64,000 bases of DNA from Candidatus Eremiobacteraceae bacterium (GCA_035710745.1 DASTCX010000004.1:124001-188000), one strand, 5' to 3'; positions 1 to 64,000 are shown, numbered from the stretch's first letter. Translations and numbers: made by a program. Notes: generated by a model not told the origin, from the sequence alone.

Positions 1-1177
1 CGATGAGGAACACGCCGTCGCGCGTCATCCCGGTTATGAGCATCTTCTTCTGATCGACGAGCCTGATGTACCACGTGCGCGATACGAGCACGCCGTGTTC
101 GACGCTGCGGACGAGCTCGGCGGTGCTATACGACCCGGGCTCGACGATGATGTTGAGCGGCAGCGGTCCGATCGAGTTGGGCGCGGGCAGCGCGTGCCCG
201 GTGTTCGCGTGTCCGAGCTTGTGCGCGTAGTACGAGTCGTAGACGACCCCTTTTGCGACGCCCGCCTCGATGATCGGCACGCTCGTCCGGGCCATGCCTT
301 CGAAGTCGATCGGAATGCCCGGGCTGAGCGGATGGGCGAAATCGTCGCGGATGGTGACGTTCTTCCCCATCACATGGTCGCCGATACGGCCGGCGAGGAA
401 CGACGAACCGTCGTCGAGCGATTGCGCGCCGAAGCCGGCCCACGAAAGGTAACCGAGGAACTCGCGAAACGCCGGCGGCTCGAGGATGACCGTGTAGGCG
501 CCTGGGCCGAGCGGTTCGGGATCGCGGCCGTCGAGCACTTTCTTCGCAGCGATCGCGGCGAGCGCGTCGAAGTCGAGCTGTTCGAGCGAGCGCGCGAAGC
601 CCTCGGCGTAACCTGACGAGTCGTCGCCGATCGCTTTGATGTTGACCGATGCGTCGGTCGATTCGAAGTACCGGCGAGTTCCTTTCGAGTTCGCGATCGC
701 GATGGCGTCGCAGCGACTCGCGACGAACCCGGCGGCGTGGAGCTGATGATGCTGCATCGTCGCCGCGATCCGGCCGACGGCGGCCGCTCGATCGTCCGGT
801 GAAGCCGAGGCCGTCGCGGCATCGTATGCGCCGGCGAGCGTTCGAGGCTCCGGCCCGCCTTCGGGCAGGCCGGGGAACATCGGATCCTCGGGCGACAGGC
901 GGGCGATCGACGCCGCGCGCGCGAGCGTATCGGCGATCGCGCGGTCGTCCAGACGGCTCGTCGATGCGACGCCGACGCGTTTGCCCACCACCGCTCGGAT
1001 GCTCAGCGACGCATCGCCTTCGATGACGTTCTCGTGGATCTCGTTGCGCGTATAACGCGTCAGCGCGGCCTCGGAGCGGCTGAAGATGACTTCGGTCTCG
1101 TCGACGTTCGATGCCGCGATGACGCCGGACAAGACGCTCGCGATCGCGTCCGGACCGGACGTGGTGTCAATCGCCAT
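1..1177 (-). CDS. pmbA: TldE/PmbA-type metalloprotease homologue, partial
   Basis: TldE/PmbA proteins are the non-catalytic or accessory half of the TldD-TldE protease, which trims peptides and unfolded proteins in the cytoplasm. Reading from ATG at 1177, the frame stays open to the window edge (about 392 codons), so the C-terminal 50 or so residues of this roughly 450-residue family lie outside. Visible family features are the N-terminal segment with TRYTRNEIHENV, the block GLPEGGPEPRTL, and a GxAKGVVYDSYYAHKLG stretch late in the visible part. The start overlaps the tldD stop by 11 bases, so the pair is translationally coupled. No HExxxH motif is seen, as expected for the E partner. Confidence 0.85.
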   Translation of the reverse strand, partial: MAIDTTSGPDAIASVLSGVIAASNVDETEVIFSRSEAALTRYTRNEIHENVIEGDASLSIRAVVGKRVGVASTSRLDDRAIADTLARAASIARLSPEDPMFPGLPEGGPEPRTLAGAYDAATASASPDDRAAAVGRIAATMQHHQLHAAGFVASRCDAIAIANSKGTRRYFESTDASVNIKAIGDDSSGYAEGFARSLEQLDFDALAAIAAKKVLDGRDPEPLGPGAYTVILEPPAFREFLGYLSWAGFGAQSLDDGSSFLAGRIGDHVMGKNVTIRDDFAHPLSPGIPIDFEGMARTSVPIIEAGVAKGVVYDSYYAHKLGHANTGHALPAPNSIGPLPLNIIVEPGSYSTAELVRSVEHGVLVSRTWYIRLVDQKKMLITGMTRDGVFLI

Positions 1178-2639
1178 ATCCGACTCCGACTTGGATACCG
1201 CGGAAGCGAGCCGGCGACGAGCCCTGCGACGACCGCGCCGTCTGCATCGGCTCGCCTTTGCCGCAGTTCGGCGTGCCCCAGGCGACCCAGCTCTTCGCGT
1301 CGCCGATCGCGTCGCACGCGCCCCAGAACGCCGGCGTCATCCCCGCGTACGTCGGGTTCTTCAGCATGCGCGTCTTCTTGCCGTCCTTGATCTCGTATCC
1401 GATCTCGCAGCCGAACTGGAAGTTGAGCCGCTTGTCGTCGATCGACCACGAGCGATTGCTTTCCATATAGATGCCGCTGCGGACGTCGCCGATCAGCTGC
1501 TCTTCGGGAACGTTTCCGGGCTCGAGGTTGACGTTCCCGATGCGGATCATCGGCAAGCGGCCCCAGTACTCGGAGCGGACGACGCCGCCGACCGGCACGT
1601 TCGCGACGTGCGCCGTGTCGCGGCCGGCCATGTAGCCGACGAGGACGCCGTGACGGATGAGATCCACCGACCGCGCCGGCGTGCCTTCATCGTCGTAGCC
1701 GTGCGTCGCGAGCGCGAGCGGACACGTCATGTCGCAGACGACGTTGACGAGGTCGTTGCCGTAGCGGAAGGTGCCGAGCTTGTCGAGCGTCGCGAACGAT
1801 GTTCCGGAGAAGTTCGCCTCCCAGCCCATGACGCGGTCGAGCTCGAGCGCGTGGCCGATCGACTCGTGGATCTGAAGCGATACTTGGTCGCTCGAGAGCA
1901 CGACGTCCATGTCGCCCGTCGGACATTGGTCTGCGGTGAGCAGCGCGACCGCTTCTTCGCCGATACGGCGGGCGTTTTCGAGCAGCTTCGCTTTGCGGAC
2001 GATCTCGTAGCCGCCGGTCTGGTAAAGGCCGCAGGTGCCGGGGAAGGTGCGATCTTGCGCGTCGCCGTTGCCGACGGCGAGCGCGTGGACGGCGCTTCCG
2101 CATTGGAGGATCGTCTGCTCGATCAGGCTGCCCTCGGTGCTCGCGAACGTCTTGTCGTTGCGCCACACGTCGATCGAGGCTTTGCCGACGGTCACGCCTT
2201 TCGCTGCGCGAACTTCCTTTTCGACGTCGAGGAGGTAGCGGACGCGATCCTCGAGCGGCACCGTCGCTGGATCTATCTCGAACGGCGTGCGGTACGTGTC
2301 GACGAACTTCCCGGCGGGCGCGAGCGAAATGCCGCGGCCCTTCACCTTGGCGCTCGCGTCGGCGACTTCGACGGCTTTCGCCGCGACGCGGTCGATCTCG
2401 GCATCGCTGATGTCGGCGCTCGATGCGAAGCCCCATGCCCCGCCGCGCAAAACTCTGACGGAGAAACCGAAGCTCTCGCTGTCCGCAAAGCCGGACACGA
2501 CGCCGTTGCGGACCTCGACGTGTTCGTCGTGCACCGCCCCGAATCGGACGTCCGCATAGTCCGCGCCTCGCGCGGTCGCCGTGTCGAGCGCCCGCTTCGC
2601 CTCAGCCTCGAATCGCACTCGAAAAAGACCCTCCATCAT
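1167..2639 (-). CDS. tldD: TldD metalloprotease
   Basis: This is the zinc-binding catalytic subunit of the TldD-TldE protease (490 aa, normal length). The metal-binding HExxxH motif is present as HESIGHALELD in the middle of the protein. A late Cys (GACDAIG), the expected third ligand region, and the C-terminal GTPNCGKGEPMQ block typical of TldD are both seen. Two consecutive ATG codons (2639 and 2636) offer the start; the open frame extends further upstream, but that extension is low-complexity Arg-rich and non-homologous. It forms an operon with the overlapping pmbA gene and diverges from the IclR regulator across about 200 bases. Confidence 0.92.
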   Translation of the reverse strand: MMEGLFRVRFEAEAKRALDTATARGADYADVRFGAVHDEHVEVRNGVVSGFADSESFGFSVRVLRGGAWGFASSADISDAEIDRVAAKAVEVADASAKVKGRGISLAPAGKFVDTYRTPFEIDPATVPLEDRVRYLLDVEKEVRAAKGVTVGKASIDVWRNDKTFASTEGSLIEQTILQCGSAVHALAVGNGDAQDRTFPGTCGLYQTGGYEIVRKAKLLENARRIGEEAVALLTADQCPTGDMDVVLSSDQVSLQIHESIGHALELDRVMGWEANFSGTSFATLDKLGTFRYGNDLVNVVCDMTCPLALATHGYDDEGTPARSVDLIRHGVLVGYMAGRDTAHVANVPVGGVVRSEYWGRLPMIRIGNVNLEPGNVPEEQLIGDVRSGIYMESNRSWSIDDKRLNFQFGCEIGYEIKDGKKTRMLKNPTYAGMTPAFWGACDAIGDAKSWVAWGTPNCGKGEPMQTARSSQGSSPARFRGIQVGVGYGD

Positions 2640-2840
2640 ACGCGGCAGCCGGCGCGATCGCCGGCCAGCGGCCTCACCTTGGCGACGGCACCGAGAGCGC
2701 CCTTGCCGCAATTCTGCACGACAGTCCGGTACCGTCATCACGCGTGGCAAGACTCCGGCAAAGCATATGAGCAGCCGGTTATTCCACGTGCCGGGCCGGG
2801 CAAGCAGGCTACCTTTTCCGCGCCCTCCAAGGCTTGCGGC

Positions 2841-3623
2841 ATGTTCACGCTGGAGAACGGCCGGCGCACTCGGGCGAACGCTTCCGTGCCCGCCGTGCTC
2901 AAGGCATTCCGGCTGCTCGATATCCTGAGCGAATCGCAGGAGCCGCTCGGCGTTTCCGAGCTAGCGCGCCGTCTAGCCATGGGCAAGAGCACCGTCTACG
3001 GACTCGTGACGACGCTCCACGACGTCGGCGCGATCGAAGCTGCGGACGGCGCCAAGCGCTACCGGATCGGTCGCGGACTGACCGCTCTGGCTATGCGCTC
3101 GGTCGCGCGTCAAGACGTCCGCTCGGCGGCGCGGCCCCACCTCGAGCGGCTTGCGGCCGAGACGGAGCAGACCACATTCCTCGGCCTCGTCGGCACTGAC
3201 AGCGTGACGATCCTCGATCTCGTGCATGGCCGCCCGGCGATGGCGGTCTCGGCGCCGGTTGGATCCTCGATCCCGCTGCTCGCGGGCGCCGTCGGCAAGG
3301 CGGTTTTGGCAGCTTGGGAACCGCGGCGGCGCGCTCGATTCATCGCGCATACCGAGCTTCCTCGATTCACACCGCAGTCGGTCATCGACCGGAGCGCTTA
3401 CTCACGCGCTGTGGACGAAGCGGAGCGGCGCGGTGCGGCGCTCGACGTCGACGAGTACGTCGACGGCATGCGTGCAGCGGCCTCAGCCGTCGTCGCACAG
3501 GATGGCAGATTGGCTGCCGTCGTCTGGGTCGCCGGCTTCGCGCGCCACATCGACGACACCAACCTCGAGAAGATCGCCGACGCGGTCGCCCGCGAAGCGC
3601 GCGCGATCGGCCGATCGCTCTGA
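2841..3623 (+). CDS. IclR-family transcriptional regulator
   Basis: A 260-residue IclR-type repressor/activator. Residues 15-80 form the winged helix-turn-helix (LKAFRLLDILSESQEPLGVSELARRL). Residues 85-255 form the GAF-like effector domain, with the conserved APVGSSIPLLAGAVGKAVLA and the late RGAALDVDEYVDGMRAAASAV segment. The ATG at 2841 was chosen because homology begins just after it; the frame is open for 1.7 kb upstream, but only as a GC-rich shadow of tldD. It is divergent from tldD, although IclR proteins usually regulate carbon-compound catabolism, so control of tldDE is only a possibility. The effector is unknown. Confidence 0.9.
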   Translation: MFTLENGRRTRANASVPAVLKAFRLLDILSESQEPLGVSELARRLAMGKSTVYGLVTTLHDVGAIEAADGAKRYRIGRGLTALAMRSVARQDVRSAARPHLERLAAETEQTTFLGLVGTDSVTILDLVHGRPAMAVSAPVGSSIPLLAGAVGKAVLAAWEPRRRARFIAHTELPRFTPQSVIDRSAYSRAVDEAERRGAALDVDEYVDGMRAAASAVVAQDGRLAAVVWVAGFARHIDDTNLEKIADAVAREARAIGRSL

Positions 3624-3652
3624 CGGCCTCACACAAGCTTTATGAATACACG

Positions 3653-3961
3653 TTGGAAGGCAAGACCTTTTGCGACGGCCTCGAGCCGTTCATCCTCCGC
3701 TTCTTTAGCTACGCGGAGCTGGCATCGGAATTCGGCGGCCACGCACTTCTTTACGATGGCACCGCGGACCAACATTACGTCGGCTTATGGGGCAAGAAGA
3801 AAGTCTCTCGTTTTCGACGCCTGATGCGCGAGCGCGGTGCGCAATTTGAACTCGTTCGCCTAAGCTCGCCGGTTCGCGAGGTCCGATCCTACTCAAAGAC
3901 ATACAGCGCGTATCATGAGGCTCGGTTGGCGCGTAGCCGCCACGCGTGGATGTCGCTCTAA
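3653..3961 (+). CDS. small hypothetical protein
   Basis: An unrecognised 102-residue frame just downstream of the IclR gene, starting at TTG 3653 (a CTG at 3620 is also in frame; no ATG exists). The product is basic, with aromatic-rich segments (FILRFFSYAEL, QHYVGLWGKKK). Its codon use is less GC-biased than that of neighbours, which could mean transfer or a weakly expressed gene. Support for it being real is indirect: a strong hairpin follows at 4035-4059, and the next region holds the palindromic repeats that elsewhere in this window sit between converging genes. It could also be non-coding. Confidence 0.35.
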   Translation: MEGKTFCDGLEPFILRFFSYAELASEFGGHALLYDGTADQHYVGLWGKKKVSRFRRLMRERGAQFELVRLSSPVREVRSYSKTYSAYHEARLARSRHAWMSL

Positions 3962-4034
3962 GCGGGCGTTCTGAGATGGCGAAAGCCATCGAAGACAGCG
4001 GCGAACAGGTAAATATTTCCCGATTCGCCGCGTG

Positions 4035-4059
4035 CCCGCGAGAGCGACATCCTCGCGGG
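4035..4059. terminator. hairpin after small ORF, possible terminator
   Basis: A perfect 8-bp stem (CCCGCGAG with CTCGCGGG) encloses a 9-base loop. It lies between the end of the small plus-strand ORF and the convergent cystathionine gene. There is no clear T-run on either side, so Rho-independent termination is uncertain. Confidence 0.35.
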
Positions 4060-4078
4060 GCGGCGTTCTGTATGGCAT

Positions 4079-4138
4079 GGCCGCGGCGGTCGAGATAAAT
4101 CTCGACCGCTCCCAGCCGAGCTTCGCTCGGCCTACTAC
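4079..4138. repeat. palindromic intergenic repeat, compound copy A
   Basis: This holds the palindrome GCGGTCGAGAT-AA-ATCTCGACCGC (4086-4109) preceded by GGCC, followed by a second hairpin unit AGCCGAGCTTCGCTCGG with CCTACTAC (4114-4138). The same two units recur, in the other order, at 57707-57780. It sits between converging genes. No transposase is nearby. Confidence 0.85.
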
Positions 4139-4154
4139 AAATACGTACGGAGAA

Positions 4155-4190
4155 GGGCCGCGGCGGTCGAGATAAATCTCGACCGCTCCC
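4155..4190. repeat. palindromic intergenic repeat, copy B
   Basis: A second, identical copy of the 24-base palindrome (4163-4186) with the same flanks (GGGCCGCG on the left, TCCC on the right). It lies 77 bases after copy A in the same orientation and just downstream of the 3' end of the cystathionine synthase/lyase gene. Confidence 0.85.
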
Positions 4191-4202
4191 CTATAGATCG
4201 CG

Positions 4203-5363
4203 TCAGATAGCGGCGAGGGTTCGCGACGCGTTGATCGCCTGTTCGACGTCGCCGATTATATCCGCCTGCGATTCGATGCCGACCGATAGCCGCAACAACC
4301 CTTCGGTGACGCCGCGCTCGTCGCGGACCTCTTTCGGAATCGAGCCGTGCGTCATGCTCGCGGGATGGCAGATGAGCGACTCGACGCCGCCGAGGCTTTC
4401 AGCGAGCGAGAACACCTTCGTCTTCGAAGCGAACGCATGGGCGCGCTGGGATCCGCCGCGCAGCACGAACGAGACCATTCCGCCGAAGCCGCGCATCTGG
4501 CGCTTGGCAAGATCGTGCTGGGGGTGCGACACGAGCCCAGGATAGTACAGCCGCTCGACGTCTTCGTGGCCGTCGAGGTAAGCGACGAGCGCACGCGCGT
4601 TGTGCTCGTGCTCGCGCATCCGGATCGCCAAGGTCTTGGCACCGCGCAGCGTCAGGAAGCAATCGAACGGGCCCGGCACTCCGCCGACCGCGTTCTGGTG
4701 GAACTTGATGACGTCGTGGATCGCCTTGTCGTTGCAGGCGGCGAATCCGCCGACGGCGTCCGAATGGCCGCCGATATATTTCGTCGTCGAGTGGACGACG
4801 ATATCGGCGCCGAGGTCGAGCGGATTTTGAAGATAGGGCGTCGCGAACGTGTTGTCGACCGCCGTGAGCGCGCCGTGCGCGCGGGCGATCGCCGCGATCT
4901 CCGCGATGTCGGCCAGCTTGAGCAGCGGGTTCGTCGGCGACTCGAGCCAGACCATCCGTGTCGACGGCTGCATGGCTCGTTGGATGTTGAGCGGATCGGA
5001 CGCGTCGACGTACGTGAACGTCAGGCCGTAGCGCGCGAAGACCTTATCGAAGAGCCTGAACGTGCCGCCGTAGAGATCGTCGGTGACGACCGCATGGTCG
5101 CCCGACGACAACAGATTCATGACGGCGGACGTCGCGGCCATGCCGCTCGCGAAGCTCGACCCGAAGCGCGCGTTCTCGAGCGACGCGAGGCAGGCTTCAA
5201 GCGCGACGCGGGTCGGGTTGATCGTCCGCGAGTAGTCGAAGCCTTTGTGGACGCCGGGCGCCGCTTGAGTGTACGTCGAGGTCTGGAAGATCGGCACGAT
5301 CGTCGCGCCGGTGATGGGCTCGGCTTCTTGTCCGACGTGGATAGCCTTGGTCGCGAAATCCAT
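4203..5363 (-). CDS. cystathionine gamma-synthase / gamma-lyase (PLP)
   Basis: A 386-residue member of the Cys/Met-metabolism PLP family. It shows the full fold signature: substrate loop YSRTINPTRVALE, cofactor stacking region FASGMAATSAV, the DNTFATPYLQNPL block, and the PLP lysine K195 in HSTTKYIGGHSDAVGG. Such enzymes make cystathionine from an activated homoserine (MetB) or cleave it to cysteine (gamma-lyase), and sequence alone rarely separates the two. It lies 10 bases after a cystathionine beta-synthase gene, so the pair can run reverse transsulfuration from homocysteine to cysteine, which favours the lyase role. Confidence 0.9.
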   Translation of the reverse strand: MDFATKAIHVGQEAEPITGATIVPIFQTSTYTQAAPGVHKGFDYSRTINPTRVALEACLASLENARFGSSFASGMAATSAVMNLLSSGDHAVVTDDLYGGTFRLFDKVFARYGLTFTYVDASDPLNIQRAMQPSTRMVWLESPTNPLLKLADIAEIAAIARAHGALTAVDNTFATPYLQNPLDLGADIVVHSTTKYIGGHSDAVGGFAACNDKAIHDVIKFHQNAVGGVPGPFDCFLTLRGAKTLAIRMREHEHNARALVAYLDGHEDVERLYYPGLVSHPQHDLAKRQMRGFGGMVSFVLRGGSQRAHAFASKTKVFSLAESLGGVESLICHPASMTHGSIPKEVRDERGVTEGLLRLSVGIESQADIIGDVEQAINASRTLAAI

Positions 5364-5372
5364 TTGCGCAGC

Positions 5373-6773
5373 CTAATTTCCGGAGAGGTAGGTGATGATG
5401 TCCATCTTCGTGAGAACGCCGACGGGCGTGCCGCCCGCTGCGACGACGACGGCCGAGTGGCCGAGCGAGAGCGCCTTGTACGCCTGTTCGACTTCGGCGT
5501 CGTCCCCGAGAACCGGGAACGGCTGGCCCATGACTTCGCGGACCTCGGCATGGACGATGTCGGAGCGGTCGTAGATGAGCTGCATGACCGCCACTTCGTT
5601 GACGCTGCCGACGAGTTCGCCGCCGTCGACGACGGGTATCTGCGATATCTGGAACTCGCGCATGAGCTCGACCGCCCGCTTGACGGCGTCGGTCGGCGCG
5701 ACGGTGATCATCGTCGGCACGGCGCCTTTCGTCCGCAGCACTTGGCCGACGGTCGCCCGGTGGCCGCCTTCTCCGAGGAATCCGTTGGCACGCATCCACT
5801 CGTCGTTGAAGATCTTCGACATATAGCCACGGCCGTTGTCGGGGAGCAGCACGACCATGACGGCATCGGACGGTAGTTCCCGCGCGACGCGCATCGCCGC
5901 GACGCATGCCGTACCCGACGATCCGCCGACGAGCAGACCTTCCTCGCGGCAGATGCGGCGCGCCATCAAGAACGAGTCCTTGTCCGAAACGCGCTCGATC
6001 CGATCGATGGCCTTCAGATCGACGGTCGCGGGCAAGAAGTCTTCGCCGATCCCTTCGACCTTGTACGATTTCGCCGTATCGCCCGAATAGATCGAACCCT
6101 CCGGATCTGCGCCGACGACGATGATATCGGGCTTGCGCTTCCGCAAGTAGTGCGCGACGCCGGAGATCGTTCCACCGGTCCCGATGCCGCTCACGTAGTG
6201 CGTGATCTTGCCGGCGGTCTGCTCCCAGATCTCAGGGCCTGTGGTCTTCTCGTGCGCTGCGGGGTTGGTGGGATTCGCGAACTGGTTCGGCTGAAACGCA
6301 CCGGGGATCTCGCTCGCGAGTTTTGCCGAAACGCCGTAATACGACTCGGGGCTGCTCGCCGGGACCTTCGTCGGCGTGATGACGACTTCGGCGCCGTAGG
6401 CGCGCAGCAAGCGGATCTTCTCCTCGCTCACTTTGTCGGGCATGACGAGGATGCAGCGGTAGCCTTTGATCGCGGCCACCATCGCAAGGCCCGTGCCCGT
6501 GTTGCCCGAGGTGGCCTCGACGATCGTGCCGCCCGGTTTGAGCTGACCCCGCTCTTCAGCCTCGCGGACCATCTCGAGCGCGGGCCTGTCTTTCACCGAG
6601 CCTGCCGGATTGACGTACTCGACCTTCGCGAGCACGAGACAGCTTGCGCCATCGGTGACGCGGCGCAGCTTTACGAGCGGCGTGTTGCCGACGACGTCGA
6701 GCGCCGAATCGTAGTAACGCATCCCGTCGTCGCGCATCGGCCCGAGCCGCGACGGTGCCGGCTCCGTCTTCAC
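5373..6773 (-). CDS. cbs: cystathionine beta-synthase with C-terminal CBS pair
   Basis: Condenses homocysteine with serine (or O-acetylserine) to cystathionine. The N-terminal two thirds is a fold-type II PLP enzyme with GNTPLVKL, the PLP lysine in NPAGSVKDRPALEM, and the phosphate-binding EATSGNTGTGLA. The last 120 residues are two CBS domains (ITVAPTDAVKRAVELM; FPVLGDDAEVEQAYKAL) that usually bind adenosyl ligands. The start chosen is GTG 6773, because it makes a GTGA overlap with the preceding pstB-like stop. TTG 6779 and ATG 6737 or 6722 are alternatives, and homology begins near MRYYDSALDVVGNT. The O-acetylserine cysteine synthase role cannot be excluded. Confidence 0.9.
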   Translation of the reverse strand: MKTEPAPSRLGPMRDDGMRYYDSALDVVGNTPLVKLRRVTDGASCLVLAKVEYVNPAGSVKDRPALEMVREAEERGQLKPGGTIVEATSGNTGTGLAMVAAIKGYRCILVMPDKVSEEKIRLLRAYGAEVVITPTKVPASSPESYYGVSAKLASEIPGAFQPNQFANPTNPAAHEKTTGPEIWEQTAGKITHYVSGIGTGGTISGVAHYLRKRKPDIIVVGADPEGSIYSGDTAKSYKVEGIGEDFLPATVDLKAIDRIERVSDKDSFLMARRICREEGLLVGGSSGTACVAAMRVARELPSDAVMVVLLPDNGRGYMSKIFNDEWMRANGFLGEGGHRATVGQVLRTKGAVPTMITVAPTDAVKRAVELMREFQISQIPVVDGGELVGSVNEVAVMQLIYDRSDIVHAEVREVMGQPFPVLGDDAEVEQAYKALSLGHSAVVVAAGGTPVGVLTKMDIITYLSGN

Positions 6774-7552
6774 GACCAAGCCCTCCCTGCGAGAAAGTCT
6801 TCCGTCCGCGAATCTGTCGGACGGTTGAAGATGGCGAGCGTCTCGCCGGATTCGGCGATCTCGCCGTTCACCATGTAGAAGGTAAGATCCGACAAGCGCG
6901 CCGCTTGGTGCAAGTCGTTCGTCGCGATGAGGATCGTGAAGTCGCGACGCAGCCGGAAGATGACATCGTCCAGCTGCTGCGAGGCGACCGGGTCGAGTTT
7001 CGCAGCCGGATCGTCGAAGAGGAGAACCTCAGGACCGACTGCGAGCGCGCGCGCGATGCAGATCCGCTGCTGCCAATCGAGCGGCAGCGAGAGCGCGTCC
7101 TCGTGGAGCTGCTTCTGCAGCGAGTCCCAGAGCATCACTTGTCGGAGCGCGCGTTCGGCCGCCCCGTCGAGCGTGCGCTCTTCGCTCACGCCTTTGGCGC
7201 GCAAGCCGAAGACAACATTCTCGTACGCCGTCAGCGGCAGGGTCGCGGGCTCGCCGAATATCATCCCCATCCGGCGGCGGAGCGCCGGCACGTCGGTCGT
7301 CGACCCGAGAACCTCCGCGCCGTCGATCTTCACGCTGCCTTCAACGCGTGCCGACGGATCGAGATCGTGAAGACGGTTGAGGGCGCGCAAGATAGCCGAG
7401 CGCCCCGACCCGGTCGCGCCGATGAGAGCGACGGTCTTGCGATCGGCGACGTCGAGGCTGATGCCGCGTACCGCGTGGCGCTTGTCGAACCAGACGTGCA
7501 GATCGCGGACTTCGAGCTTGGTCTCGACGCTTGTGGGGTGGTCGGGCGTCAT
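6770..7552 (-). CDS. degenerate PstB-like ABC protein (predicted inactive ATPase)
   Basis: A 260-residue protein that aligns end to end with PstB but has lost the key residue of every nucleotide-handling motif. Walker A reads GATGSGRS (Lys to Arg51). The Q-loop reads MIFGEP (Gln to Gly100). The LSGGQ signature reads LPLDW (156-160). Walker B reads LLFDDP (catalytic Glu to Asp181). The H-loop reads IATNDL (His to Asn212). The frame is intact, with strong third-position GC, so it is not a decaying pseudogene. The start overlaps the pstA-like stop as ATGA. Expected role: a non-hydrolysing partner of canonical PstB, or a sensory subunit. Confidence 0.85.
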   Translation of the reverse strand: MTPDHPTSVETKLEVRDLHVWFDKRHAVRGISLDVADRKTVALIGATGSGRSAILRALNRLHDLDPSARVEGSVKIDGAEVLGSTTDVPALRRRMGMIFGEPATLPLTAYENVVFGLRAKGVSEERTLDGAAERALRQVMLWDSLQKQLHEDALSLPLDWQQRICIARALAVGPEVLLFDDPAAKLDPVASQQLDDVIFRLRRDFTILIATNDLHQAARLSDLTFYMVNGEIAESGETLAIFNRPTDSRTEDFLAGRAWS

Positions 7553-8397
7553 CTCGCCGCTCCGCTTCTACGCCGGCCCTGCAGCAACCGTGCGGCAAAA
7601 CGGAACGCGACGATGATCGTCACGAGAAGCAACGTCTCGGTCGCGACCGGCGCGCCGGCGCCAGGGCCTGTTTCCGGCGCCGTCAAGCGGCGCCAGAGAT
7701 CGAGCGTGACCGGAGCCAGCGGCGTCCCTGCATAGTTGAGGACTGTCACGACGATCGTCGTCTCGCCGAACATCCTGCCGGCGGTGGCGAGCAAAGCTCC
7801 GGCGATCGTCGGTACGGCTCGCGGCATGATGACGTTGAGGAACGCTGTGTGCGGAGCGGCTCCGGCGGCGATCGCCGCAAGCCTGAAGCGGTCCGGAACC
7901 TCCCGCACCCCTGCGAGGATCCGCCGCGTCAGCATCGGGAGGTTCAGCGCGGCGAGCGCGATGGCTGCGATCACGATGCCTTGCCCCGAAAACGTCGGCA
8001 TCTGTCCGCCGCGGACGCCGAACCAAAGCGCCGCCGCGCCGATCGCGATCGCGGGCGTCATCGGTCCGACGCGCAGCGATGTCGTCAACCAGCGCGTCGT
8101 CGGCCCGCCGAGTTCCACGTCGTAGCCGGCGGCGGCGGCGAGAAATGCAGGCACGATGACGAGCGGCAGCGCGATGCCGAGGATGTACCCGCTTCCGATG
8201 AGCGAGCGCGTGAGGTCGAAGCCGACGGGCGAGGCCGATGCGGCTTTCAATCCTTGCCAGCCCTCGACGGCGAGAACGGCGATGAACGCGGCGGCGAGCG
8301 CGACGGCGAGCGTGCCGCTCAGCCATATCGCGATGCCTTGGACGAGGGATGCGAATGCGCGTCCGCTCCTATCTCGCCTCGCACGTGCGGCGCTCAT
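7549..8397 (-). CDS. PstA-like phosphate ABC permease, divergent copy
   Basis: A 282-residue polytopic inner-membrane protein with six or so hydrophobic segments and a recognisable permease EAA loop (AAIAAGAAPHTAFLNVIMPR, then GRMFGETTIVV). It is clearly diverged from the canonical PstA encoded at 11.1-12.0 kb. ATG 8397 is chosen because it overlaps the pstC-like stop as ATGA; an ATG six bases upstream is also possible. It is the third gene of the second Pst module (pstS-pstC'-pstA'-pstB') and is followed by the degenerate ATPase gene, again with a 4-base overlap. Confidence 0.8.
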   Translation of the reverse strand: MSAARARRDRSGRAFASLVQGIAIWLSGTLAVALAAAFIAVLAVEGWQGLKAASASPVGFDLTRSLIGSGYILGIALPLVIVPAFLAAAAGYDVELGGPTTRWLTTSLRVGPMTPAIAIGAAALWFGVRGGQMPTFSGQGIVIAAIALAALNLPMLTRRILAGVREVPDRFRLAAIAAGAAPHTAFLNVIMPRAVPTIAGALLATAGRMFGETTIVVTVLNYAGTPLAPVTLDLWRRLTAPETGPGAGAPVATETLLLVTIIVAFRFAARLLQGRRRSGAAR

Positions 8398-9206
8398 GCC
8401 CATTGGGGTCCGCCTACTTCGCGTCCGACGGCGAGCACGCAGGCCGCTGCGATGCAGAGCAAGACGAGCGCCGCTACATAATAGGATGGATCAGCGGCGG
8501 GCGGCCCGAGCGCGAGCCTCGAGAAGACGGTCGCGGCAGCAGTCGGCACCGCGCGGACGCCCGCATGTGAGAGCGCGACGAAGAGCACCTGCATCGCGGT
8601 CGCCTCTCCGATCGAGCGAGCGAACGCCGCCAGTCCGGCGATGGCGATCCGCCGGCGAAGAGCCGGAACGACGACGAGCGTCGCCGTCTGCAGTTTCGTC
8701 GCACCGGCGGCGGCTGACGCGAATCGGACGGAATTGGGCACGCGTCGAAGGCCTCGCATGACGAGCGCGCATGCGGTCGGCGCCGTCATCACCGCGAGGA
8801 TGGCGGCCGCCACGGCGTAGGGAGTCACGAAGCCGATCGGATGCGCCGCTGCCGCCGGTACGATGATCGTCGCAGCGAGCCAGCCGAACGCGACCGACGG
8901 GATAGCGCCGAAGAAGCCGATCGCGCCTTCGATCGTCCGGCGCACCGAAGTCGAGGCGAGCTCTTCAGCAGCGAACGCCGCGCCCGCCCCAAGCGCGCTG
9001 CCGACCGATGCGGCGACGATGCTCACGACGATCGTCGACGCCGCGACCGCGATCCAGCCGGAGAATTCGACCCGTCCGTTCGATTCGAACGTCAACGTTA
9101 TTGCTGCCCACACGAGCAAGCCGATGACGACGATGGGCATCAGGGCGACGATCGCGGCGCAAAGTTTGCAGCACGCGGCGAACAGACGCTCCGAGACGGA
9201 TGGCAT
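8394..9206 (-). CDS. PstC-like phosphate ABC permease, divergent copy
   Basis: A 270-residue membrane protein with about six transmembrane helices. It carries the PstC-type cytoplasmic loop FASAAAGATKLQTATLVVVP followed by ARSIGEATAMQVLF, matching the canonical ALGATRWEMLTKAVLP and GRAMGEAMAVVMV of the pstC at 12 kb. It is shorter at the N terminus than that copy. It lies 42 bases downstream of the lipoprotein pstS and overlaps the pstA-like start by 4 bases. It probably forms a heterodimeric channel with the PstA-like protein. Confidence 0.8.
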   Translation of the reverse strand: MPSVSERLFAACCKLCAAIVALMPIVVIGLLVWAAITLTFESNGRVEFSGWIAVAASTIVVSIVAASVGSALGAGAAFAAEELASTSVRRTIEGAIGFFGAIPSVAFGWLAATIIVPAAAAHPIGFVTPYAVAAAILAVMTAPTACALVMRGLRRVPNSVRFASAAAGATKLQTATLVVVPALRRRIAIAGLAAFARSIGEATAMQVLFVALSHAGVRAVPTAAATVFSRLALGPPAADPSYYVAALVLLCIAAACVLAVGREVGGPQWA

Positions 9207-9248
9207 CGCGGGCGGCTTTGCCCCGTTCGCTCGCCGCCCCTTGTCGGT

Positions 9249-10319
9249 CTACAATGTCGTGCAGGGGCCGATGGCGGTATTCGCGCGTTCGCTCACCGCC
9301 GTCGGAATGTCGACGTAGTCGATTCCCGTCGCGAGTTTTTGGCCGTCGGTCTCGATCCAGTGGAAGAGCGAGCACAGCGCGCCTTGTTTCGCCGGGTCCG
9401 GGTAGTGCTTGTAGAGCAGCGCCCACGTGTAGCCGGCGATCGGATACGCGCCTTTGCCCGATGCGTTGACGATCGAGAAGTCGGAAGAGTCGACCGCGGG
9501 CTTCGTCGTGGCGGCAGCGCGGACCGACGCGATCGACGGCGCGACCGCTGCGCCGCTTGCGTTGACGATCGAAGCATACGTCATCTGCGTCTCGAGCGCG
9601 TAGGCGAGCTCGACGTAGCCGATCGCGCCGGGCGTGTTTTTGATCTGGCCTGCGACGCCTTCGTTGCCTTTCATGCCGACCGACGACGCTGCCGTCGGCC
9701 ACGATATCGTCTTCGACTTCCCGACGCTCGTCTTCCACCCGGCGCTCACCGCGCTCAAGTAGTCGGTGAAGATGTACGTCGTACCGCTCGCGTCGGCCCG
9801 ATGGACGACGAGGATCGGCAGGCTCGGAAGCTTCGCGGACGGGTTGAGCTTAGCGATGCGGGGATCGTTCCACGTCTTCACCGTGCCGAGATAGATCGAC
9901 GCGAGCACGTCCGGCGAGAGGACGAGACCGGACGAGACGCCGGGAACGTCGTACGCGATGGCGACGCCGCCGAGCGCGACCGGGATCTCGACGATCGACT
10001 TACGACCGCCTTCCAGGGCGGACAGGTCCTTCGCGCTCATCGGAACGTCGGTCGCGCCGAAGTCGACCGTGTGCGCGGTGAACTGTTGGATGCCGCCGCC
10101 GGACCCGATCGATTGATAGTTGATGGTCACGCCCGGATTCGCTTTTTGATATGCGTCGAAAGCGCGCGAGAAGAACGGATACACGAACGTCGACCCCGCG
10201 CCGACGAGCGTCATCGATGCCCCGGTGGTCGCCGGCGAGCCGTTCTGACCGCTCGGCTGACCGGTGCACGCTGCGAGAACGACGAGGAACCCAAGGGCGG
10301 CTATCCGAGCTGCCTTCAT
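9249..10319 (-). CDS. pstS: PstS phosphate-binding lipoprotein
   Basis: A 356-residue periplasmic-type phosphate-binding protein anchored as a lipoprotein: signal peptide with lipobox VVLAAC (Cys18). Conserved PstS phosphate contacts are visible: GAGSTFVYPFFSRAF near the N terminus, YQSIGSGGGIQQFTAHTVDFG, and HRADASGTTYIFTDYLS. It sits between the canonical pstB and the second, diverged permease pair, so it may feed either channel. It shares most motifs with the second PstS (13.1-14.1 kb), which suggests tandem duplication of a pstS-centred module. Confidence 0.92.
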   Translation of the reverse strand: MKAARIAALGFLVVLAACTGQPSGQNGSPATTGASMTLVGAGSTFVYPFFSRAFDAYQKANPGVTINYQSIGSGGGIQQFTAHTVDFGATDVPMSAKDLSALEGGRKSIVEIPVALGGVAIAYDVPGVSSGLVLSPDVLASIYLGTVKTWNDPRIAKLNPSAKLPSLPILVVHRADASGTTYIFTDYLSAVSAGWKTSVGKSKTISWPTAASSVGMKGNEGVAGQIKNTPGAIGYVELAYALETQMTYASIVNASGAAVAPSIASVRAAATTKPAVDSSDFSIVNASGKGAYPIAGYTWALLYKHYPDPAKQGALCSLFHWIETDGQKLATGIDYVDIPTAVSERANTAIGPCTTL

Positions 10320-10329
10320 GACGTATCTC

Positions 10330-11106
10330 CTAGCCGAAACGGCCGGTGATGTAATCTTCCGTGCGTTTGTCCTGGGGCGTCGTGAATATCTTCGAGGAGA
10401 CGTCGAACTCGATCAGTTCGCCGGGTGCGGCTTCGCCGGCGAGCATGAAGCCTGTGAAGTCGGAGACGCGCGCCGCTTGCTGCATGTTGTGCGTGACGAT
10501 GACGATGGTGAAGTCGGTTTTGATCTCGCGCATGAGATCCTCGATCTTCATCGTCGAGATCGGATCGAGCGCCGACGCGGGCTCGTCCATGAGTAGGACT
10601 TCCGGTTCGACGGCGAGCGCGCGCGCGATGCAGAGACGTTGCTGCTGGCCGCCGGAAAGCGAGGTGCCCGGGCGGTGGAGGATGTCTTTCACCTCATCCC
10701 ACAACGCGGCGCGGCGGAGGCTGCGCTCGGCTATCTCGGCGAGCGCGCCGCGATCGGAGACGCCGCCCGCCAGCCGCACGCCCGCGAGCACGTTGTCGGC
10801 GATCGACATCGTCGGGAACGGGTTCGGCCTTTGGAAGACCATGCCGACCCGCCGCCGCAGACTCGTCGTGTCGACGCCCGGGTCGTAGACGTTCGACCCG
10901 TCGAGCATCACATGGCCTTTGACCGATGTGTTCGCGATGACTTCGTGCATGCGGTTCAGGCAGCGCAACAGGGTCGACTTGCCGCATCCCGACGGACCGA
11001 TGAGCGCGGTGATCGACTTCGGGCGGAACGTCATCGTGACGTCGTGGATCGCGCAGTGGCTGCCGTAGAACGCGCTGAGGCGATCCGTCCGCAGTTCTTG
11101 CTTCAT
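10330..11106 (-). CDS. pstB: PstB phosphate ABC transporter ATPase
   Basis: A canonical 258-residue PstB that energises phosphate import. It has an intact Walker A (GPSGCGKST, residues 37-45), a Q-loop ([11 protein letters not shown]), the signature LSGGQQQR, Walker [13 protein letters not shown] and the H-loop [17 protein letters not shown]. It follows pstA by 15 bases and precedes the lipoprotein pstS by 10. It is the useful reference for the degenerate paralogue at 6770-7552: the two proteins share the PstB-specific [18 protein letters not shown] and RTEDFL/RTEDYI segments. Confidence 0.96.
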
Positions 11107-11121
11107 CGCTTCGTCGCCGTC

Positions 11122-11961
11122 TTATCGAGCAAGGCGGCTCCGGAACGCGACGCGCGCGGCGAGGTTGAGCGCGAAGACGAGCGCGATGAGGACGAGCGCG
11201 CCGCCCCACGCGGTCTGCTGCCAATCCTTGTACGGCGAGATCGCGTATTGGAAGATGACGAGCGGGAGAGCGGCGATCGGGTGCGTGAGGCCGACGCTCC
11301 ACTGCGGATTGCCGAATGCGGTGAAGAGCAGCGGCGCCGATTCCCCGGCGACACGCGCGATCGCGAGCAGCACGCCCGTGATGATGCCCGGCCGCGCGAC
11401 CGGAACCGTGACGAGCAGGGTCGCCTTCCATGCCGGGATGCCGAGCGCGAGCGCACCTTCGCGGATCGTATGCGGCACGAGCCGTACCGCTTCTTCCGTC
11501 GTGCGCACGATGATCGGCAGCATGATGATGCCGAGCGCGACCGATGCGGAGACGGCGGAGAACTGGCGCGCGGGCAGGACGACGAGCGCATACGCGAAGA
11601 CGCCGATCGCGATCGACGGTACGCCCGTGAGCACGTCGCTGAGGAAGCGCACGCTCGCGGCGACGCGGCCGCGACCGAAAAGCGCGAGATAGACGCCGGC
11701 TGCGGTCCCTATCGGCACGGCCGCAAGGGATGCTAGTGCGATGATCTCCACGGAGCCGAGGATCGCGTTCGCAACGCCGCCGCCGGGGATGCCGACGGGC
11801 CGCGGGATCTGCGTGAAGAAGGTCGGACGAAGCGCTCCCGCTCCTTTGCTCAGCACGTACAAGACGATGATCGCGAGCAGGAGCGCGGCGATGCCGGCGC
11901 ACGCCGCCGCGACGAAGATCATGAACGCGCTCCACGCGTTACGGACGGCGAGTCTGTTCAT
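11122..11961 (-). CDS. pstA: PstA phosphate ABC permease
   Basis: A 279-residue inner-membrane permease with an EAA loop EGALALGIPAWKATLLVTVP and the ARVAGESAPLLFTAFGN segment typical of PstA. The start is taken as ATG 11961 because it overlaps the pstC stop as ATGA. The frame allows an ATG 33 bases upstream, but that would intrude on pstC. It forms the channel with PstC and couples to PstB, whose gene follows. Confidence 0.94.
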   Translation of the reverse strand: MNRLAVRNAWSAFMIFVAAACAGIAALLLAIIVLYVLSKGAGALRPTFFTQIPRPVGIPGGGVANAILGSVEIIALASLAAVPIGTAAGVYLALFGRGRVAASVRFLSDVLTGVPSIAIGVFAYALVVLPARQFSAVSASVALGIIMLPIIVRTTEEAVRLVPHTIREGALALGIPAWKATLLVTVPVARPGIITGVLLAIARVAGESAPLLFTAFGNPQWSVGLTHPIAALPLVIFQYAISPYKDWQQTAWGGALVLIALVFALNLAARVAFRSRLAR

Positions 11962-12941
11962 ACGACGCGCGTGCCTTTCGGCGACACGCTCCACACGAGC
12001 GCTCGAGCGATGACGTTGACGACGATGCTCATGCCGAACAGCAGCAGGCCGATCTCGATGAGCATCGCCACATACGTCTGGCCGGTCGCTTCGGTGAACT
12101 CGTTCGCCAGCACGCTCGCCATCGTGTATGCAGGCCTGAAGAGCGAGGCGCTGACCGCGGGCGTGTTGCCGATGACCATGACGACCGCCATCGCCTCGCC
12201 CATCGCTCGGCCGAGCGCGAGCACGAGAGCGCCGATGACGCCCTGACGCGCGTAGGGGAGCACCGCCTTCGTCAACATCTCCCAGCGCGTCGCGCCGAGC
12301 GCGAGCATTGCTTCACGCTGATCGTTCGGCACCGCCGCGAAGACGTCGCGCGCGATCGCCGCGACCGTCGGCAGGATCATGATAGAAAGGAGGACGCCGC
12401 CAGTGAGCATGCCGATCCCGAGCGGCGGCCCTTGGAATAACGGAAGGAAACCGAGCCACTTCCCGAGGGCCGGCTGGATGACGGTGCGCATGACCGGCGC
12501 GAGCACGAAAAGTCCCCATAGGCCGTAAACGACGCTCGGCACGGCTGCGAGCAACTCGACGAGCATCGATACAGGCCCGGCCAGACGTTTAGGCGCGAGC
12601 TCGGATAGGAAGAGCGCGACGGCGATCCCCATCGGACCGGCAAGCGCGAGCGCGATGATCGACGTGACGACGGTGCCGAACGCAAAGGAGAGGACGCCGT
12701 ACTGATTGTCGCTCGGGCTCCATGCGAGCGTCGCCGCCTTGAATCCGATCGTCGTCACGGCCGGCCACGACGCTTTCACGAGCACCGCGAGCAGACCGCA
12801 CACGACGATCAGGATGATCCACGCCGAGCCGAGGAGCAGTCCGGAGAAGATGCGGTCGGCGAGGTGCGACCCCGCGCGCTCGCTCGTCTCGACGCGGCGT
12901 GCCATCCTGAACGAAACGAGATCGGCGCTGTCTTGCGACAT
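11958..12941 (-). CDS. pstC: PstC phosphate ABC permease
   Basis: A 327-residue permease with a cytoplasmic N terminus rich in charged residues, about six membrane helices, the PSVVYGLWGLFVLAP segment and the EAA loop EAMLALGATRWEMLTKAVLP followed by GRAMGEAMAVVMVIG. ATG 12941 is preferred; a TTG directly upstream is in frame. It follows pstS (13053-14090) by about 110 bases and overlaps pstA. Confidence 0.95.
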   Translation of the reverse strand: MSQDSADLVSFRMARRVETSERAGSHLADRIFSGLLLGSAWIILIVVCGLLAVLVKASWPAVTTIGFKAATLAWSPSDNQYGVLSFAFGTVVTSIIALALAGPMGIAVALFLSELAPKRLAGPVSMLVELLAAVPSVVYGLWGLFVLAPVMRTVIQPALGKWLGFLPLFQGPPLGIGMLTGGVLLSIMILPTVAAIARDVFAAVPNDQREAMLALGATRWEMLTKAVLPYARQGVIGALVLALGRAMGEAMAVVMVIGNTPAVSASLFRPAYTMASVLANEFTEATGQTYVAMLIEIGLLLFGMSIVVNVIARALVWSVSPKGTRVV

Positions 12942-13052
12942 CAATTTCTCTGCCGAGCTCGCTCGGCGACTGCGACTTCGTCCGGAAGAGTCGAGGCGTT
13001 GCGGGACCCAGTTTTCTCGCCCGAGGCCGCCCCGCCTCCGGGAGTCAGTTCG

Positions 13053-14090
13053 TCAAGAATGGATCGTCGCGAGCGCTTTTTCCGCCAGCGCTTGGACGTT
13101 GTCGGGTAACGCGACGTACTTGACGTTCACCGCGTACGCTTGTCCCGACGTCACGACCCACTTGAAGAGGTCGACGAGCTGCTTGCCACGGTCGGGATCT
13201 CCCTGGTTGCGCCAGAGCATGACCCACGAATAGCCGCAGATCGGATAGCTGTCGGCGCCGGGCTGATTCACGATCGAGAAGTCGTCCGAGTTGACGTTCG
13301 GCTTTTGCGCCGCGGCGGCGCGGACGCTGTCGAGCGTCGGAACGACGAACTTGCCGTCCTGGTTCTGCAGCGCCGCGTAAGGGATGTCGTTCTCGAGCGC
13401 GTACGCGAGCTCGATATAACCGATCGAGCCCGGCGTGTTTTGGATCTGACCGGCGACGCCTTCGTTGCCCTTCATGCCGACCGAGGATGGTGCGGGCCAA
13501 CTCACGGACTTCGACGTGCCGATCTGGCTCTTCCATTGCGAGCTGATGCGGCTCAGGTAGTCGGTGAAGATGTACGTCGTTCCGCTCGAATCCGCACGGT
13601 GAACGACGATGATCGGCAGGTTCGGGATGTTCGCGCCCGGGTTGAGCGACGTGATCGCCGGATCGTTCCAGACGCTGATCTTCCCGAGGAAAATGCTCGC
13701 GAGGACGCTCGACGAGAGGTGCAGGTGGGCGGGTGCGCCGGTCACGTTGTAGGCGATCGCGACCCCACCGAGGGTGACCGGGAATTCGACGACGGCGCCA
13801 TTCGCGTCTTTGGCGGCCTTCATCTCGGTCGGGTTGAGCGGCACGTCGCTGGCTCCGAAGTCGACCGTGCGGGCGGTGAACTGCTGGATGCCGCCGCCGG
13901 ACCCGATCGACTGGTAGTTTACCGTGATGTCCGGGTGGTCGCTCTTATATTGGAAGAAAGCGCGCGAGAAGAACGGGTTGTCGAAGGTCGACCCGGCGCC
14001 GACGATCTGGGTGTCGGCAAGCGCGAGGGACCCGGTCCCGAGCACTGCGCATGCGAGCGCGACGGCTGCAGCCCGGTGGATGCTTTTCAA
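13053..14090 (-). CDS. pstS: PstS phosphate-binding protein (secreted form)
   Basis: A 345-residue phosphate-binding protein with an ordinary Sec signal peptide ending ALA-D, so it is free in the periplasm, unlike the lipoprotein copy at 9.2-10.3 kb. The ligand motifs GAGSTFDNPFFSRAF, YQSIGSGGGIQQF and HRADSSGTTYIFTDYL are all kept. The start is TTG 14090, supported by a good ribosome-binding site (AGGAG, six bases before). It is the first gene of the pst run, and the region 90-120 bases upstream holds a three-repeat Pho-box-like element, so it is probably induced by phosphate starvation through PhoB. Confidence 0.95.
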   Translation of the reverse strand: MKSIHRAAAVALACAVLGTGSLALADTQIVGAGSTFDNPFFSRAFFQYKSDHPDITVNYQSIGSGGGIQQFTARTVDFGASDVPLNPTEMKAAKDANGAVVEFPVTLGGVAIAYNVTGAPAHLHLSSSVLASIFLGKISVWNDPAITSLNPGANIPNLPIIVVHRADSSGTTYIFTDYLSRISSQWKSQIGTSKSVSWPAPSSVGMKGNEGVAGQIQNTPGSIGYIELAYALENDIPYAALQNQDGKFVVPTLDSVRAAAAQKPNVNSDDFSIVNQPGADSYPICGYSWVMLWRNQGDPDRGKQLVDLFKWVVTSGQAYAVNVKYVALPDNVQALAEKALATIHS

Positions 14091-14178
14091 CGTTCACTCC
14101 TGTTGGGACGGCATGAGGTAGCGGGCGCGGCCCGAGACCACGGCACTGAGACCAAGCCTATCGGTCCCGTATCAACCC

Positions 14179-14208
14179 AAGATTAAGGTTTACTTAAGAA
14201 GGATTAAG
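14179..14208 (-). promoter_or_regulatory. Pho-box-like triple CTTAA repeat upstream of pstS
   Basis: On the minus strand three CTTAA elements start at 14208, 14198 and 14187, 10 and 11 bases apart (CTTAATCC, CTTAAGTA, CTTAATCT). The period of about one helical turn and the CTTAA core match the cyanobacterial Pho box (direct CTTAACCT repeats). The element overlaps the end of phoU and points towards pstS, whose TTG start is about 90 bases downstream. Confidence 0.5.
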
Positions 14209-14907
14209 TAAAGTGTCCGAGTGCGCGACGGCTCGATTTATCTCCACGACGGAGCGCTTCAGTTTTTTCGGGACGCCTTCGACCATATAGACGACGCGCT
14301 CGCAGATGTTCGTGGCGTGGTCGGCGATGCGTTCGAGGTAGAGCGCGACCAAGATGAGATTGCTACCGCGGCTGATCGCCTTCGGGTCGTGCGCCATGAA
14401 CTCGATGAGCTCTTTGAAGACGGCGCGGTAGAGGCGGTCGACTTCGTCGTCCTTTTGCGGCACGAGGTGCGCTATCGCGGCGTCGTGGTTCGCGAACGCG
14501 TCGAGCGACTCGCGAAGCATCTCGCGCGCCTTCGCTGCCATCCGAGGGATGTCGATGAGCGGTTTGAGCGGCGGCTCTTCGGCGAGCGACTTCGTTATCT
14601 GCGCGATGTCGCATGCGTGGTCGCCGATGCGCTCGAGGTCGATGACGATGTCGAGCATCGCGGCGATCGTGCGGAGGTCGGAAGCCATCGGCTGCTGGAG
14701 CGCGAGCAGGTTGAGGCAGTTCGTCTCGATGCGGACATTGAGGTCGTCGATGATGTCGTCGAAACGGAGGATGTCGTCGGCCAATGCGATATCCGACCGC
14801 CCGAGCGCGTCGACCGCGCGGTTGATGGCCTCCTCGACGAGACTGCCCATGCGCAAGACGTCTTGCTGCGTCTCGTTCAGTATCCTATGAAAATTCTCAC
14901 GACCCAC
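14194..14907 (-). CDS. phoU: PhoU phosphate signalling regulator
   Basis: A 237-residue PhoU with the usual two three-helix repeats. Each carries the metal-binding type motif, DIVIDLERIGDHACDIA in the first half and LVALYLERIADHATNICE in the second. PhoU links the Pst transporter to the PhoR kinase and keeps the response off when phosphate is ample. The start is GTG 14907 with a GGAGGT ribosome-binding site 11 bases before it. It has its own promoter inside the end of phoR and lies between phoBR and pst, matching its bridging role. Confidence 0.95.
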   Translation of the reverse strand: MGRENFHRILNETQQDVLRMGSLVEEAINRAVDALGRSDIALADDILRFDDIIDDLNVRIETNCLNLLALQQPMASDLRTIAAMLDIVIDLERIGDHACDIAQITKSLAEEPPLKPLIDIPRMAAKAREMLRESLDAFANHDAAIAHLVPQKDDEVDRLYRAVFKELIEFMAHDPKAISRGSNLILVALYLERIADHATNICERVVYMVEGVPKKLKRSVVEINRAVAHSDTLLNPS

Positions 14908-14941
14908 GAAGCCGTACGACCTCCGTCAAAAATACTTCGTC

Positions 14942-14970
14942 ATTATATGCGTTCGAGCGCGCTTTGTAAA
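14942..14970 (-). promoter_or_regulatory. sigma-70-type promoter of phoU
   Basis: On the minus strand TTTACA (14970-14965) and a perfect TATAAT (14947-14942) are separated by exactly 17 bases. It lies right at the phoR stop codon, 35 bases upstream of the phoU GTG, and predicts a short leader that contains the GGAGGT site. Confidence 0.75.
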
Positions 14971-14971
14971 C

Positions 14972-16135
14972 CTAGCGCCTCGCGGCAGGCCCGAACGAGC
15001 ACCTGAACAGCGATCCGCGGCCGAGCTCGCTTTGCGCTTCGACGGATCCACCGTGCGCCTCCACGATGTGCTTGACGATCGCAAGGCCGAGCCCGGTGCC
15101 GCCCTTCGATTTCGCTCGCGACCGGTCGACGACGTAGAAGCGTTCGAAGACGTGGGGGAGCGCGTCCGATGCGATGCCGATCCCGGTGTCCTCCACGTCG
15201 ACGGCGACGCCCGAACCATTCGAGGAGACGCGAGCCGTGACCGCGCCACCGGCGGGAGTGTTGCGCAGCGCGTTGTCGAGCAGGTTGACGACGACTTGCG
15301 TCAGCATATCGCGGTCGCCCGCGATCGCGGTGCCGTCGGACGGCGTCACCGCGTCGAGCCTGATCCCGAGCTTCGACGCCCTGGTCGATTGGCTGCGCAC
15401 CGCGTCGCGCACGAGCGCCGAAAGGTCGACCGAATCGAAACGGAGGTCGAGCCGCCCGCTCTCGAGCCGCGCGAGGTCGAGCAGATCTTCGACGAGCGCG
15501 ATCATGCGATCCGTCTCGCGCGCGATGTTCTCGAGGAACTCCTTCGATGCGGCCGGATCCGCGCCGTCTTGCAGCGTTTCGGTCATGATCTTGATGGCGG
15601 TGAGCGGGCTGCGAAGCTCGTGCGAGACGTTCGACACGAAATCGCGGCGCATCGTCTCGAGCTCGATCACGCGCGTACGGTCGACTGCGACGACGAGCGC
15701 TTCGCGTTTCCCGTCGCCCCGGTTGACGGCGCGCGTCGAGACGTGCAGCCGCCTTTCCGTCGCCGCGATGAATGTCAGCTCGGACGATTCCTCGATCCCG
15801 TCGGCGAGCGCCGCGGTGACTCGCCGGTCGAGCTCGTACGACCGGACGCTCTCGATGAGCGCGCGTCCGATCGCGCGCTCGGGCGCGATGCCGAACATCG
15901 ATGCGGCCGACGCGTTGACCGCGGCGATGCGGCCGTCCGGCGCGACGATGATGACGCCGGCCGGCAACGCTTCGAGCAGTGCGGCCATGCGGCGCGACGA
16001 TTCGCTCGGCGGTCGCGGCGACTCGACGGCCGGCGCCGCCTCTTGTTTCGCGAGCGGCGAGCGACGCGCGGCCACGAGCGCCGCGAGGCCCGCCGCCGCC
16101 AGGAACGCGCCGATGGTCAAGATGACGTAGTCCAC
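14972..16135 (-). CDS. phoR: PhoR-type sensor histidine kinase
   Basis: A 387-residue membrane kinase: one N-terminal membrane helix (residues 3-23), a PAS domain (about 50-155), a HisKA dimerisation helix with the phospho-accepting H172 in FVSNVSHELRSPLTAIK, and a HATPase domain with N-box VVNLLDNALRNTP, DTGIGIA, and GGTGLGLAIVKHIVEAHGG. There is no periplasmic sensor loop, as in PhoR, which senses phosphate through Pst and PhoU. The start is GTG 16135. It follows phoB by 4 bases and shares a transcript with it. Confidence 0.92.
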   Translation of the reverse strand: MDYVILTIGAFLAAAGLAALVAARRSPLAKQEAAPAVESPRPPSESSRRMAALLEALPAGVIIVAPDGRIAAVNASAASMFGIAPERAIGRALIESVRSYELDRRVTAALADGIEESSELTFIAATERRLHVSTRAVNRGDGKREALVVAVDRTRVIELETMRRDFVSNVSHELRSPLTAIKIMTETLQDGADPAASKEFLENIARETDRMIALVEDLLDLARLESGRLDLRFDSVDLSALVRDAVRSQSTRASKLGIRLDAVTPSDGTAIAGDRDMLTQVVVNLLDNALRNTPAGGAVTARVSSNGSGVAVDVEDTGIGIASDALPHVFERFYVVDRSRAKSKGGTGLGLAIVKHIVEAHGGSVEAQSELGRGSLFRCSFGPAARR

Positions 16136-16139
16136 TGTT

Positions 16140-16847
16140 TCAGTCGCGGAAGACGTACCCCCGGCTGCGGATCGTGTGGATCCACTTCGGGTCGTTCGGA
16201 TCGTCTTCGATCTTCTCGCGCAGCCACCGGATGTGGACGTTCACGGTCTGCTGGTCACCGTAGAAATCGAATCCCCAGACGCGATCGAGCAACGCCTGCC
16301 GCGTGACGACGCGGCCTTTGTTCTCGAGCAGCACCTGGAGCACGCCGAACTCTTTCGGCGCGAGATCGATCGCGGCGCCTCGCTTCGTGACGCTCTGGCT
16401 TCCGACGTCGAGCTTGACGTCGCCGCCGGAGAGGACGGGCGGATGTTCGTGATGGATCGCGGCGTTCGCGCGGCGCAAGTGTGCGCGGATGCGTGCGATG
16501 ACTTCGTGGATGGAGAACGGCTTCGTGATGTAGTCGTCCGCGCCGATCTCAAGGCCGAGCACTTTGTCGATCTCTTGGCCTTTGGCTGTGAGCATGAGGA
16601 TCGGCACGTTCGATCGCCGGCGGATCTCGCGGCAGACTTCGATGCCGTCCAGCGACGGCAGCATGATATCGAGAAGGATGAGATCTGGCTTTTCGATCTC
16701 GACGACGCTCAGCGCTTGGCGTCCGTCGCCTGCGACGCAGACGACGTAGCCGTTCTTCTCGAGGTTGTACCGCAGCGTCTGAAGGATGGCGACTTCGTCG
16801 TCGACGACGAGCACCTTCGACGGCCGCGCAGTCTGCGGGTCGGTCAT
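16140..16847 (-). CDS. phoB: PhoB-type response regulator
   Basis: A 235-residue OmpR/PhoB-class regulator. The receiver domain has acidic residues VVDDE, phospho-acceptor D60 (LILLDIMLP) and the LTAKG lysine. The C-terminal winged helix ends with the typical VNVHIRWLREKIEDDPNDPKWI region and RSRGYVFRD. ATG 16847 is chosen because homology begins at PSKVLVVDDE; the open frame runs 52 codons further upstream without family similarity. The phoB-phoR-phoU-pst order strongly supports phosphate control. Confidence 0.94.
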   Translation of the reverse strand: MTDPQTARPSKVLVVDDEVAILQTLRYNLEKNGYVVCVAGDGRQALSVVEIEKPDLILLDIMLPSLDGIEVCREIRRRSNVPILMLTAKGQEIDKVLGLEIGADDYITKPFSIHEVIARIRAHLRRANAAIHHEHPPVLSGGDVKLDVGSQSVTKRGAAIDLAPKEFGVLQVLLENKGRVVTRQALLDRVWGFDFYGDQQTVNVHIRWLREKIEDDPNDPKWIHTIRSRGYVFRD

Positions 16848-16934
16848 TCCGTGGGCGCGTTCTACGTCGCCGCGTCGCTTGCCCTTTTGACGCGCTAGCG
16901 GTGGGACGGACGAGGCAATATCGACGATCGACGC

Positions 16935-16963
16935 CTTAATCACCGCTTCACGCGTTCTTAAAG
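16935..16963. promoter_or_regulatory. three CTT(A/C)A elements 11 bases apart upstream of phoB
   Basis: On the plus strand CTTAAT (16935), CTTCAC (16946) and CTTAAA (16957) lie exactly 11 bases apart, about 90-115 bases upstream of the phoB start. The spacing matches a Pho box, but the elements point away from phoB, so this is a weaker candidate than the pstS box. It could mediate autoregulation. Confidence 0.3.
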
Positions 16964-17041
16964 ATATGCGCTCAAGCCTCGGCGCGTTCGGCTGGCCGAG
17001 CACGTAAGGATGATCGTGTTCTAACCGGACAAGAAACGCGA

Positions 17042-17063
17042 GCTCCGACCTTTCAATCGGAGC
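17042..17063 (-). terminator. intrinsic terminator after the beta-propeller lipoprotein
   Basis: A 7-bp stem (GCTCCGA with TCGGAGC) encloses an 8-base loop, 28 bases beyond the stop of the minus-strand lipoprotein gene. On that strand it is followed by a T-rich stretch (GTTTCTTGT). It separates the lipoprotein transcript from phoB. Confidence 0.55.
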
Positions 17064-17090
17064 CCGCGATTGGTCTCGCCCTCGCTGATG

Positions 17091-18140
17091 TTAATTGTTA
17101 TCGTTGTCGGTCACGGTCGTTCCTTGTATTGTGGCCGAGACTTGGTCTTGCTCGATTAGGCTCTCGCCGGGGAGCGGGTACTTGATTTTAAAGACCGCGC
17201 CGCTATACAAGCCCGACACATAAAGTAGCTTGACCCTGCAGTCAATGGCAAGCTCGGTCGCGACGCTTCCCTGAGGCATCGGCACCTCAAGCGAAGGGGT
17301 GGACGAACCCGCTGGAAAGACATCGATACGGTTTGTTGACCCGCTCTCGGTGGCGACTATCGTGCCGTCGTCGGTGACGATCACACCCTGTGGTTCGTCT
17401 AGCGACATGCCTAGGACTTTGCCCTGAGTTGATCCCGGCGGAAACTCCTCGATGCCCGCATCGCCGGCCCCGTTGTCTCGCCGGAAGGCGACGTAGAGGT
17501 TCTCGTGCTTGTCCAAGGCAAGGCCGTCGGCTTCAATTCCGGGTGTCTGCAATGTTTGGTGCACGTGTATGCTTCCCGGCGAGTATTCCACTACCGTTCC
17601 ATTGTTTGCGTTGCCGACGTACAACACCCCATTGTTATCGACAATAGGATAAAGCGGGCGACTAAGTCCCTCAGAATAGGTGCGTTTTGGCGTGATTGAT
17701 CCGTGCGAGTACATTGTTACAGTGCTATTGTTTTGATTAGCCACGTACAGCGACTGCGTCTGTCTCTCATACCACAAGCCGTAAGGCCCATCGATTCCCG
17801 CGGTGATCGCGCCGGCTTGAGGCTGGTTTGGCTTCATCAACGGAAAGATATCAATTTGATTGAGCGACTGATCGGCGATGTATAGATACATAGTCGCCCA
17901 GCGCGGCGAGAACCATCCGGGATGTTTGACCAGGTGGGCGTAAGACGGTAGCGGCGTTCCGTGCGCAGATGGTGTGCCCGCGGCGAAACCGGGTGGAAGC
18001 AATGCGTGGTCCACGGTCCGACCGCTTGGTGGTGGGGGAGTTGTCGCCGGCAAGCCACTAGATTGACAGGCGCTCAGCAGAACTACGGCACCGAGGGCCG
18101 CTACCTGAAGCGCTCGTTTCCAGCTATTGATAGAGCTCAT
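17091..18140 (-). CDS. beta-propeller lipoprotein of unknown function
   Basis: A 349-residue exported lipoprotein (signal peptide with lipobox VVLLSAC from ATG 18140; an in-frame start 33 bases upstream is possible). After a Pro-rich linker come repeated blades with similar cores: LYIADQSLNQIDIFP, LYVANQNNSTVTMY, LYVGNANNGTVVEYSPGS, LYVAFRRDNGAG and VATESGSTNRIDVFPAGS. This is an NHL/SMP-30-like six-bladed-propeller pattern. Function is unknown; such proteins bind ligands or cell-wall partners. The gene is less GC-rich than its surroundings, as are the 250 bases upstream, so it may be a transferred insert. It stands alone, with its own terminator. Confidence 0.75.
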   Translation of the reverse strand: MSSINSWKRALQVAALGAVVLLSACQSSGLPATTPPPPSGRTVDHALLPPGFAAGTPSAHGTPLPSYAHLVKHPGWFSPRWATMYLYIADQSLNQIDIFPLMKPNQPQAGAITAGIDGPYGLWYERQTQSLYVANQNNSTVTMYSHGSITPKRTYSEGLSRPLYPIVDNNGVLYVGNANNGTVVEYSPGSIHVHQTLQTPGIEADGLALDKHENLYVAFRRDNGAGDAGIEEFPPGSTQGKVLGMSLDEPQGVIVTDDGTIVATESGSTNRIDVFPAGSSTPSLEVPMPQGSVATELAIDCRVKLLYVSGLYSGAVFKIKYPLPGESLIEQDQVSATIQGTTVTDNDNN

Positions 18141-18393
18141 AAAACAATGCCTCTCATCGACTTGGATGTTCACACTGGATAGCTGCCTGATGCGTTGACG
18201 GGCTTTGGTACTGCGCCAAACGTCCTATGCCACGAGGGCGTAAACGCCCAAATACCGGCAGAGTTGACATCCGATCAGGCCCCTGCTCGTCCACATTCTA
18301 GTTCCGACTGTTCCGGGTGTCAAGTATCGATTCGTTTCGCTATCTGTCACTAACTGTTACGCGAACCGCCGCCTAAATCGTGTGCACCATCGG

Positions 18394-19581
18394 TCATAGT
18401 TGAGGCACGACTGAGAATGCATGGTAGGCCCAGGAATACCAGACGCCATACGCGTTTGCCAAACAGGCCGCAATGACGAGCACAAAGGACGTCCCCGACG
18501 GTCTTTGCTGGAGCCCGCGTGCGATCAAACAGAACAAGAACGGTGTGAAGTCGAGAGTATGGCGCATGCCAAACTGCTCAAAGCCGTTAGTGAAGTAAAG
18601 TAGAGCCGGAATCGCAACCAGCAGTGTGGCGCTCCATAACAGAATTGTCTCCCGGTTGAGTTTTGCGGAAAAGGCGATCGCGAGCTCTGGGCTCGTGAAT
18701 GTCAGGGCGACGCCAAACCCCGTGGGCCGAACCCAGGGCATTTGGACGTAGAACTGCGGTGCGAGAAAGAGCCAACTGTAAAGGTTGAACGGGATGTGAT
18801 CTATTGAAAATGGTGATCCAATAGGTGATCCCATATTTTGATCTTCGTGGTAAAAGATCATGAAGCCCAAGTCGGTTGGCACATGCCAGCGTGCGTAGTT
18901 ATAGATAATTTCGAAAACTACGGCGGGCGCAAGACCCGCGAGGATGTACGCGGCGTTCTTGAGGTACTGCCGGTTTAGCGAGCGCATCTCCCATAAGAGA
19001 AAGACAGGCACAGAGAGGATGACCGGGAACCGACAAAGCACCGCGCACCCTAGCAGGAAACCCACGAGCCAATTGCGTCGCTCCCCGTACCACTCGCCCA
19101 GCGCCAGCATTAGGAACATCACCGTCGCAACGTGGGCGAACATCCAAACGGCGCCGAACGCCGAGCACCACCACAGATCAGTGCCCAAAGCCAAAGCAAC
19201 GACGAGCCACGTTTGAATGCTTGTAGGCATTTGCATTCTGGAAAACATGAGGTCCGCCGCCGCGACAGCAAAGCCACCGCAAATCACACACGCCAGCGTC
19301 TGATTGGCCATCGTGCCAAAGAAGAGCGCAAGCGGGATCATCAGGATCGCTGGTAGCGGAGCCTCGACGATAAAGTAGCTACCTTGGAACGTCACGGCGT
19401 CGATCGCGGGGCTGGGGCGATCAATCCAAACGTGTCCGTGGATCATCGCGTCGGCAAGCAGTGAGTAATTATTGTACGCAGTAGGGGCAGCAAATCCGGA
19501 CGATACGAAGTACGCCCCGACCGCCAATGCAAAAACGATCCAGAACCGCGTTCTCGTGCCCGAAAGCAGCAACTGTTTCAT
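18394..19581 (-). CDS. polytopic membrane protein, GT39/GT87-like
   Basis: A 395-residue integral membrane protein with about ten hydrophobic helices. Short loops carry acidic residues after the first helix (SLLADAMIHGHVWIDRP), reminiscent of polyprenyl-sugar-dependent glycosyltransferases (GT-C fold), but I see no decisive motif. ATG 19581 overlaps the stop of the secreted-protein gene as ATGA; the open frame continues 76 codons upstream as low-complexity shadow. Some stretches are less GC-rich than usual here. The roughly 250-base gap to the propeller gene holds only a small GGGCG/CGCCC hairpin (18236-18249). Confidence 0.7.
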   Translation of the reverse strand: MKQLLLSGTRTRFWIVFALAVGAYFVSSGFAAPTAYNNYSLLADAMIHGHVWIDRPSPAIDAVTFQGSYFIVEAPLPAILMIPLALFFGTMANQTLACVICGGFAVAAADLMFSRMQMPTSIQTWLVVALALGTDLWWCSAFGAVWMFAHVATVMFLMLALGEWYGERRNWLVGFLLGCAVLCRFPVILSVPVFLLWEMRSLNRQYLKNAAYILAGLAPAVVFEIIYNYARWHVPTDLGFMIFYHEDQNMGSPIGSPFSIDHIPFNLYSWLFLAPQFYVQMPWVRPTGFGVALTFTSPELAIAFSAKLNRETILLWSATLLVAIPALLYFTNGFEQFGMRHTLDFTPFLFCLIARGLQQRPSGTSFVLVIAACLANAYGVWYSWAYHAFSVVPQL

Positions 19582-20324
19582 GGGCCCTCTGGCGGTTGGC
19601 TTGCGAAGATGTCGGGCGGCAAGGACGGCGGGAACGTGAAGCCGGAAAAGGCGATCGACTCTTTGAACGTCGCGCCGCCGTCGCCGACCGTGCAACTCAC
19701 CTGGGTCGACGTCGGCAGCCACGTGCCCCCCGCTCGGCCGAAGTCGATCGAACCCGTGCCGGTGCAACCGCTGCCGGTGACCGAGTAGGTCTCTCGGAGC
19801 GGCAGCCACGCCGTCTCGTCGAGAAAGACCGCGGTGACGGAGAAGTCGCCCGTTGTGGTCCTAACCGCGGAGATCCCGTATGCTCGTTTCCCGTTGACGA
19901 GCCTCGGCCCGATGGGCATGAGGTCGTATTCGTCGGAACTCACGGCGAATGCACGGACGTCGTACGGCCAGACCGGCCTCGTCGAGTAGTGCACGATCGC
20001 CGGGACGACCGTTGCGCCGTTGACGGCGATCGTCTCGTTGCGTTCGGCGCCGTCGACGCGGCGGTAGACGCGATGAAGCTCGACGAGCGTCCGCGTCGGA
20101 CCCGTCCGGCTCTCGCTGTATTGGAACACCATGTCTTTGAGCGGCGGCAGCGCCGCAAGCGCGGCGCGGTAGCGATCGATCGGACGGGTCACGCCGAGAC
20201 CGCTCGCCGACGGCAACGGCGCCGGCGAGGTCTGGTCGGGAGCGCCCGACGCGGGTGCTATCGAGACGGCGATCGCCGCGATGACGAGTGCGACTTCGAA
20301 ACCGCGGCGACGGCCGTCAGCCAC
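19578..20324 (-). CDS. secreted hypothetical protein
   Basis: A 248-residue exported protein of unknown function. GTG 20324 gives an N-terminal signal peptide (VALVIAAIAVSIAPASGAP). The mature part starts with a Pro/Ser linker and a helix (DRYRAALAALPPLKDMVFQYSES), then beta-rich segments (VYRRVDGAERNETIAVNG, TGDFSVTAVFLDETAWLPLRE). The pattern resembles periplasmic outer-membrane lipoprotein-sorting-like or DUF folds. Its start overlaps the alaS stop by 8 bases and its stop overlaps the membrane-protein start, so it is co-translated with both. Confidence 0.7.
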   Translation of the reverse strand: MADGRRRGFEVALVIAAIAVSIAPASGAPDQTSPAPLPSASGLGVTRPIDRYRAALAALPPLKDMVFQYSESRTGPTRTLVELHRVYRRVDGAERNETIAVNGATVVPAIVHYSTRPVWPYDVRAFAVSSDEYDLMPIGPRLVNGKRAYGISAVRTTTGDFSVTAVFLDETAWLPLRETYSVTGSGCTGTGSIDFGRAGGTWLPTSTQVSCTVGDGGATFKESIAFSGFTFPPSLPPDIFASQPPEGP

Positions 20325-22962
20325 GGAGCGCCTTGCTGATCGCGGCAGGTACCGAATCGAGTGCGGCGTCGATCCCATCAGCGTTCCGGCCGCCGCCCTG
20401 GGCGAGCGTCGCGTTGCCGCCGCCTTTGCCGTCGATATGGGGAGCGAGCGCTGCGAAGATCGACTTCGCCGTCGCACCCTTGCCGGCGACGTCGTCGCTC
20501 GAGCTGACGACGAGCGAGACCTTGCCGTCGTTCGCCGATGCGATGACGATGACGCCGCTCGGCCACTTCGATCGGATCGAATTCGCCAGCTCTCGACCGT
20601 CGACGCCTTCGTCGCCGAGTGTGCGCAGCGCGATGTAGCCGACGCCGTCCGCATCTTTTGCGCCTGCGATGTACTCGCTCGCCCGTCCGGCCGTGATCTG
20701 GCTTTGAAGAGCGGCAAGCTTTTTCTCGAGATCGCGCCGCTCGCGCGCGAGCCTTGCGACGGCTTCGGGCAGCTGTTCGATGGTCGCCGTCAGGACCGAC
20801 CCGGCTTCCTCCGCCGCATCGCGGATGCGCGCGTCGTATGCATCGGCCGATTCGGAGGCGAGGCCCTCGACGCGACGGATGCCCGCCCCGATCGCCGATT
20901 CCGACAAGAGGATGAAGTGGCCGATCTCTCCCGTCGATCCGACGTGCGTGCCGCCGCACAGCTCTACGCTCGGACCGAAGCGGACGACGCGGACGATGTC
21001 GCCGTAGCGCTCGCCCTTCATATAGACGACGCCGCGCGTGACCGCTTCCGCAAACGGCATCTCCTCGACTTCGACGTGATAGTCCGACCGGATGAGATCG
21101 TTGACTCGCGATGAGACCTCAGCGCGCTGTTCCTTCGCGAGTTGTCCGACCGGCGAATCGAAGTCGAAGCGCGTCCGGTCTGCGAAGACGGCGCTGCCGC
21201 GTTGCGCGACACCCTCGCCTGCGACGTCTTTGAGCGCGCGCTGCAAGAGATGCGTCACGGAATGGTGGCGCCTGATCTCCCGACGCCATACCGGGTCGAC
21301 GATCGCGTCGACGCGGTCGCCGGTCTTGAGCGAACCGGCCCGCACCTTGCCGACGTGCACGACGCGCCGATGCGATTTGTCCTCGTAGCGAGCGTCTTGC
21401 ACGTCGAAGGTCGCGCCGGACGTCGCGAGCACGCCGCGATCTCCCATCTGGCCGCCGCGCTCGGCATAGAAAGGCGTGCGGTCGAGGACGACGAGACCTT
21501 CGACGCCGGCGTCGAGCGAATCGACCGCGGCGCCTCGCGCGTCGCCGAGCCACAACACCGCCGCCTGCGCTTCGAGCGTCTCGTACCCCACGAAGACCGA
21601 CGGGGCGACGTCGCCGGAAGCGCCGGCGTCGACGCGGACTTCGGCGCGCTTGCTCATAGCGTCTCGGCGTGCGCGTTCGCGTTGCGCGCGCATCTCGTCG
21701 CGATAGCCGGCCATGTCGGTTTGAAGGCCTGCTTCGCTTGCGATTTCGGCGGTGAGCTCGGGCGGAAATCCGTACGTGTCGTGCAACAGGAAGACGACCG
21801 AGCCGGGGACGGCGGTATGCGAGCCCTTCAGCTGCTCGATCTTCTCGGCGAGTATCGCCTGGCCGCGTTGGATCGTCGCCTCGAAAAGCGTCTCTTCCAA
21901 GCGAACCTTCGCCGCGATCTCGGTCGCCGCGGCGGCGATCTCCGGATAACCGCTCGCGAGCGATTTCACGACCGCGGGTACGACGCCGGCGAGAAATGCG
22001 TTCGGATAGCCTAGGACCTTGCCGCTGCGGACGGCCCGGCGGATGAGGAACCGCAGGACGTAGCCGCGATCGGTGTTGCTCGGCGTCACGCCGTCTGCGA
22101 TGAGATTGACGACGGCGCGCGCGTGATCAGCGACGATGCGCCGATGGACGGCACGTTCGGACTCGGCGACCGCGCTTGCGCCACCCGCCGGAAGGCTCAC
22201 GATGATGTCCTGATAGAGATCGGTGTCGAAGATCGACGTCTTGCCGGCGATGATCATGCAGGTTCGCTCGAAGCCGAGGCCGGTGTCGATGCACTTCTTC
22301 GGCAGCGGGTGGAGCGTGCCGCTCGAGTCGCGGTCGTACTGCTGGAAGACGAGGTTCCAGAACTCGATGTAGCGGTCGCAATCCGGACAACCGACCCCGC
22401 AGGTCGGCTTCCCGCACCCGACTTGCGGCCCGAGGTCGTAGAAGATCTCGGAGCAAGGTCCGCAGGGGCCGGTCGGGCCCATATCCCAGAAGTTGTCTTC
22501 GCGCAGCCGCGAGATCCGTTCGGGCGCCAGGCCGATGTCGCGCCGCCAGATCTCCGCGGCTTCATCGTCGTCGACGTACACCGTCGCGTAGAGCCGCTCG
22601 ACGGGAAGCGCGAGGGTCTTCGTCAGGTACTCCCACGCGAACGCGATCGCTTCGCGCTTGTAGTAATCGCCGAACGAGAAATTACCGAGCATCTCGAGGA
22701 ATGTGCCGTGACGCCCGCTGCGTCCGACGTTCTCGATGTCGTTCTTGCCGCCGGCGACGCGCAGGCATCGCTGCACGGTGACGACGCGCGGGCTCGGAGC
22801 GGGTTCCTCGCCCAAGAACACGGGCACGAACGGCTCCATGCCGGCGATCGTGAACAACGTCGTCGACATCGCATCCGGTATGAGGCTCGCGCCGGGCAGT
22901 TGCTTGTGACCTTTGCCGACGAAAAAGTCGACGAAAGACCGCCGCAGCTCCGCTGAAGTCAT
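20317..22962 (-). CDS. alaS: alanyl-tRNA synthetase
   Basis: Charges tRNA-Ala in the cytoplasm; 881 residues, normal full length. It has the N-terminal class II catalytic core (LRRSFVDFFVGKGHK at the start, VGRSGRHGTFLEMLGNFSFGDY), the editing domain with the zinc ligands HHSVTHLL and CGGTHVG, and the C-Ala domain ending GGGGNATLAQGGGRNADGID-like sequence. It also has a Cys-rich insert (GCGKPTCGVGCPDCD) after the catalytic motif, as in several bacterial AlaRS. ATG 22962 begins family homology; the frame runs 121 codons further upstream inside the sigma factor gene and is spurious. It follows sigB by 22 bases. Confidence 0.97.
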   Translation of the reverse strand: MTSAELRRSFVDFFVGKGHKQLPGASLIPDAMSTTLFTIAGMEPFVPVFLGEEPAPSPRVVTVQRCLRVAGGKNDIENVGRSGRHGTFLEMLGNFSFGDYYKREAIAFAWEYLTKTLALPVERLYATVYVDDDEAAEIWRRDIGLAPERISRLREDNFWDMGPTGPCGPCSEIFYDLGPQVGCGKPTCGVGCPDCDRYIEFWNLVFQQYDRDSSGTLHPLPKKCIDTGLGFERTCMIIAGKTSIFDTDLYQDIIVSLPAGGASAVAESERAVHRRIVADHARAVVNLIADGVTPSNTDRGYVLRFLIRRAVRSGKVLGYPNAFLAGVVPAVVKSLASGYPEIAAAATEIAAKVRLEETLFEATIQRGQAILAEKIEQLKGSHTAVPGSVVFLLHDTYGFPPELTAEIASEAGLQTDMAGYRDEMRAQRERARRDAMSKRAEVRVDAGASGDVAPSVFVGYETLEAQAAVLWLGDARGAAVDSLDAGVEGLVVLDRTPFYAERGGQMGDRGVLATSGATFDVQDARYEDKSHRRVVHVGKVRAGSLKTGDRVDAIVDPVWRREIRRHHSVTHLLQRALKDVAGEGVAQRGSAVFADRTRFDFDSPVGQLAKEQRAEVSSRVNDLIRSDYHVEVEEMPFAEAVTRGVVYMKGERYGDIVRVVRFGPSVELCGGTHVGSTGEIGHFILLSESAIGAGIRRVEGLASESADAYDARIRDAAEEAGSVLTATIEQLPEAVARLARERRDLEKKLAALQSQITAGRASEYIAGAKDADGVGYIALRTLGDEGVDGRELANSIRSKWPSGVIVIASANDGKVSLVVSSSDDVAGKGATAKSIFAALAPHIDGKGGGNATLAQGGGRNADGIDAALDSVPAAISKALRG

Positions 22963-22984
22963 GGCGTCCCGGGGGTTCTGCCTT

Positions 22985-23773
22985 CTACCCCTCGTCGACC
23001 TTGAGGGATTGCTTGAGCTTCGCGAGCGCGCGCGCTTGCAGGCGCGACACGTGCATCTGCGACACGTTGAGCCGCTTCGCGATCTCGGTCTGCGAGAGGT
23101 TCTCGTAGAACCGCAGATAGACGATGACTCGCTCGCGCGGGTCGAGCACGTGGATCGCCGCTTCGAGATTCGCCTTGTTCTCGAACAGCTCGAGCGCTTC
23201 GTCATGCGCTCCGACGTAGTCGAGCAGCGTCGCCGAACGCGCTTCGCCTTCGGCAGCGAGCTCGGTGTCGAGCGAAAGCACGTTGTATGCCTGACCGAGT
23301 TCCTGGCTCTCGATGATCTCTTCAACGCTCGCCTCGAGGCGAGTCGCGAGGTCGGAAACGGTCACGGATCTCCCGAGCTCGAGCGCGAGCGTCTCGACCG
23401 CGCGATTGACGGCGAGGTTGAGCTCCTGGAGGCGGCGCGGCACCTTCACAGCCCAGCCTTTGTCGCGGAAGTGACGCTTGATCTCGCCGATGATGGTCGG
23501 GGTCGCGTACGTCGTGAACTCGACGCCGCGCTCGTTGTCGAAGCGATCGATCGCCTTGATGAGGCCGACCGTGCCGACCTGGATGAGATCGTCGATCGAT
23601 TCGCCGCGGTTGGCGAAGCGGACGGCGAGGTAGCGCACGAGGTTGAGGTGCGCGACGACGAGCTCTTCGCGGATCTCCGGGTCGCTCGAGGCGGCGTACT
23701 GGGAGAACCATTCCCGTGTCTGATCCCGGTCGAACCGCTCTTCCGCTCCGTCCGTCCGCACGCGTGAGGACAT
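22985..23773 (-). CDS. SigB/SigF-type alternative sigma factor
   Basis: A 262-residue group 3 sigma factor of the stress/sporulation type. It has region 2 (LVRYLAVRFANRGESIDDLIQVGTVG, then FDNERGVEFTTYATPTIIGE), region 3 and region 4 with helix-turn-helix NLSQTEIAKRLNVSQMHVSR. ATG 23773 is eight bases after the rsbW stop. In Bacillota the equivalent sigma is held by an anti-sigma RsbW/SpoIIAB and released by RsbV; here all three genes are adjacent in the order rsbV-rsbW-sigma. It probably controls a general stress regulon. Confidence 0.93.
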   Translation of the reverse strand: MSSRVRTDGAEERFDRDQTREWFSQYAASSDPEIREELVVAHLNLVRYLAVRFANRGESIDDLIQVGTVGLIKAIDRFDNERGVEFTTYATPTIIGEIKRHFRDKGWAVKVPRRLQELNLAVNRAVETLALELGRSVTVSDLATRLEASVEEIIESQELGQAYNVLSLDTELAAEGEARSATLLDYVGAHDEALELFENKANLEAAIHVLDPRERVIVYLRFYENLSQTEIAKRLNVSQMHVSRLQARALAKLKQSLKVDEG

Positions 23774-23781
23774 CGAGAGGT

Positions 23782-24201
23782 TCACTTCCCGAGGCGTTTG
23801 ATGAGCGTCAGCCTGGTCCCGGTCTGGTCGGACGAGTATACGACGTCGTCCATGAGCGCACGGATGAGGAACACGCCGAGCCCTCCTAGCTCCGCGTCGT
23901 CGCCCGAAGCGGGCGGTCGCGCGCCGGGCTTCGCCAGCGCGCCGCGACGCTCGACTGCGATCGCGATGCGATCGCTTTGAAGTTCGCACGCCATGCTGAG
24001 GTCGCCGTCGCCGCCGTTTTGGATGCAGCAATTGCAGGCCTCGGCGACGGCGAGCTTGAGGTCTTCGAGATCCTCGATCGAGAAATCGAGCCGGCTCGCG
24101 ATGCCGGCCGCGGTGAGACGCGCGACGCCGACCCACTCCGGCTCGGCCGGGATGTGAAGTTCGACGCGGCGCGTCTTGTTCGCCCCGCTCTCCGGGCTCA
24201 A
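23782..24201 (-). CDS. RsbW-like anti-sigma factor with degenerate ATP site
   Basis: A 139-residue HATPase-fold protein that aligns well with RsbW (PAEPEWVGVARLTAAGIASR, EDLKLAVAEAC, and the G2 box GGLGVFLIRALMDDV). Two residues needed for nucleotide binding are changed. The N-box reads EACNCCIQN, with Cys58 where kinases have Asn, and the G1 box reads AVERRG, with Arg in place of the Asp of D-x-G. It may therefore bind its sigma without phosphorylating RsbV. The start is TTG 24201, overlapping the rsbV stop as TTGA. It precedes the sigma gene by 8 bases. Confidence 0.85.
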   Translation of the reverse strand: MSPESGANKTRRVELHIPAEPEWVGVARLTAAGIASRLDFSIEDLEDLKLAVAEACNCCIQNGGDGDLSMACELQSDRIAIAVERRGALAKPGARPPASGDDAELGGLGVFLIRALMDDVVYSSDQTGTRLTLIKRLGK

Positions 24202-24545
24202 AGGCTGGCGCACGCCGCCTGCTCCGAGTCGAAGATGCCGAATATCTTCGCGAGGCCGGTGATGTCGAATATCTTCTTGATCTGCGGGTTCGTGCACACG
24301 AGATGCACGGTGCCGCTGTGCTCGCGGACGCGCTTGAGCCCGCCGATGAGGACGCCGAGCCCCGTCGAGTCGATGTAGCGCACGTTCTCGAGGTTGATGA
24401 CGAGCGCGTAGTGGCCCTTGTCGATGAGGTCGGTGATCGTCTCTTTGACCTTCGGCGACGTATAGACGTCGATCTCGCCGTTGAGGTCGACGACGCTCAC
24501 GCCGCGTGCCCCATCCGTCTGCCGTACGTCGACTTTGATATCCAC
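24198..24545 (-). CDS. RsbV-like anti-anti-sigma factor (STAS domain)
   Basis: A 115-residue STAS protein with the phospho-acceptor serine in NVRYIDSTGLGVLIGGLKR and the typical GEIDVYTSPKVKE N-terminal strand. When unphosphorylated, such proteins pull the anti-sigma off its sigma. The start is GTG 24545, and the gene lies 3 bases after the ytxH-like gene. The acceptor serine is kept although the partner kinase site next door looks damaged, so another RsbW-type kinase or none may act on it. Confidence 0.92.
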   Translation of the reverse strand: MDIKVDVRQTDGARGVSVVDLNGEIDVYTSPKVKETITDLIDKGHYALVINLENVRYIDSTGLGVLIGGLKRVREHSGTVHLVCTNPQIKKIFDITGLAKIFGIFDSEQAACASL

Positions 24546-24548
24546 CGC

Positions 24549-24893
24549 CTACTGCTCTCGCATATCGTCGATCTTCGATTGCGCGGCTTTACGGCCGGCG
24601 TCGACAGCGTCGTTCATCTTCGACCGCATGCTGTCGTACGCTTCGCGCCCCATCTGCGACAGCTGGTCGGCCTGCGCGCGGAGATCGTCGGCAACTGTCG
24701 CCGCGCGGTCGCGGACGTCGTACGCGAGATCGACAGCGCGATTCTTCGCCTCGTGCGCCCGGCCGCGGATGTAGTCGCGGGTCTCTTCACCGGTTCCCGG
24801 TGCGAGGACGATCGCGAGCGCCGCGCCGACGATGCCGCCGATCAGCAGTCCCGAGAAAAATCCAAACCCTGAATCACGGTCGCCTTTATCCAC
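24549..24893 (-). CDS. YtxH-domain stress protein
   Basis: A 114-residue protein with a Gly-rich N-terminal membrane helix (FFSGLLIGGIVGAALAIVLA) followed by PGTGEETRDYIRGRA and a long amphipathic, Ala-rich helix. This is the YtxH/Gvp-like layout common in general-stress operons. The start is GTG 24893 with a strong AGGAGG site. It is co-transcribed with the DUF948 gene upstream and rsbV downstream, as YtxG/YtxH are stress-linked in Bacillus. Confidence 0.8.
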   Translation of the reverse strand: MDKGDRDSGFGFFSGLLIGGIVGAALAIVLAPGTGEETRDYIRGRAHEAKNRAVDLAYDVRDRAATVADDLRAQADQLSQMGREAYDSMRSKMNDAVDAGRKAAQSKIDDMREQ

Positions 24894-24904
24894 TGGTAGC
24901 CCTC

Positions 24905-25309
24905 CTAGCCCTCGTCGTGCGAACCGTTGCGTCCGCGAGATCGGAAAAATGTCTTCGCTCCCTGCGACACGCCCGCGACGACGCTGACGAGGTTCGCGAG
25001 CGTCGGGGTGACCGCGGCTTGTGCGGCGTCGGCGGTCTTGGCGACCGCGCCGGCCGCGGCGGTCGCCGCATTGGCGACCTTATCGAGCTTGTCCACGATG
25101 TCTTCGATGCTCTCGGCGACGCCGCTCACATGTGTCAGCGTCTTCTGGAGCGGCTGCTCTGCCCCGGCGAGTTGGCGGTCGACGCCGTCGAGCGTCGTTT
25201 CGAGCCGCCGGAGCGTGAGGCCGAGCCTGATGCACGCGAACGCGATGCCGCCTGCGGCCGCCAGCGATGCGACGCCGATCGCGATCCACAGGAAATCTTG
25301 AGAGCTCAC
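24905..25309 (-). CDS. DUF948-like membrane-anchored coiled-coil protein
   Basis: A 134-residue protein: one N-terminal membrane helix (FLWIAIGVASLAAAGGIAFACIRL), then a coiled-coil (LRRLETTLDGVDRQLAGAEQ, VSGVAESIEDIVDKLDKV), and an Ala-rich stretch. This pattern fits DUF948 (YtxG-like). The start is GTG 25309. It pairs with the YtxH-like protein, as ytxG-ytxH do in Bacillus, where they belong to the general stress regulon. Confidence 0.75.
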   Translation of the reverse strand: MSSQDFLWIAIGVASLAAAGGIAFACIRLGLTLRRLETTLDGVDRQLAGAEQPLQKTLTHVSGVAESIEDIVDKLDKVANAATAAAGAVAKTADAAQAAVTPTLANLVSVVAGVSQGAKTFFRSRGRNGSHDEG

Positions 25310-25385
25310 GGTCTGCTTGGCCTCCTCGTCCTCGTCGCACCGAGGGACGAGGCCCCTTCTGTGGTGGGAAAGCGGGAGCCTTCCT

Positions 25386-26564
25386 TCAGCGCGCCCGCAG
25401 CGGCTGCGCGAACGTCGATGTCGCGATGCCGCGCAACTTCTCGACGATCGCCGGCAACGCATCGATCACCGCATCGATCTCGCCGTCGGTCGTCGTCCGC
25501 CCGAGCGAGAAGCGCACGGTGCCGCGCGCTTTTTCGGCCGGCAATCCGATCGCGGTCAAGACGTGCGAAGCCTCGAGCGAACCCGACGTGCACGCGCTTC
25601 CCGTCGACACTTCGATGCCTGCGAGATCGAGTGCTATCATGACGCCGCTCGCATCGGTGCCGTCAAAGCGGATGCTCGCGTTGTTCGGTAAGCGAGGCGA
25701 GCGCGAGCCGTTGAGCGCCGTCGCATCGATCTTCCCGCAAATCGCGTCGACGAAACGATCGCGAAGCGCGGATATCCTCGGAGCTTCGACATCTATCTCA
25801 CGCACGGCGAACCCGAGCGCCGTCGCGAGCGCGACGATGCCCGCCACGTTCTCGGTGCCGGCCCGCTTGCCGAACTCCTGCCCGCCGCCGACGACGCGCG
25901 GCCGCACCCGCGTGCCACGCTTGACGTAGAGCGCACCGACGCCTTTCGGTCCCTCGAATTTGTGCGCCGACAGGGACAGCGCGTCGACGCCGAGCTCGGC
26001 GACGTCGATCTTCACGTGACCTGCGGTTTGGATCGCATCGGTATGGAAGAGCGCACCGCGTTCGTGTGCGATCGATGCGAGCTCGCGCACGTCTTGGATG
26101 GTGCCGACCTCGTTGTTCGCATGCATGATGCTGACGAGCACGGTCTTGTCGTCGAGGGCGTCGCGCAGCTTTTGCGGTTCGACCTTGCCTTCGGCATCGA
26201 CTGGTAGGATCGTGACGTCGTCGCCGCGCCGCCGCAACGCGTCCGCCGCGTGGAGCACGGCATGATGCTCGATAGCACAGGTGATGAACCCGCGCCCTCT
26301 TTCCGCGCGCGCATCCATGATGCCGAAGATCGCGAGATTGTCCGCCTCCGAGCCGCCGCCTGTGAACACGATCTCCGTCGGTTTGGCGCCGATCGCCGCG
26401 GCGGTCTTCTCGCGCGCCTCATCGATCGCGCGGCGAACTGCCTGCCCGCTCGAATGCGGGCTTGAGGGATTCGCGTAGCTCTGCCTGAGGAACGGAAGCA
26501 TCGCATCGAGCACTTCCGGGCGAACGGCGGTCGTCGCCGCGTTATCGAGGTAGATGCGCGTCAT
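25386..26564 (-). CDS. cysteine desulfurase (NifS/IscS family)
   Basis: A 392-residue PLP enzyme that takes sulfur from cysteine for Fe-S clusters and tRNA thiolation. It begins MTRIYLDNAATTAVRPEVL, has EHHAVLHAADAL, the PLP lysine in SLSAHKFEGPKGVGAL, and the active-site Cys in the IscS-type loop VSTGSACTSGS. ATG 26564 is chosen since the open frame upstream (into rarA) has no homology. No IscU or TrmU gene is adjacent. It diverges from rarA across 55 bases and probably heads the stress-sigma run. Confidence 0.93.
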   Translation of the reverse strand: MTRIYLDNAATTAVRPEVLDAMLPFLRQSYANPSSPHSSGQAVRRAIDEAREKTAAAIGAKPTEIVFTGGGSEADNLAIFGIMDARAERGRGFITCAIEHHAVLHAADALRRRGDDVTILPVDAEGKVEPQKLRDALDDKTVLVSIMHANNEVGTIQDVRELASIAHERGALFHTDAIQTAGHVKIDVAELGVDALSLSAHKFEGPKGVGALYVKRGTRVRPRVVGGGQEFGKRAGTENVAGIVALATALGFAVREIDVEAPRISALRDRFVDAICGKIDATALNGSRSPRLPNNASIRFDGTDASGVMIALDLAGIEVSTGSACTSGSLEASHVLTAIGLPAEKARGTVRFSLGRTTTDGEIDAVIDALPAIVEKLRGIATSTFAQPLRAR

Positions 26565-26619
26565 GCTGCGCTGATTCGACAGCTGCAAGATGACATCTTC
26601 GCGCGGCGAAGTCGGCCGT

Positions 26620-27921
26620 ATGGAGGATAGACCGTCGCTGTTCGGGCCGGTCGAACGGCCGGACGCCATCGACGCCCTGCCGCCCGATGCGCCGCTCGCC
26701 GCGCGCATGCGGCCGCGGACGCTCGAGGAGTTCGTCGGCCAGCGCCACATCGTCGGCGAGGGCGCGGGCTTGCGCGCCGCGATCGAGACGGGCAAGGTCC
26801 CCTCGATGATCCTCTGGGGCCCGCCGGGAACCGGTAAGACGACGCTCGCGCGCTTGATCGCCCGAACGGCGAAAGCGCGATTCGTCGCGCTTTCCGCGGT
26901 CACCGCCGGCGTCGCGGATCTGCGGCGTGCTATATCCGACGCGTCGCTCGCGCGCCGCAATGGCGGGCGCCACACGATCCTGTTCATCGACGAGATCCAT
27001 CGCTTCAACAAAGCGCAGCAAGACGCGGTGCTGCCGCACGTCGAGCGGGGCGATGTGACGCTCATCGGCGCGACGACCGAAAACCCGTCATTCGAAGTGA
27101 ATAGCGCGCTGCTCTCGCGGAGCAGGACGTACGTGCTCGAATCGTTGAGCGAGAGCGATCTCGGAGTCGTCGTCGACCGCGCGCTCATCGATAAAGATCG
27201 CGGACTTGGCGGTCTGGCGACGCTCACCCCTGATGCGCGATCGAGCCTCATCGCGCTCGCAGACGGCGACGCGCGCGTCGCGCTGAACACGCTCGAGCTC
27301 GCGACGGAGATCGCGAGCGCGCGAGCGGCACCGGCGGTTATCGAGCGGAGCGACGTCGAAGAGGCGATGCAGCGCCGCGCGCTGCGCTACGACCGCGCCG
27401 GCGACGAGCACTACGACGTCATCTCGGCCTTCATCAAGTCGATCCGCGGCAGCGATCCGGACGCCGCGATCTATTGGCTCGCGCGCATGCTCGAAGCCGG
27501 CGAAGATCCGATGTTCGTCGCACGGCGGCTCGTCATCTCAGCCTCTGAGGACGTCGGCCTCGCCGATCCCCGAGCGATGTCCGTCGTCGTCGCAGCGCAC
27601 AACGCCGCGCATACGATCGGTATGCCGGAAGCGATGTTCCCGCTCGCCGAGGCGACCCTCTACCTCGCGCTCGCTCCGAAGAGCAACTCGACCTTGCGCG
27701 CCTACTCGGCTGCCTCAGAAGCTATCGAACAGACGGGGACATTGCCCGTACCCTTACACCTCCGAAATTCTGTGACCGGCCTGATGCGCCGCCTCGGTTA
27801 CGGCGAGAACTATAAGTATGCCCACGACTTCGAAGGCTCGCGCGTCGAACAGCAGCATCTTCCCGACGAACTCGCTGGCCGCAAGTTCTACGACCCCGGC
27901 GACAACGACACCAAGACCTAG
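26620..27921 (+). CDS. rarA: RarA/MgsA replication-associated AAA ATPase
   Basis: A 433-residue clamp-loader-like AAA ATPase that acts at stalled forks. It shows the N-terminal PLAARMRPRTLEEFVGQ, Walker A GPPGTGKTT, Walker B ILFIDEIHRFNKAQQD, sensor 1 GATTENPSFEVN and arginine-finger region LLSRSRTY, then the tetramerisation region with the SEDVGLADP and PLHLRN blocks typical of RarA. ATG 26620 matches the family start; ATG 26590 is also open. It is one of the few plus-strand genes on the left, and it ends in a repeat-bearing convergent gap facing pilB. Confidence 0.95.
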   Translation: MEDRPSLFGPVERPDAIDALPPDAPLAARMRPRTLEEFVGQRHIVGEGAGLRAAIETGKVPSMILWGPPGTGKTTLARLIARTAKARFVALSAVTAGVADLRRAISDASLARRNGGRHTILFIDEIHRFNKAQQDAVLPHVERGDVTLIGATTENPSFEVNSALLSRSRTYVLESLSESDLGVVVDRALIDKDRGLGGLATLTPDARSSLIALADGDARVALNTLELATEIASARAAPAVIERSDVEEAMQRRALRYDRAGDEHYDVISAFIKSIRGSDPDAAIYWLARMLEAGEDPMFVARRLVISASEDVGLADPRAMSVVVAAHNAAHTIGMPEAMFPLAEATLYLALAPKSNSTLRAYSAASEAIEQTGTLPVPLHLRNSVTGLMRRLGYGENYKYAHDFEGSRVEQQHLPDELAGRKFYDPGDNDTKT

Positions 27922-27950
27922 CGAAACGGACTTACCCTACGGATCTGTAG

Positions 27951-28028
27951 CGGTCGAGCTTTGGCTCGACCGGAGACGAGCTTTCTGTTGGTAGGCCGCG
28001 GCGGTCGACCATGAAGGTCGACCGCTCC
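27951..28028. repeat. palindromic intergenic repeats, copies C1 and C2
   Basis: Two diverged versions of the palindrome lie in the gap between converging rarA and pilB. C1 (27951-27972) has arms CGGTCGAGC/GCTCGACCG around TTTG. C2 (28001-28025) has arms GCGGTCGACC/GGTCGACCGC around ATGAA, preceded by the GGCCGC flank shared with the other copies and followed by TCC. Confidence 0.8.
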
Positions 28029-28054
28029 ATTCACCCTATTGGACTGAACGCGGC

Positions 28055-29740
28055 TTAGTCGACGGCGACGCGGAGGACTTCTTCGAGCGTCGTGATGCCC
28101 TGCGCGACCTTGATGAGGCCGTCGTGATAAAGCGTGCGAAGGCCCTGCGAAAGGGCCTGCTTCTTGAGCTCTGACGAAGGCGCGCGTTCGAGTATGAGGC
28201 GGCGCATCTCGTCGGTCATCGCGAAGAGCTCGTGGATGCCGGCGCGCCCCTTATATCCGGAGCCGGCGCAAAGATCGCATCCCTCGCCGCGCTGGAGCTT
28301 GAGGCTGTCGACCGGGATGTTGTATTCCTTGAACTTCGCGGCGATCGCCGGGATGACTTTCACCGAACGCTTGCACTGGCTGCAGACCGTGCGCACGAGG
28401 CGCTGCGCCATGATGCCTTGCACCGATGACGCGAGCAAGAACGGTTCGGTGCCCATGTCGATGAGGCGCGTGATCGACGCGACCGAGTCGTTCGTGTGCA
28501 GCGTCGACAGGACGAGGTGACCGGTGAGGGCCGACTGCACGGCGATGAGCGCCGTCTCTTGGTCGCGGATCTCACCGACCATCATGACGTCGGGGTCTTG
28601 GCGCAAGAACGAACGCAGGCCGGCTGCGAACGTCAGGCCCACCTTGGGATGCACCTGGACCTGATTGATGCCGTGGATATTGTATTCGACCGGGTCTTCG
28701 ATCGTCACGATCTTCGTCTCGGCGTCGTTGATCGCGTTCAGCGATGCGTAGAGGGTTGTCGATTTACCCGAGCCGGTCGGTCCGGTGACGAGCAGAACGC
28801 CATTCGGCAAAGCGATGAGCTTCTTCCACGTCGCAAGCAGGTCGGGATGGAAGCCTAGCCGGTCGAGGTCGACCATGACGCTCTTGCGGTCGAGGATACG
28901 CATGACGACCGACTCGCCGTAGAGGCAGGGCAGGACCGAGACGCGCAAGTCGTAGCGGTCGCGCTTGATGTTGATCTGGATGCGGCCGTCCTGCGGTATG
29001 CGCCGCTCGGCGATGTTCAAGTTCGCCATGATCTTGAAGCGCGAGATGAGCGCCGGCTGGATCGCTTTCGGCGGGTTCATCACGGTGCGGAGCACGCCGT
29101 CGATGCGATAGCGGACGACGACCTCGCGTTCGAACGGCTCGATGTGGATGTCCGAGGCCTTCTGCGCGATCGCTTGCGTGATGATGAGATCGGCGAGGCG
29201 GACGACCGGAGCGTCGACGATGACCTCGTCCGGGATCTCCTCTTGATCTTTGACGACGTTGATCTCGTCTTCCGCGTCGCCGACGATCGACTGCCACTGG
29301 CTATCGCCCGCGTATATGTTGTCGAGCGCGTGCTCGACGTCGTCGATGAATGAGAGGACCGGTTCGGGCGTATAGCCGGTGCGCATGCGGACGTCATCGA
29401 GCGCGAAGATGTCCGTCGGGTCGGCCATCGCGAGGGTGACCTTCTTGTCGACCCGGCCGATGCAGATGAGCTTGTGGCGGCGGGCGACCGCCTCGGGGAC
29501 GATGTCCGCGATCTCTTGATCGATCTTGCGATTCGTCAGGTCGACGTAGATCTTGCCGATCTCCTCGGCGCGCGCCCACATGATCTCGTCTTTGGGAGCG
29601 GCACGAAGGTCGACGAGCACTTTGTCGAGCGGCTCGCGGTTCTGCTCGGCGCGCTCGATGGCTTGCGTCAGCTGCTCGGGCGTGATAAGCCCCTTCTCGA
29701 GCAGCAAGTCCGTGAATTTCTTGTCGATGAAGTCGATCAA
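28055..29740 (-). CDS. pilB: PilB/GspE-type secretion ATPase
   Basis: Powers assembly of type IV pili or a type II secretion pseudopilus. It has an N-terminal MshEN-like domain (LLLEKGLITPEQLTQAI), a linker, then the ATPase: SDIHIEPFEREVVVRYRIDG, Walker A GPTGSGKST, Asp box TIEDPVEY, Walker B LRQDPDVMMVGEIRD, His box ALTGHLVLSTLHTND, and the C-terminal tetracysteine zinc motif CSQC...CDLC. TTG 29740 is preferred (GGAG nine bases before it), giving 561 residues; ATG 29815 is possible. No other pilus genes are beside it, though the full pil set may lie elsewhere. Confidence 0.93.
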   Translation of the reverse strand: MIDFIDKKFTDLLLEKGLITPEQLTQAIERAEQNREPLDKVLVDLRAAPKDEIMWARAEEIGKIYVDLTNRKIDQEIADIVPEAVARRHKLICIGRVDKKVTLAMADPTDIFALDDVRMRTGYTPEPVLSFIDDVEHALDNIYAGDSQWQSIVGDAEDEINVVKDQEEIPDEVIVDAPVVRLADLIITQAIAQKASDIHIEPFEREVVVRYRIDGVLRTVMNPPKAIQPALISRFKIMANLNIAERRIPQDGRIQINIKRDRYDLRVSVLPCLYGESVVMRILDRKSVMVDLDRLGFHPDLLATWKKLIALPNGVLLVTGPTGSGKSTTLYASLNAINDAETKIVTIEDPVEYNIHGINQVQVHPKVGLTFAAGLRSFLRQDPDVMMVGEIRDQETALIAVQSALTGHLVLSTLHTNDSVASITRLIDMGTEPFLLASSVQGIMAQRLVRTVCSQCKRSVKVIPAIAAKFKEYNIPVDSLKLQRGEGCDLCAGSGYKGRAGIHELFAMTDEMRRLILERAPSSELKKQALSQGLRTLYHDGLIKVAQGITTLEEVLRVAVD

Positions 29741-29868
29741 CGCATGGGTCTCCGAACCGCACGAAGCATGAGGCGCCGCGCCGCCGAGCGCGGTACGACC
29801 GTACACATATACCATCGGAACGGAGGCGGCTTACAGTCCCTCGGTCGGGGTTCGTGTGACGAACGTCA

Positions 29869-30810
29869 CTACGGCTTGCGCGATGCGGTCGGCGACGGCG
29901 CCGCGGATGCCGGCGGAGCCGGACTCGGCGGCGAGTTCGAAGATGATGCCGAATTCGCCGATGGTGTCGCGCCAGCCGATGGTGCAGCGCTCGCGCGCGG
30001 CTTCACGCCGCCGCGCGGCGTCGGCGATGGACGCGGCGAGCCGGCCGGCCCGGGCTGATTGGCCGGGAATTGCATCCGGACGGAGCCGACGGCCTTGAAA
30101 TCTTGGGTCTGGGTGTTGTAAAAGACCTCGGCCGCATCGAACGTGCGGCTCGGCGGCTGCTCCGCATGCACGCCGCCGCTCAGATCCGCGACGTGGGTGT
30201 TCTCGTCGAGCGTTATCTGCGGCGCGGTCATCGTCTGATCGCCGCGGACGATCTTGACGCCGCCGGATGCCCTTATCGACCGGTGCGTCTCGTCGTCGAC
30301 GATGAGCGGCGCCGTCATCGTCATGTTGCCCTGGACGATCTTGACGTTACCCGATGCGCGGTAGAACTTCGCCTTGCTCTCGATGTGCGTCTGATCGGCG
30401 GTGAGCGTCATCGCCTCGACCGGCTTGCCTTGTTTGTCGTGCGTCGCAGCGCGATGGACGATGACATGGCCGATGAGGTTCATGATCTGGCTGTGGAGAT
30501 TGCCGTAGCCGCGGTCCGCTTGATACGTTCCGTCCGACGTGCGGCCATGGAGCGGCAACGGGAACTGCACGTCGCCGGTCTTGAAGTTGAAGTTGAACTC
30601 GTTCGAGCAGAGCGTCACTTCACCGAACGTCATCTGTTTGTCGCACGTCGCGGTCGACGACGGCGGTGCCGTCGGGACCGATACAGGAGCGGCGCCGGTC
30701 TTAGGAGCGCTTTTCGGCTGGGGCGTCGGCGTCGCAGAAGCCGCTGGAACCGCGGCGAGGCGGCACGCGGCTAACAGACATATGAGGATCGCGAGGCGAC
30801 GAAGATGCAT
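29869..30810 (-). CDS. LptA/OstA-like periplasmic protein
   Basis: A 313-residue exported protein: signal peptide MHLRRLAILICLLAACRLAA from ATG 30810, Pro-rich linker, then an OstA-like beta-jellyroll with repeated strands (AMTLTADQTHIESKAKFYRASGN, TMTAPLIVDDETHRSIRASGG, TMTAPQITLDENTHVADLSGG) as in LptA, which bridges LPS across the periplasm. The last 75 residues are a Pro/Ser/Ala tail of unknown role. An LAAC sequence could act as a lipobox, but two more hydrophobic residues follow. It lies between tsaC and pilB, not with other lpt genes. Confidence 0.75.
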   Translation of the reverse strand: MHLRRLAILICLLAACRLAAVPAASATPTPQPKSAPKTGAAPVSVPTAPPSSTATCDKQMTFGEVTLCSNEFNFNFKTGDVQFPLPLHGRTSDGTYQADRGYGNLHSQIMNLIGHVIVHRAATHDKQGKPVEAMTLTADQTHIESKAKFYRASGNVKIVQGNMTMTAPLIVDDETHRSIRASGGVKIVRGDQTMTAPQITLDENTHVADLSGGVHAEQPPSRTFDAAEVFYNTQTQDFKAVGSVRMQFPANQPGPAGSPRPSPTPRGGVKPRASAAPSAGATPSANSASSSNSPPSPAPPASAAPSPTASRKP

Positions 30811-30844
30811 GCGTACGCCTATATTAACGGTTGGCCGCGCGAGT

Positions 30845-31483
30845 TCATCGCGCGAATGGGGCGATGCCGGCGATCGCTTTTGCGACATCGGCAGCTTCGA
30901 GCGCGCCCTGTCGGACCAGGCGCACGGTATCTGCGGAGCAATCGAGCACCGTGCTTTCTCGCCGCCGTTTTGTCCGACCTGCGATGATGGCAAGCGCCGC
31001 CTCGGGCAACGCGCTGAGGTCGTCGCCGCCGTCGTAAGCGGGCGCTCGGCTGATGTTAGCGGATGTCGCCGCGAGCGGACCGGTCGCCGTCAAGATCGCG
31101 CGACATACATCGTCGTCCGGGCAGCGAAGCGCGATCGTCGCGCCGCCGCGTCCGGCAGCTTCGCACACGCCATCTTTTCGCTCGACGATGATCGTCAACG
31201 GTCCCGGCCAGAACTTCCCGATGAGCGCATTCGCCGCCGGCGAGATCTTTCGCGCGTAGCGATCGGCGAGGTCCGGCAATGCGAGGTGGACGGCGAGCGG
31301 CTTTTCGGCCGGACGCCGTTTCGCGGCGAAAATCGACTCGACCGCGCGATCGTTTTCGGCCGCGCAGCCGATGCCGTAGACCGTGTCCGTCGGAAAGATG
31401 ATCGTGCCCCCGTCGGCGATGCAGCGTGCCGTTTCATTCAAGAGCAAGGCGTCAGGCGTCCCTGCGACGCGCACGATTCTCAT
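30845..31483 (-). CDS. tsaC: L-threonylcarbamoyladenylate synthase (Sua5/YwlC/TsaC)
   Basis: Makes threonylcarbamoyl-AMP for the t6A37 modification of ANN-decoding tRNAs. The 212-residue product has the YrdC fold signatures GTIIFPTDTVYGIGCAA, KRRPAEKPLAVHLA, FWPGPLTIIVERK, ATIALRCPDDD and PLAATSANISRAP. It lacks the C-terminal Sua5 extension, so it is the short TsaC form. ATG 31483 starts the homology. It is transcribed 34 bases before the lptA-like gene. Confidence 0.93.
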   Translation of the reverse strand: MRIVRVAGTPDALLLNETARCIADGGTIIFPTDTVYGIGCAAENDRAVESIFAAKRRPAEKPLAVHLALPDLADRYARKISPAANALIGKFWPGPLTIIVERKDGVCEAAGRGGATIALRCPDDDVCRAILTATGPLAATSANISRAPAYDGGDDLSALPEAALAIIAGRTKRRRESTVLDCSADTVRLVRQGALEAADVAKAIAGIAPFAR

Positions 31484-31555
31484 CGAAAACACACCTCGCT
31501 CGGCCGATAGACGCGAGGGGCTTGGGCGCGGTCCGCCAAAGGCGTACACATCCAC

Positions 31556-31753
31556 ATGAGACAGCGCACGTTTCTGATCGCGCTCCTCATCGCAATCGGT
31601 GTCGCATCGATTGCGCTCGCGCCGTTCTCCGTCGCGATCGTCTTGCGCAACCGCGCCGGCGCCGGCGGGCGGCGCATCGTATCGCAGACGCGCAAACGCC
31701 TCGTCGCCGCGCGTGACCTCATCGCGCGTGGCATCCGCGCCGTCACAGCTTAG
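31556..31753 (+). CDS. small single-helix membrane protein
   Basis: A 65-residue product: a 25-residue hydrophobic helix near the N terminus (FLIALLIAIGVASIALAPFS), then a basic tail (RRIVSQTRKRLVAARDLI). It is divergent from tsaC across 72 bases and convergent with mreB, with a repeat copy between the two 3' ends, which supports it being transcribed. No family recognised. Confidence 0.5.
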   Translation: MRQRTFLIALLIAIGVASIALAPFSVAIVLRNRAGAGGRRIVSQTRKRLVAARDLIARGIRAVTA

Positions 31754-31774
31754 TCCTCGACGTATTGATCGGAA

Positions 31775-31810
31775 GATCGCGGCGGTCGACCGTAAAGGTC
31801 GACCGCTCCA
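31775..31810. repeat. palindromic intergenic repeat, copy D
   Basis: Palindrome with arms GCGGTCGACC/GGTCGACCGC around GTAAA (31782-31806), of the same subtype as C2. It lies between the converging small membrane gene and mreB. Flanks GATCGCG and TCCA resemble those of the other copies. Confidence 0.8.
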
Positions 31811-31819
31811 TTCTTTCGC

Positions 31820-32815
<996 letters not shown>

Positions 32816-34171
32816 TCACGCCGACCGATAAGGAGTGACGACCTTCGGCAACTGCGCCGTGAGGCCGATGTCGATGCGCGGCGTGACCGGTGAGACGACG
32901 CTCGTACGCGCTATCGACGCGCCGAGCGACGCCAGCCGCTCTTCGAAGAACTCGTAACCGCGGTCGATGTACTCGAGTCCACCGACTTCGGACGTTCCTT
33001 CGGCTGCCAACGCGGCGAGCACGAGCGCGCCGCCTGCCCTGATGTCCGGTGCTTCGACGACTGCATCCTGCAGGCGCTCGACGCCTTGGACGACCGCGCT
33101 CCTCCCGGATACCTTGACGTCGGCTCCCATACGTGCGAGTTCGGACACGTAGACGAACCGCGCATCGAAGATGGTTTCTTCAACGAGAGCCGTTCCCTTC
33201 GCCAAACTCATGTAAGCGACGAACGGCGGCTGCAGATCGGTCGGAAAACCGGGGTACGGAGCGGTGACTACGTCGGCCGGGCGCCATTCGGGGACGCCGA
33301 CGACGCGCAGGGCGACTCCCTCGGCTGCGACGCGGCACCCGCATGCGGCGAGCTTTTCGGTGAGCGCGTCGAGCATCGACGGATCGATGCCGCGGACGGT
33401 GACGTCGCCTGCCGTGATCGCGGCGCCGAGCAGGTACGTGCCGGCGACGAGCCGGTCGGGGATGATCGTGTACTCGCACCCGTGGAGCTTTGTGACGCCC
33501 TCGACCGTGATGGTCGGCGACCCGGCGCCTGCGACGCGTCCTCCCATCGCGTTGATGAAGCCCGCGAGATCGGCGACCTCCGGTTCTTGTGCCGCGTTCT
33601 CGATCGTCGTCGTGCCGCGCGCTCGCGTCGCGGCGAGCATGATGTTCTTCGTCGCCCCGACGCTCGGTTTGGCGAGCGCCACGGTCGTGCCGGTGAGTTT
33701 CGCCGCCGATGCGACGATCGATCCGTGTTCGAGCGCGACGGTCGCGCCGAGCAGCTCGAATCCGCGCAGATGCAAGTCGATAGCGCGCGGTCCGAGGACG
33801 CAGCCGCCAGGCTGCGGCACTTCCGCGCGGCCGAAGCGCGCGAGGAGCGGCCCCGCGACGTCGAACGACGCGTTGAGCTTGCTGACGAGCGCGTATGGAG
33901 CGGGGTGCGAGGTGACCGCGCTCGTGTCGATGAGCAGCGTCCCACCCGCCTGTTCGCGCACGCGCGCGCCGAGACTCTCGAGCAGCGCAGCCATGACATC
34001 GACGTCGGTGATGCGTGGAACGCTGTGAAGCACGACCTCGCCTTCAGCGAGGATCGCAGCGGCCATGATCGGGAGCGCGGCGTTCTTCGCACCCGGTACG
34101 TCGACAACGCCTTCGAGCCGGCGGCCGCCTTCGATGACGAGCCTCGTGCGCAGGCCGTCGAGTGCGTCCAT
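32816..34171 (-). CDS. murA: UDP-GlcNAc 1-carboxyvinyltransferase (MurA)
   Basis: First committed step of peptidoglycan synthesis (UDP-GlcNAc plus PEP). The 451-residue protein has the RLEGVVDVPGAKNAALPIMAA start, the fosfomycin-target Cys124 in PQPGGCVLGPRAIDLH, and APYPGFPTDLQPPF and EYIDRGYEFFEERL. At the position of E. coli Arg91 (LVxxxRAS) it reads LVSKLNAS, an unexpected Asn. It lies one base after atpC and before mreB, so ATP synthase, wall precursor and cell-shape genes are one run. Confidence 0.95.
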   Translation of the reverse strand: MDALDGLRTRLVIEGGRRLEGVVDVPGAKNAALPIMAAAILAEGEVVLHSVPRITDVDVMAALLESLGARVREQAGGTLLIDTSAVTSHPAPYALVSKLNASFDVAGPLLARFGRAEVPQPGGCVLGPRAIDLHLRGFELLGATVALEHGSIVASAAKLTGTTVALAKPSVGATKNIMLAATRARGTTTIENAAQEPEVADLAGFINAMGGRVAGAGSPTITVEGVTKLHGCEYTIIPDRLVAGTYLLGAAITAGDVTVRGIDPSMLDALTEKLAACGCRVAAEGVALRVVGVPEWRPADVVTAPYPGFPTDLQPPFVAYMSLAKGTALVEETIFDARFVYVSELARMGADVKVSGRSAVVQGVERLQDAVVEAPDIRAGGALVLAALAAEGTSEVGGLEYIDRGYEFFEERLASLGASIARTSVVSPVTPRIDIGLTAQLPKVVTPYRSA

Positions 34172-34172
34172 C

Positions 34173-34583
34173 TCAGGCCACCGGCCGGTGCGCGGCTTCG
34201 AGCTTGGCGTTCGCCCACGTGACCGCTGCGCGCTCGGCTTTGTCGTCGCCGCCGCGCTTGGCCGCGACCGATTCTTCGGCGCGGTGCAACTCGGCGCGGG
34301 TCTTTTCGACGTCGATCTCGCTCGACGAAAGCGCGACGTCGGTGAGGACGAGCACTTTGTCGGGAAGCACTTGCATGAAGCCGGCGTTGATCGCGTACTC
34401 GATCCGCCGGGAGCCCTCGACCGTAGCGCGGAGCACGCCGATGCGGAGCGTCGTCAGCATCGGCGCATGGTTTGCGAGCGCACCGATGTCGCCGGCGGCG
34501 CCGGGCGCGATGACGATCTCGGCCGTTCCTTCGAACTTCACCTCGGCCGGCGTGATGACGGCGAGCGCGAATGTGGCTGGCAT
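34173..34583 (-). CDS. atpC: ATP synthase epsilon subunit
   Basis: A 136-residue F1 epsilon subunit: N-terminal beta-sandwich (FALAVITPAEVKFEGTAEIV, GDIGALANHAPMLTTL) and a C-terminal two-helix tail (EIDVEKTRAELHRAEESVAAK) that can inhibit ATP hydrolysis. It is the last gene of the atp run, 3 bases after atpD and 1 base before murA. Confidence 0.95.
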   Translation of the reverse strand: MPATFALAVITPAEVKFEGTAEIVIAPGAAGDIGALANHAPMLTTLRIGVLRATVEGSRRIEYAINAGFMQVLPDKVLVLTDVALSSSEIDVEKTRAELHRAEESVAAKRGGDDKAERAAVTWANAKLEAAHRPVA

Positions 34584-34586
34584 CTG

Positions 34587-36002
<1,416 letters not shown>

Positions 36003-36860
36003 TTATCCTTTGAGGGCTTCGGCGCCGCCGACGATCTCGAGGATCTCCTTCGTGATCGCGGCTTGGCGCGTCTTGTTCATGACGAGCGTCAGGTCGTCGA
36101 TGAGCTTGCCGGCGTTGTCCGTCGCGTTGCTCATCGCCAGAAGCTTCGCCGCGAACTCTGAGGCTTGCGTCTCGAGCAGCGCTTGGAAGATCGTGAACTC
36201 GACGTACTTCGGAAGAAGCGCGGCGAGCACCGCACCCGGATCCGGCTCGAACTCGAAGCTGTTCGTCGAAGCCGACTTCGCCGGTGCGCCCGGATCGCGC
36301 TGGATCGGCAGCAATCGCATCGGCGTCGCGCGTTGGACGATCGTCGACACGAAGCGGCTCGAGACGAGCGTCACCTGATCGATTTTGCCCGCGAGGAAGT
36401 CGCCGGTCACCGCGCTCGCGATCTCCGCGGCGAGTTCGACGAACGGCTTGCCCTGCAGCGGCCACGCCTGGACGACGGGATGCTGCGTCTTGCGCAGCAT
36501 GACGCGCCCTTTGATGCCGACGAGATAGAGCGACGATGGCGACGGCGACTGCGACGTGACTTGGAGCGCCGCACGCACGAGGTTCGAGTTGAACGCGCCG
36601 CACAGGCCCTTGTCCGCGGTCATGAGCAAGATCGCGCGTTTGTCGGGAGCCCTGTCCGACAGCAGCGGGTGCGACCCGCCGCCGCTGGACGCAAGCTCCC
36701 GGTTCATCTCCCCGATCGCGGTCGCGTAAGGACGCGCCGCCTTCATCGCAAGCTCCGCACGGCGGATGCGCGCACCGGCGACCATCTTCATGGCGCGCGT
36801 GATCTGCTGCGTGTTTTTCAGCGACTTGACCCGGTCGCGGAGCTGGCGAAGCGTCGGCAT
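36003..36860 (-). CDS. atpG: ATP synthase gamma subunit
   Basis: The 285-residue rotor shaft of F1. It has the N-terminal helix LRQLRDRVKSLKNTQQITRAMKMVA-type segment, ADKGLCGAFNSNLVR in the middle, and the C-terminal helix SEFAAKLLAMSNATDNA with LMNKTRQAAITKEILEIVGGAEAL. Three bases after atpA. Confidence 0.97.
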   Translation of the reverse strand: MPTLRQLRDRVKSLKNTQQITRAMKMVAGARIRRAELAMKAARPYATAIGEMNRELASSGGGSHPLLSDRAPDKRAILLMTADKGLCGAFNSNLVRAALQVTSQSPSPSSLYLVGIKGRVMLRKTQHPVVQAWPLQGKPFVELAAEIASAVTGDFLAGKIDQVTLVSSRFVSTIVQRATPMRLLPIQRDPGAPAKSASTNSFEFEPDPGAVLAALLPKYVEFTIFQALLETQASEFAAKLLAMSNATDNAGKLIDDLTLVMNKTRQAAITKEILEIVGGAEALKG

Positions 36861-36863
36861 CCG

Positions 36864-38375
36864 TTATGCGGCTTTCCCGAACCGCTTCTTGAAGTCGACG
36901 ATGGCGTCGTTGAGCTTCGCCTTCACCGCATCCGAGACCGTCTTCGATGTCGCGATGTCCGACGGCACGTCCGGCATCGCCGTCTTTAGGTACTCGTAGA
37001 AGCGTGTGTGGAACTCGTGGATGCGCTCGGTCGGGATGTCGGCGAGGTAGTCGTTGACGGCGACGTAGATCTGGATGACCTGGCGATCGAGGTCGAGCGG
37101 CTCGAACTGCGGCTGCTTGAGCGTCTCCGTGATCTTCTCGCCGCGCGACAGCTGCGCTTGCGTCGCCTTGTCGAGATCGGACGCGAGCTTCGAGAACGCC
37201 GCGAGATCGCGATACTGCGACAGCTCGAGCCGGAGCTGACCCGCGACCGACTTCATCGCCTTCGTCTGCGCGTTGCCGCCGACGCGCGACACGGATAAGC
37301 CGACGTCGATGGCCGGCCGGATGCCGTTGAAGAACAATCCGGTCTCGAGATAGATCTGCCCATCCGTGATCGAGATGAGGTTCGTCGGGATGTACGCGGA
37401 CACGTCGCCCTGCTGCGTCTCGATGACGGGAAGCGCGGTCATCGATCCGGCGCCGAGCCCGTCCGACAGCTTCGCCGCTCGCTCGAGCAGGCGCGAGTGC
37501 AAGTAGAAGATGTCGCCGGGGTAAGCCTCGCGGCCCGGCGGGCGGCGCAAGACGAGCGAGATCTCGCGATACGCTTGCGCGTGCTTCGAGAGGTCATCGT
37601 AGATGATGAGCACGTGCTTGCCGGCGTACATGAGCTCTTGGCCCATGGCGCAGCCGGCATACGGCGCGATATAGCGCAAGCTGGCCGGATCGCCCGAGTT
37701 GGCGGCGACGATCGTCGTGTACGACATCGCGCCGGCGTCGGTGAGGATCTTGTGCAGTTGCGCGACAGTCGACGCCTTCTGCCCGATCGCGACGTAGATG
37801 CAGACGACTTCCTTGCCATGCTGGTTGAGGATCGCGTCGATCGCTATCGCGGTCTTGCCGGTCTGACGGTCGCCGATGATGAGCTCGCGCTGGCCGCGGC
37901 CGATCGGCACGAGGCCGTCGATCGCCTTGATGCCGGTCTGCAGCGGTTCGTGCACCGGCTGGCGCTCGACGACCGTCGGCGCTTGCGTCTCGATGGGTCT
38001 CGTGCGCGTCGTCTGCACCGGCCCTGCATCGTCGAGCGGCTGGCCGAGCGGGTTGACGACGCGGCCGACGACGCCGTCGCCGACCGGCACCGAGATGATG
38101 CGGCCGGTGCGGCGGACCGTCGCGCCCTCTCTGATGTCGTTGTCCGGGCCCATGACGACGACACCGACGTTGTCTTCTTCCAAGTTGAATGCGATGCCGA
38201 AGAGACCGTTCGGGAACTGGACGAGTTCGTTCATCTGGACGACGCGCAGGCCGTAGACCCGCGCGACCGAGTCCGAGACCTCGATTACGGTCCCGACCTC
38301 GTCCTCGCGCACCTCGACCCGCGCGCTCATGATCTGCTGCTTGAGTATTCCGGCGATCTCGTCGGCGTTGATCAT
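36864..38375 (-). CDS. atpA: ATP synthase alpha subunit
   Basis: The non-catalytic nucleotide-binding F1 subunit (503 aa, usual length): P-loop [31 protein letters not shown], the [26 protein letters not shown] block and [12 protein letters not shown]. It begins with [15 protein letters not shown], the typical alpha start, 17 bases after atpH. Confidence 0.98.
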
Positions 38376-38392
38376 TTCGTCTCCGTTAGCGC

Positions 38393-38977
38393 CTAGGCGC
38401 TCGTCTTTCCGTTGGGCGACGTGGCCGTCGCGGCTTCGACGCCCGACAGCAGGTGGCGGCGGATCTCTTCCAGCTTTCCGGCGACGCTCGCATCGACGTA
38501 CGTGTCGCCCATCTGGACGACGACGCCGCCGAGCATGCTCTCATCGACGCGGCCTTGCGGGATGATCTTCCGCTTGTAGACGTGCGACAGGCGGCGCGCG
38601 AGTTCCGCGAGCTCGTCCGGGTGCAATGCTTTCGGAGTCGCGATGCTCGCGACCGTGTCGCCTGCGTCCGCGTCGAGCATCTCGTGCATTTGACGCGCGA
38701 TCGTGTCGATGAGGTTCTCGCGCCGTTTGCGGACGAGCAGCACGATGAAGTTGAAGGTCAGTTCGCTGATGCGGCTCGCGAGCGACTGGCGCAGCAGCTC
38801 GACCTTTTCGGCGCGGTCGACGACCGGGGATGCGTAAAACTCGCGCGCCGACGGCTCCTTGTCGAGCGCGCCGACAAACGAGTCGAGCTCCTGCGCGGTG
38901 GCGTCGGCCGATCCGGCCTCTTTCGCCAGTGCGAAGAGGGCTGCGGTGTACCGGCGCGCGATCGTCTCTTTAAGCAC
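38393..38977 (-). CDS. atpH: ATP synthase delta subunit
   Basis: A 194-residue stator delta subunit ([14 protein letters not shown] at the N terminus; [21 protein letters not shown]-terminal [30 protein letters not shown]). The start is GTG 38977, overlapping the atpF stop by 8 bases; the open frame upstream is a shadow of atpF. Confidence 0.93.
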
Positions 38978-39467
38978 GTGACTTCTCGAGATCAGACAGG
39001 AGCTGCTCGACGAGGGCGCGCTGTCGCGAAGGATCGAGCTCGTCTGCGACGATCTTTCGCGCGTGCTCGTGCGCCCGCTCCACCGTGTCTTCCAGCAATT
39101 CGCGGCGGACCCGGTAACGCTCGCGGTCGAGCTCGCCGTTCGCGTGGGCCAAGACGCGCGTCGCGTGCGCTTCGGCCTCGACCTTCGTGTCCGCCACAAG
39201 ACGCTGCGCCTGCGCCGCGCCGAACTCGACCATGCGCTTCGAGTCCGATTCGGCCATATCCAAAGCGGCGCGCGCGTTCTCGATAGCGGCTTCGGACTCG
39301 ACGAGCGCGTGCTGCGCGCTCTCGACCTCCTGGTTCTGCTTTTCTTGTTGGCTTTCAAGCTGCCCGGCGACGGCTTTGTTCCACACGACGACGAGCGCGA
39401 TCACGAAGATGACGAAGTCGACGATCTTCGCGATGAAGACGGGGTCGCGCAGGACCGACGTATCCAC
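38970..39467 (-). CDS. atpF: ATP synthase b subunit (first type)
   Basis: A 165-residue peripheral-stalk subunit: one N-terminal membrane helix (IVDFVIFVIALVVVWNKAV) and a long charged coiled-coil helix. The start is GTG 39467, 2 bases after the stop of the second b-type gene. Two different b-type genes here imply a b/b' heterodimeric stalk, as in cyanobacteria, chloroplasts and some proteobacteria. Confidence 0.9.
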   Translation of the reverse strand: MDTSVLRDPVFIAKIVDFVIFVIALVVVWNKAVAGQLESQQEKQNQEVESAQHALVESEAAIENARAALDMAESDSKRMVEFGAAQAQRLVADTKVEAEAHATRVLAHANGELDRERYRVRRELLEDTVERAHEHARKIVADELDPSRQRALVEQLLSDLEKSRA

Positions 39468-39469
39468 GC

Positions 39470-39904
39470 TCAGACCACGCTTTCGGCGCCGAGCGCCCGC
39501 TGTGCCATCGAGCGCGCGAGCTCGTGGACGAACACGCCCTGCTTCGCCGCGGCGTCCGCCCGTTCGGTCGCCACTTTCGCTTGCGCGAGGGCGACGGTCG
39601 CCGCCGCTTCCTCAGCCGCCAAACGCTCGATCTCTTTCGCCGATGCGGCCGCCTTCGCGGAACCTTCACGCATGATCTCGTCCGTGCGACGGCGAGCGGC
39701 ATCGAGCAAGCCCGTGGCCTCTGCCTCGAGAGCTCTCGCCCGAGCGCGAGCTGCATCTGCGTCGGCGTGCAGCTTGGCGATGGCGCGTTGGCGCGCTTCG
39801 ATCGCGCGCCGCGTCGGCGCGATGAACAGCCAGTTCAACAGCATCCAGAACGCGACGAAGTTCAGGATCTGGATGAGAAACGTGCCGTCGATCGAGAGCA
39901 GCAT
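39470..39904 (-). CDS. atpF: ATP synthase b' / second b subunit
   Basis: A 144-residue stalk protein with an N-terminal membrane helix (IQILNFVAFWMLLNWLFIAPTR) and an Ala/Arg-rich coiled-coil helix. It differs from the neighbouring b subunit in length and sequence and is likely its heterodimer partner. ATG 39904 fits the family start; the frame runs 23 codons further upstream into the atpE gap. Confidence 0.9.
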   Translation of the reverse strand: MLLSIDGTFLIQILNFVAFWMLLNWLFIAPTRRAIEARQRAIAKLHADADAARARARALEAEATGLLDAARRRTDEIMREGSAKAAASAKEIERLAAEEAAATVALAQAKVATERADAAAKQGVFVHELARSMAQRALGAESVV

Positions 39905-39923
39905 GGGGTTTGTCCGCTTGCCT

Positions 39924-40208
39924 CTACTTCGCGAGGACGGGCTTAAGGAGCGCCATGACTCCGAGACCGCCACCGCCGATGAGCAAGAAGAAAGCGAGCG
40001 CGATCGCGATGATCGGGAACGCTTCCAGGATGCCGAAGCCGAGGAAGTAGAAGAAAAAGATGTTCGGCCGCGCTTCGGGCTGGCGCGCGATCGACTCGAC
40101 GGCCTTGCTGCCGATGATGCCGTCGCCGATCGCCGAGCCGAACGCCGCGAAACCGACCATCAGCGCGAAGGCGATGATGACGGACGCGACGAGAATGGCG
40201 TTTTCCAT
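39924..40208 (-). CDS. atpE: ATP synthase c subunit
   Basis: A 94-residue proteolipid of the rotor ring: two hydrophobic helices joined by the polar loop RQPEARP, with the ion-binding Glu in the second helix (FGILEAFPIIAIALAFFLL). The Ser/Thr that follows Glu in sodium-type rings is absent, and the first helix lacks the matching Gln, so a proton-driven ring is expected. Linker and GSAIGDGIIG helix are typical. Confidence 0.96.
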   Translation of the reverse strand: MENAILVASVIIAFALMVGFAAFGSAIGDGIIGSKAVESIARQPEARPNIFFFYFLGFGILEAFPIIAIALAFFLLIGGGGLGVMALLKPVLAK

Positions 40209-40218
40209 GTTTGCTCCC

Positions 40219-40965
40219 TTAGTGCGCTTCGTCTGAAAGCGGCGTGATGAGGTATGCCGTCGTCAATAACGTGAACACGACTGCTTGGATGAGTCCGATG
40301 ATCATATTGAAAGCATAGATGAGGACGGGCGCGGCATTGGCCAGCTTCGAGATCGGCAGGAAGCCGATCGAGACGTTCGCGAGGATGACCGCGCCGACCA
40401 CGACGAGCAGCACTTCGCCCGCGAAGATGTTGCCGAACAGCCGCATCGCGAGCGTCACGGGACGCGCGAGCTCGTCGATGATCATGATCGGCAGCATGAG
40501 GATCCCGAGCGGCCAAACCGGTTTGACGAGCAGGTGGCCGAAGTAGCCGAGACCTTTGCGCGCGATGCCGATGATCTGGATGAGCACGATGACGAAGATC
40601 GCGAGCGCCGCGGTCGTGTTCAGGTCAGCCGTCGGCGACGTGCCGACGAACGGGAAGAGCCCGATCTCGTTGAGCACGAAGATGAACATGAAGAGCGAGA
40701 TGATGAACGGCACGAACGGCAACCCGTTCTTGCCTAAGATCGTCTCGACTTGGCTTCCGATGCCGCTGACGATGAGCTCCATGAACGAGTAGCGTTTCGA
40801 GAGCTTCGTGACGGGATGCGTGGCGGCGAGCAGCGCGACGGCGACGAGCACGATCGCCATGCCGATCCACGTGATGACGACCGTATCCGCGTGCACCGTG
40901 TTGAACGGCGCCGGCAGAAAAGAGATATGCCAGAGCGGATGTTCGCCGATCGTCTCGTGCATCAT
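40219..40965 (-). CDS. atpB: ATP synthase a subunit
   Basis: The 248-residue stator channel protein. It has the essential Arg in ELARPVTLAMRLFGNIFAGE, and the C-terminal helix IYAFNMIIGLIQAVVFTLLTTAYL. Two ATGs in a row (40965, 40962) provide the start. It lies 6 bases after atpI and 10 bases before atpE. Confidence 0.96.
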   Translation of the reverse strand: MMHETIGEHPLWHISFLPAPFNTVHADTVVITWIGMAIVLVAVALLAATHPVTKLSKRYSFMELIVSGIGSQVETILGKNGLPFVPFIISLFMFIFVLNEIGLFPFVGTSPTADLNTTAALAIFVIVLIQIIGIARKGLGYFGHLLVKPVWPLGILMLPIMIIDELARPVTLAMRLFGNIFAGEVLLVVVGAVILANVSIGFLPISKLANAAPVLIYAFNMIIGLIQAVVFTLLTTAYLITPLSDEAH

Positions 40966-40971
40966 GTCCCT

Positions 40972-41400
40972 TTACGTCGCGTCGCGGCGTGCGTACACTA
41001 CTTGTTGACGATACACCAAAATCGCTACTGCTAATGGTGCGACAAATCCAGCAAGGTATGTGAAGTAGCCGAGCCATGGGCCCTTGCCGACGATGAGGAA
41101 CGGCGCCGCACCCGCGAGGAGCACCCGAAGCACGCCCTCGATCGACAAAAACGGCACGTACCCCTTGCCGGCTTTCAACAAGCGGTCGAAGCTTCCAGCG
41201 ATGTGGAAAAGCGAGGCGAGTCCGATGAGGACGCCGGCGACCAGCGACGCGGCCGGCAGCGGCGCGTGCCAAACAGCAGCGAGCGCGAGCGCGACGACGG
41301 CCGCCGGCACCAGGCTGTACGTCGCTATCGCGGCCTGATACGGGCGGATATACTCCATCGAATCCCGCGCATTCGTGCGCCCTTTCGGGGCGACCTTCAT
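40972..41400 (-). CDS. atpI: ATP synthase subunit I-like protein
   Basis: A 142-residue membrane protein with four hydrophobic helices (AAIATYSLVPAAVVALALAAV, AASLVAGVLIGLASLFHIAG, and two more), placed directly before atpB where AtpI is expected; AtpI helps assemble or retain the c ring. Similarity is mainly positional. Start uncertain: ATG 41400 or ATG 41358. Confidence 0.75.
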   Translation of the reverse strand: MKVAPKGRTNARDSMEYIRPYQAAIATYSLVPAAVVALALAAVWHAPLPAASLVAGVLIGLASLFHIAGSFDRLLKAGKGYVPFLSIEGVLRVLLAGAAPFLIVGKGPWLGYFTYLAGFVAPLAVAILVYRQQVVYARRDAT

Positions 41401-41425
41401 CTCTCGAACGCGCGTTCGCGAGGGC

Positions 41426-41626
41426 TCAGGTGAGCTTCGAGAGCCGTTGGTACATCGACACGACACCTGTGACGAAGCCCATGACGATGCCGACCGGCAG
41501 CGCCCAAGTCCAATGCAGATAGCGCGCGGCGAGATAGCCGAGGATGAGTCCGGACGCGATCGATCCGATGATGCCCGTTCCCGCTCCCGCGAGTTGGCCG
41601 AGCGACAGCGGCGTCTGCTCCTTCAA
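41426..41626 (-). CDS. atpZ: AtpZ-like F0 accessory protein
   Basis: A 66-residue protein with two membrane helices (GAGTGIIGSIASGLILGYLAARYL; ALPVGIVMGFVTGVVSMYQ), the AtpZ/YqgC-type pattern; AtpZ with AtpI forms a Mg/Ca-linked c-ring assembly factor. The start is TTG 41626, overlapping the wecB stop as TTGA. It begins the ATP synthase gene run, 25 bases before atpI. Confidence 0.8.
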   Translation of the reverse strand: MKEQTPLSLGQLAGAGTGIIGSIASGLILGYLAARYLHWTWALPVGIVMGFVTGVVSMYQRLSKLT

Positions 41627-42828
41627 CGCTTCGGTTTCGCGGATCTCGCGGATGACGGCAAAGTCGGCGGCAACGTCGGATCGAACTCGGTCGGCGCGAT
41701 TCCACCGCGGTACGATGCGAGCAGCGAGGCGGTGATGCGCTCGCTCGCCTTGCCGTCGCCGTACGGATTCGCGGCGCGCGCCATCCTCTGATATGCGGCA
41801 TCATCGTCGAGCAATCGGTCGAGCGCGGCGACGATCGTCGACTCATCGGTTCCGACGAGCTCGAGCGTACCCGCCGCGACGCCTTCCGGCCGCTCGGTCA
41901 CGCGCCGCAGCACGAGCACCGGTTTGCCGAGGCACGGCGCTTCTTCTTGCAAGCCGCCCGAGTCGGTAGCGACGATCGCGGCGCTTCCGATAGCACCGAC
42001 GAGCTTTCGGTACTCCATCGGCGGGATGAGTCGCACGCGCGGCGTTCCGTCGAGCACTCGGCGGACGACTTCGACGACTTCGGGATTCGGATGGACGGGC
42101 CATACGATCGACACGTCTTCGTGACGGCGCACGACGTCGGCGAGCGCGCGGCAGATCGATTCCATCGGCGCACCGAGGTTCTCGCGTCGATGCGCTTCGA
42201 CGAAGATGAGACGCGTGGGCGACGTCTTGCCGGCGACGGCGGTCTCGAACTTGTCTTCGGCCCGCAGGCGCGAGTGCACCCAAAGGAACGCGTCGATGAC
42301 CGTATTCCCTGTGACGACGATCGATTTGGGGTCCTTGCCTTCGCGCAGCAGATTCTGTCTCGCGAGCGGCGTCGGCGCGAAATGATGTCGCGCGATCACA
42401 CCGGTCAGCCGGCGGTTCATCTCCTCGGGGAACGGCTCGTAGATCGTGTCGGTCCGCAGTCCCGCCTCGACGTGCCCGACCGGGACCTTCCTATAGTAGC
42501 TTGCCAGCGCCGCGGCGGTCGACGTCGTCGTGTCGCCATGGACGAGCACGACGTCCGGCTTGGCGTCGCGCAGCACGCTCGACATCCGTTCGAGCACGCG
42601 CGTCGTCACATCCGTCAGCGTCTGACCCTCGGTCATCACCTCGAGATCGTACACCGGCTTGACCTCGAAGAGGCGGAGCACTTCGTCGAGCATCTCGCGA
42701 TGCTGCGCCGTCGCGATCGTGATGCACTCAAAACGGTCGTCCGCCGCCAGGGCATGGACGACCGGCGCCATCTTCACGGCATCCGGACGCGTGCCGAAGA
42801 CCGCGGCGACGCGAAGCTTATCGCTCAA
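41623..42828 (-). CDS. wecB: UDP-N-acetylglucosamine 2-epimerase
   Basis: Interconverts UDP-GlcNAc and UDP-ManNAc for surface polysaccharide or teichoic-acid-like linkage. The 401-residue protein has FGTRPDAVKMAPVV, HGDTTTSTAAALASYY, HVEAGLRT, the FVEAHRRENLG motif with catalytic Glu/His, and ATDSGGLQEEAPCLGKPVLVLR. The start is TTG 42828, overlapping the wecA stop as TTGA. In Bacillus, mnaA sits in the same place before atp genes. Confidence 0.94.
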   Translation of the reverse strand: MSDKLRVAAVFGTRPDAVKMAPVVHALAADDRFECITIATAQHREMLDEVLRLFEVKPVYDLEVMTEGQTLTDVTTRVLERMSSVLRDAKPDVVLVHGDTTTSTAAALASYYRKVPVGHVEAGLRTDTIYEPFPEEMNRRLTGVIARHHFAPTPLARQNLLREGKDPKSIVVTGNTVIDAFLWVHSRLRAEDKFETAVAGKTSPTRLIFVEAHRRENLGAPMESICRALADVVRRHEDVSIVWPVHPNPEVVEVVRRVLDGTPRVRLIPPMEYRKLVGAIGSAAIVATDSGGLQEEAPCLGKPVLVLRRVTERPEGVAAGTLELVGTDESTIVAALDRLLDDDAAYQRMARAANPYGDGKASERITASLLASYRGGIAPTEFDPTLPPTLPSSARSAKPKR

Positions 42829-43868
42829 AAGAGATGCGGGCCCCCCGGCCGCGAGAGCACGAGCGCGATGATGCCGAGCATCCCGCACACGACATAGATG
42901 AGGTTAACCGCCTGGCGCTGCGAGAGGCCGAGGTCGAGCAGCTGGTGGTGGACGTGGCCGCGGTCGGCCGAGAACAGCGGCGCCTTGCGACGCATGCGCC
43001 TGAAGATGGCAGCGGCGGTGTCCGCGATCGGCAGCGCGAGGACGAGCAGCGGGATGATGAGCGAAATGGCGACGGCCTTCTTCTCGGTACCCATGACGGC
43101 CGCGCTCGCGAGCACGAAGCCGATGAACAGCGAGCCGCCGTCCCCCATGAAGATGCGCGCCGGATGGTAATTATAAGGAAGGAAGCCGGCCATCGCGCCC
43201 GCGAGCGCGCACATGGTCACCGCGACCAGATACTCGTTGTGCCAGAGCGAGACGACGACGAGGGTGATCGCCGCGATGAGCGACACGCCGGCGACGAGCC
43301 CGTCGAGCCCGTCGAGGAAGTTGATCGCGTTCACCATGCCCATGTACCAGAAGAGCGAGAAGGGTATGGCGAACCACGCGAGATCGAGGTAGCCGAACGA
43401 CGGTAGCTTGACGTCGACGATGGTGAAGCCGTAGAGCACGACGACGATCGCCGATACGACGAGCTGCGCGACGAACTTGCGCCGCGGCGACATCGTCATG
43501 ATGTCATCCCACAGCCCGACGCCCATCATCAGCGTGCCGCCGAAGAGCAATCCGATGATGTGGGCGAGGTCGCCGTAGCTGAGATACTGCCTGACTTGCG
43601 ACGTGTGGGTGAGCGCGAGGTTGAGGACGGTGAAAAGCGAGAGCATGAAGCCGACGTAGATCGCGATGCCGCCGAGCCGCGGCGTCGGCTGCGCGTGGAC
43701 GCGTCGCTCGCCATCGGGCTCATCGAAGACGCCGACCGCGAACGCCATCCTGCGGACGAGCGGCGTGACGAGCGCGCACGCCACGGCAGCGAGAACGAAC
43801 GTGACGGCGCACAGCCACCAGATGTTGATGTCGACGAGGCCGGCAGGCGGATGGAGGGCCGTCGTCAT
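42825..43868 (-). CDS. wecA: undecaprenyl-phosphate GlcNAc-1-phosphate transferase
   Basis: Starts glycan assembly by moving GlcNAc-1-P from UDP-GlcNAc to undecaprenyl phosphate at the inner membrane. The 347-residue polytopic protein has the conserved MraY/WecA motifs: PTPRLGGIAIY, GLWDDIMTMSPRRKF, NAINFLDGLDGLVAG, ARIFMGDGGSLFIGF and the cytoplasmic GHVHHQLLDLGLSQRQAV His motif, typical of WecA/TagO. It overlaps both neighbours as ATGA/TTGA, forming a pair with wecB. Confidence 0.94.
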   Translation of the reverse strand: MTTALHPPAGLVDINIWWLCAVTFVLAAVACALVTPLVRRMAFAVGVFDEPDGERRVHAQPTPRLGGIAIYVGFMLSLFTVLNLALTHTSQVRQYLSYGDLAHIIGLLFGGTLMMGVGLWDDIMTMSPRRKFVAQLVVSAIVVVLYGFTIVDVKLPSFGYLDLAWFAIPFSLFWYMGMVNAINFLDGLDGLVAGVSLIAAITLVVVSLWHNEYLVAVTMCALAGAMAGFLPYNYHPARIFMGDGGSLFIGFVLASAAVMGTEKKAVAISLIIPLLVLALPIADTAAAIFRRMRRKAPLFSADRGHVHHQLLDLGLSQRQAVNLIYVVCGMLGIIALVLSRPGGPHLF

Positions 43869-44332
43869 CGGGTCGTGCCGCGCGTTTCACCGAACCGGTC
43901 AAGCGCGATCCCCGCCTCGTCGAGGATCGCGACCGCCAGCTCGTCAGGATATTCGCCGTCGTAGACGACGCGCTTGACGCCCGCGTTGACGAGCAGCTTC
44001 GCGCACGTGAGACATGGCTGTGCGGTGCAGTAGACGGTCGCACCGTCGATCATCGTGCCGTGGCGCGCTGCTTGGACGATCGCGTTCTGCTCGGCGTGCG
44101 TCGACCGCGCGCAGTGGCCGTCGCGCATGTCGGCATCGCCGGTGTGATCGCAGTGGCGCAGGCCCGCGGGTGCGCCGTTATAGCCGGTCGCAAGAATGCG
44201 CTTGTCTCTGACGACGACCGCGCCGACGCTGCGACGCGAGCATGTCGAGCGCGATGCCACCGCTTTCGCGATGTTCATGAAGTACTCGTCCCACGACGGA
44301 CGATCGACCGACGGGATCGCCGGCGACATCAT
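43865..44332 (-). CDS. deoxycytidylate (dCMP) deaminase family protein
   Basis: A 155-residue zinc deaminase. Its catalytic motif is THAEQNAIVQAA and the ligands are PCLTCAK; RPSWDEYFMNIAKAVASRSTC and KRILATGYNGAPAG are typical of dCMP deaminases (ComEB/Dcd). Converts dCMP to dUMP for thymidylate supply. ATG 44332 overlaps the upp stop as ATGA, so it is coupled to pyrimidine salvage. Confidence 0.93.
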   Translation of the reverse strand: MMSPAIPSVDRPSWDEYFMNIAKAVASRSTCSRRSVGAVVVRDKRILATGYNGAPAGLRHCDHTGDADMRDGHCARSTHAEQNAIVQAARHGTMIDGATVYCTAQPCLTCAKLLVNAGVKRVVYDGEYPDELAVAILDEAGIALDRFGETRGTTR

Positions 44333-45021
44333 CGCAGCGCCCCCGTACGCGTCTGTGGCGATCGTCCAGCGCCGCGACCGAAAAGCCGGTCGCCGGCGTC
44401 GCCGAGGCCTGGGACGATGTAGCCGTGCTGGTTGAGGTGGCGATCGATCGCGCACGCGAACGATCGCAGCTGCGGATGGGCTTCGTGCAAAGCGGTCGCG
44501 CCCTCGGGCGCGGCGATGATACAGATGAAGCGCAGATCTTCGACGACGGCGCCGCGTTCGATGAGAAGATCGACGGTGGCGATCGCCGACCCGCCGGTGG
44601 CGAGCATCGGGTCGAGCACGAAGGCGCGTCGCCCACGCAGGTCGTCGGGCAGGTTCGAATAGTAGGGCACCGCCTTGAGCGTATCGGGATCGCGATAGAC
44701 GCCTACGTGCGCGACCATCGCTTGCGGCATCAGCGCCTGGAAGCCGGGCACGAGGCCCAGTCCTGCGCGCAAGATCGGCACGAGCAACGGCACGCGGACG
44801 AGCTCGCGAGACGATGCCCAGTCGATCGGCGATGCGACCTGCGTGGCGGTCGTCTCGAGATCGAGCGTCGCAGGATACGCGACGAGCATCGCGAGCTCGG
44901 TGCACAACTCGCGGAATTCTTTGCTCTTCGTCGCTGCGTCACGCAGCCGCCCGAGCTTGTCGTGCACGAGCGGATGGTCGACGACGGTCATGCCGGCGAT
45001 ATTCGAGTCGCCCATCGTCAT
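44329..45021 (-). CDS. upp: uracil phosphoribosyltransferase
   Basis: Salvages uracil with PRPP to UMP. The 230-residue enzyme shows HPLVHDKLGRLRD, VPILRAGLGLVPGF, the PRPP-binding VLDPMLATGGSAIATVDLL, and the uracil-binding ending HGYIVPGLGDAGDRLFG. ATG 45021 or the ATG six bases later starts it. It lies 4 bases after glyA, as in Bacillus. Confidence 0.96.
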   Translation of the reverse strand: MTMGDSNIAGMTVVDHPLVHDKLGRLRDAATKSKEFRELCTELAMLVAYPATLDLETTATQVASPIDWASSRELVRVPLLVPILRAGLGLVPGFQALMPQAMVAHVGVYRDPDTLKAVPYYSNLPDDLRGRRAFVLDPMLATGGSAIATVDLLIERGAVVEDLRFICIIAAPEGATALHEAHPQLRSFACAIDRHLNQHGYIVPGLGDAGDRLFGRGAGRSPQTRTGALR

Positions 45022-45024
45022 CTG

Positions 45025-46278
45025 TCAGGGAACGCCGAAGCGGCCGGTGAGATCGTAGACGCGGTCGCGCAGGCGTTCGACGGCCGATCGCTTGTGGACG
45101 TCGCCCATTGCTTCGCCCATGATGTCGGCGATCTCGGCCATGTCGGATTCTTTCATGCCGCGAGTCGTGATCGCCGGCGTTCCGATTCGGATGCCGCTCG
45201 AGACCGCGGGCGGATTCTTGTCGAACGGGATCGTGTTCTTGTTGACGGTGATGCCGATCTCGTCGAGATATCCCTCGACTTCTTTGCCGTTGAGCCCGCG
45301 GACCGACACGTCGACGAGCATGAGATGGTTGTCGGTCCCGCCCGTGACGATGCGCAAACCGTGCGACTGCAGCCCGGCCGCGAGCGCGCGCGCGTTCGCG
45401 ATGACTTGTGCCGCATACGCCTTGAAGTCCGGACGCAGCGCTTCGCCGAACGCCACGGCTTTCGCTGCGATGATGTGCATGAGCGGTCCGCCCTGGATGC
45501 CGGGGAACGTCGTCTTCGAGATCCCCTTGCCGAGCTCGCCGTTGCTCATCACGGCGCCGCCGCGCGGACCGCGCAACGTCTTGTGCGTCGTCGTCGTGAC
45601 GTAGTCGGCGTGGCCGACGGGCGACGGGTACAGGCCGGCGACGATGAGCCCCGCGACGTGGGCGACGTCGACCATGAACAGCGCACCGACCTCGCGGGCG
45701 ATCGACGCGAACGCCGCCCAGTCGACGGTGCGCGAGTACGCGCTCCAGCCGGCGACGATCATCTTCGGCTTGGCCTCGCGCGCTATCGCGCGGATCTCGT
45801 CGTAGTCGAAGCGCTCGGTCTTCTCGTTGACGCGATACGGCACGACGTTGTACAGCTTGCCGCTGAAGTTGACCTTGCTGCCGTGCGTCAGATGGCCGCC
45901 ATGGTCGAGCGCGGTGCCGAGGATCGTGTCGCCGGGCGACAAGGCGGAGAAGTAGACCGCCATGTTCGCTTGCGCGCCCGAGTGCGGCTGGACGTTCGCG
46001 TACTCGACACCGAAGAGCCGCTTGAGCCGCTCGACGGCGATCTCTTCTGCCACGTCGACGAACTCGCAGCCGCCATAATAGCGCTTGTGCGGGTAGCCTT
46101 CGGCGTACTTGTTCGTGAGGACGCTCGCCGCCGCTTCGCGGACCGCCGCGCTCACGTAGTTCTCCGACGCGATGAGCTCGAGGTTCTTGCGTTGGCGCTC
46201 TTCCTCGTTGCGGATGGCGTCGAAGATCTCGGGGTCTTGCGACGCGAGCGCGGATTGTTCGAGCGTTCGAGCGGTCAT
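45025..46278 (-). CDS. glyA: serine hydroxymethyltransferase
   Basis: Makes glycine and methylene-tetrahydrofolate from serine. The 417-residue PLP enzyme has [25 protein letters not shown]-type N-terminal region, [24 protein letters not shown], the PLP lysine in [15 protein letters not shown], and [19 protein letters not shown]. The methylene-THF made here also serves thymidylate synthesis, which links it to the downstream dCMP deaminase. ATGA overlap with rpiB. Confidence 0.97.
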
Positions 46279-46748
46279 CGCGTGCTCTCCGCCGTCTCGA
46301 CGCCGTAATCGTCGATCTCTTTCACCCGTCGCGCGTGCCTGCCGCCCTCAGCCTCCGTGTTGAGCCAGACATCGAGGCACTCTTCGACCATATCCCAGCC
46401 GGTGAGGCGTTCGGAGAAGCAGGCGACGTTGCAATCGTTGTGCTGGCGCGACAGTTTTGCGGAATACGGTTCGACGATCGACGCCGCGCGGACGCCGCGC
46501 ACCTTGTTGGCCGCCATGCAAATGCCAAGGCTCGAGCCGCAGACGAGCACGCCGCGTTCGAACTCGCCCGACCCGACCGCTTCGCCGACCTTGAAGCCGA
46601 CGAGCGGGTAGTCGACCGGTTCGGTCGAGTACGTTCCGAAGTCGACGACTTCGTGCCCCAATTGCCGCAGGCGTTCGCCGATCCGCGTCTTGTACACGAA
46701 ACCGGCGTGGTCTGCGCCCAATGCGATTTTGAATTGTTTTCCGGCCAT
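46275..46748 (-). CDS. rpiB: ribose-5-phosphate isomerase B
   Basis: A 157-residue RpiB/LacAB family isomerase: [12 protein letters not shown] at the start, [15 protein letters not shown], the catalytic Cys in [18 protein letters not shown], and [18 protein letters not shown] 46748 is chosen; an in-frame TTG two codons upstream is weaker. Placed between the phosphatase and glyA exactly as in Bacillus (ywlE-ywlF...glyA). Confidence 0.94.
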
Positions 46749-46798
46749 GTTCAACGGCTAGGTTCCCGTCGGCGCGCAGGCCGACCTTGCACCGTCTC

Positions 46799-47266
46799 TC
46801 AGGTTCTCTCGCGTAAGGCCGAAAATATCGCCGGCATTCCTTGCTTCAACAAGGACGCCGTTCGCGCGAACGCGTCCGGACCCGATCCGTAGGGGTCGGT
46901 CAAGTCGCCGAGACCGGTGACGTCGTCGAAGCTCACGATCTTGGCTTGGTCCGCCCGGAAGAAATGGCGGAGGTCGGTGCGCTGACGGTTCGTCGCCGTG
47001 ACGACGAGCGCAGCATCGATGACGAGCTCGCGCGTCAATTGGCGGGCGCGGTGATCGTCGATCGCGAGCCCGATGTTCGCGAGCGCTTCACGCGTCAGCT
47101 CGGTCGCTTCGTGACCTTCGAGCGCCGACATGCCGGCGCTAGACACTCGGGCCTTGACGCGATCGCGTCTGGCCTCATCGATCGCGATCGCCTCGGCCAT
47201 CGGACTGCGGCAGATGTTGCCCATGCAAACGAAAAGCAGCATCGGGGTGCGCGGGTCATCATCCAT
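46799..47266 (-). CDS. low-molecular-weight protein phosphatase (Wzb/YwlE type)
   Basis: A 155-residue phosphatase with the P-loop VCMGNICRSPMAEAI (CxxxxxR) and the general-acid loop DLTDPYGSGPDAF. Family members act on protein tyrosine phosphate or, for YwlE, arginine phosphate. The second P-loop residue here is Met rather than the Thr typical of YwlE, so specificity is open; gene position next to rpiB matches ywlE. Start ATG 47266 overlaps the kinase stop by 8 bases. Confidence 0.9.
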   Translation of the reverse strand: MDDDPRTPMLLFVCMGNICRSPMAEAIAIDEARRDRVKARVSSAGMSALEGHEATELTREALANIGLAIDDHRARQLTRELVIDAALVVTATNRQRTDLRHFFRADQAKIVSFDDVTGLGDLTDPYGSGPDAFARTASLLKQGMPAIFSALRERT

Positions 47267-48209
47267 GCGACGCGCCCGTCATCGCTTCGACTTCGTCGGC
47301 GCGCGGCAAACCGTCGATCGCGCCGATGCGCGTGCACGCGAGCGCGCCGGCCGCCGTCGCCCACACCGCCGCTTCCGCGATCGACTCTGAGCCGATGTCG
47401 CTCTTATGGTGCTCGCACAGGCGCCAGACGAGCGCCGCCATAAACGCATCGCCTGCACCGGTCGTGTCGACGGCGTCGACACGAGGGGCGCGCACCTCTC
47501 CGGTCGCGCCGCCGACAGTCGCCCAGCGGCAACCGTTCGAACCGAGCGTGACGACCGCGGCTCTGACGCCTCCTGTTAGGAGCGTCGCCGGATCGTGACC
47601 GGCGATGCCGAGCGCATCGAGGTCTTCTTCCGAACACTTGACGAGGTGCGCCGCTTCGCACGCTTCAACGAGCACGGCTCGCATCTGCGCGACGCTGGCG
47701 AAGATCGCAGGTCGTGGATTCGGATCGAAAGTCACGAGTCCGTGCTCGCGCCCGATCGCAGCGGCCGCAAGGCAGGCGCTTCGCCCCGGCTCGGCTGCGA
47801 GCGTCACGCCGCCGAAGTGGACGCACCTCGCTTTGCGCAATGCGACGCCGTCGAGGTCGTCGGGGGATAAGCGGACGTCCGCGCCCGGACAGCTCACGGG
47901 ATAAAAATCGCGCGCGCCGTCGCGTCCGCGCGCGACGAAGATGAGCGAGGTGGCGGTGTCGACGCTACGTACGCCGTCGACGCCGACGTTCTCATGAGCG
48001 AGCGTGCGGACGAGGAACTTGCCGAACGGGTCGCGTCCGACGGCGCCGACGAACGCGACGTCGCCGCCGAGCCGCGCGATGCCGATCGCGACGTTCGAGA
48101 CCGCGCCGCCCGCCGCGCGTTGGAAAAACTCGCTTGCGCCGATGTCCGCGAGTTCCGGCTCGCCGAGCAGATCGACGAACGTCTCGCCGACGCACACGAT
48201 GCGGCTCAT
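47259..48209 (-). CDS. PfkB-family carbohydrate kinase
   Basis: A 316-residue ribokinase-fold kinase: VCVGETFVDLL at the start, GGAVSNVAIGIARLG substrate region, and the anion-hole/catalytic Asp motif VDTTGAGDAFMAALVW. The best guess is a fructokinase or related sugar kinase; the substrate cannot be read from sequence. ATG 48209 begins homology. It is divergent from the sugar-isomerase-like gene across 62 bases, so the two may share a sugar pathway. Confidence 0.88.
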   Translation of the reverse strand: MSRIVCVGETFVDLLGEPELADIGASEFFQRAAGGAVSNVAIGIARLGGDVAFVGAVGRDPFGKFLVRTLAHENVGVDGVRSVDTATSLIFVARGRDGARDFYPVSCPGADVRLSPDDLDGVALRKARCVHFGGVTLAAEPGRSACLAAAAIGREHGLVTFDPNPRPAIFASVAQMRAVLVEACEAAHLVKCSEEDLDALGIAGHDPATLLTGGVRAAVVTLGSNGCRWATVGGATGEVRAPRVDAVDTTGAGDAFMAALVWRLCEHHKSDIGSESIAEAAVWATAAGALACTRIGAIDGLPRADEVEAMTGASHG

Positions 48210-48271
48210 CGCTGAGGTGCTCTCGCTCGGGCAGGGTTGACCGGCGGCCCGAAGAAAGCGGCGGGCCACCG

Positions 48272-48997
48272 ATGAAGATCTGCTGCAGCTCTCGGTCGTA
48301 TGCGCGCGCGATTCAATCAGGCGATCTCACGCAGCTCGAGTGGGTCGACCGGTGCGCTCGACGAGCGCTTGACGGCGTCGACTTCGCGAGCGCGCACTTT
48401 CCGCGGACCGACTGGGACTACCTCGCGCAGCTCCGCAAGCTGTGCGTCGATCGCGGCCTAACCGTCGCGGGCGTCGCATTCGACGGCGAAATCGGGGGCG
48501 ATGCGGACGTCGACGCTCAGGCCTCGCTCATCGAGACGTGGATCGGCAATGCCGTCGCGCTCGGCGCGCCGCTCCTGCGGATCTCGAGCGGTTCGTCGAA
48601 CGGCTCACCGGGCATCGCATGGCGCGAGCTGATCCGCGGCCTCAAGACGATCTCGCACGCGGCGAAAGAGAAAAACATCACTCTCGCGCTTGAGTCGCGC
48701 CCGGGATCACTCGTGTCGTCCCTGCCGGATTGCAAGCGCGCGTTGAAGGAGTGCGACTCCGCGTGGTTGCGCTTGGCGCAAGACCTGACCGCGGTGCTCT
48801 CGCCGTCGGAGGACGGCGATGCGCTGCTCGACGAGATCGTCGTCGCGATCGCGCGCGGCGCTGAAGTCGACGCAGGCGCGGCTCGCACGCTGCGTCGTCG
48901 CGGGTTCATCGGGTTCGTCACGGTGGAGACGTCGGGGGCCGATGAGGACAAGGTTGTTGCGGATTGTTTGGATCGGCTGCGTACCGCGAGCATATAA
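48272..48997 (+). CDS. xylose isomerase-like TIM barrel protein
   Basis: A 241-residue protein of the AP-endonuclease-2/sugar isomerase superfamily: strands WVDRCARRALDGVDFAS, LRKLCVDRGLTVAGVAFDGEIG, WIGNAVALGAPLLRISSGS and KNITLALESRPGSLVSS, with the metal-ligand Glu in ALESR. The C terminus keeps FVTVETSG. Members isomerise or epimerise sugars and inositols; the exact reaction is unknown. It is shorter than classical xylose isomerase. ATG 48272 lacks an obvious upstream alternative. Confidence 0.75.
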   Translation: MKICCSSRSYARAIQSGDLTQLEWVDRCARRALDGVDFASAHFPRTDWDYLAQLRKLCVDRGLTVAGVAFDGEIGGDADVDAQASLIETWIGNAVALGAPLLRISSGSSNGSPGIAWRELIRGLKTISHAAKEKNITLALESRPGSLVSSLPDCKRALKECDSAWLRLAQDLTAVLSPSEDGDALLDEIVVAIARGAEVDAGAARTLRRRGFIGFVTVETSGADEDKVVADCLDRLRTASI

Positions 48998-49030
48998 TAT
49001 GAATGCGACATGCATGAACCGAACATGATA

Positions 49031-49054
49031 GGCCCGGCACTTAAGTGCCGGGCC
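49031..49054. terminator. bidirectional hairpin terminator
   Basis: A perfect 10-bp stem GGCCCGGCAC / GTGCCGGGCC with a TTAA loop, between the plus-strand isomerase gene and the minus-strand 6S-like RNA. On the plus strand it is followed by TTCATCTATC and on the minus strand by TATCATGTT, weak T-rich tails, so it could end both transcripts. Confidence 0.7.
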
Positions 49055-49061
49055 TTCATCT

Positions 49062-49243
49062 ATCCCCGAAGAGCCGCTGCCTGCCCGAGATTTGAACCCG
49101 CTTACGCAGGTGGGTGCCTGCCCTGCCGCTGTTTAGGCTTCCCTCTCGAGGAGGGCTTGCACAAGGCGGCTCGGAGGCCCGGCTCCCGTTGGTGACTGTG
49201 TTGGTTCAATCACCGACAACAGGCCGGCGCACACCCCAGGGTT
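49062..49243 (-). ncRNA. ssrS: 6S RNA (RNA polymerase regulator)
   Basis: 6S RNA mimics an open promoter and traps the housekeeping RNA polymerase. On the minus strand from about 49243 the transcript folds as one rod. A closing stem joins CCCTGGG near the 5' end with CTTCGGGG at the 3' end, then GCCG with CGGC and TTGAACC with GGTTCAA. A large central bubble follows, then a terminal stem (GCCGC with GCGGC) with hairpin CCCTC-CTCGA-GAGGG. The loop-proximal AAGCC and CACCCACCTG...GGGTTCAAA stretch resembles E. coli 6S (AAGCCTTAAAAC, TTCACCTTG...GGGTTCAAG). A consensus promoter and a terminator flank it. Ends are approximate. Confidence 0.68.
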
Positions 49244-49249
49244 GGACCT

Positions 49250-49278
49250 AGAGTACCACGTGCTTTGAGCGAAGACAA
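49250..49278 (-). promoter_or_regulatory. promoter of the 6S-like RNA
   Basis: TTGTCT (49278-49273) and TACTCT (49255-49250) on the minus strand, 17 bases apart, place the transcription start near 49243, exactly where the RNA's closing stem begins. Confidence 0.6.
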
Positions 49279-49281
49279 GTC

Positions 49282-49311
49282 TTGACAACGCGCATCTATC
49301 CATCACATATA
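49282..49311 (+). promoter_or_regulatory. promoter of the small lipoprotein gene
   Basis: A perfect TTGACA (49282-49287) is followed by the AT-rich ACATATATAT, with a CATATA at 18-base spacing (49306-49311). It lies back to back with the 6S promoter, 3 bases from its -35 box. It implies that the gene's ATG is at 49351 and not further upstream. Confidence 0.5.
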
Positions 49312-49350
49312 TATCCGTACTTACATACGCCGCGTTGTCAGGAGATCATC

Positions 49351-49629
49351 ATGCGTCATCATCTATTTGGTATCGTCGTGATCTGCGCCGTCGTCGCCGG
49401 CTGCTCGGGCTCGAGCGGCGGCGGAGGCGCTCCACCGCCGGCCGCCGGCAACTCGCAGCCCCAGGTTTCAGCGACCGGCATCGTCGGCGCGGCCGGATCA
49501 AGCACGAGCGGCGAAAAGGCGCCGCTTGCTGGAGCCGCTCAACCCCTCCGCGTACCGAGCGGACCCGCGCTCAAAATGCCGCCCGTGCACTTCCAAGCGC
49601 CGCATATCTCAGTGCACTTGCACCACTGA
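49351..49629 (+). CDS. small lipoprotein of unknown function
   Basis: A 92-residue exported lipoprotein: signal peptide with lipobox VVAGC, then a Gly/Ser/Pro/Ala-rich mature part and a C-terminal PPVHFQAPHISVHLHH, unusually rich in His (possible metal binding). ATG 49351 has AGGAG six bases before it, and a promoter with consensus TTGACA lies 40 bases further up, so the in-frame start at 49282 is excluded. It converges with the TonB-receptor gene, with only four bases between stops. Confidence 0.7.
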   Translation: MRHHLFGIVVICAVVAGCSGSSGGGGAPPPAAGNSQPQVSATGIVGAAGSSTSGEKAPLAGAAQPLRVPSGPALKMPPVHFQAPHISVHLHH

Positions 49630-49633
49630 TCCG

Positions 49634-52432
49634 CTACATGCTGATCTTCCACCATAGTGTGGTCTGACGTGGCGTGAGCGACTGCTCCATGTAGTAGCCG
49701 ACTGCCGGATAGTAGACGCCGTTCGGCGCCGGCAAATAGTTGTCGTAGAAGACATCGCCGCTCTCGTTGCACGGCACAAGCCCTGCGCGAGCGCACACGC
49801 CGCTCGGCGTCCAGTTTCCGTTGCCATCCTTGTTCAGGTAATTGAAGTTCGACTTGGGCACGGGGTTCGTCACGTCGTTGAAGAGATTCGTGATTGTCAA
49901 GCCGATCCGTCCGCCGCCAAAGGCGTGTGAGATCGATATGTTCTCATTGTACCATGCCGGCCCGCGGAGCGATTGGGCGAACGAGTGCAGCTCTCGAGGG
50001 TCGAGACAGACCAGACCTGCGTTGTTGGTGTGCGTGCAGGTGTTTCCGGTCATGATCACCGGCTTTCCGGTGTTTGGATCGAGGTCGTAGAACAGGTTTC
50101 CGTCGCCGTACGGATAGCCGGTAGACCACAGCGTGTTCGAATCGATCTCCCAGCCGCCACGCTTCCAGTCGAGACCCAGGTCGGACGAATATGGCGCTGC
50201 GTACGTCGCCGGCAAGAAGTTATTCGCCTCGATGTTTGCCAGAAACTGGGTACTACGGCCGCCGAAGTACGGACCGGCCGCTGCAAGAACATTGCTGAGC
50301 GTGTTGTCGAACGTGAACGAGAAGAACGCGGATAGGCCCTGCGGCACATCGCGGTGCAGCGCGAGCTCGAGACCGTGCGTCTTCGTCGAAGCACCGTTGG
50401 TAAAACTGGTCACACCCTTGGCATCCGTAAACTCGACGATATAGTCGTTATTGACATGCCAATACGGCGTGAGGCGCATCGAGACACCGTTAGGAAAGCT
50501 GTGCTCCCACGAGAGATCGTAGCTCTTCGCAGTCGATGGCTTGTATTGGTGAAAGACCGGTCCACTCCCGAAGAACGCGTAGTCGCTGAAATTCTCCGCG
50601 TAAGCGGTGCCGATGAATTGGCCCATGTGCGCGTACGAACCGCGCAACACGTCGGCGTCGCCGGCCTGGTACGTGAGGGCAAAGCGTGGACTCACGAACG
50701 ATTCGGTGAACGGATAGTTCGTACCGAAAGCTGGCTGCGCGTTCTGGGCGAGCACCGGCGAGATCGAATAACGCTCGAGATCCCAGCGCACCCCAGGCTC
50801 CACCACCCATTTGCCGCCGGTGATGTGATCGCTCGCGTAGGCGCTGTAGACGTGGGTCGGGGCGAGCGTTACCCGCGAGAAATCCGGCCATTCGCCTGAG
50901 AATCCCGGGCTGCCGCAGAAAATGCTGCAATCGGATACTTTCCGGAAATTGAGATCGTATTCGTAGCCGGTCCCGATTTTCAGCAAGTTATGCTCGCCCA
51001 GCTGGTTGGCATAGTCGTAGTTCCAGAAAGTCTGCAGCGTATGGCGATCTTGGTAGTAGCAGCCGTAACACCACAAAGCGAACACGTCATATTCACCTGG
51101 TCCGGTGAAATTTGGCCCGAAAAACGACGGCTCGCCGAGATTCTGGGCCCATTCTTCGTCGAAGAAATAACCGTTACGAGATTGCGCGACGCGCGCCCGG
51201 TAGTACGAGTGGTCGTTGATCGTGTGGCTGAACGACAGCTTTTGGATATCGTACCAGTGATACCACGCGTCGGCATTGTTCTTGAGCACGAGCGACGCGC
51301 AGGGGTCGCCGCCGAAGAGGTTGACGCACTTCGGGTTCGAGCCAGGCAAGACGCCGTTGAGCGCCAGCTGTTGACCCTGAACGCCACCGTAGCTCGAGCG
51401 GAAGATGCCTATGCCTTCCTCAGCGACGTATTGGAGGTCGTTCTGATTGTTCTCGCCCCAGTGATGGTGGACGTTGACGATATTGTCTTTGGTATTGACG
51501 AAGTCGAACGCTTCGAGGTTTTCCATGAAAAACTGGCCGTTTGTGGCGCCGTTCTTCCCGTAAATCTGATCGTCGTTCGTGTACGAGCCGGCGAAGAACC
51601 ACGACCACTTGTTGTCGGGCGTCGCGCCGCCATATTCCGCCTCAAGGTCGTGCGCGTAAGCCGGGCCGCCGGTCGAAAAGGTCGCGTCGCCGAACGACGG
51701 ATACGTGCCCTGCTTGACGACCATGTTGACGATGCCGCCGTTCGAGCCGCCTTGCTCCGCAGAGAGTCCGCCCGTCGTCACCTCGACGTTTTGAAGTCCC
51801 GTCGTGCTCAGTTCGGTCACGTAGAAGCCGACCGTCCGGTCGACGATCGGGATCTCCTCGAACTCCCAGCCGACTTCGGTCGTCGTGCCGCCGCGGATGA
51901 TCGGCGAGTTGCTTGTCGGGCCGCTCGTCACGCCGGGCGTGCGCCAGAGGACGTCGTACAGCGTGTGATGCGTCGTGTCACCGAGCTCGACGTTCATCTG
52001 CGCGGCCGTCACGTTGTACGTGTCCGACGTGAGGTTCGGCTGGACGAGGTTCGTCTTCGCCGTCGTCGTGATGTGGCCGAGCACTTTCGCTTCCGGCTGC
52101 AACACGACCGCGATGTCGAGCGTCTGGTCTTGGAACACGTTCTCGCCCGCGAGAACAGCCGAGCTGAATCCCGCCGCCGTCACCGTCACCGTGTATGTGT
52201 CCGGCGAGATGTTGACGATCGAGAAGAACCCCTTCGCGTCGGTGACGGTTTTGTAACTCCCGGTCGCCGCCGCCGCCGACACGTGCGCACCCGCGACCGG
52301 AGCGCCTTTGTCATCCTTGATCGTGCCGGTGAGACTTCCGGTCGAGCCGGCATTCGCCGGCGTCGCGCTCAGCAGCGCTCCGAAGACCGTTGCCACTGCG
52401 AAAAGCGCGAAACAGCGAGTGGTTGATCGCAT
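49634..52432 (-). CDS. TonB-dependent outer-membrane receptor with N-terminal carboxypeptidase-like domain
   Basis: A 932-residue outer-membrane protein. The signal peptide ends ANA. Residues about 28-115 form a carboxypeptidase-regulatory-like beta-sandwich (GSLTGTIKDDKGAPVAGAHVSA, TVTAAGFSSAVL). A plug domain follows (SPIIRGGTTTEVGWEFEEIPI, LQNVEVTTGGLSAEQGGSNGGIVNMVVKQG), and the rest is a long Tyr/Trp-rich beta-barrel ending in SLTPRQTTLWWKISM. This layout matches Oar-like or SusC-like receptors. ATG 52432 has GGAGG five bases before it. No ExbB/ExbD/TonB genes or substrate clues are adjacent, so the cargo is unknown. Confidence 0.9.
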   Translation of the reverse strand: MRSTTRCFALFAVATVFGALLSATPANAGSTGSLTGTIKDDKGAPVAGAHVSAAAATGSYKTVTDAKGFFSIVNISPDTYTVTVTAAGFSSAVLAGENVFQDQTLDIAVVLQPEAKVLGHITTTAKTNLVQPNLTSDTYNVTAAQMNVELGDTTHHTLYDVLWRTPGVTSGPTSNSPIIRGGTTTEVGWEFEEIPIVDRTVGFYVTELSTTGLQNVEVTTGGLSAEQGGSNGGIVNMVVKQGTYPSFGDATFSTGGPAYAHDLEAEYGGATPDNKWSWFFAGSYTNDDQIYGKNGATNGQFFMENLEAFDFVNTKDNIVNVHHHWGENNQNDLQYVAEEGIGIFRSSYGGVQGQQLALNGVLPGSNPKCVNLFGGDPCASLVLKNNADAWYHWYDIQKLSFSHTINDHSYYRARVAQSRNGYFFDEEWAQNLGEPSFFGPNFTGPGEYDVFALWCYGCYYQDRHTLQTFWNYDYANQLGEHNLLKIGTGYEYDLNFRKVSDCSIFCGSPGFSGEWPDFSRVTLAPTHVYSAYASDHITGGKWVVEPGVRWDLERYSISPVLAQNAQPAFGTNYPFTESFVSPRFALTYQAGDADVLRGSYAHMGQFIGTAYAENFSDYAFFGSGPVFHQYKPSTAKSYDLSWEHSFPNGVSMRLTPYWHVNNDYIVEFTDAKGVTSFTNGASTKTHGLELALHRDVPQGLSAFFSFTFDNTLSNVLAAAGPYFGGRSTQFLANIEANNFLPATYAAPYSSDLGLDWKRGGWEIDSNTLWSTGYPYGDGNLFYDLDPNTGKPVIMTGNTCTHTNNAGLVCLDPRELHSFAQSLRGPAWYNENISISHAFGGGRIGLTITNLFNDVTNPVPKSNFNYLNKDGNGNWTPSGVCARAGLVPCNESGDVFYDNYLPAPNGVYYPAVGYYMEQSLTPRQTTLWWKISM

Positions 52433-52594
52433 GACATCCTCCAAGCGACGACACGAAGCGCCGCGGCATGTGTGGGTTCGACAAGTCGCGAGAGTCCCTA
52501 CCGCGCTCGCGCAAATCTGGGCGTTGTACTGCGAAGCGCGGCAGAACAAGGACGCGTGAGGATGCTAGCGGCGGCGAGCGTGGAAGCCAGCGTC

Positions 52595-53629
52595 ATGGCA
52601 CGAGCGTTTCCAAGCGGCGCGCCGGTTCTGCGTTGCTCGCCCTTGCTGTTGCACCTCCGCCACACGTTCACGATCGCGCGATCGTCGGAGGACGTCGCCG
52701 AATCGGTGCTGCTCGAGCTCGACGACGGCGAGTTGACGGGGCTCGGCGAGTGCGCGCCGTCCGGCCGATACGAGGAGAGTCCTGGGCTTGTGACGCGTCA
52801 GCTGCTGGCCGCCGACTTCCGCGACGTCGATCTTTTCGAATTCGACGTCGCGCTCGGGCGGCTCGGCGGCGAGGAACGCGGCGCGATGTGCGCGCTCGAC
52901 ATCGCTCTCCACGACCTCGCCGGCAAACGGCTCGGAGTACCCGTCTGCCGGCTCCTCGGGCTCGATCCAAGCGCCGCCAAAGAGACGTCTTTCACGGTCG
53001 GTATCGCCGACATCGACACGATGGTCGCGAAGACGAAGGAAGCGGCGCATATGCCGATCCTCAAGGTCAAGGTGGGCGCGGGCAACGAGATCGAGACGCT
53101 CGAGGCGCTGCGCTCGGTCTATCGCGGGCGTATCAGGATCGATGCGAACGAGGGCTGGGAGCCGGAGCAGGCGGTGCGATTGCTCAACGAGCTCGCGCGC
53201 TTCGAGGTCGAATTCTGCGAGCAGCCCGTGCGCGCAGGCGCGCCCGAGCGGCTGCGCTTCGTGCGCGAGCGGTCGAGAATCCCGATCATGGCGGACGAGA
53301 GCTGCCGTATTCCGGCGGACATCGCGCCGCTCGCCGGGTGCGTCGACGGGATCGTCATCAAACTCGTCAAGTGCGGCGGCATGCGCGAAGCGGTCGCGAT
53401 GACGCACATCGCTCGCGCGCTCGGCATGAAGATCATGATCGGCTGTATGATCGAGTCGTCGATCCTCGCGACGGCCGGCGCTCACCTGACACCGCTCGTC
53501 GATTACGCCGACCTCGATGGACCGTTGCTCGTCACCGACGATCCGTATGACGGCGTCGTTTTCGACGGCGCGCAGATGCGTCTACCCGATGCTCCTGGGC
53601 TGGGGGTGGCGCTCCGCGCCTCGGCGTAG
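52595..53629 (+). CDS. enolase-superfamily dipeptide epimerase / DgcA-like enzyme
   Basis: A 344-residue member of the muconate-lactonising subgroup. It carries both catalytic Lys sites (LKVKVG, K157/K159; VIKLVKCGG) and the metal ligands D183 in RIDANEGW, E209 in FCEQPV and D234 in MADESC. This pattern is that of L-Ala-D/L-Glu epimerase (YcjG/YkfB). The next gene encodes a DUF1611/DgcN-like protein; in published work DgcA, a related epimerase, acts with DgcN on N-acetyl-D-glutamate, so either substrate is possible. ATG 52595 is preferred; ATG 52562 is also in frame. Confidence 0.9.
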   Translation: MARAFPSGAPVLRCSPLLLHLRHTFTIARSSEDVAESVLLELDDGELTGLGECAPSGRYEESPGLVTRQLLAADFRDVDLFEFDVALGRLGGEERGAMCALDIALHDLAGKRLGVPVCRLLGLDPSAAKETSFTVGIADIDTMVAKTKEAAHMPILKVKVGAGNEIETLEALRSVYRGRIRIDANEGWEPEQAVRLLNELARFEVEFCEQPVRAGAPERLRFVRERSRIPIMADESCRIPADIAPLAGCVDGIVIKLVKCGGMREAVAMTHIARALGMKIMIGCMIESSILATAGAHLTPLVDYADLDGPLLVTDDPYDGVVFDGAQMRLPDAPGLGVALRASA

Positions 53630-53637
53630 ACCGCCGC

Positions 53638-54684
53638 ATGATGCAGGCCAAGCGGCGCTATGCCATCCTCACGGACGGTTATCTCACCGACAGGCATGCG
53701 AAGACTGCGCACGGCGTCATGCAGTACGGACGCGACGAGATCGTCGCCATCATCGATTCGACGTACGCCGGGAAGAACGCGATCGATGTCGTTCCGCACC
53801 TCGGCCGCTCGTCGCCGATCGTCGCTACCGCGCGCGAGGCGCTCGCGCTGGGGCCGACGTCGCTGCTCCTCGGCGTCGCCACCGCGGGCGGCGTCGTGCC
53901 ACCCGCCTTTCGCGTCCAGATCCTCGACGCGATCGATGCGGGCGTCGAGATCGTCAGCGGTTTGCACGAGTTCCTCAACGATGACGAGGAATTCGTCGCG
54001 CGAGCGAAAGCGAGCGGCGCTAAGCTCTGGGATGTCCGGGAGGTTCCTGACGGCATCCCGCTGTTCTCGGGCGAAGCGTATCGCGTGCCGCAGACCGTCG
54101 TGCTCGCCGTCGGCAGCGACTGCGCGATCGGCAAGATGACCGTCATGCTCGAACTCGAGCGCGCCGGCCGCGCCGCGGGCGCACGCGCCGAGTTCGTCGC
54201 GACCGGCCAGACCGGCATTCTCATCGCCGGCAAGGGCATCGCGGTCGATCGCGTCATCTCCGATTTTGTCGCCGGTGCGGCCGAGCGTCTCGTTCTTTCC
54301 GTCGATCAGAACACCGATATCACGCTCGTCGAAGGTCAAGGGAGCATTCTCCATCCGGCTTACGCGCCGGTCACGCTCGGCTTGCTGTACGGCTGCGCGC
54401 CAGATTGTTTCGTCCTGTGCCACGATGCCGCGCGCAGCCGCATCGAGGAGTTCGACGTGCCGATCCCCGATCTGAAGACGCTCGCGGCGATGCACGAGTC
54501 GTGGGTCGCGCCGATCAAGCCGGCACGCTGCGTCGCCGTCGCGCTCAATACGCACAAACTCGATGAGAGCGAAGCGCGCGCCGCGATCGAGAACGCCGAG
54601 CGCGAGACCGGGCTTCCGGCCGACGACGTCGTCCGTTTCGGCGCCGACAAGTTATGGCGCGCGATCGCGAAGGCGGCGGCGTGA
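53638..54684 (+). CDS. DUF1611 family protein, DgcN-like
   Basis: A 348-residue DUF1611 protein: N-terminal Rossmann-like domain (ILTDGYLTDRHAKTAHGVMQYG, VVPHLGRSSPIV) and a P-loop-like domain with AVGSDCAIGKMTVMLELE (K166) and TGQTGILIAGKGIAVDRVISDFVAG. One family member, DgcN, is reported to N-acetylate D-glutamate in a route where a DgcA epimerase follows. Here it lies 8 bases after the epimerase gene. Its stop overlaps the next gene's GTG as GTGA. Function by context only. Confidence 0.85.
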   Translation: MMQAKRRYAILTDGYLTDRHAKTAHGVMQYGRDEIVAIIDSTYAGKNAIDVVPHLGRSSPIVATAREALALGPTSLLLGVATAGGVVPPAFRVQILDAIDAGVEIVSGLHEFLNDDEEFVARAKASGAKLWDVREVPDGIPLFSGEAYRVPQTVVLAVGSDCAIGKMTVMLELERAGRAAGARAEFVATGQTGILIAGKGIAVDRVISDFVAGAAERLVLSVDQNTDITLVEGQGSILHPAYAPVTLGLLYGCAPDCFVLCHDAARSRIEEFDVPIPDLKTLAAMHESWVAPIKPARCVAVALNTHKLDESEARAAIENAERETGLPADDVVRFGADKLWRAIAKAAA

Positions 54685-56309
54685 GAGCGCGCACCGGTCT
54701 CGCCATCGTGGCGTTTTGCGCGGTCGTCGCGGCCGCCGGCTGTTCGAAGGTCGGCACGACGACGAGCACGTCTTCGCAAAGCGTCAACCCGTGGACCGAA
54801 CACGGCGTGCTCCGCATCGTCGCGAATCAGGAGCCGAACTCGCTGCTTCGCCTTTTCTCGAATCAGGCAGCCGCAGACGACATGACCGCACTGCTTTTCG
54901 AGCCGATGTTCCGCTACGACGAGCGCGGCAACGCCGTGCCGGCGCTCGCAACGACGTTCCCGACGCAGCAGAACGGGCTCATCAGCAAAGACGGCCTGCG
55001 CATCACGTTCAAGCTCCAGCCGAAGGCGCGGTGGTCGGACGGACGACCGGTCACGGCTGACGATGTCATCTTCACGTGGCACGCGATCGTCGACGGCAAC
55101 AACCCGGTCGTGACGACTGCCGGTTACGACGGCATCAAGACGATGATCGCGGACAATCCGCATCAGGTGACGATGGTCTTGAAAAAGCCGTACGGTCCTT
55201 CGGTCTTCCTCTTCTCGGAAGGCTCGTTTCCGCCGCTGCCCGCGCACCTGCTCGCGCGTTATCCGCGCATCGACCGCCTGCCGTACGACTCGAACCCGGT
55301 CGGCGACGGACCGTACATCCTCAAGCAGTGGGTCCACGGCTCCGATCTCATCTTCTCGCCGAATCCCCTGTACTGGCGGGGCGAACCGAAAGTGAACGAG
55401 GTCGATATCCGCATCATCCCCAACTCGCTGACCGACGTCAGCGAATTGAAGACGCACGAGATCGACGTGCTCGACGGCGTTTCGAAGAATCTCATCGGCC
55501 AGTTGGATTCGATCGGCGGGATCCGCGTCGTCAAACAGTTGACGGCGAACTACCGGCATCTCGACTTCAACCTGCACAACCCCATCCTCGCCGATGTCAC
55601 AGTGCGTCGCGCGATCGCGACCTCGATCGACTTCGACAAGATCATCCAAGACGTCTATCACGGCCTCGGCCAGCGCGGCTCGACGGTCATCCCGCCGATG
55701 TCGTGGGCGGCGAGCGATCTCAAGCCGCTGGCGTACGATCCCGCTGCTGCGCGTGCTTCGCTTGACGCCGACGGATGGAAAGCCGGTCCGGGCGGCATCC
55801 GAGCGCGCGGCGGCGTACGGCTCTCGCTCTCGATGTCGACCGCGACGGAGAATCTTCCGAACCAGATGGCCGAGCAGATCGTCGCCGCGGAGTTGCACGA
55901 CGTCGGCATCGACGTGACGATCAAGAACTACGCGACGTCGGTGCTCTTCGCGCCCGACGGCCCGCTTTACGGCGACAGGTACGACATGGCGTGGATCGTC
56001 AACACGGACGGAACCGATCCCGACTTCCTCGGCCTTATCGGCTGCGACTACTGGCCGCCGCACGGCGCGAACACGGATTTCTACTGCAACCATAAGGTCG
56101 ATGCGCTGCTAAGCGACGCGCAGGTGCACTACGATTTCGCCGTGCGCAAGCGCGACTACGATCAAGCCTCGAAGATCCTCATCGACGAGGCGCCGTACGT
56201 CGTCGTCTATTGGGATATCAATGTCGTCGCGGAGAACTCGGACGTCAAGAACTTCAAGCCGTCACCCTTCATCACCGACTTCTGGAATGCATGGGAATGG
56301 GAGATCTGA
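54681..56309 (+). CDS. oligopeptide-binding lipoprotein (SBP family 5)
   Basis: A 542-residue extracytoplasmic binding protein of the DppA/OppA type. It starts at GTG 54681, overlapping the previous stop. Signal peptide with lipobox VAAAGC, then PNSLLRLFSNQAAADDMTALLFEPMFRYDE, SDGRPVTADDVIFTWHAI and RLPYDSNPVGDGPYILKQW, the family's conserved elements. No permease or ATPase genes are next to it. With an epimerase, DgcN-like protein and peptidase in the same run, the likely cargo is murein-derived peptides. Confidence 0.92.
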   Translation: MRARTGLAIVAFCAVVAAAGCSKVGTTTSTSSQSVNPWTEHGVLRIVANQEPNSLLRLFSNQAAADDMTALLFEPMFRYDERGNAVPALATTFPTQQNGLISKDGLRITFKLQPKARWSDGRPVTADDVIFTWHAIVDGNNPVVTTAGYDGIKTMIADNPHQVTMVLKKPYGPSVFLFSEGSFPPLPAHLLARYPRIDRLPYDSNPVGDGPYILKQWVHGSDLIFSPNPLYWRGEPKVNEVDIRIIPNSLTDVSELKTHEIDVLDGVSKNLIGQLDSIGGIRVVKQLTANYRHLDFNLHNPILADVTVRRAIATSIDFDKIIQDVYHGLGQRGSTVIPPMSWAASDLKPLAYDPAAARASLDADGWKAGPGGIRARGGVRLSLSMSTATENLPNQMAEQIVAAELHDVGIDVTIKNYATSVLFAPDGPLYGDRYDMAWIVNTDGTDPDFLGLIGCDYWPPHGANTDFYCNHKVDALLSDAQVHYDFAVRKRDYDQASKILIDEAPYVVVYWDINVVAENSDVKNFKPSPFITDFWNAWEWEI

Positions 56310-57313
56310 TCGCATTGGTCTACGCCGCACTCTGGATCGTCGCGGCGAACACGGACAAGCCGGCGTTCACGACGGCTGTCCACGAAGTCGCGGGCGGCTT
56401 CTCGTCGGCGATCGCGTCGTGGAACGTGAGCACGAGCGGCGACGCGTGGATCAGCGTGCAGATGCGCGCCCGCGTCGGCGATCGGTGGACGCGCTGGTAC
56501 GAGATGGGCCACTGGAGCTCGGCGCTCGACGACGGCCATCGTCATTCGATCGACAAGCAGTCGGATGCCGACGGCGAAGTCGATACCGACACGTTGAATC
56601 TGACGCATCCCGCGACGGCCGTCCAATTGCGGGCGGACCTTCATCCTTCGTCTGCAGGCACGATGCCGGCGCTCCACATGCTCGCGGTGACGACCGACAG
56701 CGGCGCGCAGGCTTCGCAAAGCGATGCGATGACGGCGGACGTCGGCGCGTGGGGCACCGATATCGACGTGCCGCAGCTGACGCAGCGCGTCGGAAAGCAA
56801 GGCGGCGCATACGGCGGCGGCGGCGGCTCGTGGTGTTCGCCGACGAGCGTCGCGATGGTCATGGGCTATTGGGCGCACAAGCTCGACAAACCGCAGTGGG
56901 TCGTCGATGTGCCGACGGCGGCGAAGGGGACGTACGACCCCGTTTACGACGGCTGCGGCAATTGGCCGTTCAACGTCGCATACGCATCGGAGCATGGGCT
57001 CGCCGGTTATATCGAACGATTCTCATCGCTCGCGGATGTCGAACGGCTCGTCAAGCGCGGCATCCCGGTGATCGCGAGCATCAAGGTCGCGACGGGTGAG
57101 CTCGATGGAACTCCGTATGGAACCACAGACGGTCATCTCCTCGTCGTGCGCGGATTCACGCCGACGGGAGATGTTATCGTCAACGAACCGGACGGAGACC
57201 CCGGGACGATCCGCCGCGTGTACAAGCGCGCCCAGTTCGCGCACGTCTGGCAGCACGGCTCCCACGGCGCGGTCTACATCATCGCCCCACCCCAAGACTT
57301 GCCCACGCGCTAA
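56291..57313 (+). CDS. C39-like cysteine peptidase, exported
   Basis: A 340-residue protein: N-terminal hydrophobic signal-like segment (LIALVYAALWIVAA), then an all-beta domain (about 30-140) with RVGDRWTRWYEMGHWSS and HSIDKQSDADGEVDTDTL, then a C39-like peptidase fold. The catalytic triad is probably Cys182 (GSWCSPTSVAMVMGYW), His282 (TDGHLLVVRGF) and Asn298 (VNEPDGDP). It could trim peptides for the binding protein. The start overlaps the previous gene by 19 bases; ATG 56297 is an alternative. Confidence 0.8.
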   Translation: MGMGDLIALVYAALWIVAANTDKPAFTTAVHEVAGGFSSAIASWNVSTSGDAWISVQMRARVGDRWTRWYEMGHWSSALDDGHRHSIDKQSDADGEVDTDTLNLTHPATAVQLRADLHPSSAGTMPALHMLAVTTDSGAQASQSDAMTADVGAWGTDIDVPQLTQRVGKQGGAYGGGGGSWCSPTSVAMVMGYWAHKLDKPQWVVDVPTAAKGTYDPVYDGCGNWPFNVAYASEHGLAGYIERFSSLADVERLVKRGIPVIASIKVATGELDGTPYGTTDGHLLVVRGFTPTGDVIVNEPDGDPGTIRRVYKRAQFAHVWQHGSHGAVYIIAPPQDLPTR

Positions 57314-57336
57314 TTCGCTAGAATGGATCCTGGGGA

Positions 57337-57360
57337 GCGGTCGAGATTTATCTCGACCGC
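57337..57360. repeat. palindromic intergenic repeat, copy E (inverted)
   Basis: The same 24-base palindrome as copies A, B and F, seen as GCGGTCGAGAT-TT-ATCTCGACCGC, with the flanks inverted (GGGA before, CGCGG after). It lies between the converging C39-peptidase gene and the small membrane-protein gene. Confidence 0.85.
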
Positions 57361-57397
57361 CGCGGTCTAACACAAAAGACTGACCGCTTCAAGTTTA

Positions 57398-57646
57398 TCA
57401 CGGTGACGGTTGGAAGAGGACGATGAAGATTGTAAAAAGAGCGGTGAGCACGACGAACAGTTGGGACACCAGTGGAAACCGCTTAGGTTCCGCGATCCAT
57501 GCGATCGAAGCCGCGACGTAAGGCAATATCCAAGCGTAGTACCATGGGCTGTCTGACGATCCGTTCCTGGCTGCTATCACTTCTTCTACCGCCACATACG
57601 TCGGCCAGGCGAAGAGCAGCAACGCTCCGATTATCCGACCAAGCAT
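57398..57646 (-). CDS. small membrane protein of unknown function
   Basis: An 82-residue product with three hydrophobic helices (RIIGALLLFAWPTYVAVEEV, YYAWILPYVAASIAWIAEP, LFVVLTALFTIFIVLFQ). Start ATG 57646. It is less GC-rich than its neighbours and has palindromic repeats on both sides. No family is recognised. Confidence 0.5.
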   Translation of the reverse strand: MLGRIIGALLLFAWPTYVAVEEVIAARNGSSDSPWYYAWILPYVAASIAWIAEPKRFPLVSQLFVVLTALFTIFIVLFQPSP

Positions 57647-57706
57647 CTCTCACCTCAAATCGCCTAAACCTGCTTCAAAGTTTTTGACGCTCGCTTCTTC
57701 GGAACA

Positions 57707-57780
57707 AGCCGAGCTTCGCTCGGCCTACTACATTTTGCACATCGGGTAAGGCCGCGGCGGTCGAGATAAATCTCGACCGC
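57707..57780. repeat. palindromic intergenic repeats, compound copy F
   Basis: Holds the AGCCGAGCTTCGCTCGG-CCTACTAC unit (57707-57731) and then the 24-base palindrome (57757-57780) with its GGCC flank, the same pair as at copy A with the order reversed. Lies just after the 3' end of the DehI-like gene. Confidence 0.85.
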
Positions 57781-57805
57781 TCCCTGGTCTTTTGTATGAA
57801 TGCCG

Positions 57806-58644
57806 CTAGGTGGTGGGTTCGGGGCCGAGGCCGCGGCGGGCGACCGCGATGTCGACGATGAGGCCCGGCAAGATCGAACAAAATGCGTCGTTGACCGACT
57901 TCATGGCGTCGAACTCGCCCTCGGGCATGTTCAACGGGTACGGCAAGTGCTGCGCCGCCTCTTGCGCGGCAGCATCGACCTTGTTGCACAGGTCGCGTCG
58001 CCGGACGTCGGCCAGCATCGGCTTTACATCCGACCAGACGACGTCGAGCCAGTCGGGGTATGCGCCGAGCGCGCGATGCGCAGTGCTCACGAACGAGAGA
58101 CCGGCCACGCGCTGCATCTCGTCGAAAGCGTTGCGAACGCGAAGCGGCGCCTCGCGATCGTCCGCCATCGGCACTTGCAAGCCGCGAAAATCCCTCACGA
58201 GCCGATCGCGGTCGTCATGCTGCGGCGGTTGCGAGACACCGCCGCCGCCGATCGGTTCGCCGCCGAGCGCGACGCGCAGCGCCTGCGATACGATCGCGAG
58301 TTTCGGCAGCAGGCCATGGAAGATCTCGACGATGTCGCGGAGCTTGCGAAGATCCGCGTCGCCGTAGTTGCGAGCGTGGAGCTCGGCGGCATGGTCGGAG
58401 ACGGGCCAACTCGCGACGCCGTCGTCGGCGATGTCGGCGACACGGCGCCCCTGCTCGACGAACGGCGCCGACAGCATGCTCGGACGCAGCCGCCGCCACG
58501 CGTAATCGAGGAACTTCGGCGTCGCGGCATACGCCTGGAACATCGAGTCGACGAACGAGACGCGCATCGACTCTTTGAAATCGCGATACGCCTCTTTGAC
58601 GCGATCGTCGGAGACGTCGGCGTCGCGGACGAGTGGGATGCTCT

Positions 58645-58648
<4 letters not shown>
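57806..58648 (-). CDS. DehI-family-like protein (haloacid dehalogenase type)
   Basis: A 280-residue all-helical protein with an internal duplication: the block VSFVDSMFQAYAATPKFLDYAW plus RRLRPSM in the first half matches LSFVSTAHRALGAYPDWLDVVW plus SDVKPML in the second. This two-repeat layout and the FVDxxFxAxA pattern fit DehI, a non-stereospecific 2-haloacid dehalogenase family, though most members are of unknown function. ATG 58648 overlaps the aspS stop as ATGA. A Gly-Gly-rich linker joins the halves. I would not claim dehalogenase activity. Confidence 0.6.
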
Positions 58649-60410
<1,762 letters not shown>

Positions 60411-60414
<4 letters not shown>

Positions 60415-61355
60415 CGCTCCGATGCTCCTACGGGCTCGCGCAGCGCGCGCTTCACCCCGGTGACGTAGTGATATTGATATGCGATCTGCCGCGCCACGTA
60501 CGGCCACGTGTTCTTCTTCGGCATCTCGACGGACGCGCCGGCTCGTTCGATCGCTTCCCGAACGGGCCTCGCGGCGGCGAGCAGCGAGTGGAGCGCGAGC
60601 GAGATCCGCGTCATCCCGAGGTTCGCCTTCACAGCGAAGTCGGGGTGCTTGCGATAAAAGCGCACGGTCGAGACGCCGGCGAGTTCCATGCGCCCGATCT
60701 GCTCGCTGTAACCGACCGGATGCCAGTGATAGTTGACGGCGGCTGGGTCGTAGCGGATCTCGACGCCGCTCTTCTCGAGCCGGTAGCCGAGTTCGAGGTC
60801 TTCGTGACCGTATCCGGTGAACGATTCGTCGAATCCGCCGACCGCTTGCAGGTCGTCGCGCCGCACCGACGCGTTGCCGGTGAGGAAATAGAGCCACGAA
60901 AGCTTGCTCCGCGTCGCCGGATGGAGCGGCCTGCGCGTCGCCGGGTCGTCACGCTGCTGTCTGTAGTCTTCCAGGGATTTCACCTGCAGTTCGCAACCGA
61001 CCACAGCCACGCGCTCGCCGCTTGCCGCGTGACCGAGCACGTGACGTTCGATGAGATCGCGCGACGCGATGATGTCCGCATCGGTGAAGAGCACGACCGG
61101 CGCCCGGGCCGCCGCGATGCCTGCGTTGCGGGCAGCCGCGCGCCCTGTGTAAGGACCGGGCACGTAGCGAAGCCGTTCGCCAACAGCCGATGCGATCGTC
61201 GAGCGGACGAACTCATCCGTTCCGTCATCGCTTCGCGAATCGGCGATGATGATCTCGTACGCTTCCGGGTCGACCGTCTGGTCGAGCAGCGACGGCAGAA
61301 CGACGCGCAGCGTGTCGATCCGGTTGTAGGTCGGCACGACGACCGAAAGTTCCAT
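60411..61355 (-). CDS. GT2-family glycosyltransferase
   Basis: A 314-residue GT-A fold transferase: VVVPTYNRIDTLRVVLPSLLDQ, the DxD-type metal motif VVLFTDADIIA, and GNASVRRDDLQAVGGFDESFTGYGHEDLELGYRLEK. It has no membrane helix. It adds a sugar from a nucleotide donor to a growing surface glycan; the donor is unknown. ATG 61355 follows the GT9 stop by 18 bases of AT-rich sequence. Confidence 0.92.
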
Positions 61356-61373
61356 AATATATTATCGATGTCT

Positions 61374-62408
61374 TCAGAGAGCCGGTCGCGCATCCGCGTC
61401 CGGCGTTTTCTCCTCGGCGAGCCGCTGCGCGGCCGTCGTGATGTCGTCGATGAGCGGATCGGCCGAAGCTCCAGCAGGCTGCTTGCAGAGCGCGACGCTC
61501 GGCACTTGCCAAGGCGCCCACTCCTGCGAGCTGAGCCGGAAGTACTGGCGCTCGAAGACCGCGACGACCGGTACGCCGACCGCGCTCGCCACGTGCGTCG
61601 CGCCGGTGTCGACGGTGACGACGACCGAACACCGTTCGAGCGCCGCGGCCCATCGGAGCAGCGGCAACCCGTCGAGCCACGTGATGTTGGGAGCGGAAAC
61701 GGCGCCGCGAAGCCGCGCCGCCGCATCGGGCACGTCATTTCCGTAGGTCACCAGCACGTCCCTCCGCAGCGACGCGAGGCGCCGTAGGAGCTTCACCGTC
61801 GCCTCGAAACCGAAATTCGGCTGAAACCAACGCGGCGCGAGATTGAGCGCGATCGCTCCTCCCGCGACGGCGTTGCGCGCGAACGCGCGGTCGTCGTCGC
61901 CGAGCCGCAGCACGAGCCGATCGGTCGTGACGCCGCCGCCCGCGAGCGCGACGAGCGCGAGCACTTGATGGACCTCATGCGCGACAGGTATATCGGGATA
62001 CCGGTCGGCGAGGTCGGGGTCCGCTTCCGAGATGCAATGATCCGTCAACAGCCACCACGCGGCAAGACGCGAGAAATATCTGCGACGATAGACGTAGCCG
62101 ATGCGTCGCGGAGCACGCGTCCATGCGGCGAGGCGGTAGTCCGGGGTTCTCGGCGCCAAGGCGACGACGAGATCCGCACCGGCGCCGATCTCATGCGCTA
62201 GGGTGCGCGCGGCCGAGATCGTCGCCGATTTACGCAGGACGTGCACGCAATCGACGTCGGGACTATGACGGAGAACCGGCTCCGTGTAGTCCGTGACGAT
62301 CGCCTCGATCTTCGCTTCGGGCCACGACCTGCGCAGCGAGGCGATGGCCGGCGTCGACAAGACGAGGTCGCCGACGCGATCCGTCCTGATGATGACGATG
62401 CGCTTCAT
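61374..62408 (-). CDS. GT9-family (heptosyltransferase-type) glycosyltransferase
   Basis: A 344-residue GT-B enzyme of the ADP-heptose:LPS heptosyltransferase family: KRIVIIRTDRVGDLVLSTPAIASLRRSWP at the start, and VTVDTGATHVASAVGVPVVAVF in the C-terminal donor domain. It implies LPS core-like or other surface heptose glycans. ATG 62408 overlaps the next upstream GT2 gene as ATGA; the open frame upstream is a shadow of it. The end is rich in Asp/Ala. Confidence 0.9.
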   Translation of the reverse strand: MKRIVIIRTDRVGDLVLSTPAIASLRRSWPEAKIEAIVTDYTEPVLRHSPDVDCVHVLRKSATISAARTLAHEIGAGADLVVALAPRTPDYRLAAWTRAPRRIGYVYRRRYFSRLAAWWLLTDHCISEADPDLADRYPDIPVAHEVHQVLALVALAGGGVTTDRLVLRLGDDDRAFARNAVAGGAIALNLAPRWFQPNFGFEATVKLLRRLASLRRDVLVTYGNDVPDAAARLRGAVSAPNITWLDGLPLLRWAAALERCSVVVTVDTGATHVASAVGVPVVAVFERQYFRLSSQEWAPWQVPSVALCKQPAGASADPLIDDITTAAQRLAEEKTPDADARPAL

Positions 62409-63328
62409 CGCGAACCGTCCGAAGCCGCGATCTCTTCGAAATACGCCGCCCGCGCGAGCCGGTGCGCGGCCCAGCGTTGGACCGCCGGAGGGACGTTTGC
62501 CGGCGCGTCGCCGGCGGCACCCGAGAGACGCTCGAGAACACGCGGCCAGCCCGCGGCGCGGGCGACGCCGCTCCAAAAGCGGATTGGCGCCACCTGACCG
62601 GTCGCGAGCGCGACGCGCCAGTGCGGATGCTTCCTCAGGAATTGCACGGCCGTGCGGCCCTGCGCGCGCGCTTGTCGCACCATGCTCGGTACGTTCGCGC
62701 GCGGCACCGGCGGCTTGAAGTGGTAGACGATCGCATCGCGGGCCAGCATCGACGGAACGCCCATCGTACGCAGGCGAAAGCCGAGTTCGAGATCTTCCCA
62801 GCCGTACTCGCGGAAGCGCTCGTCGAATCCGCCCGCCTCTTTCACGAGCGCGAGCGGCAGCGAGACGTTCGTCGTCCAGAAATACGCGCCGGAATAGTTG
62901 CGCCACGAATATCTTGCTGGAGGAAGGTGATCGAAATCGTCGACATTGATGACGCCCGCCCTGCAGATCGAACGCGGATGCTCGCGATGGAAGCGCACGT
63001 GGGCGGAGAGCAATCCGCGCGTCGCAAGGACGTCGTCGTCCATGAACAAGATGTACTCGCCGCGCGCGCGCGCGATGCCGGTGTTTCGCCCGCGCGCCAA
63101 GCCGGCGTTTCGCTGCCGGACGACGTGGAGCGAACACGGCGGCTGCAGCTTCGATATGACCGATTCGTACGATCCGTCGGTCGAGCCGTCGTCGACGAGA
63201 ACGATCTCGTAGTCGTCCGGATCGAGGTCCTGATCGAAAAGCGCGTCCATCACACGCCCGAGCAACGCTTTGCGATTATACGTGCATAACTGGATCGTCA
63301 ACACGGGCGTTTTCTCGTGCGTGCTCAT
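62405..63328 (-). CDS. GT2-family glycosyltransferase
   Basis: A 307-residue GT-A enzyme: VLTIQLCTYNRKALLGRVMDALFDQDL, IVLVDDGSTDGSYESV, the metal motif YILFMDDDVLAT and GGFDERFREYGWEDLELGFRLR. It is related to the GT2 at 60411-61355 by layout and motifs. ATG 63328 overlaps the upstream GT9 stop. Confidence 0.92.
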   Translation of the reverse strand: MSTHEKTPVLTIQLCTYNRKALLGRVMDALFDQDLDPDDYEIVLVDDGSTDGSYESVISKLQPPCSLHVVRQRNAGLARGRNTGIARARGEYILFMDDDVLATRGLLSAHVRFHREHPRSICRAGVINVDDFDHLPPARYSWRNYSGAYFWTTNVSLPLALVKEAGGFDERFREYGWEDLELGFRLRTMGVPSMLARDAIVYHFKPPVPRANVPSMVRQARAQGRTAVQFLRKHPHWRVALATGQVAPIRFWSGVARAAGWPRVLERLSGAAGDAPANVPPAVQRWAAHRLARAAYFEEIAASDGSR

Positions 63329-64000
63329 GCGCGTGCCGACCCCGCGCTCGCCGCACTCGACGCTTTCGGAACGATAGCGCGAGCTGCTTCGACGACGGCG
63401 GCCGGCGACAGCGCCGCGTAGCACGCGAAGTCAGGACAGTTCTCTTTGCGGTGCCACGGCGGGCATGGATACGACGGCCGCACGATCGCGACGCGCGGGC
63501 CGAGCGGCGCCCATCGATCCGGCAGATCCGTCCGCAGCGCGAAAATGCCTACCGTCGGCGTGCCGAGCGCGGCGGCGATATGCATCGGCCCGGAATCGAG
63601 CGCGACGACGAGAGCCGCGCGTCCGAGCAACGCGGCGAGCGCCATCAGGTCGGTCTTTCCTGCGACGAGCGCGTGCTGGGCGCGCATCGTCGCCGAGATC
63701 CGCGAGATCGTCGGTTCGTCAGCCGCGCTGCCCGTGAGGACGATCGAAAAATCGAATTCGCCCGCGATCGCGTCGCCGAGCGCCGCGAATCGCTCGGTCG
63801 GCCACGCGACGCGGTCGAGATCGAGTCCGCGGGCGGCGTGCAGGACGGCGAACGGTGCGGCGATCGAAGCGGCGGAGAGGACCGCGTCGGCGCGTGCCGC
63901 ATCGGCCGGGCGCGGTCGGATATCGATCGTGAAATCGCCGAGGTCCGGCGTCGCTCCCAGCGCGCGAGCGTAGTCCATTTGGACGTCCGTCCAGTGGCTC
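63325..64000 (-). CDS. GT9-family glycosyltransferase, partial
   Basis: The C-terminal part of a heptosyltransferase-like enzyme; the frame stays open to the right edge of the window, so the N terminus (about 120 residues) lies outside. Visible are FAVLHAARGLDLDRVAWPTERFAALGDAI, ADEPTISRI and the donor-site block ALVVALDSGPMHIAAALGTPTVGIFA, followed by CPPWHRKENCPDFACYAALSP with clustered Cys residues. It forms the second GT9/GT2 pair with the gene it overlaps (ATGA). Confidence 0.88.
   Translation of the reverse strand, partial: SHWTDVQMDYARALGATPDLGDFTIDIRPRPADAARADAVLSAASIAAPFAVLHAARGLDLDRVAWPTERFAALGDAIAGEFDFSIVLTGSAADEPTISRISATMRAQHALVAGKTDLMALAALLGRAALVVALDSGPMHIAAALGTPTVGIFALRTDLPDRWAPLGPRVAIVRPSYPCPPWHRKENCPDFACYAALSPAAVVEAARAIVPKASSAASAGSARA

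Follow-up and report, generated by a model that had tools for sequence, protein, structure and literature searches.

Gene content and organization of the locus

The window, a stretch of 64,000 nucleotides from a genome of Candidatus Eremiobacteria (2.97 Mb, 98% complete), carries at 52595-57313 four overlapping or nearly touching genes on the plus strand (Table 1). The four genes with coupled starts on one strand that had been proposed from the sequence alone were all confirmed over this interval, and the four proteins scored above the Pfam gathering thresholds. The epimerase and DUF1611 genes are separated by 8 nt, the DUF1611 and lipoprotein genes share a GTGA overlap of 4 nt (54681-54684; 31 nt if the lipoprotein is counted from the ATG at 54654), and the lipoprotein and C39 genes overlap by 19 or 13 nt (56291/56297-56309). 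A promoter and terminator scan of the locus returned sites no more numerous than those in shuffled sequence.

Table 1. Features of the operon and its surroundings in the window
Feature	Position	Strand	Pfam
Xylose-isomerase-like TIM-barrel (AP_endonuc_2) gene	48272..48997	+	PF01261
Enolase-superfamily (MR_MLE) dipeptide-epimerase-like protein, 344 aa	52595..53629	+	PF13378/PF02746
DUF1611/DgcN-like protein, 348 aa, Rossmann-like N domain and P-loop C domain	53638..54684	+	PF07755, PF17396
Family-5 peptide ABC transporter substrate-binding lipoprotein	54681..56309 (alternative ATG start 54654)	+	PF00496
Peptidase_C39_2 cysteine peptidase, beta-rich N-terminal region and N-terminal hydrophobic segment	56291..57313	+	PF13529
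DehI-like gene, 3' of operon	57806-58648	minus	

In many relatives the AP_endonuc_2 gene is the same-strand upstream neighbour of the operon (39/39 cluster members, 37 loci), and its membership of the operon unit is uncertain. In the window, a minus-strand TonB-receptor-like gene, divergent from the operon, sits between the two.

Conservation and co-occurrence

The DUF1611 protein is 95% identical to its counterpart at a locus in a Candidatus Eremiobacteria MAG. Conservation was analyzed in 60 stretches around DUF1611 genes, drawn from 54 genomes and 34 genera, and the order epimerase-DUF1611-binding protein-C39 was present on one strand in 44 of these Eremiobacteria loci (44/54 genomes, 28/34 genera), several of the 16 remaining loci being cut by contig ends. 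Since the same order recurs in 44/60 loci and 28 genera, the arrangement is not a product of chance, and the possibility that these genes do not occur together elsewhere is refuted. Among 72 near-complete, low-contamination relatives, 65 carry DUF1611 and 67 the epimerase, two of the latter as weak matches only (G038, G119); when only strong epimerase matches were counted, both genes were present in 65 genomes and both absent in 7. The C39 gene tracked this pair across 61 genomes with two exceptions, G024, which has the epimerase and DUF1611 genes and no C39, and G025, which retained C39 and has neither of the other two.

Outside Eremiobacteria, adjacent epimerase and DUF1611 genes were found in Actinomycetota, Chloroflexota, Sumerlaeota, and Verrucomicrobiota, with neither the binding protein nor C39 having a detectable relative in the flanks fetched. 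An M29 aminopeptidase gene often lies 3' of the pair in Thermoleophilia and their relatives (20 loci), and the neighbours of a second Eremiobacteria subtype comprise beta-lactamase-fold hydrolases, an S9 oligopeptidase, family-5 binding proteins, TonB receptors, and an XRE-cupin regulator. Judging by these neighbours across lineages, the pair therefore keeps the company of peptide catabolism.

The epimerase and the DUF1611 protein

The epimerase matched MR_MLE_C with 130.7 bits and MR_MLE_N with 38.3 bits, and its best relative of solved structure was 3IJI, followed by 4GFI. The K-x-K motif, the three metal ligands (D, E, D), the acid-base K, and the DxD motif were kept in 51/51 operon epimerases. 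The DxD motif was considered as a discriminator between dipeptide and N-acetyl substrates and was rejected, because the DgcA references also have DLDG. At the position of Arg24 of E. coli YcjG, which in the YcjG/YkfB structures sits on the 20s loop and touches the side-chain carboxylate of the substrate Glu, the operon epimerases have Glu (39), Ala (6), Ser (4), Thr (1), or Gln (1); Arg, present in YcjG and 3IJI, occurs there in 0/51. This loss suggests that the enzyme acts on something else than L-Ala-D/L-Glu or on a wider range of substrates. Acidic substrates may still be used, since the loop has another Arg close by that is kept in 51/51.

The curated models for known epimerases all scored below their cut-offs: DgcA (NF042940), the best NCBIfam match, gave 231.8 bits vs. 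400, YcjG (PRK15129) 142.7 vs. 343, and the Thermotoga-type model 126.4 vs. 500. Two plasmid-borne DgcA references pass NF042940 (508 and 436 bits) and the reference YcjG passes its own model, but E. coli YcjG also passes the DgcA model, and Pantoea DgcA the YcjG model, and these labels thus separate specificities poorly. A maximum-likelihood tree placed the operon epimerases and four Eremiobacteria paralogues in one group (100/98), separate from the DgcA/YcjG group, which contains three other Eremiobacteria paralogues.

The DUF1611 protein scored 241.4 bits against PF07755 (P-loop domain) and 90 bits against PF17396 (N-terminal Rossmann-like domain), with 2OBN, 7XRJ, and 2G0T as the nearest solved relatives. 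Its best NCBIfam match was the model of DgcN (NF041892), a protein of the D-glutamate pathway for which Yu et al. 2023 is said to be the primary paper; it reached 267 bits vs. a cut-off of 480, which two plasmid-borne DgcN references pass with 551 and 525 bits. The P-loop residues G159, D161, G165, and K166, as well as T189-G190-Q191, D209, E216, and E232-G-Q-G (E232-G235), do not vary among the 51 operon DUF1611 proteins and are the same in the DgcN references, and because these residues are common to both, the chemistry of the protein is probably related to that of DgcN, whatever the acceptor.

The binding lipoprotein and the C39 peptidase

The lipoprotein matched SBP_bac_5 (PF00496) with 261.1 bits, a lipobox-like VVAAAGC was read in its sequence, and its nearest solved relative was AppA (1XOC). 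No permease or ATPase gene lies next to it at the operon locus; elsewhere the genome encodes a pair of Opp-type permeases that has a binding protein of its own. As the source genome holds 16 family-5 binding proteins, 'peptide' as the ligand is a family-level guess.

The C39 protein matched Peptidase_C39_2 (PF13529) with 84.1 bits vs. a gathering score of 24. Gln165, Cys182, and His282 were present in 49/49 orthologues and Asn298 in 48/49, the residue set that would be expected of an active papain-like peptidase. The copies of the window's own family have a signal-like hydrophobic N-terminus (mean hydropathy 1.5-2.2 over the best 15 residues) and most other Eremiobacteria copies lack one, by a crude hydropathy test in which starts were assigned by rule, so that the location, outside or in the cytoplasm, is a prediction. 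A sequence search of the PDB with the C39 protein gave no relative. An AlphaFold2 model built from three sequences (mean pLDDT 52) had a beta-rich N-terminal region, and a PDB fold search with this low-pLDDT model gave weak matches (best E ~8e-4, TM ~0.2). We know of no member of the C39 family for which cleavage of murein peptides has been demonstrated.

Enzymes missing from the operon and the genome

The LD-carboxypeptidase that the sequence-only reading had noted as missing proved absent genome-wide, as no S66 enzyme was recovered in a whole-genome search. The usual NlpC/P60 enzyme, also noted as missing, is indeed not in the operon and no YkfC-like one was seen, but the genome does have a single NlpC/P60 gene on another contig, with a LysM-like N-terminus and a resemblance to secreted wall hydrolases. 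The operon is also without a ligase, a deacylase, or a dedicated aminopeptidase. M29 aminopeptidase was considered as the missing dipeptidase of the source genome and rejected, since it is absent there. Mutual exclusion of S66 and the operon was likewise rejected: S66 was found in genus g27, whose members are mostly without the operon, in G081, the sole g27 member with epimerase and DUF1611 genes, and in 8 other relatives. Being found both with and without the operon, S66 is a genus trait.

Proposed function and alternatives

We give a probability of about 0.5 to the reading that this is a catabolic operon for short D-amino-acid-containing peptides, most likely derived from bacterial cell walls. 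The best reading is salvage of D-residue peptides or D-amino acids that merges the logics of YkfBC-OppA and DgcN-DgcA, and we infer each of its reactions from the proteins encoded. The lipoprotein would bind a peptide outside the membrane and deliver it to an oligopeptide permease whose genes lie at another site in the genome. The C39 papain-like peptidase, in the role of the Bacillus NlpC/P60 enzyme YkfC, would release dipeptides or free amino acids from the peptide, possibly before import in the window's family, given the signal-like N-terminus, and in the cytoplasm in most other Eremiobacteria. Acting on a D-residue in N-acylated form, i.e., in a dipeptide or an N-acyl amino acid, the epimerase would invert the residue's alpha-carbon by a two-base, Mg-assisted proton transfer. 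The DgcN-like DUF1611 protein may N-acylate free D-amino acids and thus make substrates for the same epimerase, and ordinary peptidases or deacylases would finally free the L-amino acid.

This salvage is supported by the four-gene order, the co-occurrence of the epimerase-DUF1611 pair, the intact catalytic residues of the epimerase and C39, the B. cereus precedent, the M29 and second-subtype peptidase neighbours, and the Opp permease elsewhere in the genome. Against it count the curated cut-offs of DgcA, DgcN, YcjG, and the Thermotoga type, all of which were missed, the lost Arg24 equivalent, the 16 family-5 binding proteins, the lack of a C39 family member known to us as a demonstrated murein-peptide cleaver, the C39 mismatch in G024 and G025, and the operon's lack of a ligase, deacylase, and dedicated aminopeptidase. 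The pathway originally suggested, in which uptake, cleavage, and epimerisation are combined, is accordingly plausible overall: its parts fit and the DgcN residues match, but L-Ala-D-Glu and N-acetyl-D-Glu are no more than candidate substrates, given the failed cut-offs and the lost Arg24 equivalent.

The operon could instead encode a true DgcN-DgcA route, in which the DUF1611 protein N-acetylates D-Glu, the epimerase racemises N-acetyl-Glu, and deacetylation follows, the binding protein and peptidase merely supplying D-Glu-containing peptides. DgcA (232 bits) and DgcN (267 bits) are the best NCBIfam matches, DgcN proteins have the same residues at the strongly conserved DUF1611 positions, and a GsiB-type peptide transporter comes after dgcN-dgcA in Pantoea. 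We still regard this route as unlikely, as the scores fall far below the cut-offs of 400/480 that plasmid-borne references pass (436-508, 525-551), and the operon epimerases branch separately from DgcA/YcjG as a clade, have Glu at the end of beta-7 where DgcA has Gly, and lack a second Arg found in 2/3 DgcA references. A plain murein path of the YkfBC type would have C39 cut L-Ala-gamma-D-Glu-mDAP and the epimerase convert L-Ala-D-Glu to L-Ala-L-Glu, with DUF1611 secondary. The layout is that of B. cereus ykfB-ykfC-oppA (PMC2954226), and the best solved relative, 3IJI, shares the beta-7 Glu and DxD with the operon epimerase and has a close plasmid-borne Bacteroides homologue that adjoins a C40 peptidase. 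Yet the partner conserved across phyla is DUF1611 and not a peptidase, the Arg24 equivalent is lost in 51/51, and the genome is without an LD-carboxypeptidase, all of which make this path quite improbable.

A pathway unconnected to the cell wall, epimerising or degrading another class of peptides (e.g., cationic or secreted bioactive ones), is very unlikely in our view: the mostly acidic Arg24 site (Glu 39/51) might suit side chains that are cationic or polar and general peptidases neighbour the paralogous subtype, but nearby biosynthetic genes are absent and the class-wide conservation is more in keeping with general nutrition than with a specialised product.

A further reading, which we put forward as a tentative and rather doubtful one, is a general D-amino-acid salvage cycle: DUF1611, as an acyl- or aminoacyl-transferring enzyme, would conjugate several free D-amino acids, the epimerase with its retooled pocket (Glu or a small residue in place of Arg24) would invert them, and C39 would replace NlpC/P60. 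If true, the DUF1611-epimerase pair would be a widespread route for D-amino acids besides D-Glu.

DUF1611 genes beside enolase-superfamily epimerase genes are widespread in uncultured soil phyla, and DgcN-DgcA for D-Glu was the only described role that we found in the literature for the pair. The operon ties this pair to peptide capture and cleavage, and the carboxylate-binding Arg of classic epimerases is missing across the whole lineage, which makes it a case for wider substrates in the turnover of D-amino-acid-containing cell-wall debris by Eremiobacteria.

Comparison with known systems

The closest published precedent is ykfB-ykfC-oppA of B. cereus, with an epimerase, an NlpC/P60 peptidase where the operon has C39, and a peptide-binding protein (PMC2954226). 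With this cluster, and with ykfABCD beside dppB-E of B. subtilis, the operon has in common an epimerase, a papain-like cysteine endopeptidase, and a peptide-binding protein, and the presence of a signal peptide in YkfC of B. cereus and its absence in B. subtilis (PMC2954226) resemble the split among Eremiobacteria C39 proteins. It differs from the Bacillus systems in its C39_2 peptidase, the extra DUF1611 gene, and the lack of an LD-carboxypeptidase and of an Arg24 equivalent; the NlpC/P60 endopeptidase and S66 LD-carboxypeptidase that mark YkfABC alongside the epimerase are not among its genes.

The DgcN-DgcA D-glutamate pathway of marine Proteobacteria and haloarchaea is named in PMC12363236 and PMC10845958. 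As there, a DUF1611 gene adjoins an enolase-superfamily racemase gene and the conserved DUF1611 residues are identical, whereas the operon proteins reach about half of the cut-off scores, the epimerase belongs to another clade with Gly to Glu at beta-7, and a peptidase and an orphan binding protein are added. The murein tripeptide catabolism of E. coli YcjG/MpaA shares the epimerase fold and catalytic residues, but the operon epimerase scored 142.7 bits vs. 343, the YcjG Arg24 is replaced, and there is no MpaA-type gene. The Bacteroides dipeptide epimerase of the 3IJI type, next to a C40 peptidase, is the closest solved epimerase and has the beta-7 Glu and DLDG motif in common; unlike the operon enzyme it has Arg at the Arg24 site and its partner peptidase is C40, and no DUF1611 gene lies next to the epimerase at the Bacteroides plasmid locus examined.

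The 'unusual form' suggested by the sequence-only reading holds only in part: the combination of epimerase, peptidase, and binding protein is known from B. cereus (PMC2954226), and in Pantoea dgcN-dgcA adjoins a GsiB-type peptide ABC transporter. The operon joins known parts, YkfB/OppA-like and DgcN/DgcA-like, in a new way that is kept across the class, and is not a new kind of system; what is novel in it, as read from the protein sequences, is the different peptidase family and the predicted alteration of the epimerase pocket at the active site.

Genes upstream of the operon

In many relatives, a gene upstream of the epimerase on the same strand encodes an AP_endonuc_2 TIM-barrel protein; in the window, a TonB-receptor-like gene on the opposite strand separates these two genes. 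A 6S RNA was also found upstream of the operon.

Features upstream of the operon (window positions)
Feature	Start	End	Strand	Details
AP_endonuc_2 TIM-barrel gene	48272	48997	+	
6S RNA	49059	49245	-	RF00013, 86.7 bits (gathering threshold 46.4)
TonB-receptor-like gene	49634	52432	-	CarboxypepD_reg domain

Peptide-binding proteins and permeases

The whole genome holding the window (G000) carries 16 genes for family-5 peptide-binding proteins, four of which are clustered on one contig (C18), whereas the permeases inspected included just one identified pair of the Opp type.

Gene content and DUF1611 loci in other genomes

Within genus g27, represented by eight genomes (G035, G038, G040, G044, G060, G078, G081, and G093), both the epimerase and DUF1611 were missing in seven and the C39 peptidase in all eight, and an S66 (LD-carboxypeptidase family) gene was present in seven. 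The DUF1611 genes of two Wallbacteria stretches (L051 and L055) had no epimerase close by and shared a common neighbourhood, in which one gene, judged by eye, resembles an MBL-fold hydrolase. A second DUF1611 subtype, with its own epimerase, occurs in Eremiobacteria (stretches L124, L126, L127, L129, L135, L146, and L155); its neighbours are beta-lactamase-fold hydrolases (PF00144) and an S9 peptidase, together with TonB receptors and an exporter resembling ThrE. Three of the epimerases accompanying this subtype fall with the known enolase-superfamily epimerases DgcA/YcjG in the maximum-likelihood tree.
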